The notes below the pieces were generated by a model, which searched no databases, was not told the DNA's origin, and saw only the letters and a program-made list of their open reading frames with translations. Made by a program: the position numbers and the translations under genes. A DNA stretch of 64,000 nt from Succinivibrio dextrinosolvens (GTDB lineage Bacteria > Pseudomonadota > Gammaproteobacteria > Enterobacterales > Succinivibrionaceae), in NCBI RefSeq assembly GCF_011065405.1, contig NZ_CP047056.1:3122747-3186746 (forward strand), in the 5' to 3' direction. Below are positions 1 through 64,000 of the stretch, in pieces; the stretch's first letter is position 1; each line of letters begins with the position of its first letter.

Positions 1-52
1 GAGGAATAATTGGGCCACTGTTAATATTATTGATATTCAGTTTATCTGACAT
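1..52 (-). CDS. Start of an unidentified gene, truncated by the window edge
   Basis: The reverse strand has an ATG at 52-50 preceded by a good ribosome-binding site (GGGGAG, about 7 nt upstream). Seventeen codons stay open to the window edge, reading MSDKLNINNINSGPIIP. The fragment is too short to identify. It is divergent from the efflux genes, so the roughly 260 bp between 53 and 311 should hold both promoters. That gap is very AT-rich and I see no clear operator in it. Confidence 0.5.
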   Translation of the reverse strand, partial: MSDKLNINNINSGPIIP

Positions 53-311
53 TTTAATTCTCCCCAAATCTAAACCGTATCATCACATACCTGAATTGTG
101 AATTTTATTTGAATTATTTATCTGTTTTTTTAATTCAAGATGAATAATTGTAACTACATTTTTATTTTAAGGTAATGTTATAAATTTTTTGAGTAAAAAT
201 GGCTTTTTTGTGACGATGAGCATTAATTTTTATTAAAAATACCAAATCTAGAACTAAGTTTCTTTTATTTTCGATATTCTAACAATGTGAATAATGTTTT
301 GAGATGCCATT

Positions 312-1433
312 GTGAAAAGATATATAGTATGTGCTTTGTTTTTTGCTTCTGTATTCAGCTTTGGCTGCAGAGATTATCAGAATAATAAAAACAGTGGCAC
401 AAATGAAATTGAGGTTAAGGTTGTAAGCCTCGAAAAAAAAGATGTGTCTCTCGTTGCCCATCTGAACGGTAGCGTGAGAGCTTATGAAAGTGCTGACATC
501 AGACCTCAGATCAGTGGAATTATACGAGATCAGCTTTTCTCCGGAGGAGAGACTGTAAAAAAAGGGCAACCCCTATATCAGATTGATGACCGTCCTTTTA
601 AAAATCGATATAACTACACTGAGGCAGAATATCAGAAATACTGTGCCAAGTTCAATCTGGTTAAAATCAAGCTTGACAGATATAGAAATCTTCAGAAAAC
701 CAACTCGGTAAGTAATCAGGAGTTGGAAAATGTAAAATCAGAATACGCTGAAGCACTTGCTCAGCAGAAAATTTCTCTTGCAAATTTTGAAGATGCAAAG
801 CTTAATCTTGAATATACAAGAGTCCTCTCTCCTATAGATGGTATCGTAGGCAAATCAAATGTTACCAAGGGGGCCCTGGTAACTCAGAACCAGAATGAGC
901 TTCTAACTTCTGTAGTAGATATTTCAAAGGTATATGTAGATCTTCAGCAGAGTGCTGATGCCTTTAGAAAATGGCAGCTTAAACTAAAAAATGGCGAACT
1001 TCACATGCCTCATGATGGTTTTAAGGTGAAGGTTTCTCTTTCAGATGATAATCGATACGTAAAAGAAGGCACTTTTAAGTTCCATGAGGTTGTTGTCAAT
1101 GAAGATTCTGGAAACCTGACTCTTAGAGCCATTTTTAATAATGAAGATCATATACTTTTACCGGGGATGACGGTGAGTGCTGTAATTGACTATGGTGTAG
1201 CCAAGTCTTCACTGAGTATTCCGGAAAGTGCCATTATAAGAGAACCAAAGGGAACGACTTTTGTATTTGTGGTAAAGGATGGTGCAGCTATAAGACAGCA
1301 GGTTGATTTGACCCCGTCTGTAAATGGTTATTATCTGGTAAAGTCAGGTCTTCTCGAAGGCGATAAGGTGGTTGTCAGCGGAAAGAAACTGCTAAAAAAT
1401 GGAATCAAGGTAAAGGTTGCATCTGGAGAGTAG
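312..1433 (+). CDS. RND efflux periplasmic adaptor (membrane fusion lipoprotein, AcrA/MexA type)
   Basis: This 373-residue protein starts with GTG. Its N-terminus is a lipoprotein signal with lipobox F-S-F-G-Cys19, so it should be anchored to the periplasmic face of the inner membrane. It then follows the adaptor order: a biotinyl-lipoyl half-motif (residues about 55-90, ADIRPQISGII then GQPLYQID), an alpha-helical hairpin (about 95-165), the second half-motif (SPIDGIVGKS), a beta-barrel and a membrane-proximal domain. Such adaptors bridge the inner-membrane pump to a TolC-like channel. The pump gene begins 3 bp downstream, so the two are co-transcribed. No outer-membrane channel or TetR regulator is adjacent, so both must be encoded elsewhere. 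The family call is firm; the substrate is unknown. Confidence 0.92.
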   Translation: MKRYIVCALFFASVFSFGCRDYQNNKNSGTNEIEVKVVSLEKKDVSLVAHLNGSVRAYESADIRPQISGIIRDQLFSGGETVKKGQPLYQIDDRPFKNRYNYTEAEYQKYCAKFNLVKIKLDRYRNLQKTNSVSNQELENVKSEYAEALAQQKISLANFEDAKLNLEYTRVLSPIDGIVGKSNVTKGALVTQNQNELLTSVVDISKVYVDLQQSADAFRKWQLKLKNGELHMPHDGFKVKVSLSDDNRYVKEGTFKFHEVVVNEDSGNLTLRAIFNNEDHILLPGMTVSAVIDYGVAKSSLSIPESAIIREPKGTTFVFVVKDGAAIRQQVDLTPSVNGYYLVKSGLLEGDKVVVSGKKLLKNGIKVKVASGE

Positions 1434-1436
1434 AGG

Positions 1437-4400
1437 ATGTTAAGTCGTTTTTTTATCTATCGTCCAGTGCTTGCAACCGTTGTTGCTTTTATTACCATTC
1501 TGATGGGATTTCTGTGTGTACCTAATCTTGAGATTGCACGTTTTCCAAATATTGCTCCTCCCTCTGTAAGACTAACCCTAAGATACAATGGAGCTTCGGC
1601 TATAACCATTGAAAACTCGGTGGTTCAGGTTGTTGAACAGCAGATGTCCGGCCTGGATGGGCTTCTGTATTTCTCCTCTCGATCAACTTCCGAGGGTGAC
1701 GCTAACATCAGCTTCAGCTTTGATCCTTCAGTTGATCCTGATGTTGCTCAGATGCAGATTCAGAACCGACTGCAGAATATTATGAGCCGACTTCCCCAGG
1801 CTGTTCAGGATAATGGAGTTTCGGTTAGAAAGGTTTCAGAGGATACACTTCAGCGAATTGCTTTTTACTGTGTTGACGGTTCTATGTCTCAGGAAGACAT
1901 CTCTGATTTTGTGGTATCCGTGCTTCAGGATCAGTTAAGCCGTATTAACGGAGTAGGCAGTGTTTCTGTATTTGGTTCTGCTTTTGCTGTTAGAATCTGG
2001 CTTAATTTGGATAAGATGGCCTCCTACAAGCTAAATCCTCAGGATGTGGTTAATGCCTTGAGTTCTCAAAACCGACAGATTTCTTCCGGTCAGCTTGGAT
2101 CTTTGCCTAATGATTATGATGAACCTATAAATATCACCATCAAATCTCGTGAAATGCTCAGTTCTATTGAGGATTTTGAAAAGGTTGTCTTAAAGTCTTA
2201 TGAGAATGGCGCTACCGTATTCTTAAAGGATGTTGCTAGAATTGAGTTCGGTAGAGAGATCTATACCTTTTCTGGAAACTATAACGGTTACCCAGTAACT
2301 GCTGTTTCAATCGATCTTACTGATGGTGCTAATGCAGTCGAGACAGCTCAGAGAATTGAAGATTTTCTGGAAAGCGTAAGACATAATCTTCCTGAAGGTC
2401 TTAAATATGCCATCCCTTATGACACAGTCCCTTTTGTAACAGCCTCCCTGCATGAAGTATTAAAAACTCTGGCTGAAGCTTTGTTTCTGGTTGCTTTAGT
2501 GATTCTGCTTTTTTTAAGAGATATAAGGGCAACCCTTATAGTCTGTCTGACAATTCCTATTGTTATCAGTGCTACATTCAGTGTACTTTATCTTTTAGGA
2601 TACTCGATCAATACTCTTACCTTGTTTGGTATTGTACTTTCAATAGGTCTGCTAGTAGATGATGCTATTGTAGTTGTGGAGAACATCAACCGTCTTATGA
2701 TTGAGCAGGGACTTTCCCCAAAGGATGCCGCATTGAAATCCATGTCTGAAATTTCTTCGGCTCTTTTTGGTGTTGGCCTTGTAATTGCCGCAGTCTTTAT
2801 TCCAATGGGCTTTTTCTCCGGTGCTACAGGAAAAATCTATCGACAGTTTTCTGTAACCATTGTCAGTGCAATGCTGTTTTCAATCGCTGTGGCCTTAATT
2901 ATTACTCCATCATGGTGTGCAAAATATCTTAAAAAACCGGTTCAACGGGATTTCCAAGCTTCGTTACCTTTAAATAAACTTGATTTGGGAGTAAGACTTC
3001 TAGAGAAGGGCCGAGAAAAGTTTCTTGTCTATGTTGCTTATCTTTTGAAACATCTTAGACTATGTTTTCTGGTATCAGTAGTCTTTGCTGTACTGAGTGT
3101 TGGTCTTGTAAAGGTTATTCCATCATCATTCCTACCGACAGAGGATCAGGGAATACTTTTTGCAAATATTACTATGCCGGCAGGTGCTTCTCAGAAACAG
3201 ACAAAAGCTGTTGCTAATGAGGTTCAGAGCTATTTTGAGGAGAATGAAAAGGATAATATTGACGGTGTGATGGCTTCGCTTGGCTTCAGTGGAGGCGGTT
3301 CACGAGGTCAGTCTGTGGCTTCGGTTTTCGTAAAGCTAAAAAAATGGGATGACAGACCAGGGGCATACAATACCGCCATGGCTATCAAGGACAGAGCATA
3401 TGCTCATTTTAAAAATCATGATTCTGCAAGAATAAATATTGTTCTTCCAAGTGGAGTCCGAGGCATGGGGCCTTCAGCTGGATTCAGTATTCAGGTTCAG
3501 AATATCATGGGGATTGACAGAGACACTTTTGTAAAAGATATAAATGAAATTGTGGCTACTGCTAATGAGAGTGGGGTTATTACAAATGTTCGCTCGGATT
3601 CAATGCCGGATTCTCCTCAGCTTATTATGTCTTTTAATGACAGTATGGCTATTTCTCATCATCTTTCTCCTGAAGTAATAAATAACAATATTTCTGTTGC
3701 CTGGGCTGGTAAGTATGTCAACGACTTTCTAGATAGAGGCCGTATTAAGAGAGTTTATGTACAGGCTGATGCAAAGTATCGAACTTCTCTGTCAGATCTA
3801 TTCAAGATGAATCTTGTCAATTCTCAGGAGCAGCTGGTTCCTCTGAATAGTGTGGCAAAGGCAAGATTTGACTACGGACCTGTACAGAGTCAGCGCTTTA
3901 ATGGTATATCTTCAATTCCTATTTCAGGTGATCCTGTCAGTGGAATTAGTTCTGGACAGGCTATGGATATGATTGCAAAAATCGTATCGGAGCATCCTAA
4001 TAATTACGCCTATGCCTGGCAGGGGCAGTCTTTTCAGGAGAAACTTTTAGGAGCTCAGTCTTCAAAGCTGTTCTTTCTTTCTGCTCTGATAGTATTCCTT
4101 ATCCTTGCTGCCCTATATGAGAGCTGGACCATTCCTGTATCAGTGATTTTCATTATTCCTTTCGGTATTTTTGGGGCTCTCGTTTTTGTATTTATGAGAT
4201 CTCTTGTAAATGATGTATATCTTCAGATAGGTCTTTTAACGTCAGGTGCTCTTGCCTGTAAGAATGCAATTCTGTTAATTGAGTATGCTCATAAATTCAA
4301 TTTAAGAGGTCTGTCTCTTATGAAGAGCGCGCAAAAAGCCGCATTTATTCGTTTCAGACCGATTGTTATGACCTCCGTAGCTTTTCTTTTAGGTGTATTT

Positions 4401-4568
4401 CCGCTTATGTTTGCAACAGGTGCAGGTGCTGCCAGTCAGATTTCTATCGGAACCGCAATTGTTGGTGGAACATTTTTCTCAACCTTTATAGGTGTGTCAT
4501 TTATACCTGGTTTTTTCGTGATGGTGTCATGTGTTTTCTTATTCAGAAAAAGATTTTTTGAAAAATAA
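1437..4568 (+). CDS. RND efflux permease (HAE-1 family, AcrB/MexB-like)
   Basis: At 1043 residues this has the usual length for a hydrophobe/amphiphile RND pump. It has the N-terminal signature RFFIYRPVLA, a large periplasmic loop (residues about 40-335), a block of transmembrane helices, a second periplasmic loop (about 560-865) and a final helix block. The proton-relay aspartate pair of TM4 is present (LLVDDAIVVVENI). These pumps form trimers in the inner membrane and use the proton gradient to expel drugs, bile salts, dyes or fatty acids. The start lies 3 bp after the adaptor stop, with GAGTAGAGG just upstream as ribosome-binding site. Bile or host fatty acids are plausible substrates in a gut organism, but nothing in the sequence decides this. 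Confidence 0.94.
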   Translation: MLSRFFIYRPVLATVVAFITILMGFLCVPNLEIARFPNIAPPSVRLTLRYNGASAITIENSVVQVVEQQMSGLDGLLYFSSRSTSEGDANISFSFDPSVDPDVAQMQIQNRLQNIMSRLPQAVQDNGVSVRKVSEDTLQRIAFYCVDGSMSQEDISDFVVSVLQDQLSRINGVGSVSVFGSAFAVRIWLNLDKMASYKLNPQDVVNALSSQNRQISSGQLGSLPNDYDEPINITIKSREMLSSIEDFEKVVLKSYENGATVFLKDVARIEFGREIYTFSGNYNGYPVTAVSIDLTDGANAVETAQRIEDFLESVRHNLPEGLKYAIPYDTVPFVTASLHEVLKTLAEALFLVALVILLFLRDIRATLIVCLTIPIVISATFSVLYLLGYSINTLTLFGIVLSIGLLVDDAIVVVENINRLMIEQGLSPKDAALKSMSEISSALFGVGLVIAAVFIPMGFFSGATGKIYRQFSVTIVSAMLFSIAVALIITPSWCAKYLKKPVQRDFQASLPLNKLDLGVRLLEKGREKFLVYVAYLLKHLRLCFLVSVVFAVLSVGLVKVIPSSFLPTEDQGILFANITMPAGASQKQTKAVANEVQSYFEENEKDNIDGVMASLGFSGGGSRGQSVASVFVKLKKWDDRPGAYNTAMAIKDRAYAHFKNHDSARINIVLPSGVRGMGPSAGFSIQVQNIMGIDRDTFVKDINEIVATANESGVITNVRSDSMPDSPQLIMSFNDSMAISHHLSPEVINNNISVAWAGKYVNDFLDRGRIKRVYVQADAKYRTSLSDLFKMNLVNSQEQLVPLNSVAKARFDYGPVQSQRFNGISSIPISGDPVSGISSGQAMDMIAKIVSEHPNNYAYAWQGQSFQEKLLGAQSSKLFFLSALIVFLILAALYESWTIPVSVIFIIPFGIFGALVFVFMRSLVNDVYLQIGLLTSGALACKNAILLIEYAHKFNLRGLSLMKSAQKAAFIRFRPIVMTSVAFLLGVFPLMFATGAGAASQISIGTAIVGGTFFSTFIGVSFIPGFFVMVSCVFLFRKRFFEK

Positions 4569-4610
4569 GCACATAATATGTTCATAGCTAATGGTCTTGG
4601 AGAGATTTGT

Positions 4611-5132
4611 ATGGATGCTATTGAAAATATTCTGTCCAGAAAGAGTGTAAGAGAATTCTCTAACAAGGAGATCTCTGAGCAGGATCTGAAAACTATTCTG
4701 ACTGCAGGTATGAGCGGACCCAGTGCTCTCAATATGAGACCATATGACTTTATCGTAATCAGAAAAAAAGATCTGATGGAGCAGATATACGATGAAAACG
4801 GTATTTACTACGCACCTCTTAAACAGGCTAATGTTGGAGTTATAGTCTGCGGTGACATTGATAAGGCATACTTGGCTAAAGATGGTTACTGGATTATTGA
4901 CAGCACAATTGCGGCACAGAATATTATTTTGGCAGCCAATGCTTTGGGCATCGGAAGTGTATGGCTTGGAGCTTATCCGGAGAAACAAAAGTATTTAGCT
5001 CTTCAGAAATTATTTTCTCTGTCCAATCATGTTATACCGGTGGCTGTTATAGCTTTGGGCTATCCTCTTGATGATAAAAGGGAAATTCGAGACCTTTACG
5101 AGGAAGAAAAGATTCATAAGGATAAATGGTAA
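4611..5132 (+). CDS. Nitroreductase-family FMN flavoprotein
   Basis: I place the start at the ATG at 4611 (173 residues) because GGAGAG lies 8 nt upstream. An in-frame ATG 33 nt earlier lacks a ribosome-binding site. Nitroreductase-fold hallmarks are present: the FMN-binding N-terminal segment RKSVREFS, GPSALNMRPYDF, the GIGSVWLGAYP loop and the terminal PVAVIALGYP strand. These proteins are FMN-dependent NAD(P)H oxidoreductases that act on nitro-compounds, quinones or flavins in the cytoplasm. The gene follows the efflux permease by 42 bp and may be in its transcript. The physiological substrate cannot be told from sequence. Confidence 0.88.
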   Translation: MDAIENILSRKSVREFSNKEISEQDLKTILTAGMSGPSALNMRPYDFIVIRKKDLMEQIYDENGIYYAPLKQANVGVIVCGDIDKAYLAKDGYWIIDSTIAAQNIILAANALGIGSVWLGAYPEKQKYLALQKLFSLSNHVIPVAVIALGYPLDDKREIRDLYEEEKIHKDKW

Positions 5133-5197
5133 AAAAAATTTAATTGTATAAATAAATAAACGATCGATCTCTCATTTTTTTCTGATATAATGTGCGC

Positions 5198-5212
5198 CAT
5201 CGCTAAGCGATG
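5198..5212. repeat. Short palindrome downstream of a possible -10 box
   Basis: CATCGCT-A-AGCGATG is a 7-bp perfect inverted repeat with a 1-nt centre. It lies just after TATAAT (5186-5191) in the 219-bp gap before the flavodoxin gene. It could be an operator at a transcription start or a 5' UTR hairpin. No gene is visible in this gap. Confidence 0.4.
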
Positions 5213-5308
5213 AGGTATGTAATATACTGAGTATAATATGTAATTTATTGATTTATAAAATAAAAACGACTCTTTTGTTTTTGTGATCCAATATACAAAA
5301 GAAACCTT

Positions 5309-5334
5309 ACAGCTACTACATTTGTAGTAGCTGT
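5309..5334. repeat. Perfect 12-bp inverted repeat in front of the flavodoxin gene
   Basis: ACAGCTACTACA, a TT centre, then TGTAGTAGCTGT: a perfect inverted repeat ending 17 bp before the ATG at 5352. It has no following T-run, so it does not look like a terminator. Either an operator or an RNA hairpin close to the ribosome-binding region would fit. The gene lacks a clear Shine-Dalgarno sequence, which makes translational control conceivable. Confidence 0.5.
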
Positions 5335-5351
5335 GATTACGGCTGTTCACC

Positions 5352-5918
5352 ATGTTTGAAGGAAAACTCATAAAACTACTTATAGCAATTCTTTTTGCTA
5401 TAGTATCATTTTCTATGATAAGTGCACATTCAGAGGCTGCTAATGTATCTTCTGCTGTAGTAGTTTTTTCTCCAAATTCTCATACCAAGGAAGTTGGTAA
5501 AATGATTGCCAACTCGAAAGAAGCCCCTCTTTTTGAGATTGTTCCTAAACAGCCTTATTCTGCCGATGACCTTAATTACAGACTGGAAAACTGCAGAGCA
5601 ACTTTAGAGTCAACCGATCCTAAATCAAGACCAGAGATAGCCAACGATTTAAGAATTGTTCAAAAGTACGATGTGATCTATTTGGGGTCTCCTGTATGGT
5701 TTAGAAAACCTCCTAAGATAATTTTAACTTTTCTCGACAAATATAATTTACAAGGAAAGAAAATCTATGTGTTTGTAACTTCTGGAGGGTCTCCTGTATA
5801 CAATTACCTAGAGGAACTTCGATCTCTTTATCCTTCACTGAATTTTGTTGAAGGTCGTCGTTTCCGTCCGGATGAGATTCAGTCAAATGTTGATAATTGG
5901 CTGGATAGTCTGAAATAA
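5352..5918 (+). CDS. Exported flavodoxin-like protein
   Basis: The 188-residue product has a hydrophobic N-terminus (residues about 5-27) ending at a likely signal peptidase I site (HSEAA). A flavodoxin-like fold follows: a first beta-strand and phosphate-loop segment (VVFSPNSHTKEVGKMIA), then YDVIYLGSPVWFRKPP and VFVTSGGSP, which match the FMN-contacting loops of the Flavodoxin_4 type family. Flavodoxins are normally cytoplasmic electron carriers. Exported relatives exist, presumably as flavoproteins in periplasmic redox chemistry. No redox partner is adjacent. The gene is flanked by its own inverted repeat upstream and a 234-bp gap downstream and is probably transcribed alone. The fold is well supported; the role is inferred. 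Confidence 0.8.
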   Translation: MFEGKLIKLLIAILFAIVSFSMISAHSEAANVSSAVVVFSPNSHTKEVGKMIANSKEAPLFEIVPKQPYSADDLNYRLENCRATLESTDPKSRPEIANDLRIVQKYDVIYLGSPVWFRKPPKIILTFLDKYNLQGKKIYVFVTSGGSPVYNYLEELRSLYPSLNFVEGRRFRPDEIQSNVDNWLDSLK

Positions 5919-6152
5919 ATTTTGTCTTGTACAATTCTCCTATTTCCACTTGTTCAATATATTTTTATAAAAAAAGTGATACAGATCCTTTTTACGAGGA
6001 TTGTCTATTATATTTTTTTGCTCTCGTCTAATTTTCTTTATTTTTAAACTGAAATTTCTGTGAATTTATTTAAAATTTTTTTTCGTCATGTATGAATCCT
6101 TTTATACATGATCATAAAAAAAATAAATTAAAGACGTAATGGAGTTTACATA

Positions 6153-7463
6153 ATGAAGATTAAATCAATGGCTTTTGCCTTATGTGCATCTATGATTGCA
6201 TTATCAAGTTCCGTATATGCATCAAGACCTGCTGATTTTGGCAACAAATACCAGCTCGAAGAAATGGTAGTTTTAAGCCGTCACAATATTCGTTCACCTC
6301 TTTCAGGTAACGGTTCTGCCTTAGGAAACGTTACACCTCATAAATGGTTCAATTGGACATCCGGTCCAAGTGAGTTATCTCTTCGCGGAGGTCAGCTTGA
6401 GACTATGATGGGACAGTATTTCTGCAAGAGACTTGTTGCAGAAGGTCTGATGACAGAAAACTATATTCCAGCAGAAGGCGAAATGCGTTTCTATGCAAAC
6501 TCAATGCAGCGTACCATTGCTACAGCACAGTATTTCTCTTCAGGTATGCTTCCTGTCGCTAACGTAACCATTGAACACAAGTTTGCTCCATCAAAGATGG
6601 ATCCTGTATTTAATCCTCAGTTAACCTTCATTTCTAATGAATTCATGTACCAGGCCATGAAGGAAATAGGACACATGGGTGGTGATGCTGGTCTTCAGGG
6701 TATTGGCAAGAATATGTCTGCTCAGTACAGAACTATAGAGAAGGCTTTGGATTTAAAAGATTCTCCTGTTGCTAAGACAGATGGTTTAACCAAGTTTAGA
6801 GATGATGATCTGCAGATTATTCTTGAGATTAACAAGGAACCTGCAATGAAGGGCTCTTTAAAACTGGCAAATTCTGCATCAGATGCGTTTATTCTCCAGT
6901 ATTACGAAGAAAAAGATCCTGTTAAAGCTGGATTCGGTCATAAGTTAACCCAAAAAGAGTGGGAGCTTATTGCTTCAATCAAGGATATCTACGGAGATGT
7001 TCTTTTCACTGCACCTTCTGTTGCAGTTAATGTAGCACATCCACTTCTAAAGGTTATGAGTGAAGAGCTTGGATTAAATAACCGTAAATTTACCTTCCTA
7101 TGCGGACATGATTCAAATATTGCCAGTGTTCTTGCTGCTCTGGAAGTTGAAGAGTATTCACTTCCAAACAGCATTGAGAAAAAAACACCTATCGGATCGA
7201 AGCTTGTTCTAGAGAAATTTAAGGCTAAGGACGGCAAGGAATATGTTGGTTTAAGCATTGTTTATCAGAGCACTTCCCAGTTACGTGATCGTACCGCTTT
7301 AACTTTAGATACTCCTCCAGAGTGTTTCCCAATCAAGTTAAAAGGCTTAAAGGCTAACAGCGATGGTCTATATCTGTTAGAGGATGTTCAGAATAGATTT
7401 AAGAAAGCAATCGATGCTTACGATGATCTGCCAAAAGATCAGGAAGTAAAAAAAGCAGCTTAA
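6153..7463 (+). CDS. agp: Periplasmic glucose-1-phosphatase / histidine acid phosphatase
   Basis: The 436-residue protein has a signal peptide (cleavage near VYA23-S24). It carries the histidine acid phosphatase motif as SRHNIRSP, with nucleophile His44, and the distal proton-donor motif GHDSN (His319-Asp320). The form RHN-x-R-x-P followed by G-x-G-S and TPHKWFNW closely resembles E. coli Agp, not AppA or other phytases, which have RHGxRxP. Agp hydrolyses glucose-1-phosphate in the periplasm and lets cells use it as a carbon source; some members have phytase activity. The gene is monocistronic: a GGAGT ribosome-binding site precedes the ATG and a strong terminator follows. Family assignment is firm; substrate preference follows from the Agp-like motif. 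Confidence 0.88.
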   Translation: MKIKSMAFALCASMIALSSSVYASRPADFGNKYQLEEMVVLSRHNIRSPLSGNGSALGNVTPHKWFNWTSGPSELSLRGGQLETMMGQYFCKRLVAEGLMTENYIPAEGEMRFYANSMQRTIATAQYFSSGMLPVANVTIEHKFAPSKMDPVFNPQLTFISNEFMYQAMKEIGHMGGDAGLQGIGKNMSAQYRTIEKALDLKDSPVAKTDGLTKFRDDDLQIILEINKEPAMKGSLKLANSASDAFILQYYEEKDPVKAGFGHKLTQKEWELIASIKDIYGDVLFTAPSVAVNVAHPLLKVMSEELGLNNRKFTFLCGHDSNIASVLAALEVEEYSLPNSIEKKTPIGSKLVLEKFKAKDGKEYVGLSIVYQSTSQLRDRTALTLDTPPECFPIKLKGLKANSDGLYLLEDVQNRFKKAIDAYDDLPKDQEVKKAA

Positions 7464-7518
7464 TAACTAATTAAATCTTCTCCTCATTATTTAGGATGAT
7501 CTAGCCGATGTAGTTCAC

Positions 7519-7552
7519 AGATTAGCGCAGAAAAGCGCTAATCTTTTTTTTT
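7519..7552 (+). terminator. Intrinsic terminator after the phosphatase gene
   Basis: AGATTAGCGC, a 6-nt loop and GCGCTAATCT form a perfect 10-bp stem followed by eight T. It separates the phosphatase gene from the rRNA promoter. Confidence 0.92.
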
Positions 7553-7657
7553 ACGTTGTTTTGTTATGTGTAAAATAAAATATACTATTTTTTTTATTAA
7601 AAACCGCATAAATAAGCTGAACTACAAAAATGTGACAAACTTATCATAAAAAAATGT

Positions 7658-7685
7658 TTGACACTAAATAAAAAAAGTCTATAAT
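7658..7685 (+). promoter_or_regulatory. rRNA operon promoter
   Basis: A perfect -35 TTGACA (7658-7663) and a perfect -10 TATAAT (7680-7685) are 16 bp apart, with A/T tracts upstream that could act as an UP element. A hairpin with arms CGTTGTC (7693-7699) and GACAACG (7706-7712) lies at the start of the leader. The position about 160 bp before 16S fits an rrn promoter. Confidence 0.88.
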
Positions 7686-7845
7686 GCATTTCCGTTGTCA
7701 CGAACGACAACGAAAGAAAAACCAAGCGTTTTAAAAGTTCTTTAAAAACAAGTACGGACAATCTGTGTGGGCCCTCGGAAGAGGGAAACAAAAGAGATAG
7801 AGAAGGCGAGAGCTGAGGGACTATCAAAGAAAATCAAAATCTTTA

Positions 7846-9350
<1,505 letters not shown>

Positions 9351-9416
9351 ACGATTAAGCCCTTTTCCAAAGAGCCCACACAGATAGTTCGTACGAGTAG
9401 AAAGAAAAGTTCTAGT

Positions 9417-9492
9417 GTTCCCATCGTCTAGTGGCCTAGGACAACGGCCTCTCACGTCGTTAACAGGGGTTCGACTCCCCTTGGGAACGCCA
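9417..9492 (+). tRNA. tRNA-Glu with CUC anticodon, in the 16S-23S spacer
   Basis: A full cloverleaf with encoded CCA. The acceptor stem GTTCCCA/TGGGAAC is perfect, and the D and T arms match E. coli spacer tRNA-Glu. The anticodon stem is ACGGC/GTCGT and the loop is C-T-CTC-A-C, so positions 34-36 (9451-9453) read CTC. The E. coli spacer tRNA-Glu has TTC here, the difference being C34 for T34. It would read GAG only, so another tRNA-Glu(UUC) is expected elsewhere in the genome. It is the only tRNA in this spacer and is processed from the rRNA transcript. Confidence 0.93.
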
Positions 9493-9705
9493 AGCCAGTC
9501 ATGGTTTGGTTACAGTAACAGAAGATACTGTGAATAAACCATGATTCGTTTGACACGGATTAAAGCTCTTTAACAACTTAAAAAACAAGCTGAAAAAAAT
9601 TCAAACTCAATTAGTCACTGAGAAAATGTTTTAACAAGCAAATTGCGACTTAAGATGTTTTCCGGCAAAAGAGACATACGATTCAGGAGCAATCCGGGGT
9701 TGTAT

Positions 9706-12570
<2,865 letters not shown>

Positions 12571-12655
12571 ATACAACCCCGGAAGGCATCTGGAGTACGC
12601 AAGAGACTAAGGAAAGTTTGAAATCAGTTAAAAGTTTTTTAAGTTAAACCCAATT

Positions 12656-12774
12656 CGCCTGGCGGCCATAGTGCTGTAGAACCACCTGTTCCCATTCCGA
12701 ACACAGAAGTGAAATGCAGTAACGCCGATGGTAGTGCAACGTACGTTTGTGTGAGAGTAGGTCACTGCCAGGCT
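12656..12774 (+). rRNA. rrf: 5S ribosomal RNA
   Basis: About 119 nt. The terminal helix is formed by GCCTGGC (12657) and GCCAGGC (12767-12773). The internal CCATTCCGAACACAGAAGTG block is the standard 5S loop. It is followed 12 bp later by tRNA-Asp, as in several gammaproteobacterial rrn operons. Confidence 0.94.
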
Positions 12775-12785
12775 TCCCATAACGT

Positions 12786-12862
12786 GGAGCGGTAGTTCAG
12801 CCGGTTAGAATGCCTGCCTGTCACGCAGGAGGTCGCGGGTTCGATTCCCGTCCGTTCCGCCA
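12786..12862 (+). tRNA. tRNA-Asp (GUC), distal tRNA of the rRNA operon
   Basis: The 77-nt cloverleaf is almost identical to E. coli tRNA-Asp: GGAGCGG acceptor, anticodon loop CTGTCAC with GTC, T-arm CGGGTTCGATTCCCG, encoded CCA. It lies between 5S and the operon terminator, so it is co-transcribed with the rRNAs. Confidence 0.97.
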
Positions 12863-12873
12863 TTTTTTACATA

Positions 12874-12900
12874 AACCCAGTCCTTTGTGACTGGGTTTTG
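12874..12900 (+). terminator. rRNA operon terminator
   Basis: AACCCAGTC, a 6-nt loop and GACTGGGTT form a perfect 9-bp stem followed by TTTTGTGTTT. It also lies between the rRNA operon and the convergent gene ending at 12921, so it may serve both directions. Confidence 0.85.
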
Positions 12901-12920
12901 TGTTTCTATATACCTTAAAA

Positions 12921-13712
12921 CTATTGTTTACAGTAATCAGAAGAGAACCATTTTTGGTGTATTTTATTAATTTCACCTGTCTGAATTAAGTGTTCTAGTC
13001 CTTTGTTTATCTGTTCAAACAGATCTGGTCTATGTATACTCATTGCTATTTTATAAGTGTGATTATAGGCGTCATCACTATAGATAGGTTTTATCTCAAG
13101 CTTATTTAGGTTATGTTTTGTACGGTAATATTCATTGCTTGATTTCGTATCTATTATTACATCGCATTCGTTTTCATAAAGAGCGTCAATCGCCAGATTT
13201 GAGCCGTTATATATCTTTAAGATTGTATTTATATAATGAGTTCTAACGAAGTTTAGAATAAAAGGTTTGTTTGGTATACATAGCATTGAATTTTTCTCAA
13301 AATCTCCTTCTGCGTTAAGTTTTATCTCTTTACCCTTTATTTTCATCATCGTAAGATAATTAAAGAAATAAGGCTTGGAGTAAATAATATTTCTACTCTG
13401 GTTCTCTGGGGTGTTACTATCCATAGGTGCCAAAACAACATCTACAAGACGGTTATTCAGATTGTTTTCTAAACCTGTAAAGGCAATGATTTTGAATTCA
13501 ATTTTGTAATCCAGCTTTTTGGCTATAGCTTTTATTATATCTACATCATAACCGCTCAGATCTCCAAAACTGTTTGTTATACTGAAAGGTGCACTGAATC
13601 CGTCCACTCCTACACGTATTACTTTCTGTCTGGCAATAATAACAGACACAGCAGAAATCATGATTAAGATTAAAATCATTGTAAAGCAGAGCACAAGTGT
13701 TCTTTTTAGCAC
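12921..13712 (-). CDS. Amino-acid-type ABC solute-binding protein (SBP_bac_3 family), possibly membrane anchored
   Basis: The 263-residue protein has an uncleaved-looking hydrophobic N-terminus (residues about 5-26), then the family-3 binding-protein pattern: VIRVGVDGFSAPFSI, GDLSGYDVDIIKAIAKKL, the hinge, and a final LIQTGEINKIHQKWF. Such proteins bind polar amino acids and feed an ABC importer, or serve as sensor-like proteins. No signal peptidase II box or clear A-x-A site is visible, so it may stay tethered. It lies 189 bp downstream of a related binding-protein gene on the same strand and looks like a diverged relative. No permease or ATPase is nearby, so the cognate importer is unknown. 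Confidence 0.8.
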   Translation of the reverse strand: MLKRTLVLCFTMILILIMISAVSVIIARQKVIRVGVDGFSAPFSITNSFGDLSGYDVDIIKAIAKKLDYKIEFKIIAFTGLENNLNNRLVDVVLAPMDSNTPENQSRNIIYSKPYFFNYLTMMKIKGKEIKLNAEGDFEKNSMLCIPNKPFILNFVRTHYINTILKIYNGSNLAIDALYENECDVIIDTKSSNEYYRTKHNLNKLEIKPIYSDDAYNHTYKIAMSIHRPDLFEQINKGLEHLIQTGEINKIHQKWFSSDYCKQ

Positions 13713-13854
13713 TTATAACATACCTCAATATATTCATATCATTTCTCAATGATAGATTAGAGTTCTGTGTTTGTTTTAAGAATGTATATTTTTTGTGACT
13801 AAAGCTTAGTGAGATTTGATAATTATGAGATGAGGTTTGAGATTCTAATAAGAA

Positions 13855-13883
13855 GAGAAAAAAAACAGGCATGATGCCTGTTT
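13855..13883 (-). terminator. Intrinsic terminator of the 13902-14699 gene
   Basis: Read on the reverse strand, a CAGGC/GCCTG stem with flanking A-T pairs is followed by a run of T. It sits 19 bp past the stop of the upstream binding-protein gene, so the two binding-protein genes are probably separate transcripts. Confidence 0.8.
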
Positions 13884-13901
13884 CTTTAATTGATACTGAA
13901 C

Positions 13902-14699
13902 TTACTCTTCTTTCAGAGATTCAAGAATATTGTATCCGAACCAGTGTTTACTTACTTTCTCGAAAACTCCATTACTCTCGATCTCCTTTAAGCCCTTGTT
14001 AATTTCATTAAGAAGCTTGGTGTTACCTTTCTGCACAGCAATACCATAGTATTCTTTGTTAATATGCTGAGTAATTTCAACAGAAGTGAATTTACCGGAA
14101 ACATCTCTTGCCAGGAAGAAATCATTTACTGGCTTATCATGAACTGCAGCTACACAGCTGTCATTACCTAATTCAATATAAGTCTCTGGTGGAGCATTGA
14201 ATATCTTTAAGTGTGACTTTGGCAGGTACTTCTGAGCAAAGTTAGTTCCGGTTGCTGCTAGCTGAGTGCATAGAGTTTGTCCGTTGAGCTTTTCATAAGA
14301 GTCGTATTTATTTAGATTCTTCTTATTGATAACATAACTCATACCGCAGAGATAATATGGATCAGAGAAGTCTACCTTTTTGGCTCTTTCATCTGTAATG
14401 GTGAAACCTGAAATAATCAGGTCGATGTTGCCAACCATTAGGGATGGAATCAGGCCGTCAAACTGCATTACATTGATTTTGACATCATAACCTAAGTGTT
14501 CACCAAGCTCTTTTATCAGGTCAATATCAAATCCTGTGATATTACCTTCATCGTTTATATAAGTGAAAGGAGCAAATGCACCCTCACAACCGACATTTAA
14601 TACTTTTTTCTGAGTAGCTGATTCAGGTGCTGCAACACTTGAAAAGGACATAACGCCGATACAAGCTGCAAAAACGATTTTCTTAAGAGCATTGATCAT
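13902..14699 (-). CDS. Periplasmic amino-acid ABC transporter substrate-binding protein
   Basis: A 265-residue protein with a typical signal peptide (MINALKKIVFAACIGVMSFSSVAA, cleavage near residue 24; 24 residues named by position only here as a hydrophobic stretch) followed by the family-3 fold: VLNVGCEGAFAPF, GNITGFDIDLIKELGEHL, DLIISGFTITDERAKKVDFS, and EIESNGVFEKVSKHWFG at the end. The pattern DERAKKVDFSDPYY is typical of cystine, glutamine, lysine/arginine or histidine binding proteins; the ligand cannot be fixed. The gene is preceded by AGGAGG (reverse strand), a strong ribosome-binding site. No permease or ATPase is adjacent, so it is an orphan. Confidence 0.88.
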   Translation of the reverse strand: MINALKKIVFAACIGVMSFSSVAAPESATQKKVLNVGCEGAFAPFTYINDEGNITGFDIDLIKELGEHLGYDVKINVMQFDGLIPSLMVGNIDLIISGFTITDERAKKVDFSDPYYLCGMSYVINKKNLNKYDSYEKLNGQTLCTQLAATGTNFAQKYLPKSHLKIFNAPPETYIELGNDSCVAAVHDKPVNDFFLARDVSGKFTSVEITQHINKEYYGIAVQKGNTKLLNEINKGLKEIESNGVFEKVSKHWFGYNILESLKEE

Positions 14700-14942
14700 A
14701 GAATAAACCTCCTTAGGCTTGTCTCATTTTAGCATAATTTTACTTTTTTGCTGTGTGATAAAGAATTGTTTAAGAATGGTGCAGAAATGCATGCTAGATC
14801 ACAGTTTTTGACATTGGTTGAAATAGAACTTATCTTTGCCGCCGGAAGACCCCTTGTTTTAACAATGGGGATGTAAGGCGGCTAAAAAGTATGCTATAAT
14901 ATATATATTGTTTAATAAAGTTTAAAAATAATAAATATATAT

Positions 14943-16223
14943 ATGACAGATACAAATCTAGCAAAACTTGCTTTTAAATTTAAGCTTGAGCCTAATGGAG
15001 AACAGCGTCGTTTTTTCAGCAGGACAGCAGGTTGTACCAGATTTGTATATAACCATTTACTCTTTAAATGCAGGGAAGACTTCAGAGAATATCTTGAGGA
15101 AATAGATTCCAGACAGAGTAATGGTGAAGCCTTAAACAGGGATGAAGCCAAGAAGCTTAGTTTCAGACCTTTGTGCTATAAATGTATTACAGGATTAAAC
15201 TATCTGCTTCCTGATTTAAGGAAAGAATATCCTTTTTTACAGGAATGTCCTGCTCAGGCTTTACAGCAGAAAGCTCAGGATTTGATGAGGGCCTACCATA
15301 GATTCTTCGATGGAAAAGGTGGTTTACCAAGATTCAAAAAGAAGGCTCTTCATAACAGCTTCAGATTTCCTCAGGGCTTTGAACTTGATGAAGACAGAAA
15401 GAAGATATGGCTACCCAAGATTGGCTGGGTTAAGTACCGTAAATCCAGAAACATCTTCGGTAAACCAAAGAATGTAACAGTTTCACTGAACCATGGAGAC
15501 TGGTATATCTCTGTTCAGACAGAGTTTGAATTAAATCCTCTGATCCAGGAACTTAATTTAAATACAGCTGTAGGTATTGATATGGGAGTGGTCAGATTTG
15601 CCACCTTATCAGATGAAAACTACATACCGTCATTAAAAGACAGGCTGAATCCTGTTTATGAAAAGATAGAAAAACTGCAGAGGAGATTAAGCAGAAAGAA
15701 AAAAGATTCAAAAAGATACATTAAACTCAGAATAAAACTCTCTAAGCTTCATAAGAAACTTACTGATATCAGATATGATTATCTTCAGAAAGAGTCTACA
15801 CGCCTAGTCAAAAACCACGACATTATATGTGTAGAAGACCTGAAGGTTAAGAATATGACCAAATCAGCTAAGGGAACTATTGAAGAACCTGGCAGAAACG
15901 TAAAACAGAAGTCAGGCTTAAACAGAGAGATTTTAAAAGAGTCATGGTCTATGTTCTTTAAACAGCTTGAGTACAAACTTAAGCTTAAGGGAGGCATCTT
16001 CGTACAGATTCCTGCTAAGAACACCAGCAGAGCCTGTCATGTATGCGGCTATGTTGATAAGGAGAACCGAAAGACTCAGGCTGAGTTTAAATGTATCCAC
16101 TGCGGTCACACTGAAAACGCAGATGTGAACGCAGCTAAAAATATAAAAAGGGCAGGTCTTGCCAAGATCGCTCGCCAAGTGAACTGTAATAGCAGTCAGC
16201 AACGAGAAGCCATAGAGGCCTAG
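14943..16223 (+). CDS. tnpB: TnpB, RNA-guided endonuclease of the IS605 OrfB family
   Basis: The protein has 426 residues. The N-terminal helix-turn-helix segment is followed by the OrfB core with the RuvC residues present: Asp213 (VGIDMG), Glu298 (CVEDLKVKNM) and Asp394 (NADVNAAKN). Between the last two lies a four-cysteine zinc ribbon (CHVCG and CIHCG). TnpB proteins, ancestors of Cas12, form a complex with a right-end RNA and cut DNA next to a transposon-associated motif, which favours retention of the element. All catalytic residues are intact, so the nuclease may be active despite the lack of tnpA. It is clearly related to the TnpB at 51524-52813; the C-terminal third (KSGLNR, KNTSRxC, RRTQAxF, NADxNAA, RAGLA) is highly similar. 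Confidence 0.93.
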   Translation: MTDTNLAKLAFKFKLEPNGEQRRFFSRTAGCTRFVYNHLLFKCREDFREYLEEIDSRQSNGEALNRDEAKKLSFRPLCYKCITGLNYLLPDLRKEYPFLQECPAQALQQKAQDLMRAYHRFFDGKGGLPRFKKKALHNSFRFPQGFELDEDRKKIWLPKIGWVKYRKSRNIFGKPKNVTVSLNHGDWYISVQTEFELNPLIQELNLNTAVGIDMGVVRFATLSDENYIPSLKDRLNPVYEKIEKLQRRLSRKKKDSKRYIKLRIKLSKLHKKLTDIRYDYLQKESTRLVKNHDIICVEDLKVKNMTKSAKGTIEEPGRNVKQKSGLNREILKESWSMFFKQLEYKLKLKGGIFVQIPAKNTSRACHVCGYVDKENRKTQAEFKCIHCGHTENADVNAAKNIKRAGLAKIARQVNCNSSQQREAIEA

Positions 16224-16292
16224 TTAACATTAGCAAAAATAGTTAACGGGCGGTATTGAATCCCCTGGCTTCTGCCATGGGGAGCAGGTCAA
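16224..16292 (+). ncRNA. Likely 3' part of the tnpB guide RNA (omega/reRNA)
   Basis: In characterised IS605-type elements the guide RNA spans the end of tnpB through the right end and uses the flanking DNA as guide. Here the stretch from the tnpB stop to TCAA holds the bulged hairpin 16262-16282. The predicted guide would be the bases from 16293 onward. The 5' start of the RNA within tnpB cannot be set by eye. Confidence 0.5.
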
Positions 16293-16420
16293 AGTTTATA
16301 CATATTCTGATTGAGCTACGAAGAATTCACTTTGTTGGAGCATCTTATTTTACAAAAAATATATAACCGCAAAATTGGCGTATTAAAGCCATTTAACCAA
16401 TATCTAATATTCTGAAATTG

Positions 16421-16449
16421 TTGATTAGATCTCATTTATTTCGTATAAT
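16421..16449 (+). promoter_or_regulatory. Probable aspS promoter
   Basis: TTGATT (16421-16426) and a perfect TATAAT (16444-16449) are separated by 17 bp, 163 bp before the aspS start. The stretch from 16293 to 16611 otherwise holds no gene. A second TATAAT lies near 16547. The 5' leader is long, but I see no recognisable riboswitch or leader peptide. Confidence 0.6.
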
Positions 16450-16611
16450 GTGGAAATTTTGAAATAGTGTTATTTTGCGCAATCTGTTCATGTTTTACGG
16501 ACGAGTCTTCTGAGATTAGTCCATAAATAAAGGCTGTTCAGCTTTTATATAATGGAGGGATCTGCCATTTTTCTAGTCTATGCCTATAGATAAAGAGGCT
16601 AATATAATTTT

Positions 16612-18381
16612 ATGTCAATGCGTTCAATTTACTGTGGTAATGTAAATCTTAGCGCCAAAGATACTCAGGTTACACTATGTGGCTGGGTTAACCGTAGACG
16701 CGATTTAGGTGGTTTAATTTTTATTGATCTTCGTGACCGTACCGGTATTGTTCAGGTGGTATTTGAGCCTGATAATCAGCAGTTACATGAAGTTGCTTCA
16801 ACTTTAAGAAATGAGTTCTGTATCTGTGTTAAGGGTACTGTTAAAGCACGTCCTGCAGATCAGATTAATTCAAAGATGGCAACTGGTGAAATCGAAGTTT
16901 ACGCTAGTGAACTTAAGATCTTCAACAAGTCTGCTCCACTTCCTCTTGACTTCAATCAGGAAAACACTGAAGAACAGCGTTTACGTTACAGATACCTAGA
17001 CCTACGTCGTCCTCAGATGGTTAATATGTTAACCACCCGTGCAAAGATTACCCATTTTGTACGTCAGTTTATGGATTCACATGGTTTCTTAGATATTGAA
17101 ACTCCAATGCTGACCAAAGCTACTCCAGAAGGCGCCCGTGATTATCTGGTTCCTTCACGTGTTCACCATGGTAAATTCTATGCTTTACCTCAGTCTCCAC
17201 AGCTATTTAAACAGTTGCTGATGATTGCTGGTTACGACAGATACTATCAGATCGTAAAGTGCTTCAGAGACGAAGATCTTCGTGCTGACAGACAGCCTGA
17301 GTTCACTCAGATAGATGTTGAGACCTCTTTCATGACTTCTCAGGACGTAAGAGACATCATGGAGGAAATGATTGTTTCTCTGTTCAAGAACATGAAGAAT
17401 GTTGATTTAGGCAAGCTTCCTGTAATGACCTGGGAAGATGCAATGGATCGATTCGGCTCTGACAAACCTGATTTAAGAATTGACTTTGAATTAAAGTTGG
17501 TTGATGAAGCTGTTAAGAATTCAGATTTCAAGGTGTTATCAGAGGCCGCATGTGATGATAAGTCACGTGTTATTGCTTTTGCTCTGCCTGGTGGCGCAGC
17601 TCTAACCCGTAGACAGATTGATGACTATACTGATTATGTCAAGAAGATGGGTGGTTCTGGTCTTCTTTACATCAAGGTTAATGAGATTGCTAAAGGCGCA
17701 GATGGCTTGAAAGCTTCTTTCGGCAAGCATGTTACAGAGAAAGAATTAACTGATTTAGTGGCTTTATCCGGCGCTAAAGACGGTGACATGGTATTCATTG
17801 GCTGCGGTCCAAGAATTAAGACTGCAACAGCCATGGGTGCTCTACGTCTTAAGACTGCAAAGGATGCAAATCTTGTTGCTGATGGTTACAAGGCATTATG
17901 GGTTGTTGACTTCCCAATGTTTGAGATGACCGAAGAAGCAGGTTTAACTGCTATGCACCACCCATTTACAGCTCCAAAGGATGTAACTCCAGAGCAGCTG
18001 ATTGCAGACCCAATGTCAGTTTATGCTGATGCATATGACCTTGTAATTAACGGCTATGAGTCTGGTGGTGGTTCTGTTCGTATTTATGATCAGAATATGC
18101 AGAATGCTGTATTCACTGTTTTAGGTATTTCTCAGGAAGAAGCTCGTGAGAAGTTCGGATTCCTGTTAGACGCTTTATCATTTGGTGCTCCTCCACACGC
18201 TGGTCTTGCATTTGGTCTGGATCGTGTAACTATGCTTATCGCTGGCACCGACAATATTCGTGATGTAATTGCGTTCCCTAAGACAACAGCAGCTGCATGT
18301 TTAATGACAGATGCACCTAATTTTGCAAACAGCGATGCTTTAAATGAGCTTGCTATTGCTGTAACAGATATCGAAAAATAA
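16612..18381 (+). CDS. aspS: Aspartyl-tRNA synthetase
   Basis: At 589 residues it matches bacterial-type AspRS (E. coli 590). Domain order: N-terminal OB-fold anticodon-binding domain (residues 1-110, [12 protein letters not shown]), class II catalytic core with motif 2 ([18 protein letters not shown]), the bacterial-specific GAD insertion (about 290-420), and motif 3 ([15 protein letters not shown]). It charges tRNA-Asp with aspartate. The yebC gene follows after 26 bp, as in many bacteria, suggesting co-transcription. Confidence 0.98.
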
Positions 18382-18407
18382 CGCTAGGCGTGAAGTAGGA
18401 GAAAAAA

Positions 18408-19166
18408 ATGTCAGGACATTCCAAGTGGGCCAATATTCGTTTCCGTAAGGCAGCACAGGATGCTAAGCGTGGTAAAATCTTTACAAAACTGATTCGTGAA
18501 ATTACAACTGCTGCTCGTATGGGTGGCGGTGATGAATCAAGCAACCCTCGTTTACGTTCTGCTGTTGTTGCTGCATTAGCTCAGAACATGACTCGTGATA
18601 CCATCAAGCGTGCAATCGAGCGTGGTGTTGGCGGTGGTGATGGTGTTGATTTAGAGAACATTACCTACGAAGGCTACGGTGTTGGCGGTGCTGCTGTTAT
18701 GGTTGAATGCATGACTGATAACCACAACCGTACTGCATCTGACGTAAGACACGCCTTTACCAAGTTTGGCGGTAATCTAGGTACTTCAGGTTCTGTTGGC
18801 TACCTGTTCACCAAGAAAGGTGTTATCAGTTTCGCTGAAGACGAAGATGGAAAGATGCCTATTGATGAAGAAAAGGCAATGGAAATCGGTCTAGAGGCTG
18901 GTGCTGATGACATTGTTACCAACGATGATGGTTCAATCGATGTTTATACTGCTCCAGAGTCTTTCGCTGATGTTGTTGAGGCATTTGAAGCTGCATCAAT
19001 TAAGCCTACAAATGCTGAAATTTCTATGGTTCCATCAACTGAAGCTCAGTTAGACGCTGAAACTGCAGTTAAGTTCATGCGAATGATTGACGCAATGGAG
19101 GATCTTGATGATGTCCAGAACGTTTATCACAACGCATCACTACCTGATGACCTTGAGCTAGAATAA
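18408..19166 (+). CDS. yebC: YebC/PmpR (TACO1) family protein
   Basis: 252 residues, starting with the invariant [22 protein letters not shown] and continuing with GGG and YEGYG family blocks. The family was named as transcriptional regulators. Recent work on relatives indicates a role in helping ribosomes through difficult stretches such as polyproline. A TAGGAG ribosome-binding site precedes the ATG. Its position right after aspS is conserved in many proteobacteria; ruvC, often next, is absent. A weak hairpin (GAAAATC 19178-19184 with GATTTTC 19199-19205) follows the stop. Confidence 0.96.
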
Positions 19167-19293
19167 AAAAAAATTGCGAAAATCTTTTTGCTTTTTGTGA
19201 TTTTCTAGCCTATAAATATTAAGTCGGGATGGGCAAGGGTAACCTTACCCATTTCGTGTCATATGACTACAGCTCCCAGGACTACTAAGATAA

Positions 19294-21252
19294 ATGGATA
19301 ATAATTCTGCAAGTACTGAGTTCAAGCAACTTATCGCTAAGGGTAAAGAACAAGGTTACTTAACAATTGATGAAATCAATGATTTAATTCCACCTGATAT
19401 TATTAGTGGCGATCAGCTTTCAGTTTTCATTCAGACCTTTGTCGATATGGGTATCACTGTATGTGAAACTCCTCCAGAGGCAGACGATATTCTTCTGAAT
19501 GGCAATTCCCAGACTGACTCTGAAGACGTTGAAATTGTAGCAAATCAGCTGGATAGCTCTGTTGATATTGGCAGAACCACTGATCCAGTTCGCATGTATA
19601 TGCGTGAAATGGGTAACGTTTCTCTGTTAACCCGCAAAGACGAAATCGAGATCTCAAAGAGAATTGAGAAAGGTACTAATGAAGTTCAGGTTTGTCTTGT
19701 AGAGTATCCTCAGGCAATGGAAGAACTGTTTGCACGTTACGAGCAGACAATGGATCCTTTATCTGAAATCAAGATTGGCGACATTATCAACGGTTTTGCT
19801 GATGGTGCACCTTCTCAGGATGACTCTGATGTTCTTGAAGATATTGATGAGAACGCTGAAGCAGAGCTGGATAAGGAGCTTGAAGCTCTTGACGAGGCTG
19901 ATGGTGATATCGATTTAGGTGATGCACCTTCAAAGAAGAGCGCTAAGAAATCCAAGAAGAAGGCTCAGGTTTCTGATGATTCAGATGAAGATGATGATTT
20001 GGATGATGCTGACGATGGTGCAGATTCTCCAAATGATTCTGGTCCTGATCCAGAAGAAACCCGCAAGAGATTTACTGAACTTAGAGTGCAGTTTGACAAG
20101 GTAACTGCAGCTCGTCAGAAGTCTATGACCGACAAGAAGTATCAGAAGGAACTTGATAAGCTGATTGAAATCTTCCAGTGCTTCAAGATTGTTCCTTCTC
20201 AGCTTGAGTCATTACTTCGCAAGATGCATGACACTATGGATAGTGTTAAGCGTCAGGACAGAAGAATCAGAGAAATTGCTGTTGGACGTTGTGGAATGAA
20301 AATTGACGAGCTCAAGAAGTTCTATAACGAAAATGAGAATGTTGCCGACATGGGCTGGTTCGAGAAAGCCTGCAAGGTTAAGAAACCTTCACACGCCAAG
20401 TTTAAAGAATATGAGGCTGATGTTCAGAAGTGTGTAAATGTTCTTCGTGAAATCGAAGAAAACTCTGGCATTTCTATTGCTCGTCTGCGCGATCTTGCAA
20501 GACGTGTTATGAAGGGCGATGCTCTGGCTAAGAAAGCTAAGAAAGACATGGTTGAAGCAAACCTTCGTCTGGTTATTTCTATTGCCAAAAAGTATACCAA
20601 CCGTGGTTTACAGTTCCTGGATCTGATTCAGGAAGGTAACATTGGTCTGATGAAGGCTGTGGATAAATTTGAGTACCGTCGTGGTTACAAGTTCTCCACC
20701 TATGCTACCTGGTGGATTAGACAGGCGATCACAAGATCAATCGCTGATCAGGCTCGTACCATCCGTATTCCTGTTCACATGATTGAGACCATCAACAAGC
20801 TGAACCGTATTTCCAGACAGATGCTCCAGGAGAAGGGCAGAGAACCAACTCCGGAAGAACTCTCTGTAAAGATGGGCTTACCTGAGGAGAAGATCCGTAA
20901 GGTAATGAAGATTGCTAAGGAGCCTATTTCTTTAGAGACTCCTGTTGGTGATGATGACGATTCACATTTAGGTGATTTCATCGAGGATAGCTCAATTGTT
21001 GTGCCTGCTGAGGCTGCTACATCAGAGAGCCTGAAGAATGCTATTAATGGCGTTCTTGACGAAATGCCTCCACGTGAAGCTCAGGTTCTGCGTATGCGTT
21101 TTGGTATTGGTATGCCATCTGATCATACTCTTGAAGAAGTTGGTCGACAGTTTGGTGTTACCCGTGAGCGTATTCGTCAGATTGAGGCTAAAGCCTTAAG
21201 AAAGCTGCGTCATCCTTGCAGATCTCAAGGCCTTCGCGGTTTCCTTGATTAA
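19294..21252 (+). CDS. rpoD: Primary sigma factor RpoD (sigma-70)
   Basis: 652 residues. Region 1.1 lies at the N-terminus, and region 1.2 includes [22 protein letters not shown] long acidic and lysine-rich non-conserved region (about 165-265) follows. Regions 2.1-2.4 include the -10 recognition stretch [13 protein letters not shown], and region 3 and region 4.2 ([20 protein letters not shown]) follow. It directs RNA polymerase to housekeeping promoters such as the TTGACA/TATAAT pair before the rRNA operon. The acidic insert is rich in Asp and Ser. It is not next to dnaG-rpsU here, unlike the E. coli macromolecular-synthesis operon. Confidence 0.98.
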
Positions 21253-21259
21253 TCTTTTC

Positions 21260-21281
21260 AATCCCCGGTTCTCCGGGGATT
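21260..21281 (+). terminator. GC-rich hairpin after rpoD
   Basis: AATCCCCGG, loop TTCT, then CCGGGGATT: a perfect 9-bp stem 7 bp after the rpoD stop. The following ATTGTCTCT is only weakly T-rich, so termination may be partial. The next gene starts 40 bp later. Confidence 0.7.
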
Positions 21282-21321
21282 ATTGTCTCTAGACGTTTCG
21301 TTTAAAACTGAGGTATCTGTT

Positions 21322-22191
21322 TTGCACGATATCTGGAATCCTTGGCACGGTTGTATAAAAATCTCTGAAGGCTGTAGAAACTGTTATATGTTTTTTCAGG
21401 ATAGTATTCGAGATAGAAACGGTGCCGATATCTATCGGACTAAGTCTTTCTATTATCCTCTTGAGAAAAATAAGAACGGTGCATATAAGGTTCAGTCTGG
21501 AGAGATGCTTCGAGTCTGTATGACTTCTGATTTCTTTTTGGAGGAAGCTGATGTCTGGAGAGATGAAGCGTGGAAAATCATTCGTCAGCGTTCAGATGTT
21601 AAATTCTTTCTTTTAACCAAAAGACCTCAGCGAGTAATGTCGCATTTACCTGCAGACTGGCATGATGGTTATGAGAATGTTTTCTTTAATGTTTCTGCCG
21701 AGAATCAGCGACGTGCAGATGAGAGAATTCCTATTCTTCTGGAGTTGCCATTTAAACATAAAGGAGTGATGTGTGCTCCCTTTATCGGTCCGGTTTCTCT
21801 GGATAAGTATTTAGCTTCTGGTCAACTTGAGCAGGTAATCTGTGATGGCGAGAATTACGCTGGCGCCCGCGAATGTCATTATGAATGGGTAAAAAATCTT
21901 TCTGATGAATGTCGTAGATACGAAGTGACTTTTGTCTTCTGTGGTACAGGCAATTATTTTGTAAAGAATGGACGCAGATATCATATAGAAGGCAGTTCTT
22001 TACAGAGTACTCAGGCATTTAAATCTGGTCTTACCTATATCGGTAAGGAAATTAAATTTAACCTTGTGGATGCCTTAGGAATGACCATTTACGATGCAGA
22101 TCTTTATAAGCCTTTTTTCCGAGACAAATGTGATAAATGCGGTATGCGTGCTGTCTGCAATGGCTGTTCAAATTGCGGTAAGTGTGGGTAA
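21322..22191 (+). CDS. DUF5131 (phage Gp37/Gp68-like) family protein
   Basis: I place the start at the TTG at 21322 (289 residues). The protein then begins HDIWNPWHGC as family members do, and TGAGG lies 8-9 nt upstream. An earlier in-frame TTG at 21283 overlaps the rpoD hairpin. Conserved features: WNPWHGCIKISEGCRNCY, RVCMTSDFF, FFLLTKRPQR, and a C-terminal cysteine cluster (CDKCG, CNGCSNCGKC) that looks metal-binding. The family resembles radical-SAM-type proteins and is often paired with a TcmP partner, but no partner is present here. Function is unknown. Confidence 0.85.
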   Translation: MHDIWNPWHGCIKISEGCRNCYMFFQDSIRDRNGADIYRTKSFYYPLEKNKNGAYKVQSGEMLRVCMTSDFFLEEADVWRDEAWKIIRQRSDVKFFLLTKRPQRVMSHLPADWHDGYENVFFNVSAENQRRADERIPILLELPFKHKGVMCAPFIGPVSLDKYLASGQLEQVICDGENYAGARECHYEWVKNLSDECRRYEVTFVFCGTGNYFVKNGRRYHIEGSSLQSTQAFKSGLTYIGKEIKFNLVDALGMTIYDADLYKPFFRDKCDKCGMRAVCNGCSNCGKCG

Positions 22192-22391
22192 TTTGTTTAT
22201 TTCTTCTTCTTATTCTTCGATTTAATTCTTTTTAAATCGTTTTTTATGTGTTTTTTTATTTGAAATTGATAACATTTTTCTAATTAATTCAATCAATCTT
22301 TTCTTCGTTGCGCTATCTCTCACATTAACTCCTTATGGAAAATGATAAAAATATCTAATATAGCTATTTGCTATCAACATAAGGATAGAGT

Positions 22392-23654
22392 ATGGATCAC
22401 GCTACAATAACTTTAATCGTACTCGGCGTAGTGGCATTTCTGTTTGTAACAGAGTTGATTCCTGTTGCCGTAACCTCAATTTTAGGAACTCTGAGTTTAG
22501 GTGTGTTTGGAGTTCTTACGCCTAAAGAAACCTTCTCCGGACTGTCAAACGATACCGTTGTCCTGTTCGCTGGTATGTTCGTAGTCGGTACGGCCATGCT
22601 TGAATCTGGCCTTGCTCAGACTATAGGAAGACTAGTTGTAAAACGAGTCGGTACCAGTGAAGTTCCTCTTATGATTTCATTTATGATTCTTACCATCATT
22701 ATGTCAGCTTTTGCTTCAAATACTGGTACTATCGCATGTTTAATGCCAATGGTTATCGGTGTTTGTGCCTCGGCAAAGATTCCTGCAACGGCTATCTTGA
22801 TGGCGATGGCTGTAGCGGCTAACGCGGGTGGTATGATGACCATGGTTGGTACTCCTCCAAACATGTTTGCTGTATCTGCTCTTCAGGAACATGGTCTGAC
22901 TCCATTTGGTTTCTTTGAATTTGCTTTTGTGGGGGCTCCAATTGCCTTCATTAGTGTTTTCTTCATGGTTTTTATTGGAAGAAAACTGCTTCCAAAAAAT
23001 GATTCTGACTTGGGTGTTTTAGGAAACGAGCTTACAGGTTCAGGATCACCTCGTCAGCGCTGGACTGTTCTTGCCATTCTTATTTTCGTTATCTATGGAC
23101 TTATTTTTGGTATTCCTGGTTTATCTCAGGCTATGATTGCAATTATCGGTGCTGTTGCCTGTGTAATGACAAAATGTATAACGGAAAAACAGGCGTATAA
23201 GGGAATTGACTGGGTTACAATTTTTCTGTTTGCAGGAATGCTTCCAATTGCTGGAGCACTGGAAAAGACTGGTGCTGGTAAGATGATTGCTGAGTCTGTT
23301 ATTGGTCTGATGGGGGATAATCCTTCAGATACAGTTATGATGTCTGTTCTGTTCATTATTTCCTGCGGTCTTACTCAGTTTATGTCTAACACAGGAACTG
23401 CGGCTCTCCTGATCCCAATTGGTATTTCTATTTCTGATGAGCTTCAGGTGTCTCCATATGCTGTGGTAATGGCAATTTCAATTGCAACCTCCTGCGCTTT
23501 TGCAACACCTGTTGCAACTCCACCAAATGTTATGGTTATGAATCCAGCAGGACTGCACTTTATTGATTATATCAAGGTTGGTACTCCACTTTGTATTATT
23601 GGCTACATTGTGAGTGTATTTATTATTCCTTTGGTATGGCCATTTAATCCGTAA
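22392..23654 (+). CDS. DASS/SLC13-family anion:cation symporter
   Basis: 420 residues, almost entirely hydrophobic (about 11-12 transmembrane segments). The duplicated half-structure is visible as matching Asn-Thr-Gly motifs: SNTGTIACLMPM in the first half and SNTGTAALLIPI in the second. Each is followed by TPPNM/ATPPNVMV elements, the SNT-type signature of sodium-coupled di- and tricarboxylate or sulfate carriers. C4-dicarboxylates would fit a succinate-producing lifestyle, but the substrate is not determined by sequence. It is a single gene between a 200-bp AT-rich gap and a strong terminator. Confidence 0.9.
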   Translation: MDHATITLIVLGVVAFLFVTELIPVAVTSILGTLSLGVFGVLTPKETFSGLSNDTVVLFAGMFVVGTAMLESGLAQTIGRLVVKRVGTSEVPLMISFMILTIIMSAFASNTGTIACLMPMVIGVCASAKIPATAILMAMAVAANAGGMMTMVGTPPNMFAVSALQEHGLTPFGFFEFAFVGAPIAFISVFFMVFIGRKLLPKNDSDLGVLGNELTGSGSPRQRWTVLAILIFVIYGLIFGIPGLSQAMIAIIGAVACVMTKCITEKQAYKGIDWVTIFLFAGMLPIAGALEKTGAGKMIAESVIGLMGDNPSDTVMMSVLFIISCGLTQFMSNTGTAALLIPIGISISDELQVSPYAVVMAISIATSCAFATPVATPPNVMVMNPAGLHFIDYIKVGTPLCIIGYIVSVFIIPLVWPFNP

Positions 23655-23677
23655 AATAGAATTCCATAAAAACTGAC

Positions 23678-23713
23678 AAAAGGGGAAGATGTTTTCTGTT
23701 TCCCCTTTTTTTT
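23678..23713 (+). terminator. Terminator between the symporter and the convergent LysR gene
   Basis: AAAAGGGGAA and TTCCCCTTTT form a stem with a loop of about 11 nt, followed by a T-run. The complement also offers T-rich sequence, so it can serve the convergent regulator gene ending at 23718. Confidence 0.88.
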
Positions 23714-23717
23714 TATC

Positions 23718-24578
23718 TTATATTTTTTTGTTGATTTCGATGAATTGTTTCATTCCTTCATTAAGTTTCATATCCTTTCTGTAACACAAATTTAATGGAA
23801 TATTGCTGAATTTCCGTGGAAGTTCATTTGCGTAGACATATCCATTTTTAATATGGTCATTAACTAGATGACTTGGAAGAACTGAACATCCCATTCCAGC
23901 AGTGACTGATGACAGAATTGCAGGAATGGAGTCACATTCAACTAAATTATTTATAGTTATATTCTGAGCTTCTAGCCATTTCTCTGTCTGTTTTCTATAT
24001 GCACAACCAGAAGGAAATGCTAATAGAGTAATATTTCCTGCAGACAAAAATCCTCGTAAGTCATTAATTTTCTGATTGGATATAAGTACGAGTTTTTCAT
24101 CAGTAAGCTTTACTGAAGAAATATCATTTGAGTCGATTGATCCTGCTACATAAACAAATTCAGCTTCATATCTGAATAATTTTTCAATATTCATTGCTGC
24201 ATTTGATGTGCTGATTCTCAGCTTATATTCAGGGAAATGTTTATGAAATTCACTTAATATTGCAGGAAGATATGTCTGTGCAGTTGATTGCATAGTACTG
24301 ATCCTCAGCAGGCCTGTATTTGAATTTTTGCTGAATATATTTTCTGCTTCATCCACCATTCTTAAGATTCTTTTTGCATAGTCAAGAAAGATTATTCCCT
24401 GAGCAGACAACTCAACTCCCTTGTTATGTCGTATGAATAGTTCTGTACCTAATTCTTTTTCATACTGATGAATTCTTGTTGATACGTATGATTGGGCAAT
24501 ATCCATCGCTGTAGCGGCTTTTGAAAAGCTTTTAAGTTCTGCAACTTTTACAAACATTTTTAAGGTTGAGATTTCCAT
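23718..24578 (-). CDS. LysR-type transcriptional regulator
   Basis: The start is placed at the ATG at 24578 (286 residues) because the family N-terminus MEISTLKMFVKVAELKSFSKAA begins there and AAAGG precedes it; the frame is open 57 bp further up. The winged helix-turn-helix (residues 1-60, SYVSTRIHQYEKELGTELF) is followed by a co-inducer-binding domain. It is transcribed divergently from the alpha/beta hydrolase, with 152 bp between the two start codons. By LysR habit it probably regulates that gene and itself. The inducer is unknown. Confidence 0.92.
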   Translation of the reverse strand: MEISTLKMFVKVAELKSFSKAATAMDIAQSYVSTRIHQYEKELGTELFIRHNKGVELSAQGIIFLDYAKRILRMVDEAENIFSKNSNTGLLRISTMQSTAQTYLPAILSEFHKHFPEYKLRISTSNAAMNIEKLFRYEAEFVYVAGSIDSNDISSVKLTDEKLVLISNQKINDLRGFLSAGNITLLAFPSGCAYRKQTEKWLEAQNITINNLVECDSIPAILSSVTAGMGCSVLPSHLVNDHIKNGYVYANELPRKFSNIPLNLCYRKDMKLNEGMKQFIEINKKI

Positions 24579-24730
24579 AGCTTTGCCTTTCTTATTGAGA
24601 ATTATTTTTTTGATATTAATTATACTATATCTCAAATAGATATGACAAAACTATTCTGCTATCTTTGACAAAGATAACAAACAAGCTTATTATTTCTCGT
24701 AGCAAGTTAGTTTCTTTTGTGGAGTAGAGA

Positions 24731-25573
24731 ATGAAAGTTCAGCACATTGAAGTAAATGGATTAAAGATTTTTTATCGTGAATCTGGTTTTGCTGATAAAC
24801 CTGTATTTCTTCTGATACATGGCTTTCCTTCATCAAGTCATATGTATCGTGATCTGATGAAAATGCTTGAAGAGAAATTTCATGTTATTGCTCCAGATCT
24901 AATTGGCTTTGGACAATCTGATGCTCCTTCTAGAGATAGTTTCAAGTATACATTTGAGAACCTAACAAACTATGTTGATGGATTTATCGAAGCTTTAAAT
25001 CTTGAAAAGTTATTTATGTATGTGTTTGATTACGGTGCGCCAATCGGCTTTAGAATCGCGATGCGTCATCCTGAAAAAATACTTGGAATTGTAAGTCAGA
25101 ACGGTAATGTTTATGAAGAAGGATTAGGCAAGAAATGGGAGGCTAGAGCTCAGTACTGGCAAAATCCAACCAAAGAACTTAGAGAACAGTATAAATCAGC
25201 CTTTTCTTTTGAAACAGTAAAAGGTCAGTATACATTTGGTACCGAACCAGGTTCTGTTGCGCCAGATGGTTATTGTCTTGATATTTATTATGCAAATACA
25301 ATAGACGACTATGCAGAGAAGCAGTCAGACCTTATTTTTGATTATCAGACTAATGTCAAACTCTATCCAAAGTTTCAGGAATATCTAAGAGAGCACCAGC
25401 CTAAGCTTTTAGCAATTTGGGGTCAGAATGATCCTTCCTTTATTTTTGAAGGTGCTAAGGCCTTCAAAAGAGATGTTCCAAATGCAAAGGTTATAGGCGT
25501 TAATAGCGGTCATTTTGCACTGGAATCATGCTGTCGAGAAATAGCTGAGAATATTCTTGAATTTTTTGGTTAG
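24731..25573 (+). CDS. Alpha/beta hydrolase with aspartate nucleophile (haloalkane-dehalogenase-like)
   Basis: 280 residues. The oxyanion-hole HGFP (LIHGFPSSSHMY) is present. The nucleophile elbow reads VFDYGAP with Asp100 in place of Ser, which places it with the dehalogenase and epoxide-hydrolase branch. The acid region is IWGQNDPSF and the catalytic His261 lies in NSGHFALE. The reaction would proceed through an ester intermediate on Asp100. The natural substrate is unknown; halogenated compounds, epoxides or esters are possible. The divergent LysR gene suggests inducible expression. Confidence 0.85.
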   Translation: MKVQHIEVNGLKIFYRESGFADKPVFLLIHGFPSSSHMYRDLMKMLEEKFHVIAPDLIGFGQSDAPSRDSFKYTFENLTNYVDGFIEALNLEKLFMYVFDYGAPIGFRIAMRHPEKILGIVSQNGNVYEEGLGKKWEARAQYWQNPTKELREQYKSAFSFETVKGQYTFGTEPGSVAPDGYCLDIYYANTIDDYAEKQSDLIFDYQTNVKLYPKFQEYLREHQPKLLAIWGQNDPSFIFEGAKAFKRDVPNAKVIGVNSGHFALESCCREIAENILEFFG

Positions 25574-25617
25574 AAACTAATCTGTTATTGTTTAAGAAAA
25601 GCTTTTTTCAGAAACGA

Positions 25618-25733
25618 CAAGGGGGCGACTAAAAAGGTCATTTTAAGCAATTACTAAAAAAATAATTTATTTAAATTTCAATATATTATTTTTGAAAATT
25701 TTGCTAAAAAATGACTTTTTAGTCAGCCCCTTG
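25618..25733. mobile_element. MITE-like 116-bp inverted-repeat element
   Basis: The left arm (25618-25644, CAAGGGGGCGACTAAAAAGG...) and right arm (25708-25733, ...TTTTTAGTCAGCCCCTTG) are imperfect 26-27-bp inverted repeats around an AT-only centre without any reading frame. GGGGCTGACTAAAAAG-type ends resemble those of DDE transposons, but they do not match the ends of the IS at 26.9-28.8 kb. It lies between convergent genes and may also act as a bidirectional terminator. Confidence 0.65.
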
Positions 25734-25752
25734 AGTCAATCCGTAGTCTGGA

Positions 25753-26730
25753 TTATAACTTAGCACCCAGTTCCTGACGAATATAAGCACCAGCACCTAG
25801 TAAACCTGCATCACCCTGAGAAATTACGTAAACAGGGATCTTGTTTAATGCGTGGTTGAAACGACCCTTTGATTCGAACTCGCTACGGAATTCTGATTTC
25901 TTGAAGTAGTCGATGAATCTAGGAACGATACCGCCGGCAATATATACACCACCCTTTGCAAGGATATTAAGTGCAAGATTGCCACCGAATGAACCCATTA
26001 GCTTGCAAAACATATCAACAGTTTCTTTGCAGTCTGGATCTGGATCCTCAGCAAAAGCTCCACCGGTAACATCAGCAGGAACAAGATCCTTAACTTCATG
26101 ACCATTCAGTTCAGCGATAGCCTGATAAGTGTTAACCAGTCCCTGACCTGAAAGCAGACGCTCGCCTGAAACGTGGTCAAACTTCTTACGTAGAACCTTT
26201 AGAATTGAGTCATCTCTGTCTGACTGAACTGCGATATCAACGTGACCGCCTTCTGTTGGAAGAGGAATCCACTTGCCTTCAGCATAGATCAGGTAACCGA
26301 CACCCAGACCGGTACCGGCACCGTAGATTGCCTTAGGAGCTTTTTCGACGATTTCTTCACCACCGATCTGAACCATATCCTCGGTCTTGATTGCGGTAAC
26401 GCTCATAGACATTGCAGTGAAGTCATTGATGAAGATTAGTTTTTCAAGATTCATGTTCTTCTTCATCTCTGAAATTGAGAATTCCCATGGGTTATTGGTC
26501 ATCTTTACATGATCACCGTTCAGCATGGTTGCGATTGCGATACATGCTGAATCAAATACAGCACCAGTTTCTTCTCTGTATTTGATAATAACCTTCTCAA
26601 GTGAGTCGTTGTCAACAGATGAGTATACCTTGGTATTTGATAAGGTTCCGTCTGCTAAGTTAACTAATGCAAGACGTGCGTTGGTACCGCCAACGTCTCC
26701 TACTAAGGCTACACCGTTAAGCTGCTCCAT
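25753..26730 (-). CDS. glk: Glucokinase
   Basis: 325 residues, close to E. coli Glk (321). The N-terminal phosphate-binding GDVGGTNARLAL, the FINDFTAM segment holding the catalytic Asp, GAGTGLGVGYL, EGGHVDIA and the closing ADAGLLGAGAY-like block (QGDAGLLGAGAY) all fit the proteobacterial Glk family. It phosphorylates cytoplasmic glucose to glucose-6-phosphate with ATP. It is transcribed alone. Confidence 0.96.
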   Translation of the reverse strand: MEQLNGVALVGDVGGTNARLALVNLADGTLSNTKVYSSVDNDSLEKVIIKYREETGAVFDSACIAIATMLNGDHVKMTNNPWEFSISEMKKNMNLEKLIFINDFTAMSMSVTAIKTEDMVQIGGEEIVEKAPKAIYGAGTGLGVGYLIYAEGKWIPLPTEGGHVDIAVQSDRDDSILKVLRKKFDHVSGERLLSGQGLVNTYQAIAELNGHEVKDLVPADVTGGAFAEDPDPDCKETVDMFCKLMGSFGGNLALNILAKGGVYIAGGIVPRFIDYFKKSEFRSEFESKGRFNHALNKIPVYVISQGDAGLLGAGAYIRQELGAKL

Positions 26731-26922
26731 TTTGTGATAGTCCCTCTATGTCTTAATTTGTTCTTTCTATATAAATTTAAAGTAAACTCTTTATCAAAGT
26801 TTTTTTTTGAAAAAAAATCTTTGATTTTCGTCTCGTTATTATACAAGAAAGATGAAAAAATTTTCATAAAACTATCAATTTAAGCCATAAAAAAGAGATT
26901 ATTTTTACTTTTATCTCGCATT

Positions 26923-28790
26923 GATCGGTAAAATTTTCGAATAAAATATCATTATTCAGTTAATCAACAAGTTAAAACGCTTTGTCCTGGTAATACGACT
27001 TAAGGTAATACCGGCACCATTCATCTCCCATAGCTACCAGGACCAGTTTTACTTCAGTCGGAAGTCCAAGTACAGATACTTTTCCTGAACTTCGGTTGCA
27101 CTGAAGGACGATTCCACTGTTGCCTATATACTGATACAGTCTCATAAGGCTTGGCTTTTCAAGCTGAACCTTATGGTCAGGAGATGGTATAGTGAGCTTC
27201 TGCTCCTGCATCTTCTTTCGCATCAGGTATTCTGTTGCGGTATATATCAAAAGAGCAGTGGTCATAATCCACATCAGAGCATTTATTCTTGATGGAATCT
27301 CCAGATAGATTGCGTTGATAAGCAGTTTCTTATCTTTGAGACATCTCCAGTTACGCTCTACTACAGACTGCTTCTTATATACACCTATGAGCTCTGCCAT
27401 AGTCCAGTTTCTTTCAACATCATTGGTGCAGATGACGTAATAGGTATCCTCTTTTATCTTCTGCTCTATGGCGGTATCATCAAGCTCAACTTCAGCTCTA
27501 ACCTTAACCGCTACCGTTACCTTTTGCTCATCCTTACCGTGTCTGCCTTTATGAGTGTATTTCTGTACTTCCTCATAGCCAATACCTGCATCAGTAAGCT
27601 TTACAAGCTTAAGCTTAGCCGTGATTTTCTTTAATTCCTGTTCTGCATCAGCCTTACATTTGCATGGCTGAGTCCAGAGTTTCTTCAGCTGAGAATTTAC
27701 CTTATCAAGCTCCTTTTCTGCTCTTTTGGTAATGGTCCTCTTCTTGGTGGAGTACAGTAACTCATTCTGCACCAGTAGTTTCTTTACGGTTTCATCTCCA
27801 AGTTTACCTTCACCACACCACATGGCTTTAGTACCTTCAGGATTGTTCTTATCTACAGGAACCAGCTGTTCCGGATGAGCTTTCAACATCTCTCTGCAGG
27901 CTGTAGCCTCGTTATTCTTATCAGGAATACGGGTTACCATTTTTATGCCATGTGCCTTTGCTTCCTTAGCTATAGGAGAAGTACATAAGGCACTGTCTCC
28001 TGTAAGATAACGCAAATCCTTAAACTGTGCCTTTATGCTGTCCCAATAGTCGGTAATGACTTTTCTGAAACTGGTCTTATCATGGACATGTCCACTGACA
28101 CAGTTTTCAAATATTGGCAGCTTACTCAGCTCATCACAGAGCATCAGCTCATTTATCTGTCCCAGCTCAGGATGATTATCTCTACTGTATCCCTGGTCCA
28201 GAACAATATTGCATCCATCTTCTATTCTTGGTTCTCCTGAATAGTGGAAGCTGGTACTGTCCAGGTGGACACTCTCTACCTTGAGCCCTAGTTTCTCTGC
28301 TACCTTTGCAGAGCATCTTAAAACAGCCTCTCTGGTCCAAATTCCGCAATGGCATCCAGAGTTCTTGAGAGAACATTTCTATCCAGCTGCTCAAAGGTAA
28401 CATCTTTACGATTTATCAGAGCCTGTAATGGTCTGTTTCGGTAAAACTCCTGCGTTCCATACAGTGACTGATATGGTACATTCAGGACCTGACAGCATAA
28501 AAGCTTTACTATTTCAGAGCTCTTAAACTTAACATGGGAACCTATCTTTCCTATGCAGAACTCAATAGGCTCATCAAGGTTGAAATAATCAAATCCTGCT
28601 GCTGTTAATCCCAGATTCCCAAGCTCAGCAGTTACCTGTTCGTTGTCATCATCAAAATCATCAAGCGATGCCATATTCCTCTGCCTTATATTCTTTTGTA
28701 CCCAAGCTTTATAAGGCATCTGATGAAAAATTAAAAGCCTTTATGTGATCTGGTGATCCTTAAGTCACGCTGATGAAATTACTACCGATC
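26923..28790 (-). mobile_element. IS1634-type insertion sequence
   Basis: The element is about 1868 bp. Putative 16-bp terminal repeats read GATCGGTAAAATTTTC at 26923-26938 and, in reverse complement, GATCGGTAGTAATTTC at 28775-28790 (13 of 16 identical). It encloses a single frameshifted transposase gene. I see no convincing target duplication, so the boundaries are tentative. The stretch 28791-29034 beyond it holds no recognisable gene. Confidence 0.6.
26972..28674 (-). pseudogene. IS1634-family transposase, frameshifted
   Basis: The N-terminal part (start ATG 28674, AGAGGA upstream; MASLDDFDDDNEQ) runs in one frame to GPE near 28332 and then hits a TAA at 28318-28320. The rest continues in the -1 frame: EAVLRCSAKVAEKLGL, HLDSTSFHYSGEP, then ILDQGYSRDNHPELGQ, a long central region and a C-terminal VVERNWRCLKDKKL block typical of IS1634. 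Two extra bases in GAGAG at 28327-28332, or one lost base, explain the break. The joined protein would be about 567 residues. The DDE-type core seems otherwise complete, so the inactivation looks recent. I see no slippery heptamer at the break. Confidence 0.8.
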
Positions 28791-29034
28791 GTTTTGATCC
28801 TTTAATCGCAAAATAAGCAAAAAGTCGTTGAAAATTAAATATATAATTTTATGATGTCCATAAATTAGTAGAAAGTGATCTGAAATCAAACAGTTACTAC
28901 TAAAGTTTTATTCAAAAATTTTACTGACCAATGTCTGTTTTATCTAATAACTTTTTGTAATTCAGAGATACTTTTTAAATATCATGATTATAAAATCGTG
29001 GAAAATGTTGCTTCCTGATGGTGCACTTATCTAC

Positions 29035-29080
29035 TTAAAAAATTAAGTACATTCCAAGAGAATAAGGCATGTACTTAATT
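29035..29080 (-). terminator. Terminator of the lone MetQ-like gene
   Basis: AATTAAGTACAT (29041-29052) and ATGTACTTAATT (29069-29080) form a perfect 12-bp stem with a 16-nt loop. On the reverse strand it is followed by a T-run. It sits 41 bp past the stop of the gene at 29122-29967. Confidence 0.8.
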
Positions 29081-29121
29081 ACTTTAAGACTTTTGTCAGT
29101 CATATTCCGTAAGAAAAACTG

Positions 29122-29967
29122 TTATTTTTCATATGTAAATGCAGGAATAAAAGCTCCTTTATAGGATGTTTTGATGATATCTGCCACCTCTTTTGTATGG
29201 TATAAATCAACAATATGAAGAAACAGTTCGTTGTCTTGGTCACTTTCTCTTGAAGCAATTACATTTACAAAGGGGTTCTCAAGTCCCCAGCCTTCGGTGT
29301 TTTCAATGTAGATTGCATCTTTGTCCGGAGTAAGACCTCGATCTACGGCATAGCCTCCATTAATGAAGGCTGCTGTTACATCATCAAGAGTGCCATATGA
29401 ATTTGCAGCGTCTACCCAGTAGAACTTAAGGTTCTTTGGATTCTCAATGATGTCACTCTGTCCTGGAAGATATCCGGCATCAGCATTGAGTTTTAGATAG
29501 CCGGCAGTTTCAAGCAGTCTTAATGCTCGGCCTGTGGTAATAGGATCACTAGGAACAGTTAGAGTATCTCCATCTTTTATGTCAGTTATTTTTTTGATTT
29601 TCTTGGAGTAGAGTCCTAAAGGTGCAATTATTGTTGTGCCTATTGCCTTTAGGTGGTAGCCGTTTTCATCGGATTCTGTTTTTAAAAAAGCTCCTGTCTG
29701 AAAGGCGTTAAGATCGATCTCTCCCTCTTCTAGTGCTCTGTTAGGCAATGGATATGTTGAGAATCTTACAAGTTCAGCTTTCACTCCTTCTGCTTCAAGT
29801 TTTTCTATGATTGGTTTCCAGTACTCATTATTCTCTCCTACAACTCCAATCTTAACCTCGTTTCTATCATAAGCATAGGAAGGTGAGTATAAGGCTGAAA
29901 TGATAACCGTTGCGGCAATTCCTTTCTGGATTAGTCCTGATAATTTTCTAAAATTAAATGTTTTCAT
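29122..29967 (-). CDS. MetQ/NlpA-family substrate-binding protein (non-lipidated)
   Basis: 281 residues. A cleavable signal peptide ends near SYA-YD (about residue 33). There is no lipobox cysteine, unlike E. coli MetQ. Family blocks are clear: VKIGVVGENNEYWKPI, GEIDLNAFQTGAFL, IAPLGLYSKKIK, VPSDPITTGRALRLLETAG, DDVTAAFINGGYAVDRGL. MetQ proteins deliver methionine (L or D) and related compounds to MetNI. It is separately transcribed and divergent from the operon starting at 30.6 kb, which holds the nearest MetN and MetI. It may therefore supply an additional ligand specificity to that transporter. Confidence 0.9.
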   Translation of the reverse strand: MKTFNFRKLSGLIQKGIAATVIISALYSPSYAYDRNEVKIGVVGENNEYWKPIIEKLEAEGVKAELVRFSTYPLPNRALEEGEIDLNAFQTGAFLKTESDENGYHLKAIGTTIIAPLGLYSKKIKKITDIKDGDTLTVPSDPITTGRALRLLETAGYLKLNADAGYLPGQSDIIENPKNLKFYWVDAANSYGTLDDVTAAFINGGYAVDRGLTPDKDAIYIENTEGWGLENPFVNVIASRESDQDNELFLHIVDLYHTKEVADIIKTSYKGAFIPAFTYEK

Positions 29968-30591
29968 AATATATTCCTTAAATTCTTTCTGAATAAAAGT
30001 CTGTTTGATCCGGTAAAAACCGCTTTCTGCAGTTTGATAAAGTATGATTAGAGTTTGTTTCCTCCTGTGTTTGCTGTTTTTTTTTAATCTTAAATTGAGC
30101 TATTCTTGCTCATTTTTATATTTAAACAATGATCTTACTTGAGGTGAATTCATCAGATGACGAACTGCTCTGAATGAGGCTATACTTCAAATACAAAGGT
30201 AATAGCCATAGTTATTTATTTTGATATAAAAAATAATAAGAAGTTTGCACCTGTTTATATCATTTTTTTTTTCATTTAATAATAATAAATATCTTATGTC
30301 AATATAATATTATTTTTGAGCTAAAATTATTTTTTTAAACAAATAACAATATGTTAGTTATTGTTTATGGAGTAATTGTATATTCTATTAACAATAATAA
30401 AATTCTTCTTTGGGAAGGACTATACTGTTATAGTTTTATTCTATATCTATGTATCAAAAAATAGTATTAGCAAACTTATTTTTATATGCCATAATAAATA
30501 CAAATGTTGAGAAAACGTTTGTAAATGGATCAGGAAGAAATCCTGCTCTTAATAAAAGAATCAAAAATAGAAAATTTTTGAGGAACCCAAA
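29968..30591. other. AT-rich divergent intergenic region
   Basis: These 624 bp separate the lone MetQ-like gene from the leader peptide of the oxidoreductase operon. The region is extremely AT-rich. On the reverse strand AGGAGG (near 30060) has no start codon at a proper distance. CAGGA-AGAAA-TCCTG forms a small hairpin just before the leader peptide, near 30531-30545. I could not place promoters with confidence. Confidence 0.4.
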
Positions 30592-30708
30592 ATGTCTGCT
30601 GTCGTATCAAGAATATTCGATTCAAATCTAAGTATCTATTCAGCCTCTGTGTCCTATCAGGCAGGTTCTCTCTTCTCCTGTTCTTGTTTCTGCTGTTCCC
30701 GAATGTAG
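30592..30708 (+). CDS. Cysteine-rich leader peptide of the oxidoreductase-MetNI operon
   Basis: A 38-codon frame from ATG 30592 to TAG 30706-30708, preceded by GAGGAA with 6-7 nt spacing, one of the best ribosome-binding sites in the area. The peptide starts MSAVVSRIFDSN and ends SLFSCSCFCCSRM, with four cysteine codons (TGT, TGT, TGC, TGT) within six positions close to the stop. It has no signal peptide or known domain. It lies 106 bp before a MetNIQ-type operon. The likely role is ribosome-stalling control by cysteinyl-tRNA supply: slow translation of the Cys run would alter the downstream RNA structure or Rho access. The sequence directly shows a well-positioned uORF with clustered Cys codons. 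I could not identify a definite alternative hairpin; CTCC at 30717-30720 could pair with the GGAG of the next gene's ribosome-binding site. Confidence 0.7.
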   Translation: MSAVVSRIFDSNLSIYSASVSYQAGSLFSCSCFCCSRM

Positions 30709-30814
30709 ACGTTAGTCTCCTACCCGTTTTATTGAGTTTTTAAAACTTCGGATTGTTAGAGCAAATTCATTCGTCTGACGTTATTTTCAGTCAAATGCTA
30801 TTGGGGAGTAGTGT

Positions 30815-32149
30815 ATGTATAGAACTTCAAATTTCCCTGAAGAATCAGGGGTAAATCCATGGTATGAACTATCAAAATACAAGGAACATAAGTTTACAGA
30901 TCCATCGGAAATAAAAAACAATTACGACTATGTAGTAGTCGGTGCCGGTTTTGGCGGAGTTAGCGCAGCCTTTAGACTATCAGAGAATAATCCTTCAGCA
31001 AAAATAGCTCTGATTGATGCTCTTCCTGTAGGTTACTACAGCTCTGGCAGAAATGCAGGCTTTGTAACTATTGCTCAGGTTGCTAAAGCTCTGATTGGCT
31101 TTGATCATTTCACCCTGGATGATCAGAGATGGCTTCTTCATTTAAACAAAACCGTGGTTTCCCGTATTGAAAAGATAAGGGAACAGAGCAAGCTTGAGTT
31201 TGAATGGCGACAGGACGGCATGTATAAGGCTGTACGTGAAAAGAGAAATGTTGCAGCTCTGGATGCTCTGGAAGGTCATCTGCAAAGACTTGGTTTAGGC
31301 TATGAACGTCTTAAGGGAGATGAGCTTTCATCAAGATTAGGAACGTCCTTCTATAAAGATGCCATTTATGTAAAGGATACAATCCTAAACAATCCATCAG
31401 AGGTTATAAGAGGCCTTGCTACAGCTTTGCCTTCAAATGTGTCCGTATTTGAAAACACTAAAGTTGCGCAGGTTGATGATGGGGCGATTCCAAAGGTAAT
31501 TCTCTCTGACGGCAGAGAGATTGTAACAAGACAGGTTATCCTTACTGTAAATGCATTTTTAAGTCGTTTTGGATTCGCTTCTGCCTCAAATGTTGCCGCA
31601 ATTCATAGCTATGGTGCTCTAACGCGTGAGCTTAAAGATGGTGAACTTGAGAACTTTAAAAATGTCCGTCCATGGGGAATAACCGCAACTCATCCATCAG
31701 GTGCAACTTTAAGATTTACTCCTGATCATCGAATATTTGTTCGAACCGACATTGATTTTGCTACTAATCTAAATATTTCCCAGAAGAAATTTGACCGCTC
31801 TGATTTCTTCCTAAGGAGAGCTTTTATAAGACGCTTCCCTGAACTTGAAAATGTTGAGTTTGAATACAAGTACGGAGGTTTGATTTCCTTTACCGGAAAT
31901 ACCAGACCACTGTTCGGTGAGGTTGCCAAAAATATCTATGCAGGTGTTACATCGGATGGCACTGGCGTTACCAGAGCTGCAATTCTCGGAACATATCTTG
32001 CTGATCTAATTCAACACAGAGATAGTAGCGAACTTGATTATATAAAGCGAGCCTATCATCCAAGCTATCTGCCTCCAGAGCCTCTGCGTACACTTGGTGC
32101 AACAGCCTTCCTTAAATACAAGGATTTATATGCAGGCTCTGAACTCTGA
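30815..32149 (+). CDS. FAD-dependent oxidoreductase (DAO family), first copy
   Basis: 444 residues. The dinucleotide-binding motif VVVGAGFGGVSAAFRL lies at about residues 41-56, followed by the SSGRNAGFVT block that lines the flavin in DAO-type amine and amino-acid oxidases. The C-terminal substrate/FAD segment is YGGLISFTGNTRPLFG with TSDGTGVTRAAILG. Members oxidatively deaminate or demethylate amino acids (D-amino acids, sarcosine, gamma-glutamylputrescine). GGGGAG precedes the ATG. Its place at the head of a methionine-type transporter operon suggests oxidation of the imported compound, perhaps D-methionine or another sulfur amino acid. It is about as long as, and clearly homologous to, the second copy at 34832. 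Confidence 0.86.
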   Translation: MYRTSNFPEESGVNPWYELSKYKEHKFTDPSEIKNNYDYVVVGAGFGGVSAAFRLSENNPSAKIALIDALPVGYYSSGRNAGFVTIAQVAKALIGFDHFTLDDQRWLLHLNKTVVSRIEKIREQSKLEFEWRQDGMYKAVREKRNVAALDALEGHLQRLGLGYERLKGDELSSRLGTSFYKDAIYVKDTILNNPSEVIRGLATALPSNVSVFENTKVAQVDDGAIPKVILSDGREIVTRQVILTVNAFLSRFGFASASNVAAIHSYGALTRELKDGELENFKNVRPWGITATHPSGATLRFTPDHRIFVRTDIDFATNLNISQKKFDRSDFFLRRAFIRRFPELENVEFEYKYGGLISFTGNTRPLFGEVAKNIYAGVTSDGTGVTRAAILGTYLADLIQHRDSSELDYIKRAYHPSYLPPEPLRTLGATAFLKYKDLYAGSEL

Positions 32150-32200
32150 TAGTCGTACATAAAAGTCATTAAACAGCTGAATAAACAAAAGGAACATATT

Positions 32201-33019
32201 ATGAAAAACATTAAGAATCTTCTGTCCGCAGCATTTGTTGGATTAACTTTCTTTACTGCTTCTGCAGCTTTTGCTGATGAACCTAATGAAGTCAAACTTG
32301 GCGTAGTAGGAGAACATAACGAGGCATGGGAAGATGTTGTAAAGAGACTTAAAAATGAAGGTGTAAACCTTACCTTAGTCAAGTTTGCTGATTATACTCT
32401 GCCTAACCGTGCGCTTAATGACGGTGAAATTGATCTTAACGCCTTCCAGCACGTGGCCTACCTCAAAGCAGATGTTGAGGCTCATGACTATAAGATTGAG
32501 CCTATTGCCAATACCATCATTGCTCCTTTAGGTCTTTATTCAAAAAAGATTAAAAACGTAAGCGAGCTTAAAGATGGAGATACCATCGCTATACCTAATG
32601 ATCCAACCAATGGAGGTCGTGCTCTTAAGGTTCTGGAACTCGCAGGTATTATCAAGCTTGATCCGTCAAAGGGCTATATTCCAACTGTGCGTGATATAAC
32701 CGAAAATCCTAAGAACATCCAGATTTATGAAGTCGATGCCGGAAATACACCTAGTCTTCTTCCTGATGTTGCTGCTGCCATTATCAATTCAAATTATGCA
32801 GTGGACAATGAGCTGAATCCAACTACTGATCCAATTTTCTCTGACGGTGTAGGCAAGGTTGATCTGGATAATCCTTACATCAATATAATTGCAGCCCGTT
32901 CTGATAATAAGGATAATCCACTGTTCAAAAAGATCATCGCTGCCTATCAGACTAAGGAAACAGCTGAAATTATCAAGGAGCTGTATCACGGAGGAGAGGT
33001 TCCTGTATTCAATTATTAA
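32201..33019 (+). CDS. MetQ/NlpA-family periplasmic binding protein
   Basis: 272 residues with a signal peptide (cleavage near SAAFA-DEP, residue about 25) and no lipobox. It shares the family blocks with the gene at 29122 (VKLGVVGEHNEAWEDV, GEIDLNAFQHVAYL, IAPLGLYSKKIKNV, NDPTNGGRALKVLELAG). It should capture the substrate for the MetN-MetI importer encoded downstream. It follows the first oxidoreductase by 51 bp. A perfect terminator-like hairpin lies just after it, which would make it more abundant than the membrane components, a common arrangement for binding proteins. Confidence 0.92.
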   Translation: MKNIKNLLSAAFVGLTFFTASAAFADEPNEVKLGVVGEHNEAWEDVVKRLKNEGVNLTLVKFADYTLPNRALNDGEIDLNAFQHVAYLKADVEAHDYKIEPIANTIIAPLGLYSKKIKNVSELKDGDTIAIPNDPTNGGRALKVLELAGIIKLDPSKGYIPTVRDITENPKNIQIYEVDAGNTPSLLPDVAAAIINSNYAVDNELNPTTDPIFSDGVGKVDLDNPYINIIAARSDNKDNPLFKKIIAAYQTKETAEIIKELYHGGEVPVFNY

Positions 33020-33028
33020 GCAGACTTT

Positions 33029-33068
33029 AACTCTTTATCCTGCCTCCAGCAGATAAAGAGTTCTTTTT
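33029..33068 (+). terminator. Intra-operon terminator between the binding protein and metN
   Basis: AACTCTTTATC (33029-33039) and GATAAAGAGTT (33052-33062) form a perfect 11-bp stem followed by CTTTTT. It probably causes partial termination, or stabilises the 3' end of the binding-protein transcript, since metN follows 44 bp later without an obvious promoter. Confidence 0.8.
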
Positions 33069-33111
33069 AGCTGCTAGATAACTGCATAAATATAAGTGAT
33101 AGGTAAGATAG

Positions 33112-34149
33112 ATGATAAAACTTGAGCATGTTTCAAAAACCTTTGAGCGTGACGGCGTTTCCTTTAAGGCAGTGGATGATGTGTCACTGGAAATAAAAAA
33201 AGGTGAAATCTTTGGAATCATTGGATTTTCTGGCGCAGGAAAGTCAACTCTGGTCCGTTGTATCAATCTTCTGGAAATACCGGATAAGGGAAGCGTTGTC
33301 AGTGTAGATGGACTTAATCTTACTGCCTTGTCTCCAAAAGAGCTTAGAGAGGCAAGAGCAGGTATTGGTATGATTTTTCAGCATTTCAATCTGATGCCCT
33401 CAAGAACCGTGCTTGAGAATATAATCTACCCTCTGTCTCACAAGGGAATTAAAAAAGAGGCTCAACGAAAAAGAGCAATTGAGCTTTTAAGGCGAGTAGA
33501 TCTTGAAAGTAAAGCTGATTCATATCCATCTGAGCTGTCAGGAGGGCAGAAACAGCGTGTTGCTATAGCCAGGGCATTGGCCTCCTCTCCACAGGTTCTG
33601 CTATGTGACGAGGCTACATCTGCTTTAGATCCTCAGACTACTCACGAGATTTTAGGCCTTCTAAAGGAACTTAATGCCGAGCTAGGAATCACAATTGTCA
33701 TCATTACTCATGAGATGGCTGTGGTTAAAGACATTTGCTGCAGGGTAGCTGTACTTGAGAACGGTCACCTGGTAGAACAGGGCTCAACATTTGAGGTTTT
33801 CGCAAATCCTAAGGAAAAGATAACCCAGAATTTTGTAAAGGCAGCATCGAATCTTTCAAAAGCAGAGCATCTTTCCTTTGAGCATCCTCTTTTATGCGAT
33901 CTCAAGCCTGGGGAGAAATTTGTAAGATTATCCTACAGGGGACCTGGAGTTTCTGAGCCGCTTATATCCTTAATGACATCTCGTTTCAATGTGAAGATGA
34001 ACATTCTTTATGCGGATGTGGAGCTCGTAAACAACTCTCCTATCGGCGGTACCGTTGGGATTCTCTCCGGTCGCTATGAGGATGTTGAAAATGCACTTAT
34101 TTATATTGCCACAAAGAATGTAAATGTGGAGGTCCTGAAAAATGGCTGA
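33112..34149 (+). CDS. metN: MetN-type ABC transporter ATPase with C-terminal NIL domain
   Basis: 345 residues, as for E. coli MetN (343). Walker A is GFSGAGKST, the signature is LSGGQKQRVAIARA, Walker B is VLLCDEATSALDP, and the switch histidine is in ITHEM. Residues about 265-345 form the NIL regulatory domain, which in E. coli MetN binds cytoplasmic methionine and shuts the transporter down (transinhibition). Here it reads FVRLSYRGPGVSEPLIS and NSPIGGTVGILSG. The NIL domain implies feedback by a related amino acid. It overlaps metI by 8 bp. The exact substrate (methionine, D-methionine, cystine-related) is not proven. Confidence 0.93.
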   Translation: MIKLEHVSKTFERDGVSFKAVDDVSLEIKKGEIFGIIGFSGAGKSTLVRCINLLEIPDKGSVVSVDGLNLTALSPKELREARAGIGMIFQHFNLMPSRTVLENIIYPLSHKGIKKEAQRKRAIELLRRVDLESKADSYPSELSGGQKQRVAIARALASSPQVLLCDEATSALDPQTTHEILGLLKELNAELGITIVIITHEMAVVKDICCRVAVLENGHLVEQGSTFEVFANPKEKITQNFVKAASNLSKAEHLSFEHPLLCDLKPGEKFVRLSYRGPGVSEPLISLMTSRFNVKMNILYADVELVNNSPIGGTVGILSGRYEDVENALIYIATKNVNVEVLKNG

Positions 34150-34822
34150 TTTGTTTAATACTCTATTTCCTCACGTTGCCTCAAAGCTAGATGAACTGTG
34201 GCTTTCAACCTTGCAGACTCTGTATATGATGCTTGTTTCTGGTGGCATTGCATTCTTGCTTGGAATTATTCTTGGCGTGACTCTGATTGTTACAAAACAG
34301 GGAGGAATTCTAGAGAAAAAGATTGTATTTGGAATTTTAGACCGACTTATCAATGTGTTTCGTTCAATTCCTTTTGTGATTCTGCTTGCAGCCCTTATTC
34401 CTTTTTCAAGATTTATTGTGGGCACTGCAATCGGAACTACAGGTGCTATTGTTCCTCTGGTAGTGGGCACGGTACCTTTCTTCTCAAGACAGGTTGAAAG
34501 CGCTTTGTCAAATGTTGATAAAGGACTTGTAGAAGCTGCAAAGTCCATGGGCTCATCTCCTCTGGGGATTATTTTCAGAGTTTATCTTAAGGAGAGTATT
34601 CCTGCATTGGTAAGAGTCTCTCAAATTACTGCAATTAGTCTAATCGGCCTTACTGCAATGGCTGGAGCAATCGGCGGCGGTGGCCTTGGAGATTTTGCAA
34701 TCCGCTACGGGCATCAGCGCGGTCAGACAGATGTTACCTACATTACTATTGTTGTGATCCTTCTGATGGTTAGTGTGATTCAGAAAGGTGGTAATTACAT
34801 TATTAGGAAAACATCACATTAG
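34142..34822 (+). CDS. metI: MetI-type ABC transporter permease
   Basis: 226 residues with about five transmembrane segments. The EAA coupling loop is VEAAKSMGSSPLGIIFRVYLKES, followed by the conserved AGAIGGGGLGDFAIRYGHQRG of methionine permeases. It forms the membrane channel partner of MetN. The start overlaps the metN stop, so the two are translationally coupled. Confidence 0.94.
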   Translation: MADLFNTLFPHVASKLDELWLSTLQTLYMMLVSGGIAFLLGIILGVTLIVTKQGGILEKKIVFGILDRLINVFRSIPFVILLAALIPFSRFIVGTAIGTTGAIVPLVVGTVPFFSRQVESALSNVDKGLVEAAKSMGSSPLGIIFRVYLKESIPALVRVSQITAISLIGLTAMAGAIGGGGLGDFAIRYGHQRGQTDVTYITIVVILLMVSVIQKGGNYIIRKTSH

Positions 34823-34831
34823 GAGTTAAGC

Positions 34832-36160
34832 ATGAAAAAAACTGATTACTTTCCTGAGGAGTCTGGAAAAAACGGCTGGTTCGAAACCAGTCGTTACAGG
34901 AATTATCGTTTTAAGGCTCGCAGTGAAATCCAGCCTTCCTATGACTATGTTGTGGTTGGAGGAGGCTTTGCTGGTGTAAATGCGGCTTTTCGTCTTGCTG
35001 AAAATGATAAGAATGCAAGTATTGCTCTTATTGATGCCTTTCCAATAGGTTACTTCTCCTCTGGAAGAAATGCAGGTTTCATCATAGATGTCCCTCATAG
35101 CATTGTTGGTGATCCAAAATTCACTTTTGAAGACCAGAAATGGCGTTTTCGTCTTAATAAATTAGTTATCGAGAGAATGAAGAAAATCAAGGAGGAGAAT
35201 CATCTTGAATGCGACTGGCATCAGGATGGAATGCATCAGGCTGCCAGAATTAAAAGCAATTTAAGTTATCTCGAGCAGCTTGCTGAATTTCTGGATGTGA
35301 TGGAGGCTCCTTATCAGTGGTTCGATGCGGCTGAAACCTCACAGCGTCTTGGAACAAATTTTTACATCAAATCTCTCTATACCCCAGGAACTATCTTAAT
35401 CAATCCTTCTGAGACAGTCAGAGGACTTGCAACAGTTCTTCCTGAAAACGTAAGTGTCTTTGAGAATACTCCTGTTATTGAGGTTAAAGAAGGTGATATT
35501 CCAAACGTAATTCTGGCCAGTGGAATAACAATAAAATGCAGAAAGGTAATTCTGACTGTAAGTGGTTTTCTTAAAAATTTTGGAGTTCCTCTTTCTAATC
35601 GTATTGCTGGTATTCATAGCTTTGGAGCTTTTACAAGAGAGCTTAATGATGATGAGATTAAAACTCTTAATGGCGCCAGTCCCTGGGGAGTAACAGCGGC
35701 TCATCCCGGTGGGGCCACACTTCGTTATACGAGAAGCAGAAGACTCTATGTCAGAACAGATATCACTTTTGCTACTCACATCAATATAGATAACAGCAGA
35801 CTTTACAAATCTGTTTATAAACTACGCCGTGCCTTTAACAATCGTTTTCCTCAGTTAAAGGATGTTAACTTTGAATATGTCTATGGAGGATATATTCCAA
35901 TCACAGGAAACACTCAGCCTTTATTTGAGAATCCTGCTAAGAATATTTTTGCAGGAGCAGTTGGTGACGGAACCGGAGTAACGCGTGCCGCAACTGTAGG
36001 TACTTTCCTTGCAGACTGGGCAACCGGATTAGACAGCGAAGAGTTTAGATATGTTAAAAAGACATTCAGACCAAACTGGCTTCCTCCTGAACCTTTCAGA
36101 ACTGTCGGTGCAACAGCCCGGTTAATTTATGAGGATATGCACGCCCGCAGCGAAATTTAG
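34832..36160 (+). CDS. FAD-dependent oxidoreductase (DAO family), second copy
   Basis: 442 residues and clearly paralogous to the protein at 30815 along its whole length. Shared blocks are FPEESGKNGW near the N-terminus, YVVVGGGFAGVNAAFRL, FSSGRNAGFI, GVTAAHPGGATLRYTR, YGGYIPITGNTQPLF and GAVGDGTGVTRAATVG. An AGGAG ribosome-binding site precedes the ATG 9 bp after metI. Two diverged oxidoreductases flanking one importer suggest two related substrates, or the two enantiomers or methylated forms of one. FAD-binding residues are retained in both. Confidence 0.85.
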   Translation: MKKTDYFPEESGKNGWFETSRYRNYRFKARSEIQPSYDYVVVGGGFAGVNAAFRLAENDKNASIALIDAFPIGYFSSGRNAGFIIDVPHSIVGDPKFTFEDQKWRFRLNKLVIERMKKIKEENHLECDWHQDGMHQAARIKSNLSYLEQLAEFLDVMEAPYQWFDAAETSQRLGTNFYIKSLYTPGTILINPSETVRGLATVLPENVSVFENTPVIEVKEGDIPNVILASGITIKCRKVILTVSGFLKNFGVPLSNRIAGIHSFGAFTRELNDDEIKTLNGASPWGVTAAHPGGATLRYTRSRRLYVRTDITFATHINIDNSRLYKSVYKLRRAFNNRFPQLKDVNFEYVYGGYIPITGNTQPLFENPAKNIFAGAVGDGTGVTRAATVGTFLADWATGLDSEEFRYVKKTFRPNWLPPEPFRTVGATARLIYEDMHARSEI

Positions 36161-36192
36161 AATAATAACTAATAAAAAAAGGAAAAAGAACT

Positions 36193-36948
36193 ATGTCAGA
36201 AAAGGTAAGACAAATAAAACTTGGTGTGGTGGGGAATGAAAACTCGCCATGGGAATATGTTGCGCAGAAACTTAAAAAAGAGAATATCGAGTTGGAGATT
36301 GTAACCTACAGCGATTATTTCTCTCCAAACAAGGATCTTTCAGAAGGGCTGATTGACGCTAATGCTTATCAGCATAAGGCTTTTCTAAATGCTGAAATCT
36401 CAGAAAAGCATTATGATTTCGAAATATATGGTGAGACATATCTTGATCCGATAGGAATTTATTCAAAAAGAATTAAAAGTCTGAAACGGCTGAACAAGGG
36501 AGATTCAGTTGCAGTTCCTGCTGATAGAGCTAATGAGATTCGTGCTTTGAAGGTTTTACAAGGTGAAGATCTGATTGATTTTGAGATTGATCCTCAGTCA
36601 GGAGAGATTGTATTTACAAAGAATCAGTTGCATCTTGAATTCAAATTATATGATGCAGCTTTGCTTTACAGTAGTCTTGATGAAGTAACCTGTGCTTTTA
36701 TAAATGGAAATTATGCCTTTGAAAAAGGACTTAATCCTGTAACAGATTCCATCTTCAGAGAAAAACTGGATCTTGGTGATAGCGATAATCCTTTTGTGAA
36801 GGTGCTGGTTGCAAATTCAAATCTTGAAGAGGACAAGCAGAGTATTTTAAGAAGAGCTCTGTTCTATTATCAGACAGGAGCAGTGGCTGAAATAATTAAA
36901 CAAATGCAGGGAGGTTCTCTTATTCCTGCGTTTTTACCTCGTTTCTAG
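36193..36948 (+). CDS. MetQ-like protein lacking a signal peptide
   Basis: 251 residues that start directly with the mature fold (MSEKVRQIKLGVVGNENSPWEYV); AAGGAAAAAG gives a sound ribosome-binding site, so the short N-terminus is not an artefact of a wrong start. Family blocks are retained: GLIDANAYQHKAFL, LDPIGIYSKRIK, VPADRANEIRALKVL, DEVTCAFINGNYAFEKGL. Without export it should sit in the cytoplasm, where it cannot feed MetNI in the usual way. It might buffer or sense the imported compound, deliver it to the oxidoreductases, or be a decaying copy. It is the last gene of the operon. Confidence 0.82.
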   Translation: MSEKVRQIKLGVVGNENSPWEYVAQKLKKENIELEIVTYSDYFSPNKDLSEGLIDANAYQHKAFLNAEISEKHYDFEIYGETYLDPIGIYSKRIKSLKRLNKGDSVAVPADRANEIRALKVLQGEDLIDFEIDPQSGEIVFTKNQLHLEFKLYDAALLYSSLDEVTCAFINGNYAFEKGLNPVTDSIFREKLDLGDSDNPFVKVLVANSNLEEDKQSILRRALFYYQTGAVAEIIKQMQGGSLIPAFLPRF

Positions 36949-36961
36949 TAGTGTATGTATA

Positions 36962-37002
36962 GATGCTCCGTTGTTCTGTTTTCCTGCAGAAAGAGGAGCA
37001 TC
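36962..37002 (+). terminator. Possible terminator hairpin at the end of the operon
   Basis: GATGCTCC (36962-36969) pairs with GGAGCATC (36995-37002), with an inner TTCTG/CAGAA stem. It lacks a following T-run on either strand, so it may act as an mRNA 3' end or be Rho-assisted. It lies between convergent genes. Confidence 0.5.
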
Positions 37003-37006
37003 GTTA

Positions 37007-37402
37007 TCATAGTCCATTTTTAATGGAATGATACAGGTCCTTTAAAATTACATAACAGACAAAGAGCGACAGCACATAGCGGAAGGAGTTGTAAACAGCA
37101 ATTGAATAGCTGTACTTATCCACATATTTAACCATATCAATTTCAAAGCTGCCGTAGAGCAGTCTCATTTCTAAAAAGAAAGCCCATGGCAGTGCTCCTA
37201 AAGACCAGGTAAACATGGTTGGAAAATAACGGTTTTGCTTGTGCAGTCTGTAGCCTGAGAACATGATGACACCGGTTGTGAAAAGCAGAATTAGAAGTCT
37301 GGTGGTATCGGTAGGCAGTGACGCGTAGGCATTCACAGTAAAAAGATAAAGTGTTACAAGTCTTATGACATTGTAAACAATTAAGCTGTAACCACTGTTC
37401 AT
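37007..37402 (-). CDS. Small integral membrane protein of unknown function
   Basis: 131 residues with about four hydrophobic segments (around residues 5-25, 33-50, 63-80 and 103-122) and a positively charged C-terminus. TAGGAG precedes the ATG at good spacing, and the start is unambiguous. I do not recognise the family. It stands alone, convergent with the transporter operon and upstream of tRNA-Thr on the other strand. Confidence 0.65.
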   Translation of the reverse strand: MNSGYSLIVYNVIRLVTLYLFTVNAYASLPTDTTRLLILLFTTGVIMFSGYRLHKQNRYFPTMFTWSLGALPWAFFLEMRLLYGSFEIDMVKYVDKYSYSIAVYNSFRYVLSLFVCYVILKDLYHSIKNGL

Positions 37403-37486
37403 AAATTCTCCTAATTTTTTTCATTGTAACAAAAGAATTATTGAAAAAAATATAAGTATTTCTTAAAATTAGTTCATCTTCTTGAT

Positions 37487-37562
37487 GCTACCTTAGCTCA
37501 GTAGGTAGAGCAACTGATTCGTAACCAGTAGGTCGGCAGTTCGATTCTGCCAGGTAGCACCA
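37487..37562 (+). tRNA. tRNA-Thr (CGU)
   Basis: A 76-nt cloverleaf. The acceptor GCTACCT/AGGTAGC is perfect, the D and T arms are regular, the anticodon loop TTCGTAA gives CGT, and CCA is encoded. It resembles E. coli thrW. The base of the anticodon loop has an A-C opposition at 31-39. tRNA genes of this kind are common integration sites, and an accessory cluster follows, but I found no duplicated 3' end. Confidence 0.94.
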
Positions 37563-37974
37563 TGAACCTCTTTTCTTTTCCCCAAAAAAATCTTATCTAA
37601 TATTTTGTTTTTTTAAGAATAATTGTCTTTTTTATGCCAGTTCTATTTTTTTGGGGGGAGTGGCGGTATTGTGCAAAAAATATATAGAATTATGCAATAA
37701 CTAAATGAAATCTAAAATTTTTTTTGCTTTATAATGAAAACTCAATTATCACACATACCTTTTAATAAGGATCTTCTGATATTGGGAGATCCTTTTTCTT
37801 CACCTGCACTACTATATCAGCTCTCATTTTTGTCCGTAAATACTTTAATTTTGCGAGAGAGTGCATAGAACGTTAATGTATTGCTAGGTAAGATATATTT
37901 CGTCATTTTTCTAAAATTATAATAAAACTTAGAGTTAACCAATTTTTGGTTAACTATTAGAGAACAAAAGACTT
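37563..37974 (+). other. Gap between tRNA-Thr and the DUF285 gene
   Basis: 412 bp without a protein gene. It contains TATAAT (near 37730) and an intrinsic terminator at 37767-37799, listed separately as a candidate small RNA. The rest is AT-rich and should hold the promoter of the gene at 37975. Confidence 0.4.
37729..37800 (+). ncRNA. Candidate small RNA ending in an intrinsic terminator
   Basis: TATAAT near 37730 is followed about 30 nt later by AAGGATCT, a 12-nt loop, AGATCCTT and TTTCTT. The terminator has no gene immediately upstream on this strand except tRNA-Thr, 200 bp away. Either it ends a long tRNA transcript or a roughly 60-nt RNA starts just downstream of the TATAAT. No convincing -35 box is visible. 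Confidence 0.3.
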
Positions 37975-38919
37975 ATGAGAAAAAAATATCATCCTAAGAC
38001 TAAAATAGAGCTTAGGAAACTGATTTTAGATGAGGAAATTGAACTCTCTGAAATTGACACTTCCAAGATTACAGACATGAGCCACCTCTTTGAACCTACT
38101 CTGAGCGGAGGTGAGCAGGCTCGCTTTTTTTTTGAAGGTATTGAAGACTGGGATGTTTCCAATGTAACAGACATGAGTTATATGTTCTGTTATGCTCGTA
38201 ACTTCAATGCTGATATTTCAGGGTGGAATGTATCCAAAGTAAAGAATATGAGAGGCATGTTTCAGTTCGCTTCTTCCTTTAATCAGGATATAGGTATGTG
38301 GAACGTTTCCAATGTTGAGAATATGGCTTCCATGTTCTATGATGCCGGAGCTTTTAATCAGAATCTTGATGCCTGGGATATCTCAAAGGTTAAGACTATG
38401 CGATTCATGTTCATGTACGCTCGCTATTTTGAGAAAAAGCCTACATGGGATATGAGTAATGTTGAGGATCAGGTTGGAATGTATTACGGTTCTCCTATTG
38501 TTTATGTTGATCCTAATACTGTCTGCGGTGTTGATCCTGTTCTTGAGGCTCAGGCTGAGCAGGAGAGTATCAACAAGCATCTTGAAAATACCGTGGCAGG
38601 GGACGGAATTGCCAATTTTGCAAAGAATTTGGCAAATAAGTCATCTAATATTGCTGACAGGCTTGAAGCCAAATTTGAAGAACACACAATAATCTACAAA
38701 AAACAGGAGAAGTCCTCTTTGGACAGAGAGTCTGTTAAGTCAGAATCCAATGAAAAGCCTGTATTCCATGAGAACATTTCAAACTGTTCAAGTGTTAAAG
38801 GAGATGATAAAAACGATGTCATTGCCGCATTAGAACGTTTACAGAAACTAAGAGATTCCGGAATGATTACAGAGGATGAGCTGTCTCTTTTGAAAAACAA
38901 TATTTTATCTAAGATATAA
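37975..38919 (+). CDS. DUF285 (BspA/Mycoplasma-lipoprotein-type) repeat protein with C-terminal SHOCT-like segment
   Basis: 314 residues without a signal peptide. Residues about 20-165 contain about five DUF285 units of about 26 residues (W-D/N-V-S-N/K-V-x-x-M-x-x-M-F ... FN-x-D/N-x). Residues about 205-285 are charged and of low complexity. The end, ALERLQKLRDSGMITEDELSLLKNNI, fits a SHOCT domain, a short oligomerisation or docking module. DUF285 repeats are usually on surface proteins; this copy begins MRKKYHPKTKIELRKLI and should be cytoplasmic unless exported by another route. Function is unknown. Confidence 0.8.
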   Translation: MRKKYHPKTKIELRKLILDEEIELSEIDTSKITDMSHLFEPTLSGGEQARFFFEGIEDWDVSNVTDMSYMFCYARNFNADISGWNVSKVKNMRGMFQFASSFNQDIGMWNVSNVENMASMFYDAGAFNQNLDAWDISKVKTMRFMFMYARYFEKKPTWDMSNVEDQVGMYYGSPIVYVDPNTVCGVDPVLEAQAEQESINKHLENTVAGDGIANFAKNLANKSSNIADRLEAKFEEHTIIYKKQEKSSLDRESVKSESNEKPVFHENISNCSSVKGDDKNDVIAALERLQKLRDSGMITEDELSLLKNNILSKI

Positions 38920-38965
38920 CGGCATTTATCCGGCTTTTCAGATAAAACATGAAAGGCCGTTTTCT
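38918..38965 (+). terminator. Terminator after the DUF285 gene
   Basis: A long stem based on AACGGC and GCCGTT, with inner CGGCTTTTCA/TGAAAGGCCG pairing, followed by TTTTC. It overlaps the stop codon by two bases. Confidence 0.6.
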
Positions 38966-39140
38966 TGTGACAATTCCCTTTTTTTTTTGCCGTTTTTTCT
39001 CAAGTAAGCATTTTTTTCTGAGCTGTTTCTATTTTTTAGAAAAAAATGCGATCAATTCATATATTCTAAATCCCACATTTATGATTTTAAAACTATCATT
39101 AAGATGATATCTCTCGATTTGCTCAATTGGGTAGTTCCTT

Positions 39141-40241
39141 ATGATAAAAAACATATTTGCAGCAATTTCTATTCTGACGTTGATAACTACAGCATCAGCA
39201 GATGATGAGCTTGATTCTTTAAAGAAGAAGTGTGACGATGGTGAATTTTCAACCTGTTACAAGCTTGCTGATGTATATGCAAATGGAGACGAGGCTGTTC
39301 AGGATTTTGCTCTAGCTGACAAGTATTATGACAAGGCCTGTTCCTTTGGTCATGTTGTAGAGGCCTGTGATGCTCTGGTCTTCAACAAAGGAGCTATTTC
39401 AAGAATAAAATCCTACAGAGTTCCTAAGGATGTTCAGCGTGCTGCTAAAATCTATAATTATGCTGTAAAGTCCACCAATTACGATACTCTCTACGAGCTA
39501 TTCAAGCAGTACTGTGAGGAGGATAAGGATCTTCGTGCCTGTGCATATTATGGAGAGATGAAGGTTTCTGGTATAGGAACAAGAATAACCGTCAACAGAG
39601 GTATAAAGCTTATTAAGGAATCCTGTGCTGAAGGTGATGTGTATGCGTGTTCTAACCTTGGCTACCGATACTTCGCCGCAGATGAGATTGATACCGATGA
39701 GTTCAAGGCCTTTAAGCTTTTGAACTATGCATGCTCAAACGGTGAATTTGGTTCCTGCCGTTATGTGGCGGCATTCTACGAGAACAGCATAGGTGTAAAG
39801 TACAATAAAGATAAGATTAAATACCTCTATAGTAAAGCCTGTGATAATGCTGACGCTATAAGTTGTCATAAGCTTGGCTCTCTGTATTCTCAGGAAAAAG
39901 ATCAGACTGAAAAAGCGATTGAAGCCTTTGATACAGGCTGTGAATTCGGAAGTGTCAGAAGCTGTACTTCTTTAGGTCTTATCTATTATGACGGTAAAAA
40001 GATGCAGCCTGATGAGAAAAAAGCATTTAATCTGTTCAAGAGCGCCTGTGATGGCAATGATGCCACTGGTTGCTACTATCTGGCAGAATGCTATGCAAAG
40101 GGCAAAGGTGTGAAGAAGAGTCGCAACGTAGCTTCAACAATCTTCTCCAAGGCATGTGATGTTGGTTCATCAGACGCCTGTGAGTATCTTGAAAAGCATC
40201 CTGGTACCGGCACTGTGAAAACTTCTTCAGAGAGTAAATAA
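39141..40241 (+). CDS. Secreted cysteine-rich Sel1-repeat protein (Hcp-like), copy 1
   Basis: 366 residues with a signal peptide (MIKNIFAAISILTLITTASA). It then has about nine Sel1-like repeats, each with a Cys pair 8 or 9 residues apart (for example KCDDGEFSTC, SCAEGDVYAC, ACDVGSSDAC). This spacing is the disulfide-stapled repeat of Helicobacter cysteine-rich proteins (HcpA-HcpE), which are secreted and bind peptidoglycan-like or host ligands. The first repeats are degenerate. It is the first of three adjacent paralogues and has its own terminator. A role at the cell envelope or in host contact is inferred only. Confidence 0.85.
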   Translation: MIKNIFAAISILTLITTASADDELDSLKKKCDDGEFSTCYKLADVYANGDEAVQDFALADKYYDKACSFGHVVEACDALVFNKGAISRIKSYRVPKDVQRAAKIYNYAVKSTNYDTLYELFKQYCEEDKDLRACAYYGEMKVSGIGTRITVNRGIKLIKESCAEGDVYACSNLGYRYFAADEIDTDEFKAFKLLNYACSNGEFGSCRYVAAFYENSIGVKYNKDKIKYLYSKACDNADAISCHKLGSLYSQEKDQTEKAIEAFDTGCEFGSVRSCTSLGLIYYDGKKMQPDEKKAFNLFKSACDGNDATGCYYLAECYAKGKGVKKSRNVASTIFSKACDVGSSDACEYLEKHPGTGTVKTSSESK

Positions 40242-40260
40242 ATTTGTTTGAGTTTGTGAG

Positions 40261-40292
40261 GGATCTGGAAAAATCGCCAGATCCTTTTTTTT
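40261..40292 (+). terminator. Terminator after Sel1 copy 1
   Basis: GGATCTGG, an 8-nt loop and CCAGATCC form a perfect 8-bp stem followed by eight T. Confidence 0.92.
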
Positions 40293-40382
40293 ATTTTTTG
40301 GAATTGTGAAGCTGTCAAATAAAACTTTTTTAAAAAATCCTTATATTTTAATGTGATAGAAGATTTTTTTTTACGTTACCTT

Positions 40383-41723
40383 ATGAAAAAGATTGATTTA
40401 TTTTTAACTTCATTTTTGATTGCTTCTTTTTCCCATGTTTATGCGGAAAATAATGATCCTTTCTCTCTGAAAAACAGCTGTGAGGGAAATGATGTTTCGG
40501 CCTGCGTAACCTTAGGTCTTAATTATTATGAGAATCTTGATACTATAACTGCTCCTCAGGCTTTAGCGGCTTTTGAAAAAGCCTGTGAGCTTAAGGATTA
40601 TCAGAGCTGTAATGCAGCTGCTCAGATGTACCTCAAAGGAGATTTTCTCGAGACAGATAATGATAAGGCGGCCTCTCTGTTTAAGAAGTCCTGTTCGCAT
40701 AATAATAAGGACGGATGTCTTGAGCTTGCCAAAATGAGACTCTCCGGGCTTTATGATGACTTTGATCTGAACCGTGCAGTAAAAATATTTCAGCAGAGCT
40801 GTGATTCTGGCAATGGTGAATCCTGTCTAAAAGTTGGAGCTTTATACAGATCAGGTGAGGCAGGGGTAAGCAGTTACTCTCAGGCTCAGAATTATTTTGG
40901 TAAGGCTTGTGATCTTAATTCCTATGACGGCTGTGCCCAGATTGGTCTTATGCATGAGGAAGGGCTTATCGGAAAAAAGAATTTTGAAAATGCCTATGAC
41001 TTTTATCTTAAAGCTTGCAGCGGTAACAGCGGCATTGGTTGTGCTCTGCTTGGAAACCTTGAAAAGAGAGGCCTTGGTGTTAATCAGAACTACAAGAAGT
41101 CTTTGATGTCATTTGAGAAGGGGTGTCGTCTTGGTAATCTTAATTCATGCTCTAATGTAGGATATTTCTACGTTAACGGTATTGGAGTTAAGGTCGACTA
41201 CAACAAAGCTAAAAATATCTTCGAAAACAGCTGCAGTAAAGATGAAGTTTTAGGCTGCTCATATCTTGGAGAAATATATCTTAATGGCAGAGGTGTTTCT
41301 ACCGATACGACAAAGGCTAAGGAACTTTTTGAAAAGAGCTGTGATTCTGGTGATTCAGTAGGCTGTAACTTCCTTGCTGATATGTATCGTAAAGGTAAAC
41401 AGGTAAAACCAGATTACAGCAGGGCTATTGATTTGTTTACCAGAAGCTGTGAAAACGGTGATTCTGATGGCTGTGCCAACCTTGGCTATATGTATGAATA
41501 TGGTCTTGGGGTCCAGACTGATCTGCAGAGGGCTTTAATGCTGTATACCGAAAGCTGCTCAGAAAACGTTGGATTCGGTTGTGCCAAACTCGGAGAGCAT
41601 TATTTAACAGGAAAAGGCTTGTATAGGGACAAAGAGAAAGCAGATGCTCTTATAAAAAAATCCTGTTCCCTGGGATCTAGTCTGGGTTGCGAGAAATACT
41701 TCAGACTAAGAGAAACACAATAA
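40383..41723 (+). CDS. Secreted cysteine-rich Sel1-repeat protein, copy 2
   Basis: I choose the ATG at 40383 (446 residues) because a clean signal peptide begins there (MKKIDLFLTSFLIASFSHVYA). An in-frame GTG 30 bp upstream would add a charged tail. About twelve repeats follow, each with a Cys-x8-Cys pair (SCEGNDVSAC, ACELKDYQSC, SCDSGDSVGC and so on) and GLGV/GRGVS-type turns. It is the most regular of the three paralogues. Sel1 repeats are protein-binding solenoids; the paired cysteines indicate oxidative folding outside the cytoplasm. The next gene follows after 23 bp and is probably co-transcribed. Confidence 0.86.
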   Translation: MKKIDLFLTSFLIASFSHVYAENNDPFSLKNSCEGNDVSACVTLGLNYYENLDTITAPQALAAFEKACELKDYQSCNAAAQMYLKGDFLETDNDKAASLFKKSCSHNNKDGCLELAKMRLSGLYDDFDLNRAVKIFQQSCDSGNGESCLKVGALYRSGEAGVSSYSQAQNYFGKACDLNSYDGCAQIGLMHEEGLIGKKNFENAYDFYLKACSGNSGIGCALLGNLEKRGLGVNQNYKKSLMSFEKGCRLGNLNSCSNVGYFYVNGIGVKVDYNKAKNIFENSCSKDEVLGCSYLGEIYLNGRGVSTDTTKAKELFEKSCDSGDSVGCNFLADMYRKGKQVKPDYSRAIDLFTRSCENGDSDGCANLGYMYEYGLGVQTDLQRALMLYTESCSENVGFGCAKLGEHYLTGKGLYRDKEKADALIKKSCSLGSSLGCEKYFRLRETQ

Positions 41724-41746
41724 AAAAATATCTGAGGTTTGTGATT

Positions 41747-43225
41747 ATGAAGATAGGGCTTGTAGCCACCTGCAGTCTTTTTATCACTTCATTTTTCCTG
41801 AGCGGATGTTTTGATTCTCATACAGAGGTTTTGGAAAAGAAATGCTTAGAAGGTGATTCTGCATCCTGTTCTCAGGCTGCTCATAACTATTTTATGGGTA
41901 TGGATGAGAACGGTGACAAGGTTACCGTATCCACAGATAAAAGCAATTCACTTTATCTAAAAGCCTGTGAGCTCAAAGATGCAAAAGTATGCGATCAGAT
42001 CGGCAGGAACTTTCTTCATTTTGAAGCGGGGCTGAATCCGGATCTGGTTTCTGCTATGGAATTTTTTGATAAGGCCTGTGCTCTTGATTATGCTCCTTCC
42101 TGTACTCACATCGCCGGTCTGTATGCTCAGGGAAAAGAACTTAGACGCAATCTAAAAAAAGCCAAGAAATATTTTGATAAGGGCTGTACTCTTTCAGATG
42201 GTCTTGGCTGCTTCTATGCGGGATTGATGCACGAGAAAGGAGAGGGTGTAAAAAAGAACTATTCAACCGCTTTTGATTACTATTCAAAGGGATGCGCTCT
42301 TGATGATGCTCAGTCATGTACCAATATTGGTGCTATGTATTATTCGGGACTTTTAAGCCCTAAAGATTACGTGAAGGCCAATGAGTTTTTCTCTATAGGC
42401 TGCCATCTGAATCTTGGATATGCCTGTGCAAATTTAGCAAACCTTTATATAAATGGCTATGGTGTAAATGTTGATTACAAGCAGGCTTTGTCTCTGTATA
42501 ACAAGGGCTGTTCTCTTAACGATTCCCGTTCCTGCTCAAATCTTGGAATAATGTACGAAAAGGGCATGGGGGCTGAACTTGATTATGCACTTGCCTATAA
42601 GTTTCTGGATAAAGCTTGTAAGAGCAATGATGGCAACGGCTGTCTGGAGCTTGGAATTCTGCAGTCTAAAGGCTTGGGGCCGGATGATGGTGCACCGAAC
42701 AGTTCCTTATTAAGTTTTGAGAAGGGCTGTAATCTCGGTAATACCAATGCCTGTACAAATCTTGGCCTCTATTATGCGGATGATAAATCCAATGAAGGTG
42801 TAGATAAGGCTCGTCGTTATTTTGAGAAAAGCTGTAATGGAAAGAATATCAAAGGCTGTACCAATCTTGGAGTGATTTATCAGAACTCTCATGAAATAAC
42901 CAATTTAAAGAAGGCCTTTAATCTTTACAAATATTCATGTTCTTTAGGTGATGCAACCGCCTGCTCGAATCTGGCCATCATGTACGCCTATGGACAGTAC
43001 GTTAAACAGAATTTCTCCCGTTCACAGGAACTCTTTAATCAGGCCTGCAATTATGGTCATAATGAAAGCTGTAATTTCTCAGGGCTACTTTTGAAGGATG
43101 GTATATCTGGAAAGCCTGACCAGAAGAAAGCATCTGATTTTTTCGAAAAAGCCTGCAGACTAGGCAGTCAGGATGGATGTAGAAATCTTCAGGGTATCAG
43201 TTCGAGGTTTGTAAATAACAAGTAG
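41747..43225 (+). CDS. Cysteine-rich Sel1-repeat lipoprotein, copy 3
   Basis: The start is set at ATG 41747 (492 residues), which has TGAGG upstream and begins a lipoprotein signal (MKIGLVATCSLFITSFFLSGC, lipobox L-S-G-Cys21). The open frame extends 60 bp upstream into the previous gene. About thirteen Sel1-like repeats each carry a Cys pair. As a lipoprotein it would be membrane anchored, unlike its two secreted neighbours. That suggests a division of labour within the cluster. Confidence 0.86.
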   Translation: MKIGLVATCSLFITSFFLSGCFDSHTEVLEKKCLEGDSASCSQAAHNYFMGMDENGDKVTVSTDKSNSLYLKACELKDAKVCDQIGRNFLHFEAGLNPDLVSAMEFFDKACALDYAPSCTHIAGLYAQGKELRRNLKKAKKYFDKGCTLSDGLGCFYAGLMHEKGEGVKKNYSTAFDYYSKGCALDDAQSCTNIGAMYYSGLLSPKDYVKANEFFSIGCHLNLGYACANLANLYINGYGVNVDYKQALSLYNKGCSLNDSRSCSNLGIMYEKGMGAELDYALAYKFLDKACKSNDGNGCLELGILQSKGLGPDDGAPNSSLLSFEKGCNLGNTNACTNLGLYYADDKSNEGVDKARRYFEKSCNGKNIKGCTNLGVIYQNSHEITNLKKAFNLYKYSCSLGDATACSNLAIMYAYGQYVKQNFSRSQELFNQACNYGHNESCNFSGLLLKDGISGKPDQKKASDFFEKACRLGSQDGCRNLQGISSRFVNNK

Positions 43226-43245
43226 TACCTAGCAGGATTTTTAAA

Positions 43246-43524
43246 ATGTTTTTCAAAAAGAAAACTGCCGTATATCAGTCCTCTGATGAAGATGATTTTA
43301 ACCTTGCAAAAAGTCTTCTGGAAAAAGAGCAGATAAGGTATTATGAGTATGCCGCAGAAGAAATGCCTGTTGCTGGTTGTGGTGCTCGCATCCATCCTGC
43401 TAGATTAAATAAACAGATTAATCTTATGACTTTCAGACTTAGTGTTGCTTCTGAGAATATTGAGAGGGCAATCCTTGCTCTGCAAGGAAAAGTCAGGTTT
43501 GTTTTGTCTTCTTCTAGTGATTAG
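43246..43524 (+). CDS. Small protein, possibly DUF2007-like
   Basis: 92 residues without signal peptide or membrane segment. Early residues (VYQSSDEDDFNLAKSLLEKEQIRYYEY) resemble DUF2007 putative signal-transducing proteins, in which a short domain compares two ligand-binding strands. The match is weak. It starts 20 bp after the Sel1 lipoprotein and may be the last gene of that transcript. Confidence 0.55.
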   Translation: MFFKKKTAVYQSSDEDDFNLAKSLLEKEQIRYYEYAAEEMPVAGCGARIHPARLNKQINLMTFRLSVASENIERAILALQGKVRFVLSSSSD

Positions 43525-43593
43525 CTCGTTTCTTTCGACAATAAATGCATAAAATTTCGTTCTGTTCACCGTTTAAACTTATTTAGATGAACC

Positions 43594-43622
43594 AAAAAAA
43601 CAAAGCCCTCTAATGAGGGCCT
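43594..43622 (-). terminator. Terminator of the tpiA-pfkA operon
   Basis: On the reverse strand AAGGCCCTC, loop ATTA and GAGGGCTT form the stem, followed by TGTTTTTTTGG. It lies 24 bp past the pfkA stop, between convergent genes. Confidence 0.88.
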
Positions 43623-43645
43623 TGCACGATACATAATGCTACTTA

Positions 43646-44611
43646 TTATCCTAAGCTGCAAGCTAGATCGTAAGTTGTCTTCATGAATCTGTGCTTCATG
43701 CTGTTGATGCATTCAATGATATCGTAGTGAACTAGCTCACCGCGCTTTAGAGCAACACAACGGCCAGACTCACCTGACTTTAAAAGCTCACATGCATAAG
43801 CACCCATACGAGATGCTAATACACGGTCAACAGCTGATGGAGTACCACCTCTCTGTATGTGTCCCTGAACTGTAGCACGTGTCTCAAGACCGGTTAGAGC
43901 CTCAAGATCCTTTGCCATCTGATGAACATCAGTCTGAAGCTCGCAAACTACCAGAATAGCGTGACGCTTGCCTGCGTCAACAGATCTCTTGATGCTTGCG
44001 TATATTTCGTCCTTGTCCCATTTAACTTCAGGAACAAGAACAGCCTCAACACCGCATGATACAGCTGCACATACAGCTAAATCACCGCAGTGATGACCCA
44101 TAACCTCAACAACACTGATTCTCTTGTGTGATGAGCAGGTGTCACGCAGCTTATCAATTGCTTCAACGGCAGTATTTAAAGCTGTATCGAAACCGATGGT
44201 AGCATCAGTACCAGCAATATCATTATCGATAGTTCCTGGTAGACCAATGCAAGGGAAACCAAGCTCAGAGATGAACTTTGCACCCATGTATGAACCGTCA
44301 CCGCCGATAACAACCAGGGCGTCGATTCCGTTCTGCTTCATAACCTCAACAGCTTCCTCACGTACCTTAGGATCCTTGAACTGTGGGAAACGTGCTGTAC
44401 CTAAGAAGGTACCGCCACGGTTTAACAGATCAGATACTGAACGTCTGGTTAGCTGAATAAAATTACCAGCATGAAGTCCGGCGTAACCATCGATTACACC
44501 TACTACTTCCCAACCATAAGAAAGCGCAGTTCTAACGACAGCACGAATAGCTGCATTCATTCCTGGTGCATCACCACCTGAGGTTAATACACCTATTTTT
44601 TTGATAGACAT
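43646..44611 (-). CDS. pfkA: 6-phosphofructokinase
   Basis: The start is placed at ATG 44611 (321 residues, E. coli PfkA 320). The family N-terminus [20 protein letters not shown] begins there; an upstream extension in the same frame is not conserved. ATP-binding GGDGSYMGA, the catalytic TIDND-I-x-GTD block and the [15 protein letters not shown] motif are present. It makes fructose-1,6-bisphosphate in glycolysis. It lies 25 bp downstream of tpiA on the same strand, a glycolytic pair. Confidence 0.97.
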
Positions 44612-44636
44612 ATAGTTATTTATCCGTTTGTAATAA

Positions 44637-45398
44637 TTATGCGTTTGCTGTAGCTGCTTCGATAATTGCTGTGAAATCTGCAACCTTTAGTGAAGCACCA
44701 CCAATTAGACCGCCATCAATGTCCTTCTGTGCGAATAGCTCTGGTGCAGTCTTAGCATTGCATGAACCACCGTATAGGATGCGAACGCCGTCAGCAACTT
44801 CAGCATTGAAGGTCTTTAAGAATGCTCTGATACCTGCGTGAACATTCTGAGCGATTTCTGGAGTTGCAGTCTTACCGGTACCGATAGCCCAGATTGGCTC
44901 ATAAGCGATGATTGCATTCTTGAATGCCTCAATACCGCATAGGTCGATAACTGCCTTGATTTCAGCCTGACATACATCTAGAGTTTTACCTGCATCGTAT
45001 TCAGCCTCTGACTCACCAATGCATAGAACAGGTACTAGACCGTTGTCCTGAGCTGCCTTGAACTTGGCTGCTACAACTTCATTTGACTCGTTGTGGTAGC
45101 CACGACGCTCTGAGTGACCAACGATAGCGTATTTTGAACCGAATTCCTTGATCATAACAGGAGAATTCTCACCAGTGAAAGCACCAGAAGTATGAACATC
45201 AACGTCCTCTGAACCCCACTGTAGCTTTGAACCAGTTGCTAATGACTCAACCATACCGATGAAAATAGCAGGTGCGCAGATTGCAACATCAACTTTTTCA
45301 TTTGCGTTTGCAACACCAGTGAATGCCTTGATTAAATCAGTTACGGTTGACTTGGTGCCGTTTAATTTCCAGTTACCCATTACAACAGGTTTTCTCAT
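44637..45398 (-). CDS. tpiA: Triosephosphate isomerase
   Basis: The start is at ATG 45398 (253 residues), with GAGGGAT upstream, and the protein begins [14 protein letters not shown]. Catalytic residues are visible: Lys in NWKLNG, His in VGHSERR and Glu in [11 protein letters not shown]; the phosphate loop is [13 protein letters not shown]. It interconverts dihydroxyacetone phosphate and glyceraldehyde-3-phosphate. It is transcribed before pfkA. Confidence 0.97.
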
Positions 45399-45546
45399 AA
45401 TGTTATCCCTCAATAGTTATTCAAGATACGAAAATATCGTATTTATGATTTATAAAAACTTTCGTCATTCTACTATAATTTTGTGACTTAGGATTGTTTT
45501 TTTTAATTGTGATAATTTAGAGCGCTATTTTTGGTGAGTTTAAAAT

Positions 45547-45576
45547 ACAAAATGTGCTATACAGCACATTTTTTTT
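45547..45576. terminator. Bidirectional terminator downstream of 45600-46349
   Basis: AATGTGCT, loop ATAC and AGCACATT form an 8-bp stem with T-rich sequence on both sides (TTTTTT on the forward strand, TTTTGTATTTT on the reverse). It lies 24 bp past the stop of the unknown reverse-strand gene. Confidence 0.75.
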
Positions 45577-45599
45577 AAAGCGGTCTATTGAGGATTATT

Positions 45600-46349
45600 T
45601 TAACCAAACTGAAAACCAGCTGCAAAATTCTTCATATTTTCTTTCTGTTCTTCCTCTTTTTTCTTCATATTCTTAAGTTGTTTTTTCTTTTCGTCCCTAT
45701 AGTTGAAACGGTCAGGTTTCTTTTCCTTTATATAGAAGAGCAGATTTATTCCTATTATATAAAGGACTATTACATAGCACTGAGCTGATGTGCAGGTATT
45801 GCATGCAGTCGGTGTCGAGCATTGATTCATAAGACTGAAGGTACTTATATCCACACTGCTGATAGTGTATTCCTGCATCAGTGTCCCTATATATAAGGTG
45901 AGGGCGATTTTACTTCCGAGATCTATATCTGTTAATTTATCTGGTCTGAGATTGCCGTTGTATATTATGTTGTTATAGAAAAGTACATTGATCGGATTCA
46001 GTTTTCCATCCTGTCTGATAACCGGTTCCACTTCAGGTCCGTACATACACTGGCTGATACAGTAGGTATAGTCAACTCCGTTTACCTTGTACTGGTAGGA
46101 GCTCTGCGTTGATGCTGTTTCCTGCTCATCAATTTCAACATTTTCAGAGTTCCCTTCTTTTTCCTGTTTCTGTTTTTTATCAGGAGAGGTGTTTTTTGAA
46201 ACTGCTTTTTCTACAGAAACACCACTTTCGAGCATATTTTTTAATAATACGTTCGAAAACAGTGCAACGTCACTTCGCAAATTGCGATTTGATTTTATAT
46301 TCTCAAAAATACTCGTACCAAGTACGTCTAATGCCGAATCTATAGCCAT
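45600..46349 (-). CDS. Unknown protein with one membrane segment and a cysteine cluster
   Basis: 249 residues. GAGGAAAT precedes the ATG, supporting a real gene. Residues about 1-55 are helical. Residues 56-85 are charged and of low complexity (KNTSPDKKQKQEKEG...). A middle domain contains YCISQCMYGPEVEPV, then CSTPTACNTCTSAQC immediately before one hydrophobic segment (about residues 193-208). A lysine-rich, coiled-coil-like tail follows. There is no signal peptide. I do not recognise the family. Its divergent neighbour is thrA, 223 bp away. Confidence 0.6.
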   Translation of the reverse strand: MAIDSALDVLGTSIFENIKSNRNLRSDVALFSNVLLKNMLESGVSVEKAVSKNTSPDKKQKQEKEGNSENVEIDEQETASTQSSYQYKVNGVDYTYCISQCMYGPEVEPVIRQDGKLNPINVLFYNNIIYNGNLRPDKLTDIDLGSKIALTLYIGTLMQEYTISSVDISTFSLMNQCSTPTACNTCTSAQCYVIVLYIIGINLLFYIKEKKPDRFNYRDEKKKQLKNMKKKEEEQKENMKNFAAGFQFG

Positions 46350-46497
46350 TTTCTTCGATTTCCTCTTCTGAATGACTAAAAAACAGCAAAAGTAATGCCA
46401 CTTTGTTAACTGACTGAAATTTAAGCTTATTATTTATAAATTCTATTTTTTGGAAGAAAGTCTTTGCCACATCCGGCAAGCCGAAACCAAATTATGT

Positions 46498-46526
46498 TTG
46501 ACAAAAAATATAAAAACTTAAAAAAT
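46498..46526 (+). promoter_or_regulatory. Possible thrA promoter
   Basis: A perfect TTGACA (46498-46503) lies about 70 bp before the thrA start. The -10 at 17-bp spacing is only AAAAAT-like. A small TTGCC/GGCAA hairpin precedes it. No leader peptide rich in Thr or Ile codons and no attenuator occur between this site and thrA. Confidence 0.45.
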
Positions 46527-46572
46527 ACCAAAATACGAATTATTTAAATAGATAAGATTTTTAGGAGCTTAT

Positions 46573-49035
46573 ATGCGTGTTCTTAAATTTGGTGGAACAT
46601 CTGTTGCCAACGCTGAGCGTTTCCAGGATGTTGCCAAAATTGCGCTTGATACTGCTGCCCATTCTCAGACAGCTTTAGTTTTATCTGCCCCTGCAAAGAT
46701 CACCAATCTGCTAGTTGCTCTAGTTGCACAAGGTGCTGCAGGAAACAGTGGTTTAAAGGAATTTGATGACATTCGCGCAATTATTGAACCAATTATTACA
46801 ACATTAGGCTCTAAGTTCGAAGGTTTTAACACCAAAAAGATTCTCTCTGAGTATAACAAGACCATGGAAACCATCCGCAAGAGAGTTGATGGCATGGCTT
46901 TACTTGGAGTATGTCCAGAGCTTGTAATGGCATATATCGAAAGTCGCGGTGAGAGTTTCTCTATTCTTATCATGGAAGAACTTTTAAAGTCCTTAGGCAA
47001 GAAAGTTCGTGTAATCGATCCTGTTAAGGTTTTAGTAACAGAAGGTCCTATCATGGAGTCTTCTGTGAATATTGATGCTTCCAAAGCAAGATATGCAGCT
47101 TTGGAAGATGATAAAGAAGCAATCACCCTGATGAGCGGTTTCTGTGGCGGAAATGCTCAAGGCGAGCTGGTTCTGCTTGGACGTAACGGTTCAGATTACT
47201 CTGCAGCCTGTCTTGCAGCGATTTCAAATGCTGAGTGCTGTGAGATATGGACTGACGTTGATGGTGTCTACAGCTGTGACCCAAGAGCTGTTTCAGGTGC
47301 AATTCTTTTAAGAAAAATGTCCTATGCTGAGGCTATGGAGCTGTCATACTTCGGAGCCAAGGTTCTGCATCCTCGAACCATTGCTCCTATTGCTCAGTTC
47401 CATATTCCTTGTCTGATTAAGAATACCAAGAACCCAAAGGGGGAGGGTACCTTAATTTCTGAGGAAACTGATTTGTCTATCCCTATTAAGGGTATCTCCG
47501 ATCTGAAAGGAATTGCTCTGTTAAATATCTCCGGACCAGGTATGAAGGGTATGGTAGGTATGGCAGGAAGACTTTTTACCGCTGTATCTCGTGCCAATGT
47601 TTCTGTAACTCTGATTACTCAGTCTTCATCTGAGTATTCAATTTCCTTCTGTGTAAATCAGTCCGAGCTGTCAAAGGCCAAAAGAGCTATTACCAACGAG
47701 TTCAAACTTGAGCTTAAAGAAGGTCTGTTAAATCCTATTGAAGTTAAAGAGGGCTGTGCCATTATCTCTGTTGTAGGTGACGGCATGAAGACTGTACGAG
47801 GAATATCCGGTAAGTTCTTCCGTGCTCTGGCTGAGGCTAACGTTAATATTCGTGCCATTGCTCAAGGATCTTCAGAGCGTTCAATTTCTGCAGTTATTTC
47901 TCAGAAGCGTGTACCAGAGGCTGTGGCCTTTGCTCATACCGCTTTCTTCAATTCCAAGCAGAGACTTGATATTGTTCTTCTAGGCTGTGGCGGTGTTGGT
48001 GGTGAGCTGCTGTCTCAGATCAAGCGTCAGCGTGAGATGCTGTCTTCAAAGCAGGGGATTGATATCAGAGTTGTCGGTATAGGTAACTCAAAACATTTTA
48101 TATCTGATCCTAACTGTGTTGATCTGTCTAACTATAGAGAACTTCTTGACTCTTCTGAATCGGAAGCTTTAACTCCTGAGACTGCCGAGGCTTTAATCAA
48201 GTCAGCTCATCTGTTAAATCCAATTTTAGTTGACTGTACAACTTCAGAGGAACTTGCCAAGTCATATATTGATTATATGAAGGCTGGATATCACATTGTA
48301 ACTCCAAGCAAGAAGGCCAATACCTTAGGCTTTGATTTTTACAGAAAGCTTCGTGAGGCGGCAAAACTTCATCACCGTAAGTTCCTGTATGAGGCAAATG
48401 TTGGTGCAGGCCTTCCTGTTATCAACACTATGCAGAACCAGCTTGCTGCAGGAGACGAACTGATTGATTTCGCCGGTATTCTTTCTGGCACACTATCATT
48501 CATCTTTGGTCTGGTAGAAGATGGCAAGACCTTGTCTGAGGCAACCAGGATCGCTTATGAGAAGGGCTTTACTGAACCTAATCCTGCAGATGATCTTGAT
48601 GGTATGGATGTTGGTCGCAAGCTTCTGATCCTTGCTCGTGAAAATGGTATGGAACTTGAGCTTTCTGATGTGAAGATTGATTCAATTGTCGATCCTAAAT
48701 TCCTCAAGGGTAGCAATGCCAAGGAGGTTATTGCCAACCTGAAGAATGCAGATGCTGAGTTTTCAAAGAAGGTCGCTTCTGCAAAGTCAGAAGGCAAGGT
48801 TCTTCGTTATGTTGGCTGTATCAAGGAAGGAAAGGTTTTCTGTCAGCTGCGTGAGGTTGGCCCTGAGGATCCTCTTTTCAGAGTTCGCGATGGTGAGAAT
48901 GCTCTGGCTCTTACAACATTATACTATCAGCCAATTCCTTTAGTTATCCGTGGTTACGGTGCCGGTACGGAGGTTACTGCAGCGGGTGTTCTTTCTGATG
49001 TTCTGCGTCTTCAGAACTGGACTCACGAGGATTAG
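46573..49035 (+). CDS. thrA: Bifunctional aspartokinase I / homoserine dehydrogenase I
   Basis: 820 residues as in E. coli ThrA (820). The aspartokinase domain (1-290) opens with LKFGGTSVANAERF. Two ACT repeats follow (about 315-460; ISGPGMKGMVGMAGR, VGDGMKTVRGISGKFF). The homoserine dehydrogenase domain (about 465-820) has LLGCGGVGGELLSQ as NAD(P)-binding loop and ANVGAGLPVI and EPNPADDLDGMDVGRK as catalytic blocks. It carries out the first and third steps from aspartate to threonine and methionine. AGGAGCTTAT precedes the ATG. It leads the thrABC operon. Confidence 0.98.
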   Translation: MRVLKFGGTSVANAERFQDVAKIALDTAAHSQTALVLSAPAKITNLLVALVAQGAAGNSGLKEFDDIRAIIEPIITTLGSKFEGFNTKKILSEYNKTMETIRKRVDGMALLGVCPELVMAYIESRGESFSILIMEELLKSLGKKVRVIDPVKVLVTEGPIMESSVNIDASKARYAALEDDKEAITLMSGFCGGNAQGELVLLGRNGSDYSAACLAAISNAECCEIWTDVDGVYSCDPRAVSGAILLRKMSYAEAMELSYFGAKVLHPRTIAPIAQFHIPCLIKNTKNPKGEGTLISEETDLSIPIKGISDLKGIALLNISGPGMKGMVGMAGRLFTAVSRANVSVTLITQSSSEYSISFCVNQSELSKAKRAITNEFKLELKEGLLNPIEVKEGCAIISVVGDGMKTVRGISGKFFRALAEANVNIRAIAQGSSERSISAVISQKRVPEAVAFAHTAFFNSKQRLDIVLLGCGGVGGELLSQIKRQREMLSSKQGIDIRVVGIGNSKHFISDPNCVDLSNYRELLDSSESEALTPETAEALIKSAHLLNPILVDCTTSEELAKSYIDYMKAGYHIVTPSKKANTLGFDFYRKLREAAKLHHRKFLYEANVGAGLPVINTMQNQLAAGDELIDFAGILSGTLSFIFGLVEDGKTLSEATRIAYEKGFTEPNPADDLDGMDVGRKLLILARENGMELELSDVKIDSIVDPKFLKGSNAKEVIANLKNADAEFSKKVASAKSEGKVLRYVGCIKEGKVFCQLREVGPEDPLFRVRDGENALALTTLYYQPIPLVIRGYGAGTEVTAAGVLSDVLRLQNWTHED

Positions 49036-49037
49036 AG

Positions 49038-49997
49038 ATGTCTAAGAAATTCAAAGCCTTTGCTCCTGCTTCAGCCGCTAATTTATCAGTAGGTTTTGAT
49101 CTGCTTGGAGCGGCGTTAAAGCCTATCTCAGGAGCCATACTAGGTGATGAGATTGTTATCAGTGAATCTGACAGGGCAGGCTGCTCTGTAAGTGTTACAG
49201 GCAAGTATGCTCATAAGCTTCCTTCTGATTCCAAGAAGAACATTGTCTATGATGCATTCCTTTTATTTAAGGATAAGCTTGAGAAAATGGGCAGGGAAGT
49301 TAAGGACGTGCATATGGAACTGTCCAAGAATCTTCCTATCTGCTCAGGTCTTGGTTCATCAGCCTCAAGTGTGGTTGCAGCTGTTCTGGCCCTAGATACA
49401 ATTCATGGAAATGTTCTGGGAGAGATGGGACGACTTGAGCTTATGGGGGAGCTTGAAGGAAAAATCTCCGGCTCTATCCATTATGACAATGTTGCTCCTT
49501 GTTATTTCGGAGGTCTGCAGCTGATTGTTCAGGAAGATAACTGTATTTCAACCACTCTGCCTGACTTTGACAACTGGTACTGGGTTTCATGTTTCCCTGG
49601 TATTAAGGTTTCAACTTCTGCTGCAAGAAAGATCCTTCCAAAGGAATACTCAAGATCTGATGTAATTACCTATGGTCGCAGATTATCTGCTTTTGTTCAT
49701 GCCTGCCATACTCATAATGACAAGCTGGCCTCAAAACTTCTGGTGGATGTCATTGCAGAACCTTACCGTGCATCCTTAATTCCTGGATTTGCAGATGCCC
49801 GTGAACATGGTGCTTCAATCGGTGCTCTTGCTACCGGTATTTCAGGCTCAGGCTCCTCTGTTTTCTCAATCTTTGAAGATCTTGAGAAAGCAAAGGAAAT
49901 GAAAGAATACCTTGAACGCAATTTTATTGCTAACGAAGATGGTTTCTGTCATATCTGCAAGATTGACAGACGTGGCTCATATGCTGAAGAACTATAA
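49038..49997 (+). CDS. thrB: Homoserine kinase
   Basis: 319 residues of the GHMP kinase family. The substrate loop APASAANLSVGFDLLG lies at the start, the ATP loop LPICSGLGSSASS in the middle and the GISGSGSSVFSIF motif near the end. It phosphorylates homoserine for threonine synthase. The gene begins 2 bp after the thrA stop, indicating translational coupling. Confidence 0.97.
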   Translation: MSKKFKAFAPASAANLSVGFDLLGAALKPISGAILGDEIVISESDRAGCSVSVTGKYAHKLPSDSKKNIVYDAFLLFKDKLEKMGREVKDVHMELSKNLPICSGLGSSASSVVAAVLALDTIHGNVLGEMGRLELMGELEGKISGSIHYDNVAPCYFGGLQLIVQEDNCISTTLPDFDNWYWVSCFPGIKVSTSAARKILPKEYSRSDVITYGRRLSAFVHACHTHNDKLASKLLVDVIAEPYRASLIPGFADAREHGASIGALATGISGSGSSVFSIFEDLEKAKEMKEYLERNFIANEDGFCHICKIDRRGSYAEEL

Positions 49998-50008
49998 AAG
50001 AGATTTCT

Positions 50009-51289
50009 ATGGAATTATTTAACTTAAAAGATCATAGTGAAAAGGTAAGCTTTTCACAGGCTGTAGTAAAAGGTATCGGTAGAGATCAGGGCCTGTTCTT
50101 TCCTGATCATATTGAGCCTCTGACCAATATTGACGAGCTTCTGGACCTGCCTTTGGCTGAGCGTTCAGCTAAAATTCTCCGTCATCTTATTGGAGATGAG
50201 ATTCCTTCTTTAGAGGCTATTGTAAAGGATGCCTTTACATTCAAGGCTCCAATTGTAAAGGCTGATGAGAATATCTATGCTTTAGAGCTTTTTCATGGAC
50301 CAACCCTTGCCTTCAAGGATTTCGGTGCCCGTTTCATGGCCCGTGTTTTAAGTGCAGTTAAAGGCGATAAAGATTTAACTATTCTGACAGCAACCTCTGG
50401 TGATACCGGTGCCGCAGTAGCCGCAGCCTTTTATGAGCAGAAGGGCATTAACGTAGTTGTTCTGTATCCAAAGGGAAAAATCTCAAAGCTTCAGGAAAAA
50501 CTGATCGCTACTCTTGGAAAGAATATCAAGGCCGTTCAGGTTGAAGGTATTTTTGATCAGTGTCAGGATATGGTAAAGACCGCCTTTGACGATGCAGAGT
50601 TCAAAGAAAGAATCGGTCTTAACAGTGCCAACTCAATCAATATCTCAAGACTTCTTGCTCAGGTTTCATACTACTTTGAGGCTGTAGCTCAGCTGCCTAA
50701 GGATAAGCGTGATAAAGTTGTGTTCTCTGTGCCTTGCGGTAATTTCGGAAATATTACTGCAGGTCTTATTGCCAAGGCTTTAGGCTTAAAGGCTCGCTTT
50801 GTAATTTCATGTAATGCAAATGATACTGTTCCTCGTTATCTGAAGAGCGGTAACTGGGAACCTCATCAGACTGTTGCTACTTTATCCAATGCAATGGATA
50901 TTTCACGTCCTAATAACTGGCCAAGAGTTGAGGCATTGGTTAAGATGCAGGGCTGGAAACTGTCTGATTTTGATTTCGGTTCTCTGTCAGATGCTCAGAC
51001 CGAGAAAACCATGCAGACTCTATACAAGAAAACCGGCTATGTTGCTGAACCTCATGCAGCAATTGCTTATCAGGTTTTAGCTGATAATCTGAAGGAAGGT
51101 GAGACTGGAATCTTCTTAGGTACTGCTCACCCAGCCAAGTTCAAGAGTGATGTGGACAGAATTCTGAATATCGATGTCCCTTTGCCTAAGGCTCTAGCGG
51201 ATAAAGTTTCAGCAGAGTCTAAAAGTGTGGTATTAAAGCCTGATTACAATACTCTTAAGACCTACGTTCTTGAGGCTTTGAACAAGTAA
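50009..51289 (+). CDS. thrC: Threonine synthase
   Basis: 426 residues, of the shorter proteobacterial type (E. coli 428). The pyridoxal-phosphate lysine lies in LAFKDFGARF. TATSGDTGAAVAAAF and PCGNFGNITAG are the cofactor-phosphate and substrate loops. It converts O-phosphohomoserine to threonine and completes the operon. A strong terminator follows. Confidence 0.97.
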   Translation: MELFNLKDHSEKVSFSQAVVKGIGRDQGLFFPDHIEPLTNIDELLDLPLAERSAKILRHLIGDEIPSLEAIVKDAFTFKAPIVKADENIYALELFHGPTLAFKDFGARFMARVLSAVKGDKDLTILTATSGDTGAAVAAAFYEQKGINVVVLYPKGKISKLQEKLIATLGKNIKAVQVEGIFDQCQDMVKTAFDDAEFKERIGLNSANSINISRLLAQVSYYFEAVAQLPKDKRDKVVFSVPCGNFGNITAGLIAKALGLKARFVISCNANDTVPRYLKSGNWEPHQTVATLSNAMDISRPNNWPRVEALVKMQGWKLSDFDFGSLSDAQTEKTMQTLYKKTGYVAEPHAAIAYQVLADNLKEGETGIFLGTAHPAKFKSDVDRILNIDVPLPKALADKVSAESKSVVLKPDYNTLKTYVLEALNK

Positions 51290-51318
51290 TTCAGACATCA
51301 TTATTATAGTTCTTAAGG

Positions 51319-51352
51319 AAAGGTGCTCTATATTTGTATAGGGCACTTTTTT
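51319..51352 (+). terminator. Terminator of the thrABC operon
   Basis: AAAGGTGCTCTATA and TATAGGGCACTTT pair across a TTTG loop with one mismatch, followed by TTT. It lies about 30 bp after the thrC stop. Confidence 0.9.
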
Positions 51353-51477
51353 ATATCATATTGATTTTTAAGGCATTGACTAAAGTCTTACTTCGCAAAT
51401 TTAAAAAAAAATGAAATTTGCGAAATAAACCTCTTTAACCTGATTTCCAAATACAATATCGGTAAGATACATCTTAA

Positions 51478-51523
51478 TTGACATCCTCCTCTTGCTGAAG
51501 CAAGAGGATTCCTACTGCTGACA
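51478..51523 (-). ncRNA. Likely 3' part of the second tnpB guide RNA
   Basis: The stretch from the tnpB stop to the TCAA end contains the perfect CCTCTTGC/GCAAGAGG hairpin, equivalent in position to the one at 16262-16282. The predicted guide is the reverse-strand sequence from 51477 downward. The upstream limit inside tnpB is not determined. Confidence 0.45.
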
Positions 51524-52813
51524 TTACTGTTCAGCTTCAGAGGGTTCACAGTGCTGACTTCTTTTGGAGTTCACTTCCTGTGCTAGCCGGGCCAGTCCAG
51601 CCCTTAGGATATTTCCCGCTGCATTTTCATCTGCATTAGCTGTATATCCACAGTTCGTACAGCAGAAATGAGCCTGAGTTCTGCGATTGTCTTTTGAGAC
51701 ATGACCGCATTTAGGACAGGTTCTGCTGGTATTCTTTGGGGTAATCTGTAAAAAGATATGACCTCTCTTTTTCTGCTTGTATTCAAGCATCTTAAAGAAT
51801 TGTCCCCAGTCTTCAGACAGAATTGAACGGTTAAGTCCTGACTTTGCTTTTACATTATTACCAGGATTTAACAGGCTTCCTTTTGCACTTTTCGTCATAT
51901 TCTTGATCTTCAGCTCCTCAGCAACAACTATAGCGTGGCTATTGCAAATAAGTGTGCTGAGCTTCTGATGACTGTCATTACGTATATTGGCTTTCTTCTG
52001 ATGAAGTCTGGAAATTCTCTTTATAAGTCTTAATCTTCTGTTAGAACCTTTCTTTTTGTTTTTGAGCTGTCTCTGAACAATAGCTATCTTTTCATCAAGA
52101 CGGGTAAGCTCATTACTCTTTAGTGACTCTTCATAACGTCCGACAGAGAAGGTGCAGAAGCGTACTGCTCCCATATCTATACCCAAAGCATTATCCGCCT
52201 CAGTCTCTAACATGGTTTTTAGATTTATCTCAGGTACTTCTATTTCTTTCTGAGTCTGTATAGATACATACCATTCTCCAGAAAAGAATGAGACGGTTAC
52301 GTTCTTTATGTCTCCCTCTATATCTCTGGACTTTCTGTACCTTACAAAACCGGTCTTTGGAAGAAAGATCCTCTTATTCTTCTCATCCAGATTTATGCCC
52401 TGAGGAAATCTTATAGAGTTGTATCCGTTTTTGGTCTTGAATTGAGGATATCCGCCTTTACCTTTGAAGAACCTGCTAAAAGCACTATACAAGTCCTGCA
52501 TCTTTTGCTGCAGCACCTGAGAGTGCCCCTGAGTCTTGAGAAAGCTGTTTTCTTCCTCTGCCATCAGTTTATTAAGATCATATGTAAATGAAAATCTATT
52601 TATAGGTCTTGGCTTTGGTACTAAAGAAACATCTTCTCCCCAGCATTTGGCTGATTCGATGTCTTCAAGATATTCCTTATATTCCTCGTTTCTTCCAGTC
52701 AAGACCTGGTTCCATGCATATCTGGCAGAGCCGCAGAGCTGAAGTAATCTTCTCTGCTGTGCGCCATTAGGTCTTAACCTATATCTGTATGCCTGTTTCC
52801 AGTTGATATTCAT
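51524..52813 (-). CDS. tnpB: TnpB, RNA-guided endonuclease of the IS605 element
   Basis: 429 residues, homologous to the TnpB at 14943. The RuvC residues are present: Asp213 (LGIDMGAVRF), Glu in VVAEELKIKNM and Asp in NADENAAGN. The zinc ribbon is complete (CPKCG and CTNCG). Its C-terminal tail (RSQHCEPSEAEQ) overlaps the likely guide-RNA scaffold region, as in related elements. An intact nuclease alongside a frame-broken tnpA leaves retention by cutting as its probable present function. Confidence 0.94.
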   Translation of the reverse strand: MNINWKQAYRYRLRPNGAQQRRLLQLCGSARYAWNQVLTGRNEEYKEYLEDIESAKCWGEDVSLVPKPRPINRFSFTYDLNKLMAEEENSFLKTQGHSQVLQQKMQDLYSAFSRFFKGKGGYPQFKTKNGYNSIRFPQGINLDEKNKRIFLPKTGFVRYRKSRDIEGDIKNVTVSFFSGEWYVSIQTQKEIEVPEINLKTMLETEADNALGIDMGAVRFCTFSVGRYEESLKSNELTRLDEKIAIVQRQLKNKKKGSNRRLRLIKRISRLHQKKANIRNDSHQKLSTLICNSHAIVVAEELKIKNMTKSAKGSLLNPGNNVKAKSGLNRSILSEDWGQFFKMLEYKQKKRGHIFLQITPKNTSRTCPKCGHVSKDNRRTQAHFCCTNCGYTANADENAAGNILRAGLARLAQEVNSKRSQHCEPSEAEQ

Positions 52814-52864
52814 TTACGATGAAAGGACTCTAACAAGATTATTAACAATTGAGGATGATAGTAT

Positions 52865-53277
52865 ATGAAAAAAACAGAATTTTTGCACGGCCGACATTGT
52901 GTTTACAATTTGCATGTCCATCTGTTTTTTGTGATTAAATACAGACGTAAAGTATTAACAGCTGCTATCTTAGGAGAACTCAGAAATATCTTCTCTTTAG
53001 TATGTGTCAGATTTGAATCAAAACTATTAGAATTTGATGGAGAGGCTGATCATGTTCATCTGCTAGTCAGTTATCCTCCAAAAGTTGCAATCTCAAAACT
53101 GGTTCTAGCTCTCAAAGGCTATTCGAGTCTAATTATCAGAAAAAAGAATTATCCCTCTATACAAAAAATCTTTGGGGGAAAGCTCTTTGGTCACCATCCT
53201 ATTTTGCATGCAGTTGTGGAGGAGCCTCAATTTCTATTATTAGACAATATATAGAACAACAGAACACACCTGATTAG
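52865..53277 (+). CDS. tnpA: TnpA Y1 transposase, catalytic part in the -1 frame
   Basis: The zero frame gives 129 residues with the HUH motif DHVHLLV but ends in unrelated residues at 53254. The expected C-terminus (LWSPSYFACS, GGASISIIRQYIEQQ) is read only in the -1 frame from about 53182 to the TAG at 53275-53277. It holds the catalytic Tyr and the Gln four residues on (Y-I-E-Q-Q; Tyr127 and Gln131 in IS608 TnpA). The shift point G GGA AAG (53176-53182) is a classical -1 slippery heptamer, and the -1 product continues in perfect alignment as K-A-L-W-S-P. Either programmed frameshifting makes an active enzyme of about 137 residues or one G has been lost from a six-G run and the gene is dead. 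Confidence 0.8.
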
Positions 53278-53352
53278 AAAATATCCATTTTCTAATCGGC
53301 ACACTTTATCCCCGCAGTAAACTGCGTGGTTTTAGCGTGCCTATTACTTGAT

Positions 53353-53385
53353 AAAAAAGGACCAGCCTATATAGGCCAGTCCTTT
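53353..53385 (-). terminator. Terminator of sstT
   Basis: On the reverse strand AAAGGACTGGCC and GGCTGGTCCTTT form the stem around TATATA, followed by TTTATC. It lies about 25 bp past the sstT stop. Confidence 0.85.
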
Positions 53386-53410
53386 CCAAATCTTCTGGTA
53401 ATTCTAATTA

Positions 53411-54670
53411 TTATTGTTCTAGATTCTTTGGAACTTCTGTGATTTTGTTTGCTGCTGCAGTAAGAATAACATCTGATGAGCTGTTCAGTGCTGTTTCAAA
53501 TGAATCCTGGGCAACACCGATAATAAAGCCGATACCAACAACCTGCATAGCAACATCATTTGAGATATTGAAGAATGAGCAGGCTAGAGGGATCAGCATC
53601 AGAGAGCCACCGGCAATTCCTGATGTTCCGCAGGCACAGACAACTGACACAACACACAGCAGGAATGCTGTTCCGAAGTTTACATCAATTCCTAAAGTGT
53701 GTACTGCTGCCATGGTCATAACTACAATGGTAACGGCTGCTCCGGACATATTGATAGTACAACCCAGAGGAATAGATATAGAGTAGGATTCACGAGGAAT
53801 TCTCAGCTTTTCACACAGATCCATATTTACAGGGATGTTGGCTGCGGATGATCTGGTAAAGAAAGCGGTAATACCAGAGTGTAAAATTGAGGTAAATACC
53901 AATGGATATGGATTCTTTCTGGTTACAGCAAATACCAGGGCAGGGTTTACGATTAGAGCAATAATCAGCATTGATGCCACTAGGATAATTACTACGTGCA
54001 GATAATTCAACAGACTTGAGAATCCGCCAGCCTCAGTGCAGGAACTGTAAACCAGACCCATAACACCTAGAGGGGCAAATTTGATTACGATTCTTACTAC
54101 ACCGCTTACAATCTTGGCAAAATCAACTAGTACGTCCTTGGTGGCTGGTTTTGCGTGTCTGAATAACAGACCAAAGAGAATTCCCCATAACAGGATAGCA
54201 AGATAGTTACCGTTGATTAGGGCTCCGATTGGATTATCAACAGCTTTCTTAATGCATCCGACAAGAACAGTTGAAACATCCTGAGGTGCTTCTGCCTGAG
54301 CTTCAGCTGCAAGCATTGAGAAAGTGCTTGGGAAGGTAAAGGCCATAATCAGAGCAACTGCGGATGAAAGACACATTGCTATAACATAGAGGATAAGAAT
54401 AGGTTTTAGTTTTGCATCGGTATTAGCTTCATGTCGTGCTATTGATGTAGAAACCAGCACAAACACCAAAAGAGGGGCGATGGCTTTCAGTCCTGAAACA
54501 AACAGATCACCGAACATTGAAATATAAACCTGTTTTTCAGGGATTAGAAGAGCAAGAACGATACCGATAATCATACCTGCAATAATCTGCAGAATAAAAG
54601 GTACGCCATTAACAAGTTTTATGAAAAATCCGCTTTTTTTTGTTATATCACTGCGGTCAGTCTGCTGCAT
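53411..54670 (-). CDS. sstT: Serine/threonine:sodium symporter
   Basis: 419 residues, DAACS family, with eight or so transmembrane segments and the re-entrant loops of glutamate-type carriers. N-terminal GLKAIAPLLVFVLVSTSIARHE, the HSGITAFFTRSSAANIPVNM block in the middle and the FLLCVVSVVCACGTSGIAGGS segment match SstT closely (E. coli SstT is 414 residues). It imports serine and threonine with sodium. It lies next to thrABC, separated only by the IS605 element. AGGAGG precedes the ATG. Confidence 0.93.
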   Translation of the reverse strand: MQQTDRSDITKKSGFFIKLVNGVPFILQIIAGMIIGIVLALLIPEKQVYISMFGDLFVSGLKAIAPLLVFVLVSTSIARHEANTDAKLKPILILYVIAMCLSSAVALIMAFTFPSTFSMLAAEAQAEAPQDVSTVLVGCIKKAVDNPIGALINGNYLAILLWGILFGLLFRHAKPATKDVLVDFAKIVSGVVRIVIKFAPLGVMGLVYSSCTEAGGFSSLLNYLHVVIILVASMLIIALIVNPALVFAVTRKNPYPLVFTSILHSGITAFFTRSSAANIPVNMDLCEKLRIPRESYSISIPLGCTINMSGAAVTIVVMTMAAVHTLGIDVNFGTAFLLCVVSVVCACGTSGIAGGSLMLIPLACSFFNISNDVAMQVVGIGFIIGVAQDSFETALNSSSDVILTAAANKITEVPKNLEQ

Positions 54671-55144
54671 AAATTCCTCCTGGCAAGAAAACAGCTTAAA
54701 TCTTTAAGATTATATCAGTGACGTTATTTAACCTCTGAAAAATGACAAATTAATTAGAATAATGCTCTAAGATTGTGCAACCAAGGTTAAAACGTATGTT
54801 AATGACTATTTATATCTTTTTTAGGACTTTATTTCCATTTGCGTAATATAGGAATTTTGTTGTTTTATATAATAAAATCAATTTGTTATATGTATTTGCA
54901 AAAAGAAAAAATCTAGAGATTATTTTTTAAAACTGTGATGAGACAAAGATTTTGCTTGAAAAAATAAATTTGTTGTCTAAAATTTATACAGTTAAGTATA
55001 GCTAACTGTTTTTAGCTCTAACTAATTTAATTTAACCATACGTAATTTTATTTTGCATAAAGCAACTTTATTTGCATATAAGTAATTTAAGTTAGTTACT
55101 GCTTTTTATTTATCATAATATCAGGATAAATTTAGGGAATAATA
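54671..55144 (+). promoter_or_regulatory. sstT-feoA intergenic region with repeated TTGCATA motifs
   Basis: 474 very AT-rich bp between divergent genes. Near feoA there is a 7-bp inverted repeat ACAGTTA-N8-TAACTGT (54988-55009). Two TTGCATA copies (55053-55059 and 55072-55078) lie 19 bp apart, about two helical turns. The same TTGCATA lies in the repeats before the metallochaperone and P-type ATPase genes. A metal-responsive operator is plausible, but I see no canonical Fur box. Confidence 0.45.
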
Positions 55145-55369
55145 ATGACAACTCTAGATACAATCAGCGTCGGACAGACCGTTGAGGTAGGAAAGCTTAG
55201 TGGCGAGGGAACCTCTCTGCGCCGCAGACTTTTGGATATGGGTATTACCCCAAAGACCAAGATCACTTATGTAAGATGTGCTCCTTTAGGTGATCCAATG
55301 CAGCTTGATGTAAGAGGCTATTCCCTAACTATTCGTAAAAGCGATGCTGCTTTAGTTGAGGTTCTATAA
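55145..55369 (+). CDS. feoA: Ferrous iron transport protein A
   Basis: 74 residues, an SH3-like domain: VGQTVEVGKLSGEG, RRRLLDMGITPKTKI, DPMQLDVRGYSLTIRKSDAALVEV. FeoA is a cytoplasmic partner that modulates FeoB. The stop codon TAA overlaps the feoB ATG by one base. No feoC follows. Confidence 0.96.
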   Translation: MTTLDTISVGQTVEVGKLSGEGTSLRRRLLDMGITPKTKITYVRCAPLGDPMQLDVRGYSLTIRKSDAALVEVL

Positions 55370-57597
55370 TGTCACAGAAAACTATTGCTCTATTAGGAAA
55401 TCAGAACTGTGGCAAGACCACTCTCTTTAATGTACTAACCGGTTCAAACCAGTACGTTGGCAACTGGCCTGGAGTTACTGTTGATAAGGTTATCGGCAAG
55501 ATTTCATCAAAAGACTGGGATGTAGTTGATTTACCTGGTCTTTATTCTTTATCTCCTTATTCTCCTGAGGAAATTGTTTCACGTAATTATCTTTTAACTG
55601 ATGATTATGATGTAATTCTGAATATCGTTGATGCCTCCCATCTGGAGCGTTCTCTTTCTTTAACTCTTGAACTTGCGGCTTTTGGCAAGCCAATGGTTGT
55701 TGCTTTAAACATGATTGATGTTATGGAGAAATCCGGTATCAAGATTGATGTTGATAAGCTAAGCGAGAAACTTGGAATTAGGGTTGTTGATATTTCTGCA
55801 AGTAACAGACTGGGCATTGATAAGGTGCTGGATGCAGTGTCAAATGCACAGGTTCCTGCGGTTACCAACTTTTTCGATGAAGATATTTCTGCAAAGATTG
55901 ACGAGGTAGGCAAGCTATTAGACGACGCAAAGCTTTCCGCTTCCGCCCGCAGATTCATCGCAACTGGCATTGTTCAGAATGATGAGATTTATCTTGAGGA
56001 TTACAAGTCATCAGAAAAGGTAATGATTGCAGCTTCCCGTGTCAGAAATGACATTGAGGGTAAGTTCAATACCGATGCACAGTCATATTTCCCTCAGGCC
56101 AGATACCAGTTTATTGATTCTGTTATTGAAGAATGCAAGATTTCAACCGAATCTAAGACCTGTATGCTTTCAAAGGCAATTGACAAGGTTGTACTTAACA
56201 GATTCCTGGCTCTGCCAATCTTCTTCATCGTTGTTTCTCTGGTTTACTATGGAGCAATGTACTTCACCTCATATCTTGAGCTGATCCCATTTGAAGGTGA
56301 GGAAGGAACTGAATATGCAACCATCACTGACTGGGTTAACGATAATCTTTTTGGTGGCTACGTTACTGATGCTGTTGCCAAGCTTTGTGAAAATGCTGCA
56401 GCTCCAGAATGGCTGTCTTCACTGGCTGTAGACGGTGTAGTCGGTGGTGTCGGTGCTGTTTTGGGCTTTCTGCCTCAGATTGCATTCCTGTTCCTGTTCC
56501 TGTCATTCCTTGAGCAGTCAGGCTATATGACTCGTGTTGCTTTCGTTCTAGACAGAATCTTCCGCAAGTTCGGTCTTTCCGGCCGTAACTTCATTCCAAT
56601 GGTTATTGCAACCGGCTGCGGTGTTCCTGCTCTGATGGCAAACAAGACCATTGATAACATTAATGAGAGACGTATTGGTCTGATTACCACTACCTTTATT
56701 CCTTGCTCTGCAAAACTTCCTATCATCACCATGATCTTTGCTTCATGCTTTGATGGTGCCTGGTGGTTTGCTCCAATGGTATACGCTCTGGCAATTTTCT
56801 CTATCGTTGCTACCGGTATAATCCTTAAGAAGAACAGAGCTTTCAAGGAAGAAGTTTCTCCATTTGTTATGGAAATCCCTGATTACCACCTGCCAACCAT
56901 CAACAATATCCTTAAGGCAGTTTATGAGCGATGCCGTGCATTCGTTATCAAGGCCGGTACCATCATCTTTGCGGTTGTGGTTATTATATGGTTCCTTGCA
57001 TCCTTTGGCTTTGGAGAGGAAGGTTTCGGCATGGTTGAGAATGTTGACTCCTCAATGCTTGCTGCAATCGGTTCTGCTTTATGCTTCATCTTTGCTCCTT
57101 TAGGCTTCGGTTCATGGCAGGCTACTGTTGCTGTGGTGAACGGCCTTCTGGCAAAGGAAAATGTTGTTGGTACCATGGCTGTTGTATTAGGCCTTGACGG
57201 TGAGTTCGAAGGCGGTGAGGCTGATCTGAACACAGCATTAACTCAGTACTTTGCTGATATGCTGGGGGTTGAACCTACAGCAGCTTTAGTTCCTCTGTTA
57301 GGTCTGTCATTCCTAGCCTTCAACATGTGGTCTGTTCCTTGTGTTGCAGCTTTAGGTGCAATGAAGAGACAGTTGGGCAGCACCAAATGGTGGATCTTTG
57401 CCATGACCTATATGTGTGTATGGGCATACTGCCTGGCTTTAGTAATCTTCCGTATCGGTGGTCTTGTAATGGGAGTTCTTCCATTCAGCTTCTATACAGT
57501 TGTTGCATTCATTGTTCTTGGTGTATTTGTTTATCTTCTGGTAAGAAAGGATAATTCCGGATTAACTCCAATCAGAATCCCATCAAGACAGGTTTAG
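55369..57597 (+). CDS. feoB: Ferrous iron transporter FeoB
   Basis: 742 residues. The N-terminal G domain has G1 GNQNCGKTTLFN, G2 VGNWPGVTVDK, G3 DLPGLYS and G4 NMID. A helical GDI domain (about 175-265) follows, then a membrane domain with two Gate regions, including SGRNFIPMVIATGCGVPALMA and the conserved TTFIPCSAKLPI cysteine motif. It imports Fe(II) across the inner membrane, typical of organisms living without oxygen. Translationally coupled to feoA. Confidence 0.97.
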   Translation: MSQKTIALLGNQNCGKTTLFNVLTGSNQYVGNWPGVTVDKVIGKISSKDWDVVDLPGLYSLSPYSPEEIVSRNYLLTDDYDVILNIVDASHLERSLSLTLELAAFGKPMVVALNMIDVMEKSGIKIDVDKLSEKLGIRVVDISASNRLGIDKVLDAVSNAQVPAVTNFFDEDISAKIDEVGKLLDDAKLSASARRFIATGIVQNDEIYLEDYKSSEKVMIAASRVRNDIEGKFNTDAQSYFPQARYQFIDSVIEECKISTESKTCMLSKAIDKVVLNRFLALPIFFIVVSLVYYGAMYFTSYLELIPFEGEEGTEYATITDWVNDNLFGGYVTDAVAKLCENAAAPEWLSSLAVDGVVGGVGAVLGFLPQIAFLFLFLSFLEQSGYMTRVAFVLDRIFRKFGLSGRNFIPMVIATGCGVPALMANKTIDNINERRIGLITTTFIPCSAKLPIITMIFASCFDGAWWFAPMVYALAIFSIVATGIILKKNRAFKEEVSPFVMEIPDYHLPTINNILKAVYERCRAFVIKAGTIIFAVVVIIWFLASFGFGEEGFGMVENVDSSMLAAIGSALCFIFAPLGFGSWQATVAVVNGLLAKENVVGTMAVVLGLDGEFEGGEADLNTALTQYFADMLGVEPTAALVPLLGLSFLAFNMWSVPCVAALGAMKRQLGSTKWWIFAMTYMCVWAYCLALVIFRIGGLVMGVLPFSFYTVVAFIVLGVFVYLLVRKDNSGLTPIRIPSRQV

Positions 57598-57614
57598 AAT
57601 ATTGTTAGTCTTAC

Positions 57615-57678
57615 TGAGGGGAGTTTCCCCTCAATATCCGTAAGTCCTGATCTTATCGAAGATTGGGACTTTTTTTTA
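57615..57678 (+). terminator. Double hairpin terminator after feoB
   Basis: First a TGAGGGGA-GTT-TCCCCTCA hairpin (57615-57633) without a T-run. Then AAGTCC-TG-ATCTT-ATCG-AAGAT-TG-GGACTT followed by a T-run, a strong intrinsic terminator. Confidence 0.85.
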
Positions 57679-57681
57679 CTG

Positions 57682-57716
57682 ATAATAGTTGCATACTTGC
57701 TCAACTATTGTATAAT
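57682..57716 (+). promoter_or_regulatory. Operator/promoter of the metallochaperone gene
   Basis: AATAGTTG-N10-CAACTATT (57684-57709) is a perfect 8-bp inverted repeat ending just before a perfect -10 TATAAT (57711-57716). It therefore covers the -35 and spacer. The first 22 bp (57682-57703) recur with one mismatch at 58010-58031 before the P-type ATPase gene. This placement fits a MerR-type activator or a repressor. Confidence 0.6.
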
Positions 57717-57748
57717 TGAGATAAAGATTAACAAAACAGGAGTATTTT

Positions 57749-57970
57749 ATGAAGGTTCGCTGCGATATCTCTGGTCTTGACTGCCCACACTGTGCTGCAA
57801 AGCTTGAAGGTTTGCTGCAGAAGGAATTTGCAGGTGCTAATCTTAATTTTGCCATGGGCTCACTGGTTTTAGATGTAAACGGTGATGGCGATGAGGAAGA
57901 AATTGTAGCAGCCGCTCAGAAAATAGCTGACGGCTTTGAAGATGGTATCTCTATTGAGTTAAGAGATTAG
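57749..57970 (+). CDS. Small heavy-metal-associated (HMA) domain protein
   Basis: 73 residues, a ferredoxin-like HMA domain with the metal site Cys12-P-H-Cys15 (GLDCPHCAAKLEG). It is a soluble metallochaperone or a detached N-terminal domain of the P-type ATPase encoded 84 bp downstream, which lacks its own HMA domain. A CPHC site with a nearby acidic C-terminus (GDGDEEE) would suit Zn(II), Cd(II) or Cu(I). It has its own promoter, operator and terminator. Confidence 0.88.
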   Translation: MKVRCDISGLDCPHCAAKLEGLLQKEFAGANLNFAMGSLVLDVNGDGDEEEIVAAAQKIADGFEDGISIELRD

Positions 57971-57981
57971 ACAGTAAAAAT

Positions 57982-58004
57982 ACGTGGGACCTCCACGTTT
58001 TTTT
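57982..58004 (+). terminator. Terminator after the HMA gene
   Basis: ACGTGG-GACCT-CCACGT followed by a T-run of six to seven. It separates the HMA gene from the ATPase gene, so the shared 22-bp repeat would give co-regulation of two transcripts. Confidence 0.85.
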
Positions 58005-58009
58005 ATAAT

Positions 58010-58031
58010 ATAATAGTTGCATAATTGCTCA
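58010..58031 (+). repeat. Second copy of the 22-bp metal-gene repeat
   Basis: ATAATAGTTGCATAATTGCTCA, identical to 57682-57703 at 21 of 22 positions. The right half of the inverted repeat is degenerate here. TATAAT copies overlap its left edge (58004-58009, 58009-58014). The site lies 24 bp before the ATPase start. Confidence 0.7.
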
Positions 58032-58054
58032 TATATAATATAAAAGGAAATATA

Positions 58055-59920
58055 ATGCTGCCTTTTCAGGAAAAACATGAGAAATCCCTTCTGGGTATTG
58101 CTTTAATTGCAATGCTGGTGCTTATTTACAATAAGTATCTGGCTCTTTCTCCAATGCCTTTTGTCTATCAGGTGGCAATGGCGGTAGTTGCATATCTACT
58201 GATAGCATCAGATGTGCTTGTAAGTGCATTTAAAACACTGTTCAAGCAAAGACGAATGTCAGAGCAGTTTCTGATGATGATTGCAACATTTGGTGCTTTT
58301 GCTCTGTGCGATCTTCCTGAAGCTTTGGCGGTCATGATTTTTTACAAGATAGGGGAGTTTTTCGAAGAGTATGCCTCCGGTAGAGCTCATAATGATATTT
58401 CTTCGCTGGTTAAGCTTAAACCTTCCTTTGTAAGACTTGTAGATGAGAACGGTAATGAACAGAAGGTTAAGCCTCGTCAGGTGAAGATAGGTGATGTCTT
58501 CAAGGTCTTAAAGGGAGAGGTTATTGCTATAGACGGCAATCTCTGTGATGATACTGCTGCTATTGATACATCTGCGCTGACCGGTGAGTCGGAACCTAGA
58601 CTTTATACCTGCGGTCAGTCTGTTCCTTCAGGCTGTATCAATCAGGGGCAGGTGATTCACTTAAGAGCCAACACACTATCTAAGAATTCTTCAATAACAC
58701 GTCTTCTGAATCTTATTGAAGATGCTGCAGCCTCAAAATCAAAGCCAGAGAATCTTATCAGACGTTTCTCCGTATGGTATACCCCTCTGGTTGTTGGCTG
58801 TGCTGTTATTCTGGCATTGGTCCCTCTTTTCTTTCAGCAAGCTGAATTCTCCGACTGGATTGAGCGTGCACTGGTTTTTCTTGTTGTATCCTGTCCTTGT
58901 GCTCTTGTTCTGTCTGTTCCTCTGTCTTTCTTTGGAGGTATGGGAGCGATAAGCAGAATTGGAGTTATTATCAAGGGCTCTATTCATATTGAGACTCTTT
59001 CAAAACTTAAGGCTATTGCCTTTGATAAGACCGGAACTCTAACCTACGGTAAATTTACAGTTAATAAGATTCATTCAGAATCTCTATCAGAGGATGAACT
59101 TTTATCCTACGCTTTAAGTCTTGAGAAAAACTCTACTCACCCAATTGCCTTATCCATTGTTGAGTACGGAAGACAAAGAAAGGTTGAGGAGTATGAAGTC
59201 GGTTCTGTTATTGAAAAGTCCGGTATGGGGCTTGAATCTACCATTAACGGACATGACGTGAGAATTGGCAGAAAAGAGTATATAAGCAGTAGCTGTGGTG
59301 CTTTTGAATATAACGAAGAAGATGCGGAAAGCTCCTATGTTTATATATCTGTGGACAACCGCTTCTCAGGTGTAATTGCTATTGCTGATACTCTAAAGCC
59401 ATCGGCAAAAATTATGCTGGATTCTCTTCATGCTCAGGGAATTAAAACTGTGCTTATCAGCGGAGATAAGAAGGCGGTTGCAGAGGCTATCTGCAGAAAG
59501 CTGGATATAAAAGAGTGCTATTACGAGCAGACTCCGCAGGGAAAACTGGATACTTTAACTTCCCTTAAGAAAACACTTTCTCCTATAGCCTTTGCAGGTG
59601 ACGGTCTTAATGATGCTCCGGTAGTATCAGCCTCAGATGTTGGAATCGCCATGGGGGATATAGGTTCAGCCTCTGCAATTGAAGCTGCAGATGTGGTGAT
59701 CATGCATGGTGATTTAAGTGCAATTTCCAGAACCGTAATTCTTGCTAAAAAGACCTATAATCTGGCTATTTCTAATATGTATTTTGTAATGCTGGTTAAG
59801 CTTCTGATCCTGATGTTAGGCGCTATTGGTTTTGCTAATATCTGGCTGGCTATATTTGGTGATGTAGGTGTGCTTATCCTGGCAGTATGCAATGCTATGA
59901 GAGCACTAAGCTTTAAGTGA
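58055..59920 (+). CDS. P1B-type heavy-metal ATPase, probably Zn/Cd exporter
   Basis: The start is at ATG 58055 (621 residues), with AAGGAAAT upstream. The core is complete: metal site Cys280-Pro-Cys282 in VVSCPCALVLSVPL, phosphorylated Asp324 in AFDKTGTLTYG, TGESEP in the actuator domain, the HP motif NSTHPIALS, and GDGLNDAPVVSASD. The last helices contain GDVGV, whose D-x-G is typical of the Zn/Cd/Pb (P1B-2) group; copper pumps lack it. There is no N-terminal HMA domain; the separate gene upstream could take that role. ATP-driven metal export is the likely function. Confidence 0.9.
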   Translation: MLPFQEKHEKSLLGIALIAMLVLIYNKYLALSPMPFVYQVAMAVVAYLLIASDVLVSAFKTLFKQRRMSEQFLMMIATFGAFALCDLPEALAVMIFYKIGEFFEEYASGRAHNDISSLVKLKPSFVRLVDENGNEQKVKPRQVKIGDVFKVLKGEVIAIDGNLCDDTAAIDTSALTGESEPRLYTCGQSVPSGCINQGQVIHLRANTLSKNSSITRLLNLIEDAAASKSKPENLIRRFSVWYTPLVVGCAVILALVPLFFQQAEFSDWIERALVFLVVSCPCALVLSVPLSFFGGMGAISRIGVIIKGSIHIETLSKLKAIAFDKTGTLTYGKFTVNKIHSESLSEDELLSYALSLEKNSTHPIALSIVEYGRQRKVEEYEVGSVIEKSGMGLESTINGHDVRIGRKEYISSSCGAFEYNEEDAESSYVYISVDNRFSGVIAIADTLKPSAKIMLDSLHAQGIKTVLISGDKKAVAEAICRKLDIKECYYEQTPQGKLDTLTSLKKTLSPIAFAGDGLNDAPVVSASDVGIAMGDIGSASAIEAADVVIMHGDLSAISRTVILAKKTYNLAISNMYFVMLVKLLILMLGAIGFANIWLAIFGDVGVLILAVCNAMRALSFK

Positions 59921-59951
59921 AGTTATCTCTCTTTTTCTCAATTTAAACAGT

Positions 59952-59992
59952 ATTCCACGAATTTGAGCAATTCGTGGAATTGAATTTTTTTT
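59952..59992 (+). terminator. Terminator after the ATPase gene
   Basis: ATTCCACGAATT and AATTCGTGGAAT form a perfect 12-bp stem with a 5-nt loop, followed by TGAATTTTTTTT. Confidence 0.93.
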
Positions 59993-60052
59993 CTGATCTG
60001 TCATTTGTAAACCTCATGTCTGTCTGATTCGGATTTGTTTACAACGATAACG

Positions 60053-60316
60053 TTATTTCAGCTTGACTTTTAAAGCCTCCCATTGTGCTTCAGGAATTCC
60101 CATAATTCTTAGAGCTTCATCTGTTTTATAACCATTGGCTATCATATTGCGCAGGATTCTAATCTTTTCTTCCTCTCGACCTTTCTCTCGACCTTCCTTT
60201 CGACCTTCCTTTCGACCTTCTTCCAATTTTTGTTTCATCATGCTTTTGTAGTCAAGAATTTCCATCTCACGGTTCAGATAAGCAGCATAATTTTCTGGAT
60301 CTTGTTGGGGATTAAA
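60053..60316 (-). pseudogene. C-terminal remnant of an Rpn-type PD-(D/E)XK nuclease
   Basis: The frame is open from just below a TAA (60317-60319) and encodes about 87 residues: NPQQDPENYAAYLNRE, then MEILDYKSMMKQKLEEG, then RKEG-type repeats and a C-terminal helix MGIPEAQWEALKVKLK. This matches the tail of Rpn (recombination-promoting nuclease, YhgA-like) proteins; the nuclease domain is absent. DNA at about 60178-60223 consists of 12-nt units coding the R-K-E-G repeats. It is a truncated relic next to the IS21-like element, which may have caused the loss. Confidence 0.65.
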
Positions 60317-60529
60317 TTACTGATCCTTTAATTATCAATCCGAGATCCTAATCCTTTCTCTTGCAAAACCACCTCTTTTTGCAAAATCCCAAACACTCTT
60401 CTAGCTACATATTTTTTTGATTCAGTGCTCATTATTTTTTCTGTAATACATACGTACTTGTACTAAAAAATGTACAGATATTCAATCTGTTAATATTCAC
60501 CTTACTTCACTTTTTTAGAGAGGTGATTT
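60317..60529. other. Gap between the Rpn relic and istA, left end of the IS21-like element
   Basis: No gene is visible. The segment 60449-60475 contains CATACGTAC, CTTGTAC and TGTACAG, GTAC-centred motifs that recur on the other side of the element. A GAGAGGTG ribosome-binding site precedes the istA ATG. Confidence 0.45.
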
Positions 60530-62402
60530 ATGACAGATAGACAAAGGTTTAGAACTAAACCTGTTATTCCCGACCACAACCTTTTTTATAGAAGAGTTAA
60601 ATTTCTCTGTATTCATTCATCTTTTGCTGGAGAACAGAATATTGATTTACAGATGAGTCACGGTACTGCAGTCAGACTAAAAAAGAGAATTACAGAACTC
60701 AATCTAACCGTAGAACAGGTTCTTTCTCTGACGCCATCAGAACTCATTGAAAAGTATTTCTCAAACGATAGAGTTAACTCCAGAAAATTTATTATTAAGG
60801 GCATTCGTGGCAATGTAACCTACCTGGTGCCTGATTTTGGGGTAATGACTAGGGAATACATGCGCAGCTGTGCTCACAGCGGAGGCTCAACCAACCGTAA
60901 GTTGGAACTGCAGCGAAAAGTTATATACGAGGATGTTTACTGCTCCGAGGAAAACAGGGAGAAATGCAGAAAGGAAAATCTCACCCTGTATTCTCTATCT
61001 AACTTTTGTCGCTTATGGAGAGCCTATGAAAAATCCAATATAGTTCCAACCTTTAGACGCAAGGAAGAGCCTGGAGCCATAGCTGAATTCGACTTTACAG
61101 GTGTCACCATGCATTGTAAGGATGGAACCAGGGTACAGTTTGCAATCCTGGTACTGGCATATTCAAGACTAATCTATATAGAAGCGATTCCCTCTCAAAG
61201 TGCTCCAGATTCCGCACAAGCAATCGTCAATGGCTTTAAATACTTTGGCGGTGTCACTGAAACTCTGCGCATAGATAACTTTAAGGCGGCAGTGACATAT
61301 GCTGGCAGGTATGGAGGAGAATTTACCGCAACCTACAGAATGCTTGCTAACTTCCTTGGCTGCTCATTATCCTCAATGCCGGTTCGCAGCGGCTGGCTTA
61401 AGGGACATGCTGAGGCTGCAGTTAAGATTGCGACTCATACTCTTATTGCTAGGATGAAGAAAAGAGAGCGTGACGGTCAGCCTTTTGAAAACATTAAGGA
61501 AATGAATGACTGGCTTATTCGTAACCTTGATTTAATCAACAATCATAAGGTTCGTGGTCTTAACTCAAGCCGAAGAATAATTTTGAGGAGGATGAACGAA
61601 ACAAACTCCATCCTGTTGCAAACTGGGACCTTCATCTCTCAGAAATCGAAAACAGAACGGTTCCTGCAACCTCAAGATTCGAAATTAACGGCCATGCTTA
61701 CTGTTTACCTGCCAACCTTATAGGATGCAAGGTTCAACTTGAAATAAAGCCTCAGCAACTGATTTTTACGAAGACGGACGACCATTGTGTACCTATAAGC
61801 GTCAGGATAATGTTCCCGGTACATCAACCTGCAAAGGATACAATCCTCCTCAGCAGCTTTTTATTGAAGTCTTAAAAGCAACTCCTTTACCCATGCTTTA
61901 TGAATGGGCGCAGGCTATCGGTTCTGAAACACTGAAAAAAGTGAAGTCCATCCTTGGTGGAACAATCAATATCGATAAATTAAGGAGAGCTGTAAAACTT
62001 TTGAGTTTGCCTCATGAAATACCGGAGGACTATCCTCTTTTTGAAAAATTTCTTAAGGAGCAGCCTGAATACAGAGGAGTAAGCAAGCTAAAGGAGTTAT
62101 GGCGTGTATATCCAGACAAGAGTTCCAGCTCAAGATTAGATCCTGTTTATCGGTTCAACTACCTCTTTGAGAAGGTTGAAGCAAAACTTTATGGTGAAGA
62201 TATAAATCTCTGCTGGGATAAAGAGACAAAAGAGGATCCCCATAAGAATGAACGAGGCATGGTGTTTCTTAACTATCCAAAGACAAATGGGGCTTCAGCA
62301 GAGATCACTTCAAATTGCAGTGATCCGACCGGTTCAAATTGTAGTGATCCATCTAACACCAATGATCACGATCTAGTTAATCCACAAGAGAAGGAGCAGT
62401 AA
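60530..62402 (+). pseudogene. istA: IstA-type DDE transposase broken by two -1 shifts
   Basis: The first frame (60530 to about 61573) holds the HTH region and the complete catalytic core: Asp188 in AEFDFTG, Asp249 in RIDNFKAAV and Glu295 in KGHAEAAV. It then drifts into unrelated residues. The homologous continuation (NNFEEDERNKLHPVANWD, then HAYCLPANLIGCKVQ) lies in the -1 frame up to about 61767. A second -1 change, at ATTTTTAC (61762-61769), leads into FYEDGRPLCTYKRQDNVPGT and the C-terminus at 62402. Lost bases in A and T runs explain both breaks. Joined, the protein would be about 624 residues, longer than usual IstA. Its tail has a short NCSDP repeat. It is probably inactive. Confidence 0.8.
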
Positions 62403-62404
62403 TA

Positions 62405-63148
62405 ATGAGCACTCAGATTGAAGAACTGTTAAAAGATTTGAAGCTAAAATATGCAGTCTCTGCCTATCAGTCATTACAGGATGATCAAAAGCTTTTAGCC
62501 AGCATAACCCTGGATGATGCTCTGTTATCTTTACTTACAGCAGAAATAGACGGCAGAAGCAAGCAGCGACAGATTATGTTACTGCGCATGTCAAAAATAC
62601 CTGTACTGTCTGAGCTTTCAGATATTGCCTATGATGAAAATCGAGGTCAGAAATTCAGTAAGCTCATGGCAAGACTTAGAACCTTATCCTGGATAGAAAC
62701 CGGACACAATGTCTGTATCTTAGGAAGTTCCGGCAGCGGTAAGACCTTTATTAGTTCTGCTATTGCCAGAGAAGCAACACGTAAGGGATACAGTGTTCTA
62801 TTCTCCAATGCCCGTGATTTAGCGGCACGATTCACTGAGCTTAGAGCACAAGGCTCCAGAGTCTATACTCAGGCACGTAAGAGGTTGCAGAACCAGCGCT
62901 TACTGGTGCTGGATGATTTCTGCCTGACTCCACCATCGGTTGAAGATACACAGTCTCTCTTTGATATTATGAACGACCGCAGTGGAAAACATTCTACGCT
63001 GGTTACCTCTCAGAAAGACGCCAAGCGCTGGGTAGAAGAAATGGGCATTTCTGCGGTTGGAGAGGCAGTAGCAGAAAGAATTGAGGCTAATTCAATAACT
63101 ATGGTTTTAGGCTCAGGTTCAAGAAGGAGAAAGGCCGATGAACAGTAA
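62405..63148 (+). CDS. istB: IstB-type AAA+ ATPase, IS21 helper protein
   Basis: 247 residues with Walker A GSSGSGKT (about residues 109-116), Walker B LLVLDDF and sensor region LVTSQKDAKRW, the IstB pattern. IstB assembles on DNA and helps IstA choose and remodel the target. The gene starts 2 bp after the istA stop and overlaps the next gene by 11 bp. It is intact, unlike istA. Confidence 0.93.
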   Translation: MSTQIEELLKDLKLKYAVSAYQSLQDDQKLLASITLDDALLSLLTAEIDGRSKQRQIMLLRMSKIPVLSELSDIAYDENRGQKFSKLMARLRTLSWIETGHNVCILGSSGSGKTFISSAIAREATRKGYSVLFSNARDLAARFTELRAQGSRVYTQARKRLQNQRLLVLDDFCLTPPSVEDTQSLFDIMNDRSGKHSTLVTSQKDAKRWVEEMGISAVGEAVAERIEANSITMVLGSGSRRRKADEQ

Positions 63149-63437
63149 AGAGCTTAAAGAGCATTATGAGCAGCTCTCCAGCGACTATGAAATGCTGGGT
63201 AATTATTATGAATCTCTTAAAGAGGAAAACGGTCAACTGGAGCAGAGCCTTAAGTTACAGTCGCAGGAAAACCAACTGTTATTAGAGCAGATTGATGAGC
63301 TAAAACAGATTATAGCAATGCTCCTTGAACAGAATTTACCGATGGACAGAAGTCTAAGGATTTTTTTCAGTAAAACACTGCGGGAAAATATCTCACTGCG
63401 ACGCAAAGATACTTTGAACGATTCTGTTCCATTTTAA
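63138..63437 (+). CDS. Third gene of the IS21-like element, coiled-coil protein
   Basis: 99 residues; residues about 3-72 are a continuous coiled coil rich in Glu, Gln and Leu (YEQLSSDYEMLGNYYESLKE, then QSQENQLLLEQIDELKQ). The short basic tail is RSLRIFFSKTLRENISLRRK. The ATG lies inside the istB end (overlap 11 bp), so it is translationally coupled and belongs to the element. IS21 elements normally carry only istA and istB. I do not recognise the family. An accessory or oligomerisation factor for IstB is one possibility. Confidence 0.72.
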   Translation: MNSKELKEHYEQLSSDYEMLGNYYESLKEENGQLEQSLKLQSQENQLLLEQIDELKQIIAMLLEQNLPMDRSLRIFFSKTLRENISLRRKDTLNDSVPF

Positions 63438-63478
63438 CTGTACAGCTGTACACTTGATTTTTTTGTTAACTGTACAGT

Positions 63479-63520
63479 AAAAATCCTGATGAATTTAATT
63501 GAATTCTCAGGATTTTTTTG
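63479..63520 (+). terminator. Terminator after the third gene of the IS21-like element
   Basis: AAAAATCCTGA and TCAGGATTTTTTT form a stem around a 17-nt AT-rich loop. The flanking TGTACAG and TGTACAC motifs are probable transposase sites. Confidence 0.85.
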
Positions 63521-63628
63521 CTTTTTTGTATCTGAAGTGTACACTTAAGGTTGAATGATACATATGTACGTATGATTCAATTTAAAAATAAATGAGTTTT
63601 TTGATATTTTTGTGATAAGGAGCACGCT

Positions 63629-64000
63629 ATGCCGGTAAAAGCTAAAGCTACCTACGAGAGTGTACGAGATGCTGTCAATCAACTGGAAAAGGAAGGTAAA
63701 GAGGTTAATCCAACCAATGTCCTTAACCTAACAGGAGGCTCCAGAAGCACTGTATACAAGTTTCTAAGCCAACTCCAGGATGAAGATACCAAAAGACAAA
63801 TCAAGAAGCCTCTGCCTGAGCTTGAAGACCTAATAAATGAGCAGAGTACAGCCATAATTACATCTCTTTATGAAATCTGCAAACACCGCGCTGAAGAGGT
63901 TGTTTTAACCGAATATGAAACAATGAAGAAACGCTTTGCAGATTTACAAAAGACTGCAGAGCATATGGATTTAATCGAAGAAAAATACCAGCTGAAAGCG
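63629..64000 (+). CDS. KfrA-like DNA-binding protein, truncated by the window edge
   Basis: An ATG at 63629 with AAGGAG upstream opens a frame of at least 124 codons to the window end. The start, MPVKAKATYESVRDAVNQLE, with VNPTNVLNLTGGSRSTVYKFLSQL matches the KfrA N-terminal helix-turn-helix domain. A charged helical region begins after residue 50 (PLPELEDLINEQSTAII...). KfrA proteins of plasmids bind DNA and extend into long coiled coils. Here it lies on what looks like chromosome, 55 bp beyond the IS21-like end repeat, so it may belong to the element or to an adjacent accessory region. Confidence 0.8.
   Translation, partial: MPVKAKATYESVRDAVNQLEKEGKEVNPTNVLNLTGGSRSTVYKFLSQLQDEDTKRQIKKPLPELEDLINEQSTAIITSLYEICKHRAEEVVLTEYETMKKRFADLQKTAEHMDLIEEKYQLKA

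Follow-up and report, generated by a model that had tools for sequence, protein, structure and literature searches.

Transcription attenuation of the trp, his and thr type combines a run of codons near the end of a leader with a terminator/antiterminator pair. Ribosome-mediated sensing of cysteine has been documented in few groups. The cys operons of Actinobacteria carry Cys-codon leaders without terminators (PMC1262725), polycysteine short ORFs are present in mycobacteria (Canestrari 2020, as cited in PMC13236596), and in Rhodobacterales the uORFC-8-2 motif, located before cysS, combines tandem conserved Cys codons with an intrinsic terminator (PMC8632094). Searches of open-licence papers returned no description of Cys or Cys/Met leaders from Succinivibrionaceae, nor of leaders in which Cys codons alternate with Met codons.

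Here we analyze an ORF located upstream of an oxidoreductase-MetQNI operon in a 64,000-nucleotide stretch of the genome of Succinivibrio dextrinosolvens, the whole of which is referred to below as the window. The ORF, at positions 30592-30708 of the forward strand, is real, and its predicted role as a regulatory leader read through its Cys codons is well supported by the comparisons presented in this work. The elements of the region are the following:

30429..30445, + strand: predicted LysR-type operator TATAG-N7-CTATA, an exact motif match with the form of the CmhR site (PMC5359408)
30460..30471, + strand: second promoter box AATAG-N-ATTAGC, always 14 bp from the operator and overlapping the -35 (motif scan)
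30467..30495, + strand: promoter-like TTAGCA - 17 nt - CATAAT (consensus scan; conserved by eye)
30500..30522, + strand: hairpin ACAAATGTT..AACGTTTGT, with five pairs in all four homologs and one two-sided change
30531..30545, + strand: hairpin CAGGA-AGAAA-TCCTG (regulon-wide count of AGAAA loops)
30561..30581, + strand: hairpin TCAAAAAT-AGAAA-ATTTTTGA, just 5' of the leader Shine-Dalgarno (SD), with 8 pairs in all four homologs
30580..30585, + strand: leader SD GAGGAA, conserved in the homologs
30592..30708, + strand: leader peptide ORF, 38 codons plus stop (homologs, alignment)
30592..30599, + strand: leader start segment AUGUCUGC, pairing with 30705-30712 through 8 invariant pairs in the four homologs (column shuffle P 0.003)
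30694..30712, + strand: 19 invariant nt (TGTTCCCGAATGTAGACGT) that begin with the Cys35 codon and include the stop, from the alignment of the four homologs
30709..30720, + strand: candidate anti-SD arm directly 3' of the leader stop, pairing with 30803-30814
30803..30814, + strand: GGGGAGTAGTGT, the SD-to-AUG stretch of the oxidoreductase gene, able to pair with 30709-30720 (pairing in four homologs)
30815..32149, + strand: DAO-family FAD oxidoreductase 1 (PF01266)
32201..33019, + strand: MetQ/NlpA-type substrate-binding protein 1 (PF03180)
33112..34149, + strand: MetN-type ATPase with NIL domain (TIGR02314 below cut-off; PF00005, PF09383)
34142..34822, + strand: MetI-type permease (NF008049 below cut-off; PF00528)
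34832..36160, + strand: DAO-family FAD oxidoreductase 2 (PF01266)
36193..36948, + strand: MetQ/NlpA-type protein 2 (PF03180)

The translation of the leader ORF is MSAVVSRIFDSNLSIYSASVSYQAGSLFSCSCFCCSRM followed by the stop, and its GAGGAA lies 6 nt 5' of the ATG, in agreement with the good ribosome-binding site that an initial annotation had ascribed to this 38-codon frame, which is conserved. Codons 30, 32, 34 and 35 specify Cys (starting at 30679, 30685, 30691 and 30694), the last of them ending 9 nt ahead of the stop codon. The spacer between the leader stop and the ATG of the oxidoreductase gene (30815) is 106 nt long, as previously annotated, and the domains found confirmed the FAD oxidase/MetNIQ-type unit of six genes, in the order DAO, MetQ, MetN, MetI, DAO, MetQ. 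When both strands of the 64 kb window were searched for SD-led ORFs of 8-60 aa with at least three Cys within eight residues, the leader was the only one obtained. The peptide had no match to any NCBIfam or Pfam family at E <= 1, and Rfam at gathering thresholds returned only rRNA and tRNA matches in the whole window.

Some features of the surroundings deserve mention. Between the first metQ and metN (33029-33069), AACTCTTTATC..GATAAAGAGTT followed by CTTTTT was recognized by eye, likely a partial terminator inside the operon. On the minus strand, the 5' UTR of a divergent metQ (29122-29967) contains AAACTGC-AGAAA-GCGGTTT and then T residues (window 29967-30060), which might perhaps represent an attenuator of its own; no Cys leader was seen in that 5' UTR. 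In G012 (locus L081, G012:C147, 5094-10575), a homolog of the second oxidoreductase adjoins a cystathionine synthase/lyase-like gene and two CysK-like genes, the names being assigned partly by eye, a neighbourhood that ties the oxidoreductases to sulfur amino acid metabolism.

A peptide search of 60 genomes gave matches at E <= 1 in 20 of them, and matches covering all 38 residues in four, all within the genus (E <= 4e-7), with identities of 100% in the own genome, 66% in G010, 63% in G004 and 55% in G011. Searching the genus (19 genomes) with a profile recovered these four leaders again, and the next match had an E value of 0.006; genus matches at that value or worse were left out. All four leaders are 5' of the same oxidoreductase gene and show no indel in the ORF. 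Start, stop and three of the Cys codons, whose conservation ahead of homologous operons had been proposed as a check, are kept in four of the 19 genus genomes. The first gene is more than 90% identical in five genomes and the leader is present in four; in G003, where the gene is 94% identical, the contig ends 76 bp upstream and the leader cannot be judged. In G005, at a contig end, the promoter, the hairpins and the start of a similar leader (MSAIVSKKYLF...) could be found, with synonymous changes in codons 3, 5 and 6 with respect to the others; that genome gave no close match to the first gene. Other congeners have oxidoreductases with 48-61% identity, and the regions around them yielded no leader homolog. 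The Cys-ORF filter, applied to 18 loci (243,704 bases), selected 12 ORFs, four being the known leaders and eight being judged chance matches (L077, four in L080, L084, and one each in L090 and L091). No leader match was obtained in the plasmid search, and two of the 261 matches of a wider pattern search of genome contigs corresponded to relatives.

In the alignment of the four homologs, invariant columns amount to 90% in codons 1-7, 37% in codons 8-28, 76% in codons 29-39 and 46% in the spacer. The conserved peptide ends are MSA[VI]VS[RK] at the start and CCSRM at the end, SRM and the stop being invariant. Cys30, Cys34 and Cys35 are present in all four leaders and Cys32 in two, with Gln or His in the others, so that the description of four Cys codons in six positions holds for the window and one homolog, and only the other three Cys are general. 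The invariance of the 19-nt block contrasts with the fourfold sites of the downstream gene, whose divergence is 0.40-0.49 in five of the six pairs. In the remaining pair, G000-G011, this difference is only 0.03, while the leaders differ at 35 of 111 sites, and those of G010 and G004 show fewer differences from the window (23 and 26 sites) than that of G011. A near-identical gene next to a diverged leader in G000 and G011 indicates that recombination homogenised the gene and not the leader. Comparison of 30815-32149 with L048 (G011) places a recombination boundary near the gene start, the leaders being strongly diverged. As tests of coding, substitution shuffles for amino acid similarity gave modest P values (0.033, 0.086 and 0.011).

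The operon of the window and that of a second leader, located before another metQ of the own genome, have in common the promoter TATAG-N7-CTATA-N14-AATAG-N-ATTAGC. With up to three mismatches allowed, 12 of the 19 genomes contain this composite motif, and its sites total 61, versus 4 for the pattern read backwards; six sites are in the own genome, that of the window (30429-30471) having zero mismatches. The promoter-like sequence at 30467-30495, with 9 of 12 consensus matches, is weak evidence alone, one having been found versus 2.1 in shuffles. Genes located 3' of motif sites encode, among others, MetQ paralogs, homocysteine methyltransferase (metE-like), O-acetylhomoserine sulfhydrylase, M20 amidohydrolase and gamma subunits of 2-oxoacid oxidoreductase. 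All genomes with the motif except G003 (87% complete), 11 of 12, encode a LysR-type protein of at least 77% identity, located in G000 at C1:3295991-3296920. In the seven genomes lacking the motif, a 58% homolog is present in two and no homolog at E 1e-60 in the other five; the gene adjoins a motif site in G012, G002, G013 and G001. The search for MetJ recovered E. coli among the controls but gave nothing in the 19 genomes of the genus, and for this reason a Met box/MetJ reading of the AGACGTC-like stretch at 30707-30713 was dropped. The site of the streptococcal activator CmhR is given in PMC5359408 as 5'-TATAGTTTSAAACTATA-3'. The CmhR/MtaR regulon of streptococci is alike in having TATAG-N7-CTATA before metQ, metE and related genes and a LysR-type regulator; Succinivibrio differs as a genus without MetJ, whose promoters have a second box at constant distance and are combined with Cys/Met leaders. 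The Succinivibrio LysR-type protein may be considered a candidate regulator of the motif.

Hairpins with an AGAAA loop are strongly enriched in the 5' UTRs of the regulon. The counterpart in G010 (L208) of the hairpin at 30500-30522 has this loop and 9 pairs. With at least 5 pairs required, 15 of the 58 5' UTRs examined have AGAAA-loop hairpins, which number 20 and come from six kinds of operon, compared to a mean of 0.39 and a maximum of 2 in 100 shuffles and to 0-2 for nine other loops; stems vary among operons and the loop is constant. As for the background, four hairpins with this loop and at least 6 pairs were counted in the window when both strands were considered, the leader's own included. 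The cysS/cysE loci, 317,502 nt in all, contained nine, and AGAAA is among the commoner loops there as well. The 5' UTRs with these hairpins are 30500-30581, L207, L208-L210, L214, L217, L218, L220, L224, L230, L232, L236, L245, L254 and L255. The element at 30561-30581 is also present 5' of the leader of the M20 amidohydrolase operon (L230, L254, L236 and L224; around C1:204 kb in the own genome). That leader-like ORF, ending in LNMPMSLRSFLC before the stop or in variants of it, has Met-Pro-Met and a final Cys; the promoter motif and two of the hairpins recur upstream of it.

Leaders with Cys codons were then found at other loci of the genus. In the 750 nt upstream of 101 cysS, cysK, metQ and cysE loci, a stretch that is shifted when a contig ends in the flank, there were 14 SD-led Cys-cluster ORFs in sense and one in antisense orientation; ten of the 14 appear convincing, and the matches at L096, L127, L171 and L190 seem to be spurious. 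For cysS, one doubtful match and no convincing Cys leader were obtained at the 17 full-length loci of the genus that were scanned. The second leader of the own genome, 5' of another metQ, reads MKKVTRIYKTVLTVLSQANTSSYVNANPFYTSSMCTCHSCTLMCM up to its stop and has homologs in the same three congeners. Those of cysK, also written up to the stop, are MLFSHAFCCMCCGCMCNNTCTASFVQRQISM (G018), MSDYTFSIAGRRICGCLCCGVADMLGAF (G007) and MTFKCCRCCCK (G015), plus an eight-Cys leader in G008. When the regions between motif and first gene were considered, 12 of 57 contained an SD-led ORF with at least three Cys in eight residues, versus a mean of 0.05, and never more than 1, in 200 dinucleotide shuffles; these regions held 14 such ORFs, two being alternative frames of a CMCM repeat. 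The 12 regions are not independent, since they comprise the DAO operon in four genomes, metQ2 in four, metQ3 in three and one metQ in G002, and the other 45 have no Cys leader by this filter. The three metQ3 leaders end in CMCMCMCM, CMCMCM and CMCMCMCM before the stop, the repeat number being variable. These CMCM leaders are 43-45 aa long (L232, at G000:C1 upstream of the metQ at 2048188-2048898, minus strand; L255; L220), and their end is a TGTATG-like repeat whose copy number differs between species. Overall, clusters of Cys/Met codons are common to the sibling leaders, with no common peptide motif.

Folding revealed a hairpin followed by a T run after four of these siblings, those of cysK in G018, G007 and G008 (L121, L125 and L126) and a metQ-type one in G002 (L215), with energies from -14.2 to -17.0 kcal/mol. 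A consensus terminator scan listed those of G018 and G007, but not that of G008 nor, on the sense strand, that of G002. Past the Cys run, the leaders have a 7-9 nt complement of the terminator 5' arm (P in 300 shuffles each of 0.000 for G018, 0.000 for G002, 0.060 for G008 and 0.463 for G007). The cysK siblings and one of metQ show a classical attenuator layout, in which a paused ribosome would let the antiterminator form. Seen across the genus, the leader family probably switches sulfur genes on when charged cysteine tRNA is short.

In the window, the scan of 30380-30900 gave no intrinsic terminator, and the earlier remark that no classic terminator/antiterminator pair follows the leader is correct. 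Of what constitutes a transcriptional attenuator of the trp/his type, the SD-led ORF and the run of Cys codons were found, and the terminator/antiterminator was not. The initial annotation had pointed out as one alternative that CTCC at 30717-30720 could mask GGAG near 30800. These bases are inside the 12-nt helix between 30709-30720 and 30803-30814, which would cover the next SD in the four homologs, with 11, 9, 10 and 10 of 12 positions able to pair in a single register. Three positions show two-sided changes, all four homologs have G.G at position 7, and a pair at position 5 is possible in the window only. The helix is the best of 726 registers 3' of the stop, and its score was reached in about 1/300 of column shuffles (P about 0.003). 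In a set of 9900 registers, eight including this one scored equal or better, mostly matching the pyrimidine-rich leader end with the SD (up to 42 of 48 cells paired, equal to or above the masking helix), and the masking helix alone among the eight has at least two covarying positions. The helix is conserved in register and partly covarying. As for its duplex energies, the fractions of shuffles at least as good were 0.084, 0.492, 0.280 and 0.106, which is unremarkable in two of the four homologs. The same test for SD masking was negative on the metQ2 and metQ3 leaders (P 0.46 and 0.35). A further pairing of the stop segment, 30700-30705 with 30768-30773, is unproven (P 0.716 when anchored on the gene start, where a 1-nt indel breaks the register, and 0.054 on MAFFT columns). 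Folding with ribosome footprints left SD accessibility unchanged in the window and G004 and produced small shifts in G010 and G011, so that the comparison of stalled and unstalled states, as had been suggested, disclosed no consistent two-state switch. The minimum free energy of 30505-30830 is ordinary (z 0.66), 71 of 100 shuffles folding as well.

These data lead us to propose that 30592-30708 specifies a regulatory leader peptide controlling the oxidoreductase-MetQNI operon, in which the passage of ribosomes through the C-terminal Cys codons (30, 34 and 35) would report the supply of charged Cys-tRNA. Were cysteine short, ribosomes would pause at these codons, and a ribosome held at the leader end would keep the SD open; pairing of the stop segment with 30592-30599, or of 30700-30705 with 30768-30773, could likewise leave it open. 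Ribosomes that run on and leave would allow 30709-30720 to pair with 30803-30814, masking the SD. The net direction would be an operon that is on when cysteine is short. Cys-codon sensing by the leader appears quite likely, and the model of leader plus masking as a whole seems reasonably probable. A translational rather than transcriptional read-out has somewhat better than even chances, masking being favoured because the window has no terminator and the SD helix is conserved and covarying. The read-out is the weakest step, masking is the preferred inference and not a result, and support for the model is limited to four full homologs. The cysteine attenuation leader originally envisaged is partly supported: the conserved frame, the Cys siblings and the terminators of congeners favour it, and footprint folding gave no switch.

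The read-out could instead depend on Rho, which would load on the 106-nt spacer once the ribosome leaves and end transcription, a held ribosome blocking it, in the way that a ribosome held at the end of the tnaC leader blocks Rho. A window without an intrinsic terminator and metQ2 and metQ3 sibling leaders without an SD-masking helix would fit such a mechanism, which has also been suggested for the cys leaders of Actinobacteria (PMC1262725). On the other hand, the masking helix is conserved and covarying in the leader family of the window, and Rho is in our opinion an unlikely, if still sizeable, alternative.

Even less probable is that the leader acts as an arrest peptide, the nascent chain binding a ligand or metal or being oxidised and stalling the ribosome at or near the stop, so that the Cys residues and not Cys-tRNA would matter. 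TnaC and SpeFL are arrest peptides of this sort, with the ribosome stalled at or near the stop codon. The invariant N-terminus and SRM end, together with the synonymous changes at the leader start of G005, which point to selection on the peptide, are consistent with this possibility, and a ribosome stalled there would occlude 30709-30720, thereby freeing the SD; however, the middle of the peptide is nearly free, and what the siblings have in common is Cys/Met clusters and not a peptide motif. An action of RNA structure or a trans-acting factor only, with the Cys codons as by-product of a pyrimidine-rich stretch, is the most doubtful of these alternatives, for although nucleotide conservation in the end block extends to silent sites, the start and stop segments can pair and two of four leaders have lost Cys32, the reading frame is kept without indels and Cys clusters recur in unrelated leaders of the regulon and before cysK in congeners.

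Returning to Cys-codon sensing with SD masking, the leader could belong to a two-layer sulfur regulon of Succinivibrio and its close relatives, occupying the place of MetJ, with a CmhR/MtaR-like LysR activator, Cys and Cys-Met leaders with operon-specific read-out and AGAAA hairpins; we put this forward tentatively, at slightly less than even chances. The LysR activator would set transcription, and fast-evolving leaders would read the charging of Cys- and Met-tRNA, through intrinsic termination for cysK and one metQ and through translational masking for the oxidoreductase operon, while tandem AGAAA-loop hairpins might add a further signal. The regulon-wide leader family is the most interesting part of the finding. 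Several unrelated leaders that follow one codon logic behind a common promoter motif offer a natural experiment on the origin of leaders and on changes of read-out, as well as a testable account of how sulfur amino acid uptake may be controlled in rumen and gut bacteria without MetJ.

With regard to known systems, the leader of the window appears to work like the Cys-codon leaders described so far, with no common peptide or gene context seen. It resembles the trp, his and thr leaders in the codon run near its end, and the siblings of cysK and one metQ have in addition a terminator with a competing complement; the leader of the window differs in having no terminator. The uORFC-8-2 motif (PMC8632094) is likewise a proteobacterial leader with tandem conserved Cys codons, but one with a terminator and cysS, neither of which accompanies the leader studied here. 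There is also a likeness in layout with the leaders of Actinobacteria (PMC1262725) and mycobacteria (Canestrari 2020, as cited in PMC13236596), which are short ORFs with Cys near the stop, ahead of sulfur genes and with no obvious terminator. In comparison with them, the peptide and genes of the window are unrelated, the operon being of the MetQNI/oxidoreductase type, and the leader is SD-led, preceded by a long 5' UTR with hairpins and accompanied in the genus by siblings that alternate Cys and Met.
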